Shown here piece after piece: positions 1-32,235 of a stretch of 32,235 nucleotides of DNA (position 1 is its first letter; every line of letters starts with the position of its first letter). Source of the stretch: Solirubrobacterales bacterium. Its GTDB lineage: Bacteria > Actinomycetota > Thermoleophilia > Solirubrobacterales > 70-9. Both the position numbers and the translations under genes were made by a program. The stretch spans positions 1-32,235 of the forward strand of contig JAICSS010000026.1 of the NCBI GenBank assembly GCA_025936755.1, in the 5' to 3' direction. The notes beneath the pieces were generated by a model, which was not told the origin of the DNA, searched no databases, and saw only the letters and a program-made list of their open reading frames with translations.

Positions 1-37
1 GCGGCGTTCCGCGCTTGTGCGCCTCGTTCATCATGTC

Positions 38-853
38 CTAGTGGATCTCCTGGATGAGCTCGCCCAAGAGCGCGGTGCGGACGGGATCCAGGCCTGAGTC
101 GGGCTCGTCGAAGAGCACGATGTCGGGGTCCAGCACCAGCGCGCGGGCGAAGCCGGCCCGCTTGCGCATCCCGCCGGAGAGCTCGTTGGGCATCTTGTCG
201 GAGGAGCCCTCGAGGCCGACCTCGCGCAGGCGCCGGTTGACGATCTCGCCGATCTCCTCCTCGCCTTTGTCGGTGTGCTGCCGCAGCGGGAAGGCGACGT
301 TGTCGTAGATGTTCATCGAGCCGAACAGGGCCCCGTCCTGGAACAGCAGGCCGAACTTTTTCCGCACCTCGAAGAGTTCGTCGTCGGTCATGTTCGGGAT
401 CGACTCGCCGTGGACGAGGACGTCGCCGGAATCCGGGTAGAGCAGCCCGACGATGTGCTTGATCAAGACGCTCTTGCCGGTGCCCGAGGGGCCGAGCACC
501 ATCGAGACCTGGTCCTCCGGCAGCCCCAGGTTGAGCCCGTTGAGGATGCGGGCGCGGCCGAACTGCTTGACCAGGTCGATGATCTCGATCGCGTCCTCGC
601 CGCCGTGGTCGCGCTTGACCCCGGTGTGGAATTTGTAGGGGTCGTGATCGCGCGGGTTGACCCCGGGGATGACGAAGTCGCGCCCCATCACGGCGCCGTC
701 CTCGCTCACGTAGGGGCTTTCGTCGCGGGGCGCCCGCTCGTCGGTGACGACCTCCGGCGGCGCTTCCGCGCTCGAGGTCGCCTCGTCCTGCAGGTCTTCT
801 TCTTCCCGGCGGGCTTCCTCGTCCGGCAAGCGGTTCTCTTCCTCGATCGACAC
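38..853 (-). CDS. ABC transporter ATPase, Mkl/MlaF type, prematurely stopped
   Basis: This is the energising ATPase of an mce/Mla-type lipid importer, acting on the cytoplasmic face with the two permeases encoded just upstream. Visible are an acidic N-terminal extension (about residues 1-85), Walker A GPSGTGKS (121-128), the Q-loop glutamine (172), signature LSGGM (225-229) and Walker B VLFDE (246-250), followed by the DSGLDP D-loop region typical of Mkl/MlaF. The GTG start at 853 has AGGAGG 5 nt upstream and follows the permease stop by 1 nt. The reading frame meets TAG at 38-40 right after ...LIQEIH, but the codons beyond it (positions 1-37) stay open and continue plausibly. The switch (H-loop) histidine and C-terminal subdomain therefore lie after the stop. 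Either the gene carries a nonsense mutation or the base is a sequencing error; the window edge prevents deciding. Family assignment is secure, integrity is not. Confidence 0.85.
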   Translation of the reverse strand: MSIEEENRLPDEEARREEEDLQDEATSSAEAPPEVVTDERAPRDESPYVSEDGAVMGRDFVIPGVNPRDHDPYKFHTGVKRDHGGEDAIEIIDLVKQFGRARILNGLNLGLPEDQVSMVLGPSGTGKSVLIKHIVGLLYPDSGDVLVHGESIPNMTDDELFEVRKKFGLLFQDGALFGSMNIYDNVAFPLRQHTDKGEEEIGEIVNRRLREVGLEGSSDKMPNELSGGMRKRAGFARALVLDPDIVLFDEPDSGLDPVRTALLGELIQEIH

Positions 854-854
854 C

Positions 855-1652
855 TCAGCCTCCTATTGGCGCACGTGGGTTGGCTCCCCAGAAGACCAGG
901 GTCCCGAGCATCCCGATGATGTGGACTAAGACGATGTTGAGGACCATCGACTTCGCCGTCGCGGTCCCCACCCCGACCGGCCCGCCGGAGGCGGTGTAGC
1001 CGTAGTAGCAGCCGACCAGCACGATCGCGGTCGCCATCACCATCCCCTTGATCAAGCTGAAGATCAGATCGGGCGGGTTCTGGAACATCCAGAAGATCAG
1101 GAAGTAGCCGCCCGAGGAGACGTCGCCGATCTGCTGGACGACGGCGAGGTAGCTGGCCAGGTACATGATCCCGATCCCGACCAGGTACATGAACGGGAAG
1201 GAGATCCAGGCGGCGAGCAGGCGGGTGGCGCAGAGGAAGGTGACCGGCGGCACCCCCATCACCTCGAGCGCGTCGATCTCGTCGGAGATCCGCATCGCCC
1301 CGAGCTCGGCGACGATCCCGGTCCCGACCTTGGCCGCGAGCATGTAGCCGAAGGCGTAGGGCATGATCTCGCGCAGGTCGCACCAGGCCGAGAAGACGCC
1401 GGCGTAGGCGGGCGCGCCCTGGGCGCGCAGCAGGTAGGCCCCCTCGATCCCGCACTGGAGGCCGAGGGTGAAGACGAGGCCCCAGATGATCAGCGCCGAG
1501 CCGAGGATGAGGATCCCGGCCTGGCGCAGGCTCTCGCCGAAGAAGCGGAGGACGCGGCCGCTGTAGACGAGGCCGGCGACGCGGGAGGCGAAGCGGGCGA
1601 TCTCACCCGCCGAGTCGAGCCAGTTGCGCGGGATCGCGAGCCAGGCGTTCAT
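855..1652 (-). CDS. MlaE/YrbE-family lipid ABC permease (second of pair)
   Basis: 265-residue integral membrane permease of the MlaE/YrbE family, which in actinobacteria forms the inner-membrane channel of Mce lipid importers. After an amphipathic N-terminus (MNAWLAIPRNWL) several hydrophobic segments follow. The conserved central motif is present as ISDEIDALEVMGVPPVTFL, the loop expected to contact the ATPase, and the C-terminus has the small-residue-rich YTASGGPVGVG motif of the family. The ATG at 1652 overlaps the stop of the upstream permease in an ATGA arrangement, which implies translational coupling and fixes the start; the longer reading frame to 1841 would lie inside the upstream gene. 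It is followed after 1 nt by the ATPase. The next genes in such operons are usually Mce substrate-binding proteins, which would lie beyond the left edge. The substrate cannot be read from the sequence. Confidence 0.9.
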   Translation of the reverse strand: MNAWLAIPRNWLDSAGEIARFASRVAGLVYSGRVLRFFGESLRQAGILILGSALIIWGLVFTLGLQCGIEGAYLLRAQGAPAYAGVFSAWCDLREIMPYAFGYMLAAKVGTGIVAELGAMRISDEIDALEVMGVPPVTFLCATRLLAAWISFPFMYLVGIGIMYLASYLAVVQQIGDVSSGGYFLIFWMFQNPPDLIFSLIKGMVMATAIVLVGCYYGYTASGGPVGVGTATAKSMVLNIVLVHIIGMLGTLVFWGANPRAPIGG

Positions 1653-2455
1653 CGGATCGTCTGCAGCTCCGGGTGGGTCGCGAGCAGGGTCTGGGTGAAG
1701 GCGTAGTTGAAGGCGAAGACGCCCATGAAGGAGATGACGACGGCCTCGTTGACGGCGCGGCCGACGCCGGCGGCGCCGCCGGACGCGGTCATCCCTTTGT
1801 AGGAGCAGACGACCGCGATCAGGGCTCCGAACAGGGTGCACTTGATCACCGAGCCCCAGAGGTCGGTGATCGAGGCGTTGGAGAAGAGGGTGGCGAAGAA
1901 ACCGCCGAGCGGCTGGTGGTAGAGGGTCTCGGTGAGGATGCCGCCGCTGATCCCGAAGACCAGCGCGTAGATGTCGAGCAGCCCGGTGATCAGCATCAGC
2001 GCCAGGAAGCGCGGGACGACCAGGTTCTTGATCGGGTCGACCCCGAGCACCTGCAGGGCGTCGAGCTCCTCGCGGATCTTCCGCGCCCCGAGGTCGGCGG
2101 TGATCGCGGTGCCGGCCACCCCGGCGACGACGACGGCGGTCACGAACGGCGCGAACTCGCGGATCGAGGCGAGGACGAAGAAGCCGCCGAGCCGGTCGAG
2201 GGCGCCGAAGAGCGAGAGGAAGTTGGCCGCCTGCAACCCCGGCGCGCCGAAGCCGAAGGCGACGGTCGAGACCAGCAGCGGGAACCAGCAGAGCTGCAGC
2301 GCGAAGAGGAACTGGCCGATGAACTCCTCGCCGTAGGGATAGGGAGGCTTGACCGCGGAAACGATCGTTCGCGCGGTGAGGATCATCATCTCCCCCACCT
2401 GCTCGAACAGGGACTTGGCGGGCAGGAACGCCCTGTTGACCGCGGATCCGACCAT
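1649..2455 (-). CDS. MlaE/YrbE-family lipid ABC permease (first of pair)
   Basis: 268-residue permease, paralogous to the gene it overlaps. The family motif reads IREELDALQVLGVDPIKNL, and YKGMTASGGAAGVG precedes the final membrane segment. The N-terminal part is hydrophilic to amphipathic (SLFEQVGEMMILTARTIVSAV), as in YrbE proteins. I chose the ATG at 2455 because GGAGGAG lies 4 nt upstream. A GTG at 2497 would add 14 arginine-rich residues and is the only reasonable alternative; it sits about 16 nt after a TAGACT box at 2514-2519, so it cannot be excluded. This is the first visible gene of the importer operon (permease, permease, ATPase). Two non-identical permeases suggest a heterodimeric channel, as in actinobacterial mce loci, rather than the homodimer of proteobacterial Mla; that is family knowledge, not seen directly. 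Confidence 0.9.
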   Translation of the reverse strand: MVGSAVNRAFLPAKSLFEQVGEMMILTARTIVSAVKPPYPYGEEFIGQFLFALQLCWFPLLVSTVAFGFGAPGLQAANFLSLFGALDRLGGFFVLASIREFAPFVTAVVVAGVAGTAITADLGARKIREELDALQVLGVDPIKNLVVPRFLALMLITGLLDIYALVFGISGGILTETLYHQPLGGFFATLFSNASITDLWGSVIKCTLFGALIAVVCSYKGMTASGGAAGVGRAVNEAVVISFMGVFAFNYAFTQTLLATHPELQTIR

Positions 2456-2513
2456 CAATCTCCTCCGTCCGAGCCGCGACCGCACGCGCGCGGGCACCCC
2501 GCTCGGTGGCAGG

Positions 2514-2519
2514 AGTCTA
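2514..2519 (-). promoter_or_regulatory. Putative -10 box of the mce-type permease operon
   Basis: On the minus strand this reads TAGACT, a good TANNNT match, about 58 nt before the permease ATG at 2455. No convincing -35 hexamer is visible. The gap 2456-2630 between the two divergent transcription units otherwise holds only the plus-strand lipoprotein promoter. Confidence 0.4.
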
Positions 2520-2615
2520 GGGGATGCGAGCCCCCTCGCCGTTAGCTCCTTGTTGAGATCCGGCTAACCCCCGCCGAGGGGTGGAAACGCCTGCGAAACC
2601 GTGGAAACCCCGTGC

Positions 2616-2621
2616 TATGTT
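2616..2621 (+). promoter_or_regulatory. Putative extended -10 box of the lipoprotein operon
   Basis: TATGTT preceded by TGC gives an extended -10 (TGCTATGTT). A transcript starting about 7 nt later would begin just before the TTG at 2631, which supports that start over the GTG at 2601 lying upstream of the box. Confidence 0.45.
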
Positions 2622-2630
2622 CGAGCCGCT

Positions 2631-3305
2631 TTGCGGGGGACCGGACGACATTCCCGGCGCACCCGCCTCCGAGCCATCGCGACCGGGTTTGCCGCGCTGG
2701 CGGTGGCGGCGCTGCTCGGTGCCTGCGGTGGCGGCGGTGGCGGCTCCGCCGAAGACGAACCGACCGGCACCTTCCACGTCAAGGTGACCGCCGCGAGCTT
2801 CCCCTCGCTGCAGCGCCTCGGCCAGACCTCCCTGCTGCGGCTCGGGGTCCGCAACACCGGCGACCGCACCGTCCCCGGCCTCACCGTCAGCTTCACGATC
2901 AAGGGGCAGGAGGGCGAAGACTCCTCGCTTCCCTTCGGGATCAGCGACCCCCAGCCGGAACTGGCCCAGCCCGACCGGCCGGTCTGGGTGCTCGCCGCGA
3001 CCTACCCGCGGCTGCACGGCTCCTCGAGCCCCGGCGGCGCCTCCACCTCGAACCCGAAGACCTTCTCCTTCGGCGCCCTGAAGCCGGGAGAGACGACGCA
3101 GGCGGTCTGGAAGTTGAGCGCGGTCCGGGCCGGCAGGTACACGCTGGTCTACAAGATCGACGCCGGGCTCGGCGGCAAGGCGGTGGCGAAGACCGAAGGC
3201 GGCGTCGCCCCCGGCGGCTCCTTCACGACCGAGGTCAGCGACCGGCTGCCGGAAACCGAAGTCACCGACAGCGGCGAAATCGTTGAGATCGAGAAGGGCA
3301 AGTAG
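2631..3305 (+). CDS. Secreted lipoprotein with a probable Ig-like (CARDB-type) domain
   Basis: About 224 residues. The N-terminus has the three parts of a lipoprotein signal: a basic region (RGTGRHSRRTRLR), a hydrophobic stretch, and a lipobox LLGAC with the lipidated cysteine near residue 32, followed by a run of glycines. The remainder is predicted all-beta, with TSLLRLGVRNTGDRTVPGLTVSF and later PGETTQAVWKLSAVRAGRYTLVYKI, the pattern of extracellular CARDB/Ig-like domains that mention 'new' versus 'old' strands of beta-sandwich adhesins. I take TTG 2631 as start because a -10 box lies 9 nt before it; GTG 2601 in the same frame would add 10 residues. The sugar dehydrogenase-like gene starts within its last codons, so the two are probably co-expressed at the cell surface. 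No enzymatic motif is visible and the specific role is unknown. Confidence 0.75.
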   Translation: MRGTGRHSRRTRLRAIATGFAALAVAALLGACGGGGGGSAEDEPTGTFHVKVTAASFPSLQRLGQTSLLRLGVRNTGDRTVPGLTVSFTIKGQEGEDSSLPFGISDPQPELAQPDRPVWVLAATYPRLHGSSSPGGASTSNPKTFSFGALKPGETTQAVWKLSAVRAGRYTLVYKIDAGLGGKAVAKTEGGVAPGGSFTTEVSDRLPETEVTDSGEIVEIEKGK

Positions 3306-4491
3306 GGCCGCGACGCTGGCGGCGGTCCTCGGCGCCCTGCTGGCGCTGCCGGCCTGCGGTTCGGCGAGCGACCAGGGCCGGAGCGGCGCGAGCGGCGGCC
3401 CGGCGACCGCGAGCGCCAGGCGCGCGGTCGGCCTGAAGAAGATCGGCTCCTTCGACGCCCCGGTCTACGTCACCGGCGCCCCCGGCTTCCCGAAGCTCCT
3501 CTTCGTCGTCGAACAGCAGGGCCGGATCGCCGTCTTGAAGGGCAGCCGGCGGGCCGGCACCTTCCTCGACATCCGCGGTCTCGTCAGCTACGGCGGCGAG
3601 CGCGGCCTGCTCTCGGTCGCCTTCCCCCCGGACTATGCCCGCAGCAAGCGCTTCTACGTCTATTACACCGACGCCGAAGGCTCGATCCGCATCGACGAGT
3701 TCCGCCGCCGCACGGCCACCCGCGCCGCGGCCGGCTCCCGGCGCGAGGTGATCCGCATCCCCCATCCGGTCAACGCCAACCACAACGGCGGCCAGCTGCA
3801 GTTCCTCGGCAACCTCCTCTACTTCGGGACGGGAGACGGCGGCTCCGGCGGCGACCCGCCGAACAACGCCCAGAACAAGGACGTGCTGCTCGGGAAGCTG
3901 CTGCGGATCGACCCCCGCGCCGCCGGCGGCAGGCCCTACACGGTGCCGGCGAGCAACCCCTTCGTCGGCAAGCCCGGCCGCGACGAGATCTACAGCTACG
4001 GCCTGCGCAACCCCTTCCGCTTCTCCTTCGACACCGCCCACGCGCAGCCCCGGATCGCGATCGGCGACGTCGGCCAGAACCGGTTCGAGGAGCTCGACTA
4101 CACGACCGTCGGCCGCGCCGCCGGCGCCAACTTCGGCTGGGACGCCCTCGAGGGCTTCAGCAAGTACAGCGACGAAAACAGCGGCACCCCGGACCCCGGC
4201 GGCACCGTCAAGCCGATCTTCGCCTACCCGCACAGCCGCGACGGCAGCTGCTCGATCATCGGCGGCTACGTCGTCCGCGACCCGCGCCTGCCGAGCCTGC
4301 GGGGGCGCTACGTCTACGCCGACCTCTGCGAGGGCCAGCTGCGCTCGCTCGCCCCCCACCTGAAGCGGGCCAGCGGCGACCGCAGGCTCGGCCTCCAGGT
4401 CCAGAGCCCCAGCTCCTTCGGCGAAGACCAGGACCACCGGCTCTACGTGGCCTCACTCGAAGGTCCCGTATTCCGGCTCGTCCCCCGCTGA
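3283..4491 (+). CDS. PQQ-dependent sugar dehydrogenase-like lipoprotein (GSDH/HHIP fold)
   Basis: 402-residue exported six-bladed beta-propeller of the soluble aldose dehydrogenase / glucose-sorbosone dehydrogenase family, which oxidises sugars with PQQ and calcium. The signal peptide has basic residues, a hydrophobic core and lipobox ALPAC (Cys25), so the protein is likely membrane-anchored outside the cell. Family hallmarks are ANHNGGQL with the active-site histidine near 167, FGTGDGGSGGDPPNNAQN near 182 (calcium/PQQ region), YGLRNPFRFSFD with Arg242, and IGDVGQNRFEELD. The TTG start at 3283 is the furthest upstream available and overlaps the preceding lipoprotein by 23 nt, implying coupling. 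Whether this host makes PQQ cannot be told from the window, and some family members act without it. Sugar specificity is not predictable from sequence. Confidence 0.88.
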   Translation: MRSRRASRAATLAAVLGALLALPACGSASDQGRSGASGGPATASARRAVGLKKIGSFDAPVYVTGAPGFPKLLFVVEQQGRIAVLKGSRRAGTFLDIRGLVSYGGERGLLSVAFPPDYARSKRFYVYYTDAEGSIRIDEFRRRTATRAAAGSRREVIRIPHPVNANHNGGQLQFLGNLLYFGTGDGGSGGDPPNNAQNKDVLLGKLLRIDPRAAGGRPYTVPASNPFVGKPGRDEIYSYGLRNPFRFSFDTAHAQPRIAIGDVGQNRFEELDYTTVGRAAGANFGWDALEGFSKYSDENSGTPDPGGTVKPIFAYPHSRDGSCSIIGGYVVRDPRLPSLRGRYVYADLCEGQLRSLAPHLKRASGDRRLGLQVQSPSSFGEDQDHRLYVASLEGPVFRLVPR

Positions 4492-4499
4492 CGCGCGGG
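4484..4499 (+). terminator. Weak hairpin after the sugar dehydrogenase gene
   Basis: CCCGC and GCGGG pair around a 6-nt loop that contains the stop codon. It is followed by AGAATTTACTTT, a T-rich but interrupted tract. The stem is short, so this is a weak candidate terminator. Confidence 0.25.
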
Positions 4500-4540
4500 A
4501 GAATTTACTTTCTGCGCGCATCTCGTTGCATCTTTTTGTC

Positions 4541-4546
4541 TACACT
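4541..4546 (+). promoter_or_regulatory. -10 box TACACT, leaderless promoter of the small membrane protein gene
   Basis: TACACT ends 7 nt before the ATG at 4554, so transcription should begin at or next to the start codon. The identical hexamer at nearly the same distance precedes the glutaredoxin (18017) and Fe-S carrier (18798-18803) genes. Confidence 0.6.
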
Positions 4547-4553
4547 TGCTTTC

Positions 4554-4814
4554 ATGGCAGTCATGGCCCCGAGAGAAAGCTGGACCGACGAACGCCTCGA
4601 CGACCTCGAGGGGCACATGGACGAGGGCTTCCGCGAAGTGCGCGGCGAGATCGTCGAACTGCGTTCCGAATTGGGTCGGGTACGCGAAGGGCTGGGAGAA
4701 GTAAAGGCCGAAATCAATGGCATCGACCGCACGATGCAGATCGGGTTCGGCATCATCGGCGGCGTCATGACCGCGATGCTCGGATTGCTCGGCTTGATTG
4801 CCACCCAAGTCTGA
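4554..4814 (+). CDS. Small coiled-coil protein with C-terminal membrane anchor (copy A)
   Basis: 86 residues, not a family I can name. Residues 10-19 (WTDERLDDLE) form a conserved head, residues 20-58 are a heptad-like amphipathic helix rich in E, R and L, and residues 62-83 are a single hydrophobic segment ending LGLIATQV. The gene at 13522-13737 encodes a shorter relative with the same head (WTDSRLDDL) and tail (MLGLIATQL), so this is a real, duplicated family. The predicted topology is a tail-anchored membrane protein with a cytoplasmic or surface coiled coil that could oligomerise. The ATG at 4554 is preceded by TACACT at 4541; a second in-frame ATG at 4563 is possible. It stands alone between the sugar dehydrogenase and the aldehyde dehydrogenase. 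No function can be assigned. Confidence 0.75.
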   Translation: MAVMAPRESWTDERLDDLEGHMDEGFREVRGEIVELRSELGRVREGLGEVKAEINGIDRTMQIGFGIIGGVMTAMLGLLGLIATQV

Positions 4815-4822
4815 ATCGCCGC

Positions 4823-4843
4823 TAAGGTTGGCTGACCAGCCAA
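4823..4843 (+). promoter_or_regulatory. Aldehyde dehydrogenase promoter with operator-like inverted repeat
   Basis: TAAGGT at 4823-4828 is a plausible -10 box. It runs into the inverted repeat TTGGCTGACCAGCCAA (4828-4843; 7-bp arms around AC), which would cover the transcription start, a position suited to repression. The repeat matches 13 of 16 bases of the segment at 22037-22052 in front of the nitrilase-tetR genes, although the symmetry axes of the two sites are offset by 2 bp. Confidence 0.5.
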
Positions 4844-4859
4844 ACGGGCGAAGGGAGCG

Positions 4860-6425
4860 GTGGTGGAGAGCGGAACGGCGGAGAGAAACCCCGGAGGAAA
4901 CGACGTGCCGGCCGCCGCGGCCGATTCGATCGAGGTCCACAACCCGGCGACGGGCGCGCTGATCGAGACGATCCCGGTCGACTCTCCGCAGGCGGTCGCC
5001 GCCACCGTCCAGCGGGTCCGCGCCAACCAGCCCGAGTGGGAGGCGATGGGGATCGAGGGCCGCTACCACTGGCTCGGCAAGCTGCGCGACTGGCTGCTCG
5101 ACAACGAACAGCGCGTGCTCGACACGATGCAGGCCGAGACCGGCAAGGTCCGCGCCGACGCCGGCAACGAGCCCGGCTACCTCGCCGACCTGATCAACTT
5201 CTACGGCACCCGCGCCGCCGGCTTCATCGGCGAGGAGGGCGTCCGCCCCCACACTCCGCTCCTTGCCTCGAAGAAGCTGCGGATCCAGTACCGGCCGCAC
5301 CCGGTGGTCGGGATCATCAGCCCCTGGAACTTTCCGCTGATCCTCTCGCTCGGCGACTCGATCCCCGCCCTGCAGGCCGGTTGCGCCGTCGTCGTCAAGC
5401 CCTCCGAGCTCACCCCGCTCGGCGTCGCCGAGGTGATCGAAGCCTGGAAGCACGAGATCGGCGGCCCCGACGTCTTCGACTGCGTCCAGGGCGTCGGCGA
5501 GACGGGCGGGGCGCTGGTCTACGAGGTCGACTTCATCCAGTTCACCGGCTCCGACCGCACCGGCCGCAAGGTGATGGCGCGGGCGGCTGAGACGCTGACC
5601 CCGGTCAGCCTCGAGCTCGGCGGCAAGGACCCGATGATCGTCCTCGCCGACGCCGACCTCGACCGTGCCGCCAACGCCGCGGCCTGGGGCGGGATGATGA
5701 ACTCCGGCCAGATCTGCATGTCGGTGGAGCGGATCTACGTCGAGGAACCCGCTTACGACGCCTTCGTCGACAAGCTCACCGCCGAGGTCGGGGGGCTGCG
5801 CCAGGGCTCCGACGACGCCTCCAGCCCCAAGGACGTCGGGGCGATGACCTCGCCCAAACAGACCGCGATCGTCGAGGACCACGTCAGCGACGCCCTCGCC
5901 TCCGGCGCGCGGGCGCTGACCGGCGGCAAGCGGGTAGAGGGACCGGGCGACTACTTCGAGCCGACGGTGCTGGTCGACGTCGACCACTCGATGAAGGTGA
6001 TGCGCGAGGAGACCTTCGGCCCGGTGGTCGGGGTGATGAAGGTGCGCGACGCCGAGGAGGCTCTGCAGCTGGCCAACGACAGCCGCTACGGCCTCTCCGG
6101 GTCTGTCTTCGGCGAGCGCGAGCGGGCCGAGCAGGTCGCCCGCCGGGTCGAGTGCGGCGCGATCAACGTCAACGACGTCCTCGTCAACTACTTCGCGATG
6201 GACGTGCCGATGGGCGGCTGGAAGCAGTCCGGGATCGGCACCCGCCACGGCGAAGGCGGGATCAAGAAGTACTGCCGCTCGGAGTCGCTCGTGATCACCC
6301 GCTTCGGCGGCAAGCGCGAGCCCACCTGGTACCCCTACACCAAGGGTCGCCGCCGCCTCCTCGCCCCGATCTCCCGCTTCTTCGGCGCCCGCGACTGGCG
6401 CCGCAAACTCGGCCTGCGCCGTTGA
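4860..6425 (+). CDS. NAD(P)-dependent aldehyde dehydrogenase
   Basis: 521-residue soluble aldehyde dehydrogenase superfamily enzyme, oxidising an aldehyde to the acid (or acyl product) with NAD(P). All catalytic features are present: the PWNFP motif with Asn157, cofactor lysine Lys180 in VVKPSE, general base Glu252 in LELGGK, and nucleophile Cys286 in GQICMS. The C-terminal oligomerisation segment is also complete, and a basic tail (KGRRRLLAPISRFFGARDWRRKL) extends beyond the usual end. Start is GTG 4860 or the adjacent GTG 4863; AAGGGAG lies just upstream and fits 4863 slightly better. It resembles the succinate-semialdehyde / broad-specificity group, but the substrate is not determinable. 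The promoter carries a palindrome that suggests repression by a TetR-type protein. The next gene, metH, has its own -10 box and is functionally unrelated. Confidence 0.92.
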   Translation: MVESGTAERNPGGNDVPAAAADSIEVHNPATGALIETIPVDSPQAVAATVQRVRANQPEWEAMGIEGRYHWLGKLRDWLLDNEQRVLDTMQAETGKVRADAGNEPGYLADLINFYGTRAAGFIGEEGVRPHTPLLASKKLRIQYRPHPVVGIISPWNFPLILSLGDSIPALQAGCAVVVKPSELTPLGVAEVIEAWKHEIGGPDVFDCVQGVGETGGALVYEVDFIQFTGSDRTGRKVMARAAETLTPVSLELGGKDPMIVLADADLDRAANAAAWGGMMNSGQICMSVERIYVEEPAYDAFVDKLTAEVGGLRQGSDDASSPKDVGAMTSPKQTAIVEDHVSDALASGARALTGGKRVEGPGDYFEPTVLVDVDHSMKVMREETFGPVVGVMKVRDAEEALQLANDSRYGLSGSVFGERERAEQVARRVECGAINVNDVLVNYFAMDVPMGGWKQSGIGTRHGEGGIKKYCRSESLVITRFGGKREPTWYPYTKGRRRLLAPISRFFGARDWRRKLGLRR

Positions 6426-6440
6426 GCCTTTTCGGCTCGG

Positions 6441-6446
6441 TAGCCT
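6441..6446 (+). promoter_or_regulatory. -10 box TAGCCT upstream of metH
   Basis: TAGCCT ends 10 nt before the ATG at 6457, implying a leader of only a few bases. The 31-nt gap after the aldehyde dehydrogenase leaves no room for a cobalamin or SAM riboswitch. Confidence 0.45.
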
Positions 6447-6456
6447 CTTTAGGTTC

Positions 6457-9400
6457 ATGGCCGAGCGCGATTACATAGCTGCCACTCGCGAGCGGGTCGT
6501 CGTCTTCGACGGCGGCATGGGCGCGACGCTGGAGATGTTCGACCTCACGCAGGAGGACTACGGCGGCCTCGAGGGGAAGTGCCACGAGGCGCTGGTGCTG
6601 AACCGGCCGGACGTGATCGAGGGGGTGCATACCTCGATGCTCGAGGCCGGGGCCGAGGTGGTCGAGACCGACAGCTTCCAGGGCTCGCGGCTGAAGCTCG
6701 AGGAGTGGGGGCTCGGCGAGCACACGCTGGAGATCAACACGAAGGCGGCGGAAATCGCCCGCAAGGCGGCCGGCGAGGAGCGCTTCGTCGCCGGCTCGAT
6801 CGGCCCCACCGGGTTCCTTCCCGCCTCCACCGATCCGACCCTCGGCGACATCTCCTTCGGCCGCCTGGTCGAGGTCTTCGCCGAGCAGGCCCGGGGCCTG
6901 GTCGAAGGCGGCGCCGACCTGATCATGATCGAGACCGCGCAGGACATCCTCGAGGTCAAGGCGGCGATCTTCGGCGCCCGCGAGGCCTTCGCCGAGACCG
7001 GCCGGGCGCTGCCGATCCAGTGCAGCGTCTCGCTGCTGCCGAACGGCGGCAAGATGCTGCTCGGCACCGACATCCGCTCGGTGCTGACGACGCTGACCGC
7101 GCTCGAGGTCGACGTGATCGGCCTCAACTGCTCGACCGGGCCCGAGGACATGCGCGACGCGATCCGCTTCCTCGGCGAGACCTCCACGGTCCCGGTCCAC
7201 TGCATCCCCAACGCCGGGCTGCCGCTGCAGGGCCCCGACGGCGAGACGATCTTCCCGGAAAAGCCCGAGCCGCTGGCGGCGACGCTGGGCGAGTTCGTCG
7301 AGCGCTACGGCGTCGGCATCGTCGGCGGCTGCTGCGGGACCACGCCAGAGCACGTCGCCGCGATCCGCGAGCGGGTCGACGGCAGGGTCCCCGGCGAGCG
7401 GCCGGCGCCGGGGCCGATCGAGGTCTCCTCGATGATGACCTCGACCCCGCTGGTGCAGGAGCCGCGCCCGACCCTGGTCGGCGAGCGGGTCAACTCCCAG
7501 GGCTCGAAGAAGGCCAAGGAACTGCTGCTCGCCGACGACTACGACGGCCTCGTCCAGGTCGCCGAAGACCAGGTCGAAGGCGGCGCCCACGTGCTCGACA
7601 CCTGCGTCGCCCTGACCGAGCGCCAGGACGAGGACGAGCAGATGAGCGCGGTGGTCAAGCGGATTTCACTGACCCAGCCGGCCCCGATCCAGGTCGACTC
7701 GACCGAGCCCGAGGTGATCAAGGCCGCCCTGGAGACGATCCCCGGCCGGGCGATCGTCAACTCGATCAACCTCGAGGCCGGCCGCGGCAAGGCCGACGTC
7801 GTAATCCCGCTGGCGAAGGCCCACGGGGCGGCGCTGATCGCGCTGACGATCGACGAGGTCGGGATGGCGAAGACGGCCGAGCGCAAGGTCGAGATCGCCG
7901 AACGGATCCGCGACATCGCCTGCGGCGAGCACGGCCTCGACCCCGAGGCGCTGATCTTCGACGCCCTGACCTTCACCCTCACGACCGGCGACGAGGAGTG
8001 GAAACCCTCGGCGGTGGAGACGATCGAGGGGATCCGCCGGATCAAGGCCGAGATCCCCGGCGTCAAGACCTCGCTCGGCGTCTCCAACGTCTCCTTCGGC
8101 GTCTCGCCGCGCCCGCGGGCCGTCCTCAACTCGGTCTTCCTCCACCACTGCGTCGAGGCCGGGCTCGACCTGGCGATGGTCAACCCCAACCACATCACCC
8201 CCTACGGCGAGATCCCCGACGAGGAGCGGCAGCTGACCGACGACCTCGTCTTCAACCGCCGCGAGGACGCGCTCGAGCGCTTCATCTCCTACTTCGAGTC
8301 CAAAGGCGAGGAGGCGGAGGCCGAGACCGCCGACCCGACCGCTGGGATGGAGCCGGAGGAGGCCCTGCACTGGCACATCCTGCGCCGCAAGAAGGACGGG
8401 GTCGAGGACTGGATCGACCGCTCGGTCGAGAAGATCGGCGCCGTCCCCACCCTCAACGAGGTGCTGCTGCCGGCGATGAAGGAGGTCGGCGACAAATTCG
8501 GCGCCGGCGAACTGATCCTCCCCTTCGTCCTGCAGTCCGCCGAAGCGATGAAGCGGGCGGTGGCGCAGCTGGAGAACTACCTCGACCGGATCGACGGCCA
8601 TACCAAGGGCAAAGTCGTGATCGCGACCGTCTTCGGCGACGTCCACGACATCGGCAAGTCCCTCGTCAACACGATCCTCACCAACAACGGCTACACCGTG
8701 ATCGACCTCGGCAAGCAGGTCCCGGTCGACACGATCATCGAGGCCGCGGTCGAGAACGAGGCCGACGCGATCGGCCTCTCGGCCCTGCTCGTCTCGACCT
8801 CGAAGCAGATGCCGACCTGCATCGCCGAGCTGCACCAGCGCGGGCTCGACTTCCCGGTCCTGATCGGCGGCGCCGCGATCAACCGCGACTTCGGCCGCCG
8901 CACCCTCTACCCGAAGGGGAAAGAGTCCGACGAGGTCTACGAGCCCGGCGTCTTCTACTGCAAGGACGCCTTCCAGGGCCTCGACACGATGGACGCGCTG
9001 GTCGACAGCGACGCCCGCGCCTCCCTGGTCGAGCGGATCAAGGCCGAGGCCAGGCAGCTGCGCGAGAAGCCGGTCGTGGGCGACGACGCGCCGCCGACCA
9101 GCGACGACAGCGTCCGCTCCGGCGCCCGCACCGACGCGCCGGTCCCGCAGCCGCCGTACTGGGGCGTGCGCGAGGTCGCCGTCGACCTCGGGGACGTCTT
9201 CCCCTACCTCGACCGCCACGTCCTCTTCAAGCTGCACTGGGGCGGGCGCGGGGTCAAGGGCGAGGCCTGGCGCGAACTGGTCGAGGGCAACGACGAGGAC
9301 GAAGGCTTCGCGGCGCGGCTGGAGCGGATGTGGCGCGAGCAGGACTACCTGCACCCGCGGGTCCGCCTCGGCTACTTCCCCTGCAACGCCGACGGCAACG

Positions 9401-10041
9401 AGCTGGTCGTCTTCGACCCCGAGGACCCCGAGCGCGAGCTCGAGCGGCTCGTCTTCCCGCGCCAGCCCCGCCACGACCGAATCTGCCTCGCCGACTTCTA
9501 CCGGCCGCTGGACTCCGGCGAGCGCGACGTCGTCGCCCTGCAGGGGGTGACGGTCGGGCCGGAGGTGACCGAGCTGATCGAAAAGCTCGAGGCCGAAGGC
9601 GAGTTCGCCGAGCAGCTCTACGTCCACGGCCTCGGCGTCCAGTCCGCCGAGGGCCTGGCCGAGTGGCTGCACGCCGAGATCCGGCGCCAGCTCGGGATCG
9701 AGCTCGACCAGGGACGGCGCTACTCCTGGGGCTACCCCGCCTGCCCGGACCAGTCCGAGCACGAGAAGGTCTGGCGCCTGCTCGACCTGGAAGAGATCGG
9801 GATGACCCTCTCCGGCGGCTACGCGGTGATGCCGGAGCAGTCGACGGTGGCGATCGTCGCCCACCACCCGCAGGCGGTCTACTTCGGGATGAAGTCCGGC
9901 TTCATCCCCGCCGAGAAAGCGCCGGACGAGCTGATCGCCGGCACCGCGCGCGGCGGCGAGCTGCCGCCGGAGTCCGAGCCGGACTCCGGCGAGGAGGGCG
10001 AGGACGCCGAAGCGGCCCCCGCCCCCGAGCTCAGCCGCTGA
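6457..10041 (+). CDS. metH: Cobalamin-dependent methionine synthase
   Basis: 1194-residue four-module MetH, which moves a methyl group from methyltetrahydrofolate via cobalamin to homocysteine, making methionine in the cytoplasm. Module 1 (about 1-310) binds homocysteine with zinc cysteines Cys225 (GLNCSTGP) and Cys292/Cys293 (GGCCGTTPEH). Module 2 (about 335-640) is the pterin-binding barrel, starting LVGERVNSQGSKKAKELL. Module 3 (about 640-890) binds B12, with the DxHxxG motif Asp728-His730-Gly733 in GDVHDIGKS. Module 4 (about 930-1170) is the reactivation domain with YSWGYPACPDQSEH and the downstream SGGYAVMPEQSTVAIVAHHP. Length is close to the family norm. The ATG at 6457 is supported by the nearby -10 box. 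The acidic low-complexity tail after about 1160 is unremarkable. The stop overlaps the convergent GNAT gene by 11 bp, so no dedicated terminator is visible between them. Confidence 0.97.
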   Translation: MAERDYIAATRERVVVFDGGMGATLEMFDLTQEDYGGLEGKCHEALVLNRPDVIEGVHTSMLEAGAEVVETDSFQGSRLKLEEWGLGEHTLEINTKAAEIARKAAGEERFVAGSIGPTGFLPASTDPTLGDISFGRLVEVFAEQARGLVEGGADLIMIETAQDILEVKAAIFGAREAFAETGRALPIQCSVSLLPNGGKMLLGTDIRSVLTTLTALEVDVIGLNCSTGPEDMRDAIRFLGETSTVPVHCIPNAGLPLQGPDGETIFPEKPEPLAATLGEFVERYGVGIVGGCCGTTPEHVAAIRERVDGRVPGERPAPGPIEVSSMMTSTPLVQEPRPTLVGERVNSQGSKKAKELLLADDYDGLVQVAEDQVEGGAHVLDTCVALTERQDEDEQMSAVVKRISLTQPAPIQVDSTEPEVIKAALETIPGRAIVNSINLEAGRGKADVVIPLAKAHGAALIALTIDEVGMAKTAERKVEIAERIRDIACGEHGLDPEALIFDALTFTLTTGDEEWKPSAVETIEGIRRIKAEIPGVKTSLGVSNVSFGVSPRPRAVLNSVFLHHCVEAGLDLAMVNPNHITPYGEIPDEERQLTDDLVFNRREDALERFISYFESKGEEAEAETADPTAGMEPEEALHWHILRRKKDGVEDWIDRSVEKIGAVPTLNEVLLPAMKEVGDKFGAGELILPFVLQSAEAMKRAVAQLENYLDRIDGHTKGKVVIATVFGDVHDIGKSLVNTILTNNGYTVIDLGKQVPVDTIIEAAVENEADAIGLSALLVSTSKQMPTCIAELHQRGLDFPVLIGGAAINRDFGRRTLYPKGKESDEVYEPGVFYCKDAFQGLDTMDALVDSDARASLVERIKAEARQLREKPVVGDDAPPTSDDSVRSGARTDAPVPQPPYWGVREVAVDLGDVFPYLDRHVLFKLHWGGRGVKGEAWRELVEGNDEDEGFAARLERMWREQDYLHPRVRLGYFPCNADGNELVVFDPEDPERELERLVFPRQPRHDRICLADFYRPLDSGERDVVALQGVTVGPEVTELIEKLEAEGEFAEQLYVHGLGVQSAEGLAEWLHAEIRRQLGIELDQGRRYSWGYPACPDQSEHEKVWRLLDLEEIGMTLSGGYAVMPEQSTVAIVAHHPQAVYFGMKSGFIPAEKAPDELIAGTARGGELPPESEPDSGEEGEDAEAAPAPELSR

Positions 10042-10891
10042 ACCGGTGCGGAACTTCCGCCGGGTGCAGCGCCGGGCGCTGCCAGTTGCGCCCTTCGTAG
10101 GCCTCCTCGAAGCCGGCCCGCCGCAGGTTGCGGGTGACCGCCGACCATGAGGCCAGGTCGCATTCGCCGACCTCGACGAACACGGTGTGGCAGCCGGCCC
10201 GATGGGCGTCGACCAGCCGCCTGTGCAGCAGCGCCGCGTTGCAGCCGTGCCCACGGGCGTGGGCGAGCGTCTGCCCGGCCCCGAGCTGGGCCACGCCGCC
10301 GACGATCAGCATCGAGCCGGTGGCGACGGGAACCTCGTCGGGCTCCAGCGCCGCCGTGTAGCAATGCCACCCGTCGCGCTGCGGCAGCGAGAAGAACAGC
10401 GTGCCCGCCACCAGCGGCATCTCCAGCGCTTCCGCTGCGATCGTGCTCAGGCCTTCGCCTTCGGCTTCGTCCTGGCCCAGCCTGTAGATCGTGATCCCAT
10501 GATCGACCTCGAACTCCGGCGGGGAGCCGTCGCGGACCATTTTCACCCAGCCCGCTCCGCGCTCGTAACCCCTCTCCCCAAGCCAGCTTTCGGCGTCTGG
10601 CGCTCCGGGCCGTCCCGCCGCCACCGGGATCCGGTAGTCGACTTCGCGCGCCCGCATCCATTCGATCGCCGCGGCCAGGTGGCCGCCGTCGACCGCTCCC
10701 GGCTCCGCCGCACCCTGAATCTGCTGCAGCAGATGGATCTCGGGCAGGTCGCCGAAGGCGGTCGCCTGCACCGGTCCGAACCTCTCTACTTCGACCCCCG
10801 ATTCGGAGATCGCTTCCGGAACTACCGAATCCCACATGTCGCGCCGGAAGCGCTGCGCGACTCTCTCCAACACTGCCGAGTCGTATCTCAC
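10031..10891 (-). CDS. GNAT-family N-acetyltransferase
   Basis: 286 residues. The second half contains a GNAT acetyl-CoA-binding core: a beta strand (VATGSMLIVGGVAQLG), then AGQTLAHARGHGCNAALLHRRLVDAHRAGC, in which R-G-H-G-C-N replaces the usual Q/RxxGxG/A pyrophosphate loop, then strand HTVFVEV. The first half (about 1-130) is probably a degenerate second GNAT-like unit, a common two-lobe layout, but no motif is clear there. The GTG start at 10891 follows AAGGGAG closely; the promoter (TTGACG, 18 bp, TAGAGT) is about 45 nt upstream. Codon choice is looser than in neighbouring metH. The acceptor substrate is unknown. It converges with metH, sharing 11 bp at the 3' ends. Confidence 0.75.
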   Translation of the reverse strand: MRYDSAVLERVAQRFRRDMWDSVVPEAISESGVEVERFGPVQATAFGDLPEIHLLQQIQGAAEPGAVDGGHLAAAIEWMRAREVDYRIPVAAGRPGAPDAESWLGERGYERGAGWVKMVRDGSPPEFEVDHGITIYRLGQDEAEGEGLSTIAAEALEMPLVAGTLFFSLPQRDGWHCYTAALEPDEVPVATGSMLIVGGVAQLGAGQTLAHARGHGCNAALLHRRLVDAHRAGCHTVFVEVGECDLASWSAVTRNLRRAGFEEAYEGRNWQRPALHPAEVPHRFSG

Positions 10892-10936
10892 GGCTCCCTT
10901 TCCCCCAGTTCGCGTGAGTTGTTGGCCGATTGCTCG

Positions 10937-10966
10937 ACTCTATGCACATTACTGGGGACCCGTCAA
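10937..10966 (-). promoter_or_regulatory. Promoter of the GNAT gene
   Basis: On the minus strand TTGACG (10966-10961) and TAGAGT (10942-10937) are separated by 18 bp, the best -35/-10 pair in the window. Transcription would start near 10930, giving a leader of about 40 nt with an AAGGGAG ribosome-binding site before the GTG at 10891. Confidence 0.55.
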
Positions 10967-11154
10967 GGAACCTTGCCGATCCAGTTGCGGCTTAACGAAG
11001 CGAGAAGGGGGGCCTGGCGCCAATGGATGGAAGCGCCGGCCCGCGCGCCCTCTCGTCTCAGCGATGCCGGCCTGGGAATGGTGGCGGCACGCTTACTTGC
11101 GCATACTAGATCAATACAACAGAGTTTTTTAATGCTTTAGCCCACCTTGGCATC
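10967..11154. other. Comparatively AT-rich intergenic stretch, content unexplained
   Basis: Between the GNAT promoter and the 3' end of the glycosyltransferase gene lies sequence with visibly lower GC, including an AT-rich patch near 11100-11140 and a run of six T at 11125-11130. Both flanking genes are on the minus strand. Plus-strand reading frames here are short and show no recognisable motif. I see no tRNA-like cloverleaf and no strong hairpin. It may be a decayed gene or hold a small RNA, but nothing positive supports either. Confidence 0.4.
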
Positions 11155-13470
11155 CTAAGCTGGGGGCTGGCTGGCCCGCGCCCGCGGTTTCGGGTCGAGC
11201 CGGACGGGCGCGGCAGAAACAGCTTGTACTCTCAAGTCGCTCCAGGTCAGGCCCTCACGGACCAGGGCGGGAAGCCCCAGCGCCACCGCGGTGGCGATCT
11301 CGACCGCCTGGAGGATGACCCCGTAGGCAAGCGCGTCGGCGGTGCTGACGCTGAAGCCGGTGTGGAGGACGCTGATCACCGCCAGCTGGAAGACGCCGAT
11401 GTTCGACGGCGTCGCCGGAACCACGGCGGTGACGTTGACGGCGAAGAGGACGGCCGCGGCGGCTCCGATTCCCGCCTGCCCGTCGAGGTTGAGCGCGTAG
11501 AGCAGCGCCCAGCAGGCGCCGAGCTGGATCGCCCAGGCGGTGAGTTGAGCCGCGGCCGCGGCCGTGCCGTGCCGCGGGTCGCGGAAGACCGCGAGCCCCG
11601 CCCGGACCTGGACCAGGGCCCGATGGACGGTGGCGCCGGCGCGCGCCAGGCGGCCGTTGCCGTTGCGCCGCATCAGCAGCGGCGCCACCAGGACGACGAT
11701 CAGGATCAGCAGCGGCACCAGGCTGAAGGCGAAGAGCTGCTTCGTCCCGGAGTGGAAGAGCGGCGTGGTCGAGACGATGATCACCCCCAGCAGCACCAGG
11801 GCGACGAGGTTCAGCATCGTCTGCGAGACCAGGGTCCCCAGCAGGACCGGGAAGGTTTCCCGCATTCGCCCGCTGCGCCGCGCCAGGGTCATCGCGCGGG
11901 CCGGCTCCCCCAGGCGGGCCGGCAGGGTCGCCGACATCAGCACCCCGATCATCGTCGCCGAGGTGACGTCGCGGCGGCGGATCGGCCGGTTGGGCAGGGC
12001 GGCGCGCGCGATCCAGTACCAGGACGCGGCGCGGAAGAAGAGCGAGCTGGCCATCAGGGCGCAGGCGATCAGGACCCAGGTCAGGTTGGAGCGGACGATG
12101 CTTTCGACGACGTTGTCGACCCCGATCTTGCGGGCGGCGAGCAGGGTGAGGCCGACCCCGAGGACGCCGGCGACCGCAAGGCCGACCCGCCGGGCGACGG
12201 CGCGACCCTTGTTCCCGGCCCTGGCGGGCGCCGGGTCGAGCGAGGGCAGCCGCTCCGCGGGGCGTCGCGGCCCTCCGTCGGCGGGTCGCAGGCCGGCCCA
12301 GTGGGCGAACTTCTCGCTCGCCAGAGCCGGCTTCGGGGCCTCGATCGCCCGCTCGTAGACCGCAGTCACCTGGTCCGCCACCCGCGGCCATGCGTACCGC
12401 TGCGCGCTGCGACGCGCCGCTTCCCCCATCTGCTGCAGCCGCTCCGGCTCGAAGTGCACCCGCTGCAGCTCCTCGGCCAGCCGCTGCGGATCGCCAGGGG
12501 GGACGAGGAGGCCGTCGACGCCGTCGGAGACGACGTCGCTGTAGCCGGCGATCGCCGAGGCGATCACCGGCGTGCCCGCCGCGAAGGCCTCGGTCAGGAC
12601 CATGCCGAAGCTCTCACCCGAGAGCGAGGGGGCGCAGAGCAGGTCGGCGCGGTGCAGCTGCGCCCAGAGCTCCTCGCGGGAGACGCGGCCGCGGATGTCC
12701 ATGAAGCGGAGCAGGTCGGGGTCGGCGACGTAGCGGAGGACGTCCTCCCGTTCGGCGCCGATCAGGGTCAGCCGACAGGGAACGTGCTCGACCAGGGCGT
12801 CGAAGGCCGTGAGCAGGATCGGCAACCCCTTGCGCTCCTCCGGCCGGCCGACGAAGAGGATCTCGAGATCGCCGCTGGCCGGCTTCGGCCCGCTCGGGGC
12901 CGCGTCGACGTCGACGCCGTTGGGGACGATCGTGTACTCGCCGCCGTACCAGCGCCGGCCGGTCCAGGCGGCGGCTTCGGAGACGGCGATCCGGGCCGAG
13001 AGGCGGTTGAACACCCGGCGGGCGCCGAGGCCGGTGGCGATGTAGTTGGGCAGCGCCTTGGTCGAGTAGGCGTGGAAGGTGCCGACGATCGGGTCGCGAG
13101 CGCCGAGCGTCGCGTTCCAGCCGACCAGCGGCACCATCGGCTCGTGGACGTGGATGACGTCGAATTCGCCGCTTCGCACCAGCCGCCGCGGGGCCACCAC
13201 GCCGCCGGCGGGAAACGGAGCGAGGTTGGAGACCGAGCCGTTGGCGCCGAAGCCCATCGTGCGGCCGAGCGGCATCAGGTAATCGGGCAGCTCCCGCGGT
13301 TCGGCCTGCGCCCGGTGCAGGGCGCGGCTGACCCTCCCGGGCGGGTCGACCGGAGCGAGGACACAGACATCGTGGCCTCGCCGCAGGAACTCCTCGGCGA
13401 GAGCCTCGACGTGCCGGTTCACGCCCCCCTGGAAGGACCAGGAATATGGCGAGACGAGACCTATGCGCAC
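11155..13470 (-). CDS. Fusion of PimA-like GT4 glycosyltransferase and flippase-like membrane domain
   Basis: About 771 residues in two parts. Residues 1-375 form a GT-B glycosyltransferase of family 4: the N-terminus MRIGLVSPYSWSFQGGVNRHV closely follows the PimA pattern (glycine-rich loop), HVHEP lies in the acceptor lobe, and SLSGESFGMVLTEAFAAGTPVI is the EX7E sugar-nucleotide site. After a proline-rich linker (about 378-425) come some eight hydrophobic segments (about 430-750) with the arrangement of the lysylphosphatidylglycerol-synthase/AglD-type membrane domain (PF03706-like), including RLGEPARAMTLAR and VPATPSNIGVFQLAVI. A lipid-linked sugar could thus be made and handled by one polypeptide. 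I take GTG 13470 as start: it gives the PimA-like N-terminus and sits 9 nt after TACCCT, while TTG 13476 is only 3 nt from that box. Likely substrates are phospho- or glycolipids; this is inference. Confidence 0.88.
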   Translation of the reverse strand: MRIGLVSPYSWSFQGGVNRHVEALAEEFLRRGHDVCVLAPVDPPGRVSRALHRAQAEPRELPDYLMPLGRTMGFGANGSVSNLAPFPAGGVVAPRRLVRSGEFDVIHVHEPMVPLVGWNATLGARDPIVGTFHAYSTKALPNYIATGLGARRVFNRLSARIAVSEAAAWTGRRWYGGEYTIVPNGVDVDAAPSGPKPASGDLEILFVGRPEERKGLPILLTAFDALVEHVPCRLTLIGAEREDVLRYVADPDLLRFMDIRGRVSREELWAQLHRADLLCAPSLSGESFGMVLTEAFAAGTPVIASAIAGYSDVVSDGVDGLLVPPGDPQRLAEELQRVHFEPERLQQMGEAARRSAQRYAWPRVADQVTAVYERAIEAPKPALASEKFAHWAGLRPADGGPRRPAERLPSLDPAPARAGNKGRAVARRVGLAVAGVLGVGLTLLAARKIGVDNVVESIVRSNLTWVLIACALMASSLFFRAASWYWIARAALPNRPIRRRDVTSATMIGVLMSATLPARLGEPARAMTLARRSGRMRETFPVLLGTLVSQTMLNLVALVLLGVIIVSTTPLFHSGTKQLFAFSLVPLLILIVVLVAPLLMRRNGNGRLARAGATVHRALVQVRAGLAVFRDPRHGTAAAAAQLTAWAIQLGACWALLYALNLDGQAGIGAAAAVLFAVNVTAVVPATPSNIGVFQLAVISVLHTGFSVSTADALAYGVILQAVEIATAVALGLPALVREGLTWSDLRVQAVSAAPVRLDPKPRARASQPPA

Positions 13471-13479
13471 GGGCAACCA

Positions 13480-13485
13480 AGGGTA
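13480..13485 (-). promoter_or_regulatory. -10 box TACCCT of the glycosyltransferase gene
   Basis: Minus-strand TACCCT ends 9 nt before the GTG at 13470, implying a leader of about 2 nt or none. It also helps reject the TTG at 13476 as start. Confidence 0.45.
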
Positions 13486-13521
13486 GATGATCCCCCGGCA
13501 GGCACACGAGCGATGGGAGCC

Positions 13522-13737
13522 CTACAGCTGGGTGGCGATCAACCCCAGCATCCCGGCGATCAGGGTGCCGATCAGACCGCCTCCGACCTGCATCATGGTC
13601 CGCTGCAGAGCGCCGAATTCGCCCCGGAGATCCCGAACGTCTCGGCGCAGCTCGCGCATTTCGCTCGCGACCGCGCCAACCCGTCCGTTGAGGTCGTCCA
13701 GTCGCGAGTCGGTCCAAGTCGATCTCATCGCCTCCAT
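13522..13737 (-). CDS. Small coiled-coil protein with C-terminal membrane anchor (copy B)
   Basis: 71 residues, related to the 86-residue protein at 4554-4814. Both share the head WTDxRLDDL, a charged helix (here MRELRRDVRDLRGEFGAL) and a C-terminal hydrophobic segment ending MLGLIATQ followed by L or V. Copy B has a shorter coiled coil. The ATG at 13737 has GGAGG immediately upstream and a TAACCT box (13745-13750) ending 7 nt before it; a second ATG at 13728 is possible. It lies between the large membrane protein and the glycosyltransferase, all on the minus strand, but each of the two downstream genes has its own -10 box. Function is unknown; membrane-anchored oligomer is the only supported statement. 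Confidence 0.72.
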   Translation of the reverse strand: MEAMRSTWTDSRLDDLNGRVGAVASEMRELRRDVRDLRGEFGALQRTMMQVGGGLIGTLIAGMLGLIATQL

Positions 13738-13744
13738 GCCCTCC

Positions 13745-13750
13745 AGGTTA
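13745..13750 (-). promoter_or_regulatory. -10 box TAACCT of small membrane protein copy B
   Basis: Minus-strand TAACCT ends 7 nt before the ATG at 13737. The same hexamer is used 10 nt before the cyclase gene start at 24452. Confidence 0.5.
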
Positions 13751-13760
13751 GGGAGAAAGC

Positions 13761-15629
13761 TCACACGTGTGGCGCACCCAAGTGTAACTTTTCGTCTGCT
13801 GGCGTGCTTTCCCCGGATTTTGCGTCGCTCTCGGCCCAGACGAAGCCGGTGAAGACGAGCAGGTAGGCGGCGCCGATCTCCAGCACCAGCGCCCCGGAGT
13901 CGTTGGCGAGCGTCCCGACCAAGGTCGCGGCGAGGGCGCCGGCGAGGCCGGCGCGCACCGCCGCTGCTCCAGCCAGCCAGTCCCGCAACCGATCGCGGCG
14001 CCGGTAGGCGAGCAGCGCCGCCGCCAGCACCAGCGGCAGGAATGCGAGCAGGACCGGGCGGGCGAAGCTGTGGGCGGAGAGCTGGAGCCGGCGCTGGGCG
14101 ACGTCGGCGAGGTCTCCCAGCCCGCCCGCGTCGAGAACGGAGCGGGTGAGGTGGGCGTTGGCGCCGCTGACCAGATCGATCAATGCGAGCAGGGCGACGA
14201 CGATCACCGGCGCGACCACCGCGGCGGCGAGGAGCGGGCGCCTGCCGCGGCCGGTCATGGTGACGGCGGCGACGGCGGCGCCGACCGGGAAGACGATCGC
14301 GGCGCCGACGGCGGCGCCGAAACGGCCGGCGGCGAAGACGAAGGCGGCAAGCAGGCCGACACCCATGAAGGCGATGGCGCATCCTCGACCCGACGCCCGA
14401 GGGGCGAATCCCGTCAAACCCGCCCCCGCCCCCGCCGTCACCAGCACCGCCAGCAACGCCTCGAGCTCGTTGCCGATCCCGTAGAAGCGGACGCCGAGGC
14501 CCGGGTTCGGGCCCAGCAGCGAGAGCGTGGTCAGCGGCGAGCCGGCGATCGCGTCGGTCGCGTAGGCGGCGGCGGTGAGCGCCGCGGCGACGGCGAGGGC
14601 GCGGTACCCGCGCAGGAGCAGGAGGGTCGCCCCGGCCAGGAGCGGCGCCAGCAGGAGCACCAGCAGCCGTTCGGCGGTCTCCCCTGGTTCGATCGCCGCT
14701 GCGGGCAGGAGGACGAGCGGCAGGTAGACGAGCGCGAGCCCCGCGACCCGTACCGCCGGGCGGGCGAGGCGGCCGCGGCTGAGGAGAGCGACGATCGACA
14801 GGGCCGCGAGCCAGATGACGACGTTGAGGCCGATGACCGGGCCGCGGCGGGAGGAGATCACCGCCATCCGGGCGCCGAGCGATTCGACCGCCGGCGGATC
14901 CACCGCGCCCTCGGCTTCGATCGCCTGCCCCGACATCTCGGTGGGAGTCGGGACCCCGAAGTGGTCGAGGATCGTCGGTGCGATGTCCGTCGAGAGCACA
15001 TAACCGTCGATCCGGGTGCTGTCAGAGGTGAGACTGCCGTCGAAGCCGCGGCCGGCGATCCCGATCGGCAGCGGATCGTCGCTTTCCCCGGTCGGCCGAG
15101 CGATCGCGATCAGGACGTCGTCGGGCCCGAGCTCTCTCTTCACCTTCGCGAGCTGCCGCAGCGAAGCCTCGCTGGTGAGGAGAACGCCGTTGTCGACCCC
15201 TCCCTCTCCGGTGCCAGGCGCTCCGCCCAGCGCGCAAGGGGCATGGCCGGGCCAGAAGAGCGCGATGCCGTGTCTCCTCAGCTCGAGGTCGAGAAGGAAC
15301 GGTTCGATGTCCGCCGGCGCCGTTTCGGCCCGCCGCTTCGCCGCTTCCTGCCACTTCCAGCATTCGAGCCCGCGGGGCAGGTCTTCGTCGTAGAGCGAGT
15401 CGAAGACGCGGTTCCCCTGGCTGATGTCGAGGTAGGTCTGCGCGGCGGGCACCTTGCCGAGCCCGGCGCTCATCAGGCCCGGAGAGAGCCCGGCCTTTGC
15501 CAGGTCGCTCACCGTGGTCTTGGGCGGCAGCAGCAGGAGATCCGCTTCGGGGGGAGCCTGGCCTCTAGCCGCCGGCGCCGCGACTGCGAGCAGGGCGAGC
15601 GCTATCGTCACCGCGATGGCCGACCGCAC
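13761..15629 (-). CDS. Large exported/multi-pass membrane protein, possible phosphatase-superfamily relative
   Basis: About 622 residues from GTG 15629. The N-terminus (VRSAIAVTIALALLAVAAPAARGQA) is a signal peptide. Residues of the first half form a soluble, probably extracytoplasmic domain; the segment GSLTSDSTRIDGYVLSTDIAPTILDHFGVPTP resembles the C-terminal part of alkaline-phosphatase/sulfatase-superfamily proteins, but I do not see a full set of metal ligands. From about residue 265 onward there are roughly ten hydrophobic segments, with a distinctive GVRFYGIGNELEALLAVLVTAG loop whose charged residues sit between helices. A longer reading frame to 15704 would run through the divergent hemQ-like gene and is unlikely; the GTG start still overlaps that gene's start by 14 bp. 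Envelope biogenesis is a guess from topology and the neighbouring glycosyltransferase. I do not recognise a named family. Confidence 0.75.
   Translation of the reverse strand: MRSAIAVTIALALLAVAAPAARGQAPPEADLLLLPPKTTVSDLAKAGLSPGLMSAGLGKVPAAQTYLDISQGNRVFDSLYDEDLPRGLECWKWQEAAKRRAETAPADIEPFLLDLELRRHGIALFWPGHAPCALGGAPGTGEGGVDNGVLLTSEASLRQLAKVKRELGPDDVLIAIARPTGESDDPLPIGIAGRGFDGSLTSDSTRIDGYVLSTDIAPTILDHFGVPTPTEMSGQAIEAEGAVDPPAVESLGARMAVISSRRGPVIGLNVVIWLAALSIVALLSRGRLARPAVRVAGLALVYLPLVLLPAAAIEPGETAERLLVLLLAPLLAGATLLLLRGYRALAVAAALTAAAYATDAIAGSPLTTLSLLGPNPGLGVRFYGIGNELEALLAVLVTAGAGAGLTGFAPRASGRGCAIAFMGVGLLAAFVFAAGRFGAAVGAAIVFPVGAAVAAVTMTGRGRRPLLAAAVVAPVIVVALLALIDLVSGANAHLTRSVLDAGGLGDLADVAQRRLQLSAHSFARPVLLAFLPLVLAAALLAYRRRDRLRDWLAGAAAVRAGLAGALAATLVGTLANDSGALVLEIGAAYLLVFTGFVWAESDAKSGESTPADEKLHLGAPHV
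15603..15608 (+). promoter_or_regulatory. -10 box TATCGT of the hemQ-like gene
   Basis: TATCGT ends 7 nt before the ATG at 15616. The box lies inside the signal-peptide codons of the divergent membrane protein gene, so the two 5' ends overlap. Confidence 0.4.
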
Positions 15630-16323
15630 GTTCGCCAAGTTCTCGTTTTTCAAGATCGATCCAGCCTGGCGTCGTCGGGACCCGGAGCTCCGCGCGGCCG
15701 ACAAGGCGGAATTCCTCGCCGCCTGCGAGGACTTCGGCGTCGACCGCTCTCTGCGCGCCTACTCAACCATAGGAACGCGGGGCGACGTCGACTTGGTCCT
15801 GCTGACCCAGAGCCCGAACCTCGACGACATCCACACCTTCCACGTCGTCCTCGGCCAGAGCGGCCTCGCGAAATGGGCGACCGCCCCCCACTCCTTCCTC
15901 TCGATGACCAAACGCTCGCCCTACTCGGCCGAGGACGCGCGCCCGGAGATCTGCACCTCCGAACGCAGGTACCTCTTCCTCTATCCGATGGTCAAGCAGC
16001 GGCGCTGGTACGGGCTGGCGCCGGAGGAGCGCGGCCGGATCATGAAAAGCCACATCGAGGTCGGCCGCCGCTACCCGGAGATCACGATCAACACGACCTA
16101 CTCCTACGGGATCGACGACCAGGAGTTCGTCGTCTGCTTCGAGGGCGACGACCCGGGGGAATTCCTCGACCTCGTCAACGAGCTGCGGCCGACCGAGTCG
16201 AGCGAGTACACCGAGCGGGAGACGCCGATCTTCACCTGCGTGGCGATGTCGGTCCGCAAGGCGCTCGACGCGCTCGACGGCACCCCCAGCGCGGTCGGCG
16301 CCAGCGCCTCGGCCCTCGGCTGA
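15616..16323 (+). CDS. hemQ: Chlorite dismutase-fold protein, probable coproheme decarboxylase
   Basis: 235 residues of the chlorite dismutase family. In actinobacteria and firmicutes these act as HemQ/ChdC, turning coproheme III into haem b with peroxide at the last step of the coproporphyrin-dependent pathway. The key segment is YPMVKQRRWYGLAPEERGRI, with the candidate radical tyrosine Tyr123 and Lys127, followed by the proximal haem ligand His146 in MKSHIEVGRRYPEI. No signal peptide is present, as expected for a cytoplasmic haem-synthesis enzyme; true chlorite-detoxifying enzymes have a distal arginine in this region that I do not see clearly. The ATG at 15616 is placed by the TATCGT box. 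It is followed by fprA, bolA and glutaredoxin genes, fitting an iron and haem neighbourhood. Other haem-pathway genes are not in the window. Confidence 0.8.
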   Translation: MADRTFAKFSFFKIDPAWRRRDPELRAADKAEFLAACEDFGVDRSLRAYSTIGTRGDVDLVLLTQSPNLDDIHTFHVVLGQSGLAKWATAPHSFLSMTKRSPYSAEDARPEICTSERRYLFLYPMVKQRRWYGLAPEERGRIMKSHIEVGRRYPEITINTTYSYGIDDQEFVVCFEGDDPGEFLDLVNELRPTESSEYTERETPIFTCVAMSVRKALDALDGTPSAVGASASALG

Positions 16324-16337
16324 GGCGCCGAGTTCCC

Positions 16338-16343
16338 TATTCT
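16338..16343 (+). promoter_or_regulatory. -10 box TATTCT of the fprA-bolA pair
   Basis: TATTCT ends 10 nt before the ATG at 16354, predicting a leader of about 4 nt. It lies in the 30-nt gap after the hemQ-like gene. Confidence 0.5.
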
Positions 16344-16353
16344 TTCGCGCCCC

Positions 16354-17763
16354 ATGAGCAAGATCGGAACCGAAGAGACCCCCCTGCGCGTCGCCATCGT
16401 CGGCGCCGGCCCCTCCGGCTTCTACGCCGCCGAGCACATCCTCAAGGACGGCGACCTGCACGCCCAGGTCGACCTGTTCGACCGCCTCCCCACCCCGTTC
16501 GGGCTGGTCCGCGGCGGCGTCGCCCCCGACCATCCGAAGATCAAGTCGGTGATCCGCGTCTACGAAAAAACCGCGGCACGCGAGGGCTTCCGCTTCTTCG
16601 GCAACGTCAAGGTCGGCCACGACGTCGAGGTCGAGGAGCTGGAGCGGCTCTACCACGCGATCGTCTTCACGGTCGGCTGCGAGACCGACCGCCAGCTCGG
16701 GATCCCGGGAGAGGACCTGCCCGGCAGCCACGCCGCCACCTCCTTCGTCGGCTGGTACAACGCCCACCCCGACTACGCCGACCGCGAGTTCGACCTCTCC
16801 TGCGAGCGCGCCGTCGTGATCGGCAACGGCAACGTGGCGATGGACGTCGCCCGGATGCTGGCCCTGACCGACCACGAGCTGCGCCAGACCGACACCGCCG
16901 ACCACGCGATCGAGGCGCTCGACCGCAAGCAGATCCGCGAGATCGTCGTCCTCGGCCGCCGCGGGCCCGTCCAGGCCGCCTTCACCAACCCCGAGATCAA
17001 GGAGCTCGGGGAGATGGAGGACGCCGACGTCGTCGTCGACCCGGCCGAGGTCGAGCTCGACCCCGCCAGCCAGGCCTTCCTCGAGTCCGAGGAGGCCGAC
17101 AAGACGACCAAGGTCAACGTCGAGACGCTGGTGGAGTTCTCCCAGCGCCAGCCGGAGGGCAAGAAGCAGCGGATCGTCCTCCGCTTCCTCGCCTCGCCGG
17201 TCGAGATCAAGGGCGAGGGCAGGGTCGAGTCGATCGTGGTCGGGCGCAACGAGCTGGTCGAAGAGGGCGGCTCGCTGCGGGCCAGGGACACCGGCGAGCG
17301 CGAAGAGCTCGAGTGCGGTCTGGTCCTGCGCTCGGTCGGCTACACCGGGATCCCGATCGAGGGCGTCCCCTTCGACGAGAAGCGCGGCCTGATCCTCAAC
17401 GAAGGCGGCCGCATCCTCGACTCCCACGACGCCGGGCACAAGGTCGGCCACTACACCGCCGGCTGGATCAAGCGCGGCCCCTCGGGGGTGATCGGGACCA
17501 ACAAGAAAGACGCCCTGGAGACCGTCCAGCACCTCTTCGCCGACGTCGGGTCCGGCGCCCTGCTGAACCCGGAGAACGCCGACCCCGCCGCGGTCGAGGA
17601 CCTGCTGGGGCAGAAGGGCATCCGCTACGTCAGCTTCGAGGACTGGCAGGCGATCAACCAGGCCGAGGTCGGCCGCGGCGAGCCCCACGGCCGCCCGCGG
17701 GTCAAGTTCGTCCGGGTCGAGGAGATGCTCGAGACCCTCGGCGAGCCCTCCGCCACCGGCTAG
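16354..17763 (+). CDS. fprA: Ferredoxin/adrenodoxin-type NADP+ reductase
   Basis: 469-residue flavoprotein of the adrenodoxin-reductase/FprA family, which passes electrons between NADPH and ferredoxins. The FAD site is VAIVGAGPSGFYAAEHIL (about 13-30), followed by the family motif FGLVRGGVAPDHPKIK. The NADP site is AVVIGNGNVAMDVARML (about 151-167), and VLGRRGPVQAAFTNPEI is the conserved reductase segment that includes NADPH 2'-phosphate contacts. GWIKRGPSGVIGTNKKDA near the C-terminus is the second FAD contact. It shares a base with the bolA-like gene (TAGTG), so the two are transcribed together. The partner ferredoxin is not encoded here. Reduction of ferredoxin for Fe-S cluster building is a reasonable contextual role, since BolA and glutaredoxin genes follow. 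Family assignment is strong. Confidence 0.92.
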   Translation: MSKIGTEETPLRVAIVGAGPSGFYAAEHILKDGDLHAQVDLFDRLPTPFGLVRGGVAPDHPKIKSVIRVYEKTAAREGFRFFGNVKVGHDVEVEELERLYHAIVFTVGCETDRQLGIPGEDLPGSHAATSFVGWYNAHPDYADREFDLSCERAVVIGNGNVAMDVARMLALTDHELRQTDTADHAIEALDRKQIREIVVLGRRGPVQAAFTNPEIKELGEMEDADVVVDPAEVELDPASQAFLESEEADKTTKVNVETLVEFSQRQPEGKKQRIVLRFLASPVEIKGEGRVESIVVGRNELVEEGGSLRARDTGEREELECGLVLRSVGYTGIPIEGVPFDEKRGLILNEGGRILDSHDAGHKVGHYTAGWIKRGPSGVIGTNKKDALETVQHLFADVGSGALLNPENADPAAVEDLLGQKGIRYVSFEDWQAINQAEVGRGEPHGRPRVKFVRVEEMLETLGEPSATG

Positions 17764-17999
17764 TGCCCGCCGACCTCGACGAGCTGAAGGGGATGATCGA
17801 GGCCGCCCTGCCGGGCGCCGAGGTCGAGGTGATCGACGAAACCGGCACCGGCGACCACCTGCGGGCGACCGTCAGCGCATCCCAGTTCGAGGGCCTCTCC
17901 CGGCTCGACCAGCACCGCCTGGTCAAGGCCGCGGTCGAGGAGCGCTTCGACGACGGCACGATCCACGCCCTGTCGGTGAAGACCAGCGTCCCAGGCTGA
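17763..17999 (+). CDS. bolA: BolA-family protein
   Basis: 78-residue BolA-like protein. The fold is recognisable from LKGMIEAALPGAEVEVIDETG, then GDHLRATVSASQFEGLSRLDQHRLV and a helix VKAAVEERFDDGTIHALSVKT; His at GDHL and His at IHAL correspond to positions used by BolA proteins to hold a [2Fe-2S] cluster with a monothiol glutaredoxin, though BolA-H/BolA-C subtype was not resolved. The GTG start overlaps the last base of the fprA stop (TAGTG), giving tight coupling. The next gene, 29 nt on, encodes exactly such a CGFS glutaredoxin. BolA-Grx pairs traffic Fe-S clusters or sense iron, so the placement strongly supports the call. Confidence 0.85.
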   Translation: MPADLDELKGMIEAALPGAEVEVIDETGTGDHLRATVSASQFEGLSRLDQHRLVKAAVEERFDDGTIHALSVKTSVPG

Positions 18000-18016
18000 C
18001 GAGACTCCCTCCTCTC

Positions 18017-18022
18017 TACACT
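18017..18022 (+). promoter_or_regulatory. -10 box TACACT of the glutaredoxin gene
   Basis: TACACT ends 6 nt before the ATG at 18029, a leaderless arrangement. A possible -35, CTGACG at 17996-18001, has a short 15-bp spacer. Confidence 0.55.
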
Positions 18023-18028
18023 TCTCCC

Positions 18029-18415
18029 ATGGCCGACCCAGAGCTGAAGAGCAAAATCGAAGAGCTGATCGCCGCCAACCCGGTCCTGCTGTTCATGAAA
18101 GGGACCCCGGACATGCCGCGCTGCGGCTTCTCGATGCGGGTGGTCCAGGTGCTGGACCAGATCGACGTCGACTACGGCGCGATCGACGTCCTGCCGGCGC
18201 TGCAGCCGCTGCGCGAAGCGACGGCGGAGATCGCCGACTGGCAGACCTTCCCCCAGCTCTACGTCAACGGCGAGCTGCTGGGCGGCTGCGACATCGTCGA
18301 GGAGATGTTCGAGTCCGGCGAGCTCGCCGAGGCCCTCGGCGCCGAGCAGCCGGAGAACGCTCAGGTGGCGCAGAACGCACCGCCGGCGCAGTCCCCGCCG
18401 CTGCAGATCGAATAG
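18029..18415 (+). CDS. grxD: CGFS-type monothiol glutaredoxin
   Basis: 128 residues. The active-site motif CGFS lies at 32-35 in KGTPDMPRCGFSMRVVQVL, identical in layout to bacterial Grx4/GrxD and mitochondrial Grx5. The glutathione-binding elements follow: WQTFPQLYVNGELLGGCDIV with the TFP cis-proline loop and GGCD. Such proteins hold a glutathione-ligated [2Fe-2S] cluster and hand it to BolA or A-type carriers. A 25-residue tail rich in A, P and Q follows the domain and is probably disordered. The use of a CGFS glutaredoxin is notable if the host is an actinobacterium relying on mycothiol instead of glutathione; the thiol in use is not visible here. The stop abuts that of the convergent erpA-like gene without a gap. 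Confidence 0.9.
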   Translation: MADPELKSKIEELIAANPVLLFMKGTPDMPRCGFSMRVVQVLDQIDVDYGAIDVLPALQPLREATAEIADWQTFPQLYVNGELLGGCDIVEEMFESGELAEALGAEQPENAQVAQNAPPAQSPPLQIE

Positions 18416-18790
18416 CTAGACCGCTGCTTGTTCCGCGGCGTCGTCTTTTACCTGGAAAGACGAGCCGCAGCCGCAGGCCGCAACCACGTTCGGGTTGTTG
18501 ACCTGGAAGCCGGCGCCCTGGAGGCCTTCGACGTAGTCGACCTCGGAGCCGAAGACGAACTGCATGCTGACCTTGTCGACGATGACGGCGACGCCGTCGA
18601 CCTCGAAGACGTTGTCGTCCTCCTTGGCCTTGTCGAAGGCGAGCGCGTACTGGAAGCCCGAGCAGCCGCCGCCGCGGACGGCGACCCGCAGCGCCTGCTC
18701 GGCGCCGTCGGGCTGAGACCCGAGCAGCTCGCCGATCTTCTCGGCGGCCTTGTCGGTAAGGGTGATCGCGGCGTTGGGCGTGTCGGTCAC
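18416..18790 (-). CDS. erpA: A-type Fe-S cluster carrier (HesB/IscA/ErpA family)
   Basis: 124 residues with the three ligand cysteines of A-type carriers: Cys43 in RGGGCSGFQYAL and Cys106/Cys108 in VAACGCGSSF. The family signature SEVDYVEGLQGAGFQVNNPN lies between them. It receives Fe-S clusters and delivers them to apo-enzymes in the cytoplasm. The GTG start at 18790 follows a TACACT box by 7 nt; no ATG is available in a suitable place. The gene converges with the glutaredoxin gene (abutting stops) and diverges from degV with a 62-bp shared promoter region. ErpA versus IscA cannot be separated by sequence inspection alone; the name is by similarity. Confidence 0.9.
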   Translation of the reverse strand: MTDTPNAAITLTDKAAEKIGELLGSQPDGAEQALRVAVRGGGCSGFQYALAFDKAKEDDNVFEVDGVAVIVDKVSMQFVFGSEVDYVEGLQGAGFQVNNPNVVAACGCGSSFQVKDDAAEQAAV

Positions 18791-18797
18791 TTCACAA

Positions 18798-18846
18798 AGT
18801 GTAGCGGGATACGTCGGCGGGTCAGGCTGGTCTCCGCGTCTAGAAT
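18798..18846. promoter_or_regulatory. Divergent erpA / degV promoter region
   Basis: Minus-strand TACACT (18803-18798) ends 7 nt before the erpA GTG. Plus-strand TAGAAT (18841-18846) ends 6 nt before the degV GTG at 18853. Both genes look leaderless, and their -35 regions must overlap inside this segment, where no strong TTGACA match is present. Confidence 0.55.
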
Positions 18847-18852
18847 CGCCCT

Positions 18853-19728
18853 GTGAGCTCGCCTGCCGAGACCGCGGTCGTCTGCGACACGACCTGCTAC
18901 CTCCCAACCGCCCTTCTGGCCGAGCGCGGGATCGAGGAGATCAGCCTCTACGTCGCCGTCGACGGGCAGCAGGAACGGGAGTCGGAGATCGGCGACTTCG
19001 ACGAGTTCTACGAGCGGCTGCGGGCCTCGGAAAGCGGCGCCACCACCTCGCAGCCCTCGATCGGCGACTTCCTCGCGGTCTACGAACCGCTCCTCGCCGC
19101 AGGGCGGGAAGTCGTCTCGATCCACATCTCGGCCGGGATCTCCGGCACCTTCGAGGCCGCCGGACAGGCGCGCGAGCGGTTGATCGAGGAAGGCAAGGAC
19201 GGCGAGCGGCTGCACCTGCTGGACTCCCGCTCCGCCGCCGGCGGGATGGGGCTCTGCGCGCTCGGCGCGGCCTCGGCTGCCCGGGCCGGCGCCGACGCGA
19301 CCGGCGTCCTCGCCCGCGCCGAGGAGACCCGCAACGACCTCAAGATGTGGTTCGCGATCGACACCCTCGAGTACCTGCGCCGCGGCGGCCGCATCGGCGG
19401 CGCCCGCGCCTGGATCGGCAGCGCCCTGAAGATCAAGCCGATCCTCACCCTCGAAGAGGAGATCACCCCGATCGAGCGGGTCCGCACCCGCGCCCGCTCG
19501 CTCGAGCGGCTGCGCGGCTACATGCGCCAGCGGCACGAGTCCGGCGCCGACGGCTGGGTCGTCCAGTACATCCAGGACAAAGAGACCGCCGACACGATGG
19601 TCGAAGACTGCTACGAGATCTTCGGCTGCGAGCCCGCCTTCATCTCCGAGGTCGGCCCCGTCCTCGGCGCCCACGTCGGCCCCGGCCTGCTCGGCGTCGG
19701 CTCCGTGCGCACCGAGCTGATCGCCTAG
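18853..19728 (+). CDS. degV: DegV-family fatty acid-binding protein
   Basis: 291 residues. DegV proteins bind a fatty acid between two alpha/beta lobes; bacterial FakB proteins of this family present it to the kinase FakA. The N-terminal AVVCDTTCYLPTALLAERGI, the lipid-binding loop TTSQPS (64-69) and ISAGISGTFEAA near 93, and RRGGRIGGARAWIGSALKIKPIL in the second half are all family hallmarks. The GTG at 18853 follows TAGAAT by 6 nt. No FakA-type kinase gene is present here. The gene ends 3 bp from the convergent DUF3618 gene. Whether it takes part in fatty-acid uptake is inference, though the window also contains an mce-type importer. Confidence 0.9.
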   Translation: MSSPAETAVVCDTTCYLPTALLAERGIEEISLYVAVDGQQERESEIGDFDEFYERLRASESGATTSQPSIGDFLAVYEPLLAAGREVVSIHISAGISGTFEAAGQARERLIEEGKDGERLHLLDSRSAAGGMGLCALGAASAARAGADATGVLARAEETRNDLKMWFAIDTLEYLRRGGRIGGARAWIGSALKIKPILTLEEEITPIERVRTRARSLERLRGYMRQRHESGADGWVVQYIQDKETADTMVEDCYEIFGCEPAFISEVGPVLGAHVGPGLLGVGSVRTELIA

Positions 19729-19731
19729 GCG

Positions 19732-19959
19732 CTAGCGGTTCTTGCGGCGGCGCAGCATCGCCCGGGCGCCGACGAAGAACCCGACCGCGGCGGCGCCGAC
19801 GATCAGCTGCTGCTTGTGGTCCTCGACCTGGCGGCGCCAGTCGGTCAGTTCGTTGACGCGGCCGCGCAGGGCCTCGACCGAGGTGCCGAGCTGGCGGCGC
19901 TTGAGCTCGATGTCGCGACGGATCTCGGCCGGGGAACGGCCCGGGGCGCCGGTGCTCAC
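19732..19959 (-). CDS. DUF3618 small membrane protein
   Basis: 75 residues. The N-terminal part RSPAEIRRDIELKRRQLGTSVEALRGRV is the DUF3618 signature (IRxDIExxRxxLxxxVdxL), a charged helix, followed by one membrane helix (QQLIVGAAAVGFFVGARAML) and a basic tail RRRKNR. Proteins of this family are typically encoded beside DUF1469 holin-like proteins, as here. The GTG start overlaps the stop of the upstream gene (GTGA), so translation is coupled. It is the last gene of a three-gene set and converges with degV. The family is associated with the actinobacterial envelope but has no established biochemical role that I can state. Confidence 0.82.
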   Translation of the reverse strand: MSTGAPGRSPAEIRRDIELKRRQLGTSVEALRGRVNELTDWRRQVEDHKQQLIVGAAAVGFFVGARAMLRRRKNR

Positions 19960-20405
19960 GAGGCCTCCCTTTCCAGCATCTCCTTGGTCAGCTTCGCCTC
20001 CTCGATCGCCTGCTCGGGCACCGGCGGCGCTCCGGCCTTCAGCGCTTTCGAGGCGATCCAGCCGGCCAGCGCGGCAAGCAGGAGGAAGATCGCGGCGGTG
20101 ACGAAGTAGCCGGCCCAGATGTTGCCGCTGAACAGTTCTTCGCCGAGCAGCCAGGCGATTCCGTGCAGGATCATGATCAGCGCCAGGAAGGCGAAGGCGC
20201 CGGCGGCGAGGCCGACGGCGGAGCCGCGGAGGAGCTTCGCGACTTTCCCGGAAACCTCGGCCTTGGCGAGCTCGATCTCCTCGCGGACGAGGGTCGAGGC
20301 GTTCTCGGAGACCTCAACGACGAGGTCGGCGATCGAGCGCTGCTCGGGCGGCGACGGCGGTCCGGGGGGCGGAATCGGCGGCGGGTTCTGGGGTGGCTCC
20401 TGCAT
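19956..20405 (-). CDS. Phage holin-family-like membrane protein (DUF1469/PF07332)
   Basis: 149 residues. A proline-rich N-terminus (about 1-22) precedes a charged helix SIADLVVEVSENASTLVREEIELAKAEV, the characteristic start of the DUF1469 'holin superfamily III' group, then two membrane helices (about 62-87 and 97-118) and a charged C-terminal helix. These chromosomal proteins are unrelated to an active phage; there are no phage genes nearby. AGGAG lies 7 nt before the ATG. It overlaps the DUF3618 gene by 4 nt and follows the 44-residue membrane protein by 9 nt, forming a compact three-gene unit. Confidence 0.85.
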   Translation of the reverse strand: MQEPPQNPPPIPPPGPPSPPEQRSIADLVVEVSENASTLVREEIELAKAEVSGKVAKLLRGSAVGLAAGAFAFLALIMILHGIAWLLGEELFSGNIWAGYFVTAAIFLLLAALAGWIASKALKAGAPPVPEQAIEEAKLTKEMLEREAS

Positions 20406-20414
20406 CGCTCGCTC

Positions 20415-20549
20415 CTACTCCGGTGGGTCCTCGTTGTAGATGCGGCGGTAGATCAGGGCCGCGGCCCGCGCGGCGACGATGCTCGCGAGGGCGCCGGTTC
20501 CGGCCAGGAGGCCGCTATAGACGAGGCGTTTGACCAGCTCGTTGTCCAC
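20415..20549 (-). CDS. 44-residue single-pass membrane protein, possibly DUF4235-like
   Basis: A short gene reading MDNELVKRLVYSGLLAG, a hydrophobic run to about residue 33, then IYRRIYNEDPPE. GTG 20549 is preceded by AAGGA with a 9-nt spacer. It lies 9 nt before the DUF1469 gene in the same orientation, and a small membrane protein (often DUF4235) commonly completes the DUF3618/DUF1469 group. The ending YRRIYNEDPPE resembles the W/Y-K/R-...-GEDPP end of DUF4235 but the protein is about half the usual size. The gene call rests on length, codon bias, ribosome-binding site and context. Confidence 0.65.
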   Translation of the reverse strand: MDNELVKRLVYSGLLAGTGALASIVAARAAALIYRRIYNEDPPE

Positions 20550-20588
20550 TAGCTCAAGTCCTTCCCCATGGGAGTCGGGCAGTAAACC

Positions 20589-21191
20589 CTATCCGCGCGG
20601 CTCGAGGCCGTCGCAGATGGTCGTGACAAGAAGATCCCGCGCCTGGTCGAAGTCGGCCTCGGAGGCCGGGATCGTGCCGAAGATCCAGCCGGAGAGCAGC
20701 TGCTCGATCGCCCCGTAGAAGGACATCGAGGCGAACATCGGCGCCACGTCGCCGCGGAAGGCGCCGCCGGCCTGGCCGTCGGCGACGATCTTGGCGATCG
20801 ACTCGTAGGCGCGCTGGATCTGCTCGAGATGGGTCTTGCCGAACGAGTTCGCCGCCCGCGTCACCTCGACGATGATCACCTTCATCAGCTCGGGGTCGTG
20901 GCGGTAGGAGTCGAAGATGAAGGTCGCCACCGCGCCCAGCTTCTCGCGCGGGCTCGCCTCCGTCTTGTCGGCCTCCTCGATCGCCGCCAGCAGGAGCGAC
21001 CAGCGCTCGACGAAGAGTTCGTTCAGGACCTCGTCCTTGGAGCTGAAGTAGTGGTAGACGAGCCCGTAGGCGACCCCCGCCTCGTCGGCGATGTCGGAGA
21101 CGCGGGTGGCGTGGAAGCCCTGGCGGGCGAAGACGCGGATCGCGGCGTCGAGGATGAGGCGGCGTTTGTCGGCGGGCGGCGCCTGCGCCAT
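20589..21191 (-). CDS. TetR-family transcriptional repressor
   Basis: 200 residues. The N-terminal DNA-binding domain is clear: KRRLILDAAIRVFARQGFHATR, then the helix-turn-helix VSDIADEAGVAYGLVYHYFSSK (about 31-52). The helical remainder is the ligand-binding and dimerisation domain; its arrangement, including FDSYRHDPELMKVIIVEV, is close to FadR-type acyl-CoA-responsive TetR proteins, but the ligand is not determined. The ATG shares a base with the nitrilase stop (TGATG). An 18-bp palindrome sits in front of the nitrilase gene, so the repressor probably controls its own operon. A related palindrome precedes the aldehyde dehydrogenase at 4828. Confidence 0.92.
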   Translation of the reverse strand: MAQAPPADKRRLILDAAIRVFARQGFHATRVSDIADEAGVAYGLVYHYFSSKDEVLNELFVERWSLLLAAIEEADKTEASPREKLGAVATFIFDSYRHDPELMKVIIVEVTRAANSFGKTHLEQIQRAYESIAKIVADGQAGGAFRGDVAPMFASMSFYGAIEQLLSGWIFGTIPASEADFDQARDLLVTTICDGLEPRG

Positions 21192-22021
21192 CAGCCCTCG
21201 CCTCCCGTCTCTTGCGGCCAGGCGTAGGCGCCCGGCTGGCGGTTGGCGAGCGAGGGCAGCTGCTCGCGGACGCGGTCCAGCACCGCGAAGTCGAGCTCGG
21301 CGGCGACGAAGCACTCCTCGTCGGGCGCGGTGGCAAGCACCACTCCCCAGGGATCGACGATCATCGAGCGGCCGAAGGAGCTGTAGTGGGGCGGCGCCTC
21401 GCCGACCTGGTTGGGGGCGATGACGAAGAGCTGGTTCTCGATCGCCCGCGCCCGCAGCAGCACTTCCCAGTGGTCGCGGCCGGTGGCGAGGGTAAAAGCG
21501 GAGGGGACGAGGATCAGCCGCGCGCCGCGCAGGGCGAGGATGCGGACGAGCTCGGGGAAGCGGAGGTCGTAACAGACGGTGAGGCCGGCGACCAGGTCGC
21601 CGGCCGGCGCCGCCACCACTTCGTTGCCGGCCCGCTCGTGGACGGACTCGCGGTAGGAGACGCCGCCGGCATCGACGTCGAACATGTGGATCTTGCGGTA
21701 GACGGCGAGGTCCTCGCCCTGCGGGTCGATCAGGACTGAGGTGTTGGAAGCCTTCTCCCCCTCGCCCCGCTCGGAGATGCTGCCGGCGAGCAGATAGATG
21801 CCGAGCTCGCGCGCCCACCCGCGGGCGCCGCTCAGGCTGGGGCCGTCGAGCGGCTCCGCCCCGGCGACCAGTTCGGCTCCATCGGCAAGCAGGTTCCACT
21901 TCTCCGGCAGGGCGACCAGTTCGGCGCCGTCAGCTGCCGCCGCCCGCACCAGCCGCTCGGCTGCGGCCAGGTTCCGCTCCTTGTCGCCATTCGAATTCAG
22001 CTGTACCGCCGCTACGAGCAC
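21191..22021 (-). CDS. Carbon-nitrogen hydrolase (nitrilase superfamily)
   Basis: 276 residues with the complete nitrilase-superfamily triad: Glu40 (LVALPEKW), Lys110 (AVYRKIHMFDVD) and nucleophile Cys150 (LTVCYDLRFPEL). The sequence matches the Nit/omega-amidase branch (YRKIHMFDVD, CYDLRFPELVRILALRGA, HWEVLLRARAIENQ), whose known members cleave short omega-amides or deaminated glutathione, rather than true nitriles. The start is GTG 22021 with GGAGGG upstream. It is the first gene of an operon with tetR, driven by a TATACT promoter overlapped at the start site by an operator. Substrate is unproven; metabolite repair or a small catabolic amide are both possible. Confidence 0.9.
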   Translation of the reverse strand: MLVAAVQLNSNGDKERNLAAAERLVRAAAADGAELVALPEKWNLLADGAELVAGAEPLDGPSLSGARGWARELGIYLLAGSISERGEGEKASNTSVLIDPQGEDLAVYRKIHMFDVDAGGVSYRESVHERAGNEVVAAPAGDLVAGLTVCYDLRFPELVRILALRGARLILVPSAFTLATGRDHWEVLLRARAIENQLFVIAPNQVGEAPPHYSSFGRSMIVDPWGVVLATAPDEECFVAAELDFAVLDRVREQLPSLANRQPGAYAWPQETGGEG

Positions 22022-22037
22022 CGCCAGGTCCCTCCGT

Positions 22038-22055
22038 TGATTGACCAGTCAATCA
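22038..22055. promoter_or_regulatory. 18-bp TetR-type operator before the nitrilase-tetR operon
   Basis: TGATTGACCAGTCAATCA has perfect 8-bp arms around CA. It begins about 9 nt downstream of the minus-strand -10 box and thus covers the first transcribed bases, a classic repressor position. The adjacent tetR gene makes autoregulation the simplest reading. Confidence 0.75.
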
Positions 22056-22063
22056 GGAGGAGA

Positions 22064-22092
22064 AGTATATGAGCGTCCTCTACGTGTGTCGG
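22064..22092 (-). promoter_or_regulatory. Promoter of the nitrilase-tetR operon
   Basis: Minus-strand CCGACA (22092-22087), 17 bp, TATACT (22069-22064). Transcription would start near 22057, giving a leader of about 36 nt that carries the operator and a GGAGGG ribosome-binding site. Confidence 0.55.
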
Positions 22093-22101
22093 CTGATCAG
22101 A

Positions 22102-22491
22102 TCAGAGCGTGGCGACCGCCTCGACCTCGATCATCATCTCGGGACGCGCAAGCGCAGTGACCTCCAGGGCGGTCGAGGCCGGCTGCGGGCCCTCGATGAA
22201 ACGGCTCTTGACCTGTATGTAGTCGCGGAGCCGACCGATGTCCGTCAGGAACACGGTCAACTTGACGACGTCGGCGAAGGTGGCGCCCGCTTCCTCCAGC
22301 ACCGCCTGCAGGTTCTGGAACACCTGCTCTGCCTGCGCCTCGAAATCCCCCTCGCCGACCAGTTGTCCCTCTGCGGAAACCGGCGCCTGGCCGGAGACGA
22401 AGACGAGCGTTTGCGAGCCCTCGACCTTCCAGCCCTGCGAGAAACCGGCGCGATCCTGCCATGACCATGGGTTCAGCTGCGTCTTCTCCAT
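22102..22491 (-). CDS. RidA-fold (YjgF/YER057c/UK114) protein lacking the catalytic arginine
   Basis: 129 residues of the RidA superfamily: a strand-rich N-terminus with VFVSGQAPVSAEGQLVGEGDFEAQAEQVFQNLQAVLEEAG and VVKLTVFLTDI are typical. In enamine/imine deaminating RidA the conserved arginine (Arg105 in E. coli) sits in P-A-R-S-x-V-E-V; here the segment is P-A-S-T-A-L-E-V, with Ser106 in its place, so this protein belongs to one of the non-RidA subgroups with unproven activity. The ATG at 22491 has GGAGG 8 nt upstream. It lies 44 nt after the SDR gene on the same strand and before the nitrilase promoter, so a link to SDR transcription is likely. Confidence 0.88.
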   Translation of the reverse strand: MEKTQLNPWSWQDRAGFSQGWKVEGSQTLVFVSGQAPVSAEGQLVGEGDFEAQAEQVFQNLQAVLEEAGATFADVVKLTVFLTDIGRLRDYIQVKSRFIEGPQPASTALEVTALARPEMMIEVEAVATL

Positions 22492-22535
22492 CTCTCGATC
22501 CTCCGGATTAGCCGTTTGCGTTTTGCCAGGATTAC

Positions 22536-23372
22536 CTAGAGACCCATCGTCCGGGCGACTATCCGGTCGAAGAGCGGCGTCGGGAGCAGCGGTTTGAGGC
22601 GTGCCTGCACCTTGGCGTCGAGGCCGACCAGGTAGCGCGTCTTCGGCCGGTCCGATTCCAGCGCGTGGGCGATCGCCTTCGCCACCTTCTCCGGCGGGAT
22701 CCCGCGCGCGGCGGTGTCCTCGATCACCTTGCGGAACTTCTCGATCGCGGCGCCGTAGAGGAGATCGGTCTTCGGCGCCTTGGCTTCGATCTCGGTCGCT
22801 TTGCGCTGGCCGCGCTCCCAGATCGGCGTGTCGATCGAGCCGGGCTCGACGATCGCGACCTCGATCCCCCAGGGACGCAGCTCCTGGCGGAAGACGTCGC
22901 CGATCGCCTCGGTCCCGAACTTGGAGGCGTGGTAGGGACCGCCGAAGGGGAAGGCGATGCGGCCGCCGATCGAGCTGAGGAAGACGATCCGGCCTTCGGC
23001 GCGGCGGATCTGCGGCAGCAGCGCCTGCGTCACCGCCACGTAGGCGACGAGGTTGACCTCGAGCTGGTGGCGGAAGTCCTCCAGCGGGATCGTCTCCAGC
23101 GGCCCGGGGATGGCGACGCCGGCGTTGTTGACAAGGCCGTGGAGGCCGTCCGGGCTCCCGCGCTCGACCTGCTCGGCCGCGGCGGCGATCTGCTCGGGCT
23201 CGGTGACGTCGAGGAAGACCGGCGTCAGCCGCTCCGACCCCTCCCCCCGCAGGCTCTCCGCGTCCTCGGGCCTGCGGACGCCCGCGAAGACCCGCCAGCC
23301 GGAGCCGTCGAGCCGCAAAGCGGTGGCCCGGCCGATCCCGGTCGAGGCTCCGGTGACGAGTACGGATCGCAT
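22536..23372 (-). CDS. Short-chain dehydrogenase/reductase
   Basis: 278-residue classical SDR. The nucleotide site GASTGIG is at 8-14, NNAG near 82-85, Asn107, Ser134, and YxxxK (Tyr147, Lys151) complete the catalytic tetrad. The post-catalytic VEPGSIDTPIW is typical. Arginines at 33-34 after the second strand (GVRRPED) suggest NADP(H). The C-terminal region ARLKPLLPTPLFDRIVARTMGL is similar to oxidoreductases acting on hydrophobic alcohols/ketones, but the substrate is unknown. The ATG at 23372 follows a TAGCCT box by 6 nt. The gene is divergent from the DUF559 gene with only 11 bp between start codons, so the promoters overlap the neighbouring 5' end. Confidence 0.92.
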   Translation of the reverse strand: MRSVLVTGASTGIGRATALRLDGSGWRVFAGVRRPEDAESLRGEGSERLTPVFLDVTEPEQIAAAAEQVERGSPDGLHGLVNNAGVAIPGPLETIPLEDFRHQLEVNLVAYVAVTQALLPQIRRAEGRIVFLSSIGGRIAFPFGGPYHASKFGTEAIGDVFRQELRPWGIEVAIVEPGSIDTPIWERGQRKATEIEAKAPKTDLLYGAAIEKFRKVIEDTAARGIPPEKVAKAIAHALESDRPKTRYLVGLDAKVQARLKPLLPTPLFDRIVARTMGL

Positions 23373-23378
23373 CCCCTG

Positions 23379-23384
23379 AGGCTA
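23379..23384 (-). promoter_or_regulatory. -10 box TAGCCT of the SDR gene
   Basis: Minus-strand TAGCCT ends 6 nt before the ATG at 23372. The same hexamer precedes metH. Its first base coincides with the A of the divergent DUF559 gene's ATG at 23384. Confidence 0.45.
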
Positions 23385-24418
23385 TGACGTTCCCGGAAAG
23401 CGCGGCCTGTCGGGCGCCGGCAGGGGGAGAGATCGGCGCTTCCGATTCTCGACACAACAGGGTGGGGCGGGAATCGGACACGCGAAGCAGGCGAGCCTGG
23501 GAGCTGGCGGCGAGGCAGCACGGCATCGTCACCCGCCGGCAGTTGCTGGCGCTGGGCTTCGGACGGAGGTCGATCGAACATCGGGTGGCACGGGGACGCC
23601 TCTTCCCGGTGAGCCTCGGCGTCTACGCGGTCGGCTGGCCAGGGCTCAACCGGAGGCGCCAGTGGATGGCGGCGGTCCTGGCGGGCGGGGACGGCGCGGC
23701 TCTGAGCCATCGCAGCGCGGCGGCGTTGTGGGGGATAGGCGAAGAGGGCGGGTGGATCGAGATCAGCGTTCGCCGGCGCTGCGAACTGCGGCGGCCCGGG
23801 ATCCGGTTCCGCGGCCGGCCGAGCTTGTCACCGGATGACATCGTGCTCCACGACGAGATCCCGGTTACCTCACCAGCGCAGACGCTGGTCGATCTCGCGA
23901 CCGAGCTCGGCCCCGTGCCGCTGGAGCGAGCGGTGAACGACGCCGACAAGCGCGACCTGATCGATCCGGAGGCCTTGCGAGCAGAGCTCATTCGCTTTCG
24001 CGGCAACCCTGGGATCCGCCTCCTGCGCCACCTGCTCGACAGGCTCTTCTTCCGACTCTCGGACTCGGACCTGGAGGTCTATTTCCGTCGCATCGTCAGG
24101 GCCGCGAAGCTCCCGATGCCACTCACCAAACAGAGGGTCAACGGGTTCGAAGTCGACTTCTTCTGGCCTGACCTCGGGCTCGTCGTGGAGACGGACGGCC
24201 TTCGCTACCACCGCACGCCCTCTGCGCAGCTTCGGGACGCCCGCCGCGACCGGGCGCACGTGATGGCGGGGATGACGCCGCTGCGCTTCACGCATTACGA
24301 GGTCCGCTACGAACCCGGCCGCGTCCGCGCAGCGCTCGTCAGGACGATCGCGATGCTGCAGAAGCGCACCCGATTTCGACCACAGCCCGCTGGGGCGGGA
24401 ATCCGATGCGATGCCTGA
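23384..24418 (+). CDS. AbiEi-type HTH plus DUF559 (Vsr-like) nuclease-fold protein
   Basis: Up to 344 residues. Residues about 34-110 (WELAARQHGIVTRRQLLALGFGRRSIEHRVARGRLFPV) match the N-terminal winged helix of type IV toxin-antitoxin AbiEi antitoxins. Residues about 225-325 match DUF559, related to Vsr endonucleases and the PD-(D/E)XK fold: FEVDFFWPDLGLVVETDGLRYH holds candidate acidic residues (Glu/Asp pairs). The two domains frequently co-occur in high-GC actinobacteria as orphan genes. No AbiEii toxin gene is adjacent, so an abortive-infection function is unproven. Start is uncertain: ATG 23384 adds a weakly conserved 33-residue head; GTG 23462 lies inside the repeat at 23442. Codon use is looser than that of neighbours, and near-identical 34-bp segments flank the conserved domains, both suggesting acquisition as a unit. 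Confidence 0.8.
   Translation: MTFPESAACRAPAGGEIGASDSRHNRVGRESDTRSRRAWELAARQHGIVTRRQLLALGFGRRSIEHRVARGRLFPVSLGVYAVGWPGLNRRRQWMAAVLAGGDGAALSHRSAAALWGIGEEGGWIEISVRRRCELRRPGIRFRGRPSLSPDDIVLHDEIPVTSPAQTLVDLATELGPVPLERAVNDADKRDLIDPEALRAELIRFRGNPGIRLLRHLLDRLFFRLSDSDLEVYFRRIVRAAKLPMPLTKQRVNGFEVDFFWPDLGLVVETDGLRYHRTPSAQLRDARRDRAHVMAGMTPLRFTHYEVRYEPGRVRAALVRTIAMLQKRTRFRPQPAGAGIRCDA
23442..23475 (+). repeat. Direct repeat copy 1 at the 5' end of the DUF559 gene
   Basis: Starts CCGATTCTCGACACA and ends TGGGGCGGGAATC. It matches the copy at 24369-24402 in 29 of 35 aligned columns, with one single-base gap on each side. This copy is also bounded by an 8-bp inverted repeat TCCGATTC / GAATCGGA. Confidence 0.6.
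24369..24402 (+). repeat. Direct repeat copy 2 at the 3' end of the DUF559 gene
   Basis: Starts CCGATTTCGACCACA and ends with the same 13 bases, TGGGGCGGGAATC, as copy 1. It overlaps the last codons of the DUF559 gene and includes a small potential hairpin, CCCGC-TGGG-GCGGG. Confidence 0.6.
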
Positions 24419-24435
24419 CCACAGCGGCAACGGCG

Positions 24436-24441
24436 TAACCT
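24436..24441 (+). promoter_or_regulatory. -10 box TAACCT of the cyclase gene
   Basis: TAACCT ends 10 nt before the GTG at 24452, implying a very short leader. The gap after the DUF559 gene is 33 nt. Confidence 0.45.
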
Positions 24442-24451
24442 TCGTGCCGTC

Positions 24452-27400
24452 GTGCACGAGACCAGCAAGGACGACGCCGAGCGCAAGCAGGTCACCGTCC
24501 TGTTCGCCGACGTCAGCGGCTCCATGGACCTCGCCGAGCAGGAGGACCCGGAGGAGTGGCGCAAGATCATGCAGCGCTTCTTCTCGATCCTCGCCGACAC
24601 CGTGACCCGCTTCGAGGGGACCGTCGACAAGTTCACCGGCGACGGGATCATGGCGATCTTCGGCGCCCCGGTCGCCCACGAGGACCACGCCCGCCGCGCC
24701 TGTTACGCCGCCCTGCAGATGCTCGACGACGTCGCCGAGTACGCGGCCGGGCTGCGCCGCGCCAAGGGGCTCAACTTCTCGACCCGGATCGGGATCAACT
24801 CCGGCGAGGTCGTCGCCGGCGCGATCGGCGAAGGCGGCGGCGCCTACACCGCGATCGGCCACACCGTCGGCCTGGCGCAGCGGATGGAGGCGCTGGCCGA
24901 GCCGGGCAAGGCCTACCTGACCGAGCACACCGCCAAGCTCGCCCGCGGCTACCTCGACCTGCGCGACCTCGGCGAGTTCGAGATCAAGGGCGCGAGCCAG
25001 CCGGTCCAGGTCTTCGAGCTCGCCGGGGTCGGCGAGGCGCGCTCGCGGCTGGACCTCGCCCGCGAGCGCGGCTTCTCCCGCTTCGTCGGGCGCGAGCGCG
25101 AGCTGGCGAAGCTGGAGGAGGCGCTGGGGCGGTCGCAGGCCGGCGAAGCCGCCGCGGTCGGTGTCGTCGCCGAGCCGGGGGTCGGCAAGAGCCGGCTCTA
25201 CCTGGAGTTCGTCGAGCGCTGCCGCAGCGAAGGGGTCGAGGTCTTCGAGGCCCAGGGCCAGGCCCACGGCACGGCGATCCCGTTCATGCCGATCCTGCAG
25301 ATGCTGCGCTCCTTCTTCGGCATCGCCGACAACGAGCCCGAGCAGCTGGCGCGGGAGAAGATCGCCGGCCGGGCGCTGCTGCTCGACCCCTCCTTCGCCG
25401 AGGACCTGCCGCTGATGTTCGACTTCCTCGGCGTACCCGACCCCGAGCGGCCGGTGCCGCAGATGAGCCCGGAGGCCCGCCAGCGCTCCCTCGCCGAAGT
25501 CCTCTGCCGCCTCGTCGGCAAGCCCTCGCGGCGGAAGACCCTGATGCTCGTCTTCGAGGACCTGCACTGGGTCGACGAGGGCAGCCAGGCGATGCTGAAC
25601 GGGCTGATCGAGGGGTTCGGCGGCACCAAGACGCTGGTCCTCTTCAACTACCGCCCCGAGTACTCGCCGCCCTGGGAGGAGGCGGACTGCTTCGAGGCGC
25701 TGGAGCTGGCGCCGCTGCGGCGCGAGGACACGCGCGAGCTGCTGCGCGACCTCGCCGGCGAGGACCCCTCGCTCGACGGGCTCGACGAGCCGATCCACGA
25801 GCGAACCGGCGGCAACCCGTTCTTCATCGAGGAGATCGTCCGCGAGCTGGCCGAGGCCGGCTACCTGGAGGGCGAGCGGGGCGCCTACCGCCTCGCCCGC
25901 CCGATCGAGGGCGCCGGCGTGCCGGTGACCGTGCAGGCGGTCCTGGCGGCCCGGATCGACCGCCTCGGCGCCGACGCCAAGCAGCTGCTCCAGGTCGCCT
26001 CGGTCCTCGGCAAGGAGGTGGGCGAGGAGGCGCTGGCGATGGCCGCCGGTCTCGACGCCGGGGCGATGGAGGGGGCGCTGCGGGCGCTGGTCGACGGCGG
26101 CTTCCTCTACGAAGCCCAGCTCTACCCGGAGCGGCTGCTCGCCTTCCGCCACCCGCTGACCCGCGAGGTCGCCTACGGCACCCAGCTCGCCGAGCAGCGG
26201 GCCGCCACCCACGCCGCGGCGGCGCGGGCGCTGATCGAGCTGGAGGCGCCCGAGCGCTACGACGAGCTCTCGGCACTGATCGCCGACCACCTGCGCCAGG
26301 GCGGCGAGACGCTCGAGGCCGCGCGCTGGTCGGCCCGCGCCGCCCACTGGGCCGGCCACAGCCGCCCGCACGACGCATTGGGGCTCTGGCACAACGTGAT
26401 GGAGCTGACCGACGAGATGGAGGAGAACGAGGAGGTCGCGGCGCTGGCGATCCACTCGCGGCTGCTGCAGCTGCAGTACGCCTGGCGAGTAGGGATGAGC
26501 CGGGAAGAAGAAGGGAGGCTGGCCATCGAAGCCGAGGAGATCGCACTGCGGCACGACGATCTCCATTCGCTGGTGCTGCTGCGGGTGGCAACCTCGGTCC
26601 GCCCTGGCCTCGACCATCACGCCGACGCGTGGCTCGCGGCGGTGCGAGAGACGGTCGAGCTCGCCGACCGTACCGGCGACCGTCACCTTCGCGCGGCGGT
26701 CCGCTCCGCCGGTGCCTACGCATACCTTTGCGCCGGGGACTTCGGAGGCTTCGAGGCCGCTCTGGACGAGCTGCTGGAGCTGGTCGGTGACGACGGCTCC
26801 ATCGGAGCGGGCATCATCCTCGGCAGCCCGATCGCCTGGGGCCTGATGGGGAAGGGCATGGTGCGACGTGAGCAGGGTCGCTACAAGGAGGCCGAAGAGC
26901 TCTTTGACCGCGCTCTGCAACTGACCCTCGAAGAGGACGACCCGGAGACCGCGAGCTGGGTGCGCAGCAACCAGGCGGGGCTACTAGCCATCCGCGGCGA
27001 CATCGAGGGCGGGCTGGCGGTGGCGCGGCGGAACTGCGAGCTGACCGACCGCCTCGGTGACGTCTTCTCGCGCAGCCTTGCCCTCACCAATCTGGGCTGG
27101 GTCCATCTCCTCGCCGAAGAAGGTGAGGCTGCCCTGAGGGCGATCGAGGAGGCCGAGCGTCTCTATCGCGAAGAGATGGGCAGCGGCGGAGAGATGGAGG
27201 GCTGGCGCGCGCAGATGCGGGCGCGGGCGCTGCTCGCGGTCGGTCGCAACGACGAGGCGTTGGAGGCGGCAGAATACTCCGTTCGAGTCTCGTGCGAGCG
27301 GGGCATGCTCTGGACCTACCCGGTAGCGCTGCTGAACCTGGCTCGCGCTCGCGCCGCCTGCGGCCTGGACGGAGTCGGCGAGGCACTGGCTGACGCGACC

Positions 27401-27481
27401 CGCATCGCCCGCCAGACCGAGGCCGTCAGCCTGCTCGCCGATATCCAGAAAGAGGAAGAGGAACTAGCGCCAATCTTGTAG
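24452..27481 (+). CDS. Class III cyclase domain, AAA/STAND-type ATPase and TPR signalling protein
   Basis: 1009 residues in three parts. (1) About 10-190: class III nucleotidyl cyclase domain with metal aspartates Asp20 (LFADVSGSM) and Asp64 (FTGDGIMAIFG), Lys60 as the adenine-selecting residue, and Arg144; the transition-state asparagine is replaced by Gly140 (TVGLAQR instead of TVNxAxR), so catalysis may be weak or absent. (2) About 205-500: predicted ATPase with Walker A EPGVGKSR (241-248) and Walker B LMLVFEDLHWVDE. (3) About 560-1009: helical repeats of TPR type, for example GKGMVRREQGRYKEAEELFDRAL. No membrane segment or DNA-binding domain is visible. Proteins of this layout are common in actinobacteria as signal integrators, with undefined ligands. 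Codon use becomes looser after about position 26480. The GTG start is supported by TAACCT. Confidence 0.9.
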   Translation: MHETSKDDAERKQVTVLFADVSGSMDLAEQEDPEEWRKIMQRFFSILADTVTRFEGTVDKFTGDGIMAIFGAPVAHEDHARRACYAALQMLDDVAEYAAGLRRAKGLNFSTRIGINSGEVVAGAIGEGGGAYTAIGHTVGLAQRMEALAEPGKAYLTEHTAKLARGYLDLRDLGEFEIKGASQPVQVFELAGVGEARSRLDLARERGFSRFVGRERELAKLEEALGRSQAGEAAAVGVVAEPGVGKSRLYLEFVERCRSEGVEVFEAQGQAHGTAIPFMPILQMLRSFFGIADNEPEQLAREKIAGRALLLDPSFAEDLPLMFDFLGVPDPERPVPQMSPEARQRSLAEVLCRLVGKPSRRKTLMLVFEDLHWVDEGSQAMLNGLIEGFGGTKTLVLFNYRPEYSPPWEEADCFEALELAPLRREDTRELLRDLAGEDPSLDGLDEPIHERTGGNPFFIEEIVRELAEAGYLEGERGAYRLARPIEGAGVPVTVQAVLAARIDRLGADAKQLLQVASVLGKEVGEEALAMAAGLDAGAMEGALRALVDGGFLYEAQLYPERLLAFRHPLTREVAYGTQLAEQRAATHAAAARALIELEAPERYDELSALIADHLRQGGETLEAARWSARAAHWAGHSRPHDALGLWHNVMELTDEMEENEEVAALAIHSRLLQLQYAWRVGMSREEEGRLAIEAEEIALRHDDLHSLVLLRVATSVRPGLDHHADAWLAAVRETVELADRTGDRHLRAAVRSAGAYAYLCAGDFGGFEAALDELLELVGDDGSIGAGIILGSPIAWGLMGKGMVRREQGRYKEAEELFDRALQLTLEEDDPETASWVRSNQAGLLAIRGDIEGGLAVARRNCELTDRLGDVFSRSLALTNLGWVHLLAEEGEAALRAIEEAERLYREEMGSGGEMEGWRAQMRARALLAVGRNDEALEAAEYSVRVSCERGMLWTYPVALLNLARARAACGLDGVGEALADATRIARQTEAVSLLADIQKEEEELAPIL

Positions 27482-27488
27482 CGGAGCG

Positions 27489-28199
27489 TTAGCGCCGGCG
27501 CTCGAGCTCGGCGACCATCAGCTTCGTGTGCAGGGCCGCGATCAGGTCCTTCAGCGGCTGGGCGCCGGCTTCGAGCATCTCGACCACGCGCTCCGGCGGC
27601 ACCTCGCCGGCGAGGCGTTCCATCACCACGTCGACCTCGAGCCGGACCAGCTCTTCCAGCGCGGTCTTGTAACGGAGGGTGTCGTAGACGGTGAAGCCGA
27701 TCTGCTCGTCGTAGCCGCCGGCGCGGAAGCGGCCGATCGCCTCGATGATCGTCACGTCGGAGGGCGAGTAGCCGCGGCTGTTCGGAGTCAGCACCTCGAG
27801 CTCGGCGAGACGGTCCAGCACCTCCTTGGGGAGGCCGTAGCGCCTGCTGACCTCGGCGGCGCTGGTGCGGGAGCGCTCGCCGGCGAGGGCGCGGTCGAGG
27901 ATCTGGTCGCCCAGCTCGAGCATCGCTTCGGCCCGGCCGGGGTTCTCGTCGAGGACGTTCTTGATCGCCTTCAGCGGCAGGTAGCGCTCCTCCTGCAGGC
28001 GCTTGATCAGCTTGATCCGGTCGACGAACTCGGGCGGGTAGTAGGCCATGTTGCGGCTGGTCTTGACCGGCTCCGGCAAGAGGCCCTCCCGCAGGTAGTG
28101 CTTGATCGTCGGCGCCGGCACCCCGGAGGCCTCGGCCAGCTCGCGCATCCGCAGGAGCCCGTCGTTCTGTTGGGTATCTGGGGTCCCGGTGGCGCTCAT
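27489..28199 (-). CDS. MerR-family regulator with a second HTH-like segment
   Basis: 236 residues. Residues 15-85 are a typical MerR winged helix: LLRMRELAEASGVPAPTIKHYLREGLL, then the wing and YYPPEFVDRIKLIKRLQEERYLPLKAIKNVL. Around 112-165 a second, degenerate copy follows: AAEVSRRYGLPKEVLDRLAELEVLTP, then GYSPSDVTIIEAIGRFRAGGY, ordered like the first. The C-terminal 70 residues form a helical domain (about 165-236) without cysteine, so metal sensing through thiols is unlikely. The ATG overlaps the racemase stop (ATGA), making it the last gene of the five-gene operon, and it converges with the cyclase gene 7 bp away. It most likely regulates its own operon, whose promoter lies outside the window. 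Confidence 0.88.
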   Translation of the reverse strand: MSATGTPDTQQNDGLLRMRELAEASGVPAPTIKHYLREGLLPEPVKTSRNMAYYPPEFVDRIKLIKRLQEERYLPLKAIKNVLDENPGRAEAMLELGDQILDRALAGERSRTSAAEVSRRYGLPKEVLDRLAELEVLTPNSRGYSPSDVTIIEAIGRFRAGGYDEQIGFTVYDTLRYKTALEELVRLEVDVVMERLAGEVPPERVVEMLEAGAQPLKDLIAALHTKLMVAELERRR

Positions 28200-29431
28200 G
28201 CGCGGAACTCCCCCTGCGGCGTCGCGGCGGGGCCGGCGGCGGCGCCGGACTCCAGCATCGCCGCGACCTCCTCCGCGGAGTAGCCGACCTCGCGCAGGAC
28301 CGCCTCGGTGTGCTCGCCGAAGGCGGGCGCCGGGCGGGTCGGGTCGGCGGGGGTGCGGGAGAGCTTCACCGGGTGGCCGAGCTGGCGCACCGTCCCCAGC
28401 TCGGGCTGCTCGACCTCGACCACCATCCCCCGCTCTCGCACCAGGTCGGAGTCGAGCGCTTCGTCGAGGTCGAGGACCGGCTCGATGCAGCAGTCGCGCT
28501 CGTCGTTGAACGCTTTCCACTCGGCCCGGGTGCGCGAGCGGAAGACGGCGGCGACCTCGGCCCAGGCTTCGGAGCCCGGCGCCTCGAACTGCTTCTCGAC
28601 CAGGTCGGGGCGCCCGGCGCCCTCGCAGAAGGCGGCCCAGAACTTCGGCTCCAGGGCGCCGCAGGTGACCCAGCCGTCGGCGGCCTCGTAGGGCAGGTAA
28701 CAGACGAGGCCGCCGGCGAGCTGCTGCTCGCCGCGCCGCGGCACCTCGCCGTCGCAGAAGTAGCGGCCGGCGACCATCGCCAGCCAGGAGAGGGCGCCGT
28801 CGGCCATCGAGACGTCGACCATCTGCCCCTCGCCGGAGCGCTCGCGCTCGTGCAGCGCCGCCATCACCCCGAAGGCGGCCATCAGGGCGCCGCCGCCGAG
28901 GTCGGCGATCTGGCCGGCCGGCTGCACCGGCGGGCCGTCCCCGGCGCCGGTCAGGCCGAGCAGGCCGACGAGGCCGAGGTAGTTCATGTCGTGGCCGGCC
29001 CGCTGGGCGTAGGGGCCGTCCTGGCCGTAGCCGGTGATCGCGCAGTAAACGACCCGCGGGTTCGCCTCGCGCATGCGCTCGTAGCCGACGCCGAGCTTGT
29101 CGAGGACGCCGGGGCGGAAGCCGTCGAGGACGACGTCGTGGGCGGCGACCAGCCGCAGCAGCGCCTCCCTCCCCCGCTCGCTCTTGAGGTCGAGCCGGAC
29201 CGAACGCTTGCCGCGGTTGAGCGAGAGGTAGAGCGAGGAGCGCGTTCCCAGCGCCTGCTGCTCGTCGCCGCCGTAGTAGGGCGGCGCCCAGCGGATGTAG
29301 TCGCCCATGCCGGTGTCCTCGACCTTCAGCACCTCGGCGCCGAGGTCGGCGAGCAGCAGCGAGCAGAAGCCGCCTGGCAGCAGCCGGGTCAGGTCGAGGA
29401 CCCTGACGTCTGAGAGGGGGAGGTCCGCCAT
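28196..29431 (-). CDS. CaiB/BaiF family, alpha-methylacyl-CoA racemase-like
   Basis: 411 residues of the type III CoA-transferase superfamily. Features favour racemase over transferase: His147 in RAGHDMNYLGL, Asp177 in QIADLGGG and Glu261 in CGALEPKF correspond to the His/Asp/Glu set of mycobacterial MCR and human AMACR, and CIEPVLDLDEAL matches the AMACR C-terminal motif. Such enzymes interconvert (R)- and (S)-2-methylacyl-CoA thioesters so that branched acyl chains can enter beta-oxidation. The ATG start at 29431 lies 12 nt after the BKACE stop, and the stop overlaps the MerR ATG. The gene sits in an operon with a carboxyltransferase and a beta-keto acid cleavage enzyme, consistent with CoA-thioester metabolism. 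Length is a little over the family norm because of an alanine-rich C-terminal tail. Confidence 0.88.
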   Translation of the reverse strand: MADLPLSDVRVLDLTRLLPGGFCSLLLADLGAEVLKVEDTGMGDYIRWAPPYYGGDEQQALGTRSSLYLSLNRGKRSVRLDLKSERGREALLRLVAAHDVVLDGFRPGVLDKLGVGYERMREANPRVVYCAITGYGQDGPYAQRAGHDMNYLGLVGLLGLTGAGDGPPVQPAGQIADLGGGALMAAFGVMAALHERERSGEGQMVDVSMADGALSWLAMVAGRYFCDGEVPRRGEQQLAGGLVCYLPYEAADGWVTCGALEPKFWAAFCEGAGRPDLVEKQFEAPGSEAWAEVAAVFRSRTRAEWKAFNDERDCCIEPVLDLDEALDSDLVRERGMVVEVEQPELGTVRQLGHPVKLSRTPADPTRPAPAFGEHTEAVLREVGYSAEEVAAMLESGAAAGPAATPQGEFRA

Positions 29432-29443
29432 CGGGCGGTCCGC

Positions 29444-30331
29444 CTAGGCCGCTGCCCGTTTGGGGACGCCCAGCAGCTCCCGCGCCTCGGCGACGCTGGC
29501 CGGCCGCCGGCCGACGTCTTCGGCCATCTGCCGCGCCTTCGCGATCAGCTCGCCGTTGGACTTGCACATCTCCCCGCTCGGCAGGTAGAGGTTGTCCTCG
29601 ACCCCGGCGCGGACGTTGCCGCCGAGGACCAGCGAGGAGGCGAGCAGCTTCCACTGGTCGCGGGAGATCCCGATCACCTGCCACTGGTTCGGGCCCTCGG
29701 GCCCGCCGGGGATCTGGTCCGACATCAGGGTGACGTTGCGCGGGGTCGGCCGGATCCCGCCGGTCACCCCCATCACCAGCGAGATCTGCAGCGGCGGCTC
29801 CAGCAGCCCCATGTCGACCAGCGGGTCGAGGTTGGCGACGTGGCCGGAATCGAAGCACTCGTGCTCGGGCTTGACCCCCAGCTCCTTCATCGCCGTCAGG
29901 AACTCGATGATCGTGTCGAAGCTGTTCTCGAAGACCGCCTTGAAGACGAAGTCCTTGCGCCGCTTGGAGTACTTGGCGTAGTTCATCGAGCTCATGTTCA
30001 GCGCCGCGACGTCGGGGCGGCAGGCGCGCAGGTACTCGATCCGCTTCTCGAGCGGGATCCCGATCGCCCCGGTCGAGTAGTTGACGATCACGTCGCCGAC
30101 CTCGGCCAGGATCGCCGCCGTGATCGCCTGGAAGTCCTCGACCTCGTAGGAGGGCGTGCCGTCGGGCTTGCGGGCGTGGATGTGGATCTGCGAGGCGCCC
30201 TCGTCGACCGCGCGCCGCGCCTCGGCCGCGTACTCCTCCGGCGTGTAGGGGATCGCCGGGCACTGGTCGCGGTTGGCGATCACGCCGCTGATCGAGCAGC
30301 TGATGATCACCGGGTCGTCAAACGAGCTCAT
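29444..30331 (-). CDS. Beta-keto acid cleavage enzyme (BKACE, DUF849)
   Basis: 295 residues. DUF849/BKACE enzymes condense a beta-keto acid with acetyl-CoA and split it to acetoacetate plus a new acyl-CoA; the founder, Kce, acts on 3-keto-5-aminohexanoate. The zinc histidines His50 and His52 lie in SQIHIHARKPDG, and Glu246 in RAGVEDNLYLP is the third ligand. VNYSTGAIGIPLEKRIEY and GVTGGIRPTPRN are also family patterns. In many relatives the segment before RxGxED is GGHVR; here it is GGNVR (Asn239), which may bear on substrate choice. The ATG overlaps the oxidoreductase stop (ATGA) and has AGGAGGTGAGG upstream. The true beta-keto substrate is unknown and should be related to the racemase and carboxyltransferase in the same operon. 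Confidence 0.9.
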   Translation of the reverse strand: MSSFDDPVIISCSISGVIANRDQCPAIPYTPEEYAAEARRAVDEGASQIHIHARKPDGTPSYEVEDFQAITAAILAEVGDVIVNYSTGAIGIPLEKRIEYLRACRPDVAALNMSSMNYAKYSKRRKDFVFKAVFENSFDTIIEFLTAMKELGVKPEHECFDSGHVANLDPLVDMGLLEPPLQISLVMGVTGGIRPTPRNVTLMSDQIPGGPEGPNQWQVIGISRDQWKLLASSLVLGGNVRAGVEDNLYLPSGEMCKSNGELIAKARQMAEDVGRRPASVAEARELLGVPKRAAA

Positions 30332-30816
30332 ACCGACCTCACCTCCTGGGCCTCCGGCACCGACGGCTCCACCTCGACGTACACGACCTCGATCGGCAGG
30401 CGGTCCAGAGCGCGCTCCATCGCCTTCATGCTTTTGGTCCAGTTACCGGCCAGCGCAGCGTCTGCTTGCTCCGCCTCCTCCCCCGACAGCACCCGCGCCC
30501 TGCCCTCCACCACCTCGCCGGTCGGCCGGCCGCGAAGGTTGCAGGGGCATACGCGGATGTGAGGGTCGCGACGAATCCGTTTTACCTTTGCGCTTCGCGG
30601 CTCCGAGCGAAAGTAGAGGCGACCGGAGGCGAGGCCGAAGTTGACCGGCGTCGGGACGGGCTCCCCCGAGCGCTTGAAAGTGACGACGAGGCACTGGCGC
30701 GCGCCGCGGAAGCCATCGAGGTCGGTGGCGGTGCCAGGACGCCTGGCGACCTCGAACGCATTGCGGTGGCGCATCCGATCGAGGGCCCTGTACTGGAGGT
30801 CGACCAGCCGCTTCAT
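30328..30816 (-). CDS. PPOX-class F420-dependent oxidoreductase (split-beta-barrel flavin/deazaflavin fold)
   Basis: 162 residues. The pattern CLVVTFKRSGEPVPTPVNFGLASGRLYFRSEPRSAKVKRIRRDPHIRVCPCNLRGRP is that of actinobacterial PPOX-class F420-dependent (FDOR-B-like) proteins: strand, TPV(x)F, then K-V-K-R-I-R-R and PC. Family members reduce or oxidise small hydrophobic substrates with deazaflavin F420 or bind flavin; cofactor and substrate here are unproven. Both ends show ATGA overlaps, with the carboxyltransferase upstream and BKACE downstream, so it is translationally coupled within the operon. Codon use is more relaxed than in its neighbours. The N-terminal helix (RALDRMRHRNAFEVAR) is shared by related proteins. 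Confidence 0.82.
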   Translation of the reverse strand: MKRLVDLQYRALDRMRHRNAFEVARRPGTATDLDGFRGARQCLVVTFKRSGEPVPTPVNFGLASGRLYFRSEPRSAKVKRIRRDPHIRVCPCNLRGRPTGEVVEGRARVLSGEEAEQADAALAGNWTKSMKAMERALDRLPIEVVYVEVEPSVPEAQEVRSV

Positions 30817-32235
30817 ACGGGCATCACCCCATGGCGTTTCTTCGGCTTCTCGACGTGCTTGTTCCGGGCCATCTGCAGCGCCCTGGCGATCGTCGGGCGG
30901 GTCTCCCGCGGGTCGATGATGTCGTCGATGACGGCGTTGCCGGCGGCGATGTAGGGGTCGATCTGCTGGCGGACCGCGTTCAGCATCGCCTCCTTGGTCG
31001 CCTCGGGGTCCTCGGAGGCCTCGATCGCCGAGCGGCCGATGATTTCGACCGCGCCCTCGGCGCCCATGACCGAGATCTCCGCCCCGGGCCAGGCGACGAT
31101 CAGGTCCGGCTCATAGGCCTTGCCGCACATCACGTAGTAGCCGGCGCCGTAGGCCTTGCGGACGACGACGGTCACCTTCGGCACGGTGGCGCGGCTCACG
31201 GCGTAGAGCATCTTCGCCCCGTGGCGGATGATCCCGGCGTGCTCGACCTTCGAGCCGACCATGAAGCCGGGGACGTCCTGGAGGAAGACGAGCGGGATGT
31301 TGAAGGCGTCGCAGAGGTTGATGAAGCGGGCGGCCTTGTCGGCGGAGTCGTTGTCGAGGACGCCGGCCAGCTGCTTGGGCTGGTTGGCGACGATCCCCGC
31401 CGGCTGGCCGCCGAAGCGGGCGAAGCAGGTGATCACGTTCTTGGCGAACTTCGGCTTCAGGTCGAACCAGTCGCCGTCGTCGACGATCTCGCGGATCACG
31501 TCGTACATGTCGTAGGGCTGCCGCGGGGACTCGGGAACGATCTCCATCAGCTTCTCGGAGGCGCGGTCGACCGGGTCGGAGACGCCGACCAGCGGCGGCC
31601 GCTCCTCGCAGTTGGCCGGGAAGTAGGAGAGGTACTTGCGGACCGAGGCGATGCACTCCTCGTCGTCGGCGACCTCCAGGTCCCCCACCCCCGACTTGCG
31701 GCAGTGGACCTTGGCGCCGCCGAGGTCCTCCATCGAGATCTCCTCGCCGGTCACGGCTTTGGTCAGGTGGGGGCCGGCGAGCGCCATCGCGCCCTGGCCG
31801 GAGACCATCGGCACGAAGTCCGAGAGCGCCGGGATGTAGGCGGTGCCGGCGGCGCAGGGGCCCATCATCGCCGCCACCATCGGGACGACGCCCGACATTT
31901 CGACCTCCTCGCGGAAGAGGTGGCCGGAGCCGGCGAAGAGCGAGCCCGCCGCCTCCTGGATGCGGGCGCCGGCGCTGTCGAGCAGCCAGACGAACGGCAT
32001 CCGCTTCTGCAGCGCCATCTCGCGCAGGCGGGTGACCTTGAGCTCGCCGGTCATCCCCATCGAGCCGGCCATCACCGTGAAGTCGTAGGCGGCAATGCAA
32101 GTCGCGCGTCCGTCGACGTCGCCCCAGCCGGTGACGACACCGTCGGCCGGCGCCTCGACCCCGTCCATCGCCCGCTGAGCGAAGTGCGGCCGGCCGTGGA
32201 TCCCCATCTCGACGAAGGTGCCCTCGTCGACCAAC
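30813..32235 (-). CDS. Acyl-CoA carboxyltransferase (propionyl/methylmalonyl-CoA carboxylase beta type), 5' partial
   Basis: About 474 visible residues of a biotin-dependent carboxyltransferase, running off the right edge; the first visible codons (LVDEGTFVEMGIHGRPHF) are internal and the N-terminal roughly 40-60 residues are missing. Both crotonase-like lobes are present: the first with LLDSAGARIQEA and a GMTGELKVTRLREMA CoA-binding stretch, the second with FLQDVPGFMVGSKVEHAGIIRHGAKMLYA and GAGYYVMCGKAYEPDLIVAWPGAEI. It moves carboxyl groups between biotin and an acyl-CoA, typically propionyl- or methylmalonyl-CoA. The C-terminal MPV and stop overlap the oxidoreductase ATG. No biotin carboxylase or BCCP subunit is visible here; it may lie upstream or be shared from elsewhere in the genome. 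The glutaconyl/methylmalonyl decarboxylase alpha-type alternative is possible. Confidence 0.9.
   Translation of the reverse strand, partial: LVDEGTFVEMGIHGRPHFAQRAMDGVEAPADGVVTGWGDVDGRATCIAAYDFTVMAGSMGMTGELKVTRLREMALQKRMPFVWLLDSAGARIQEAAGSLFAGSGHLFREEVEMSGVVPMVAAMMGPCAAGTAYIPALSDFVPMVSGQGAMALAGPHLTKAVTGEEISMEDLGGAKVHCRKSGVGDLEVADDEECIASVRKYLSYFPANCEERPPLVGVSDPVDRASEKLMEIVPESPRQPYDMYDVIREIVDDGDWFDLKPKFAKNVITCFARFGGQPAGIVANQPKQLAGVLDNDSADKAARFINLCDAFNIPLVFLQDVPGFMVGSKVEHAGIIRHGAKMLYAVSRATVPKVTVVVRKAYGAGYYVMCGKAYEPDLIVAWPGAEISVMGAEGAVEIIGRSAIEASEDPEATKEAMLNAVRQQIDPYIAAGNAVIDDIIDPRETRPTIARALQMARNKHVEKPKKRHGVMPV

Follow-up and report, generated by a model that had tools for sequence, protein, structure and literature searches.

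Dispersed palindromes associated with AbiEi-DUF559 nuclease genes in a Solirubrobacterales genus: candidate palindrome-nuclease pairs

Introduction

REP-like palindromes are widespread, and in the literature searched RAYT/TnpA-REP is the single mobiliser that is linked to them. AbiEi antitoxins are known DNA-binding autoregulators. PMC3733652 describes REP palindromes that have a GTAG or CGTC tag at their foot. Rickettsia palindromic elements are presented in PMC2229807 as short in-frame inserts within conserved genes, and according to PMC3943268 the EDxHD homing endonuclease I-Bth0305I dimerises on its target, which spans nearly 60 bp. No description of a link between DUF559/AbiEi genes and palindromes was found in the open-licence literature searched.

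The window considered here is the whole stretch of 32,235 nucleotides of contig JAICSS010000026.1 from a Solirubrobacterales bacterium (genome G000). It contains a DUF559/AbiEi gene between two similar short sequences, which a preliminary description had noticed and proposed to be either the ends of a mobile unit or a regulatory or REP-like repeat.

A probable inserted segment between two conserved genes

The features of the locus are the following:

23390-24434, forward strand: putative insertion, composed of a leader and of the gene between palindromes P1 and P2, delimited by comparison with the empty site of the relative G002, ends to within about 10 nt
23390-23435, forward strand: leader (CCTG..CAGGGGGAGAG) upstream of P1, read by eye
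23436-23483, forward strand: palindrome P1 of family F1, with the likely GTG start codon at 23462 inside it
23384-24418, forward strand: open reading frame (ORF) for an AbiEi-like module and an EDxHD/Vsr-like (DUF559) nuclease
23471-24052, forward strand: residues 30-223, similar to the AbiEi antitoxin 6y8q (winged helix and C-terminal domain)
24059-24364, forward strand: nuclease domain, residues 226-327 (match to 3r3p)
24364-24411, forward strand: P2, the F1-family palindrome at the 3' end of the ORF
22536-23372, reverse strand: short-chain dehydrogenase (SDR), conserved left neighbour
24452-27481, forward strand: class III cyclase/AAA/TPR gene, conserved right neighbour

The neighbours of the ORF encode a PF00106 protein (the SDR) and a PF00211 protein (the cyclase). 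Both genes are retained in G002, G003 and G005 (three of the three relatives found to have both neighbours), where they adjoin each other across a short junction. In the window, about 1.05 kb separates the SDR and cyclase flanks, and this DNA is absent in the three relatives: in G002, the flanks CTGAGGCTA and GCGTAACCTT are 11 nt apart. The gene, together with P1 and P2, probably forms one inserted unit; a deletion in G002, G003 and G005 is possible, but less parsimonious. The empty site that the preliminary description suggested looking for thus exists in these three genomes, but without the single repeat copy expected at it: the junctions contain neither a DUF559 gene nor a palindrome.

The codon use of the ORF is looser than that of its neighbours, as had been proposed: its GC3 is 0.846 (0.942 for the SDR, 0.927 for the cyclase), below the 5th percentile of a genome sample (0.864). 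The distance of 11 bp to the SDR start that was described earlier applies to the first ATG of the ORF, at 23384. The alternative GTG at 23462, within P1, is the likelier start because homology starts near residue 34. Comparable G-rich leaders precede the palindromes of the paralogs L003, L004 and L005, as read by eye.

The flanking repeats are palindromes

The gene had been described as bounded by near-identical 34-bp direct repeats (23442-23475 and 24369-24402). The similarity is real: 23436-23483 and 24364-24411 are identical at 33 of 48 positions (31/43 for 23436-23478 and 24364-24406), and the 13 identical bases that were reported correspond to the run TGGGGCGGGAATC, common to both. Compared without gaps, the exact coordinates of the description give just 16/34 identities, since the two segments are in truth offset by 928 and not by 927. 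The best ungapped score of P1 against P2 is 19, whereas 300 mononucleotide shuffles reach 16 at most, and these controls rule out a chance origin. P1 and P2 are self-complementary at 34/48 and 32/48 positions, respectively. Both are imperfect palindromes, about 48 nt long and with TCCGATTCTCGCC / GGCGAGAATCGGA-type arms, which rules out a plain direct repeat. The two copies do enclose the two conserved domains, as claimed, that is the AbiEi_4 HTH (residues 40-83) and DUF559 (residues 248-321) detected with Pfam.

The encoded protein

The N-terminal part of the protein is classed as AbiEi by PADLOC (E 7e-32), and likewise by Pfam. In the AlphaFold2 model (mean pLDDT 88.2), residues 30-223 match the AbiEi antitoxin 6y8q (Z 12.6, rmsd 3.5, 183 residues aligned) and residues 226-327 the catalytic domain of I-Bth0305I, 3r3p (Z 13.5, rmsd 2.5, 97 aligned); other structural matches of the nuclease domain are 3hrl (Z 13.2) and Vsr (Z 11.5). 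The EDxHD-type features, a Vsr-like fold and conserved acidic and histidine residues, are present as judged at the level of the fold. The nuclease is likely active, because none of E231, D258, E269 and H276 varies among 36 proteins. By analogy with I-Bth0305I, 40-50 bp would be a suitable palindrome length for a dimer of the nuclease.

The PADLOC and Pfam assignments, and the separate terminator-like hairpins that follow several such genes, would also suit a toxin-antitoxin or defence gene of the ordinary kind, near which hairpins occur by chance or as terminators. However, no gene for an AbiEii nucleotidyltransferase toxin stands beside the ORF, whose neighbours are the SDR and the cyclase, the controls exclude chance, and the copy numbers of the palindrome families (see below) contradict this explanation, which is highly improbable.

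Palindromes at the paralogous loci

The genome of the window contains 13 matches to the ORF protein, and profile matches are found in all 12 genomes of the genus (4-18 per genome, some of which are fragments). A 5' palindrome is present at most of the 13 loci, and nearly every one is different; a strong 5' palindrome is absent at two of them, L006 and L009. In L003, L004, L010, L012 and L013, the start ATG is apparently within the palindrome. Palindromes of one family occur at both ends of the gene, as in the window, in L002, L134, L139, L155, L219 and L221 (read by eye).

In a census of the genus, 45 of the 86 loci scored have a palindrome with a score of at least 11 within 140 nt at the 5' end of the gene, compared to 1/430 shuffles and 0/85 mid-gene segments; roughly half of the loci therefore have no strong 5' palindrome. 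The census includes one duplicate (L195 is L127), and it skips 10 of 96 loci with no recognised motif, among which L156, L243, L248, L251 and L252 do bear a palindrome. The palindrome score of SDR control genes is at most 12.0 in 30 loci. The centres of the 5' palindromes are mostly at -51 to -66 nt relative to the QHG motif, and the similarity between palindromes correlates weakly with that between proteins (Mantel rho 0.21, p 0.002).

In a class-wide sample of 99 genomes, with at most 24 candidates scored per genome, the gene is found at E 1e-30 or better in 17 of 18 genomes of the same order and in none of the 81 others. Among the named relatives are MAGs that bear the labels Thermoleophilia bacterium and Actinomycetota bacterium. 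The link between gene and palindrome is strongest in this genus and patchy outside, because just 3 of 33 loci outside the genus reach a palindrome score of 12; L144 and L145, which are assigned to the genus, are not counted in these 33.

Other features of these loci are recorded here. Hairpins such as CACCCTCACTAAGCAGGTAAGGGTG, 3' of several DUF559 genes, are terminator-like and were set aside. Long hairpins with an ACCTG..AAGTAG-like core lie just downstream of several DUF559 genes (L060:1464-1516, L044:1663-1713, L059:4871-4922 and L081:6046-6098) and are probably terminators. L002 (start of G000:C6) and L003 (start of G000:C8) apparently have the same metK C-terminus beside diverged DUF559 genes; the G000 MAG seems to contain this metK/DUF559 locus in the versions of two strains.

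Dispersed palindrome families

The strict two-arm pattern of F1 has seven copies in G000 and none in 11 congeneric genomes, and a pattern search in G000 finds more palindromes with both F1 arms at equal spacing. The repeat is therefore present elsewhere in the genome, as the preliminary description had anticipated, but not around the other DUF559 genes, which have their own palindrome families. Strong palindromes (score of at least 14) number 44 in 716 kb of this genome, compared to three in a Markov control, and many of them reuse the arms of the palindrome of a nuclease gene. A search with both 12-nt arms of 11 gene-borne palindromes of G000 gives 35 hits in the sample of the same genome, self and cross-family hits included, three in the G010 sample and a mean of 1.6 with shuffled arms; with nine gene-borne palindromes of G010, the figures are 12 hits, and 1 and 0.4 in the corresponding controls.

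The number of exact-arm copies of a family varies strongly between the 12 genomes. The GTTCGCA family has 92 copies in G007, 74 in G010, 73 in G001, 15 in G006, 11 in G011, two in G003, one in G004 and none in five genomes. The GGCCGAAAA family has 91, 65, 61, 43, 36, 29 and 1 copies (none in five genomes), the CGTTTCC family 13, 5 and 1, and the TTCGTCCT family (F3) 10, 8 and 1 (none in nine genomes in both cases). Reversed patterns give 0 to 1 copies, except that of the F1 strict pattern, which was rejected as a null control since it matches the real GGCCGAAAA family.

A GTTCGCA-type gene is found in six of the seven genomes which have copies of this family: L251, L258 (degenerate), L244, L155, L279 and L128. 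The look-up of cognate genes in zero-copy genomes covered part of their loci. G002 has eight F3-type solos (copies away from a nuclease gene), yet no F3-type gene is present among the DUF559 loci examined, which speaks against a strict coupling of palindrome and gene.

The mobility of the palindromes is well supported. The earlier suggestion of a mobile unit or a REP-like sequence is supported by the recurrence of the palindrome and by the gene-less sites in relatives: the repeat is found away from this locus, and the gene is not present in all relatives.

Some palindromes stand apart. G001 has dozens of near-identical GGCCGAAAAGCGCTGATATAGAGCGCTTTTCGGCC palindromes, which suggests a recent burst. 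An orphan family, CCTGTTCCTTTT..AAAAGGAACAGG, is present at L046:4914-4952 and L064:17946-17984, and no cognate nuclease gene was identified for it in its own genome. A separate family of G+C-rich hairpins of about 65 nt, with a core of the TCCCCGC-TGTTGTCCG type, is intergenic in G000 and G002 (L048:8078-8144, L064:14963-15027, L082:3267-3334, L188:380-444 and L202:4874-4938), and no link to a nuclease was seen.

Position of the solo copies

In the G000 sample, 28 family solos were placed relative to the genes predicted with a home-made gene caller, with two orphan palindromes left out: nine are inside genes, eight between convergent genes, seven between tandem genes, two between divergent genes and two at the ends of stretches. 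Many abut stop codons. Those inside genes leave the frame open, for example in genes for a Mur ligase, a laccase-domain protein, an enolase-superfamily protein and a methyltransferase; the laccase-domain gene has 15 gap positions in its alignment with that of G002.

The palindromes might be operators, or mRNA hairpins, by which the AbiEi domain regulates its own expression, in which case the dispersed copies would be its regulon. The autoregulation known for AbiEi antitoxins fits this explanation, as does the start codon, which lies in the palindrome or next to it at a place that varies little, as judged from the distance of the palindrome centres to QHG. However, the placement of the solos is unlike a set of operators, because they sit in genes, in frame, or against stop codons, and seldom between divergent genes; moreover the insertions in the Mur ligase, laccase-domain and enolase-superfamily genes preserve the frame, and solos are gained or lost between relatives (see below). 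The idea that the repeat is purely regulatory, which the preliminary description had considered, is weakened accordingly, and the operator explanation is clearly unlikely for the dispersed copies, even if such a role may hold for the copy borne by the gene.

Gain, loss and concerted change

Six family solos of G000 have both flanks in the stretches of G002 that were compared. Two solos of the CGTTTCC family are missing from G002, with small gaps (12 and 17 bp), and so is one F1 solo, at a less clean junction. At one site the arms of the palindrome are wholly different between the two genomes, and the two remaining solos are common to both. No clear target-site duplication, of the kind expected for a MITE, was seen at the G000/G002 sites read. 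Palindromes of entirely different families occupy one Mur ligase site in two congeneric genomes (L045:19245-19286 and L197:6748-6803).

One shared solo, inside a gene, has matching outer arms in the two genomes, with an inner stem CTGACG..CGTCAG in G000 and ACGGTC..GCCGT in G002, a change which parallels the difference between the palindromes of the orthologous genes L011 and L117. Similarly, as read by eye, most CGTTTCC copies of G000 have the inner GGTT/AACC of gene L003, and four of the five copies of G002 have the inner CCTCG of gene L127. For the inner half-stems of the GTTCGCA family, the gene of the same genome is the best match in 64 of 93 distinct copies from six genomes, and the true assignment of genes to genomes has the top score among all 720 permutations; this set consists of exact-arm copies of length 39 from selected places (e.g., 7 of the 92 of G007). 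The inner pairs vary with compensation (for example, columns 15/25 of GTTCGCA are GC in 41 copies, AT in 31 and CG in 12), therefore the pairing itself is kept. Genome-specific inner stems could result in part from the independent expansion of founder copies, instead of conversion.

Proposed mechanism

The best reading of these observations is that a family of homing-type nucleases serves mobile palindromes which resemble REP elements. The most economical agent of the spread of the palindromes would be the nuclease tied to each family, which may move or convert them. We consider it probable that palindromes and nucleases form pairs, in which each nuclease resides in, and most likely recognizes, its own palindrome, the whole being an inserted unit that spreads by cutting and copying.

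The nuclease would cut or nick at palindromes, at divergent palindromes or at target sites, and repair of the break would copy the resident palindrome into the cut site. This copying would seed solos at gene ends and at in-frame intragenic sites, and overwrite divergent copies; the whole unit of palindrome and gene would be copied more rarely, as may have occurred in the window. The start codon being inside the palindrome, a hairpin or a bound protein could restrain the expression of the nuclease.

Alternatively, some other machinery, a transposase or replication slippage, could spread the palindromes, with nuclease genes that are captured by them or police them. About half of the genes have no clear palindrome and one family persists in G002 with no detected cognate gene, which would agree with this. 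On the other hand, the Y1 transposase is absent from 12 of 12 genomes, several families correspond one-to-one to nuclease paralogs, and the inner stems follow the resident gene. This alternative is fairly unlikely.

That such pairs constitute a new class of mobile palindromes, independent of REP/RAYT, is plausible, but we stop short of favoring it. In this class, a homing-type nuclease with an antitoxin-like module would spread its palindrome, and sometimes its gene, and rewrite older copies by cut-and-copy conversion; the dispersed copies would be kept in step with the resident version at the start codon, with many families per genome.

Comparison with known systems

The search for the Y1 (PF01797) REP-associated tyrosine transposase is negative in the 12 genomes of the genus, and a control search is positive in 5 of 14 named genomes; mobilisation by RAYT was rejected for this reason. 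REP-like families therefore occur here without a detectable Y1 family, and several are tied to paralogs of another nuclease.

The resemblance to REP/RAYT systems (TnpA-REP, REPIN) lies in short dispersed palindromes, in tens of copies, specific to a resident nuclease gene that has the same palindrome at its ends: dispersed palindromes in common with the flanks of a nuclease gene are indeed found here. However, an AbiEi-Vsr/EDxHD fusion stands here in place of a Y1 HUH transposase, the start codon is inside the palindrome, and many copies are within genes. The GTAG/CGTC foot tag was not noticed by eye in the palindromes inspected.

With I-Bth0305I, the locus has in common the catalytic fold and a gene that is present or absent at otherwise conserved sites; it differs by the fused AbiEi antitoxin module, by the linked dispersed palindromes, and in that no intron or intein was seen. 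Rickettsia palindromic elements and MITE-like repeats are also short palindromic inserts in frame in conserved genes, but the elements described here are about 36-50 nt long, not 105-146 bp, and are matched to nuclease genes. As regards the AbiE type IV toxin-antitoxin system, the N-terminal two thirds of the protein fold as AbiEi 6y8q, whereas the C-terminal part is a nuclease and the neighbouring AbiEii toxin is missing.

If the proposed pairing is true, DUF559/AbiEi fusions, which are annotated as unknown or as antitoxins, gain a concrete and testable role, the paralogs provide a natural series of nuclease-target pairs, and the intragenic solos are a case of short DNA inserts which add in-frame peptides to housekeeping proteins.
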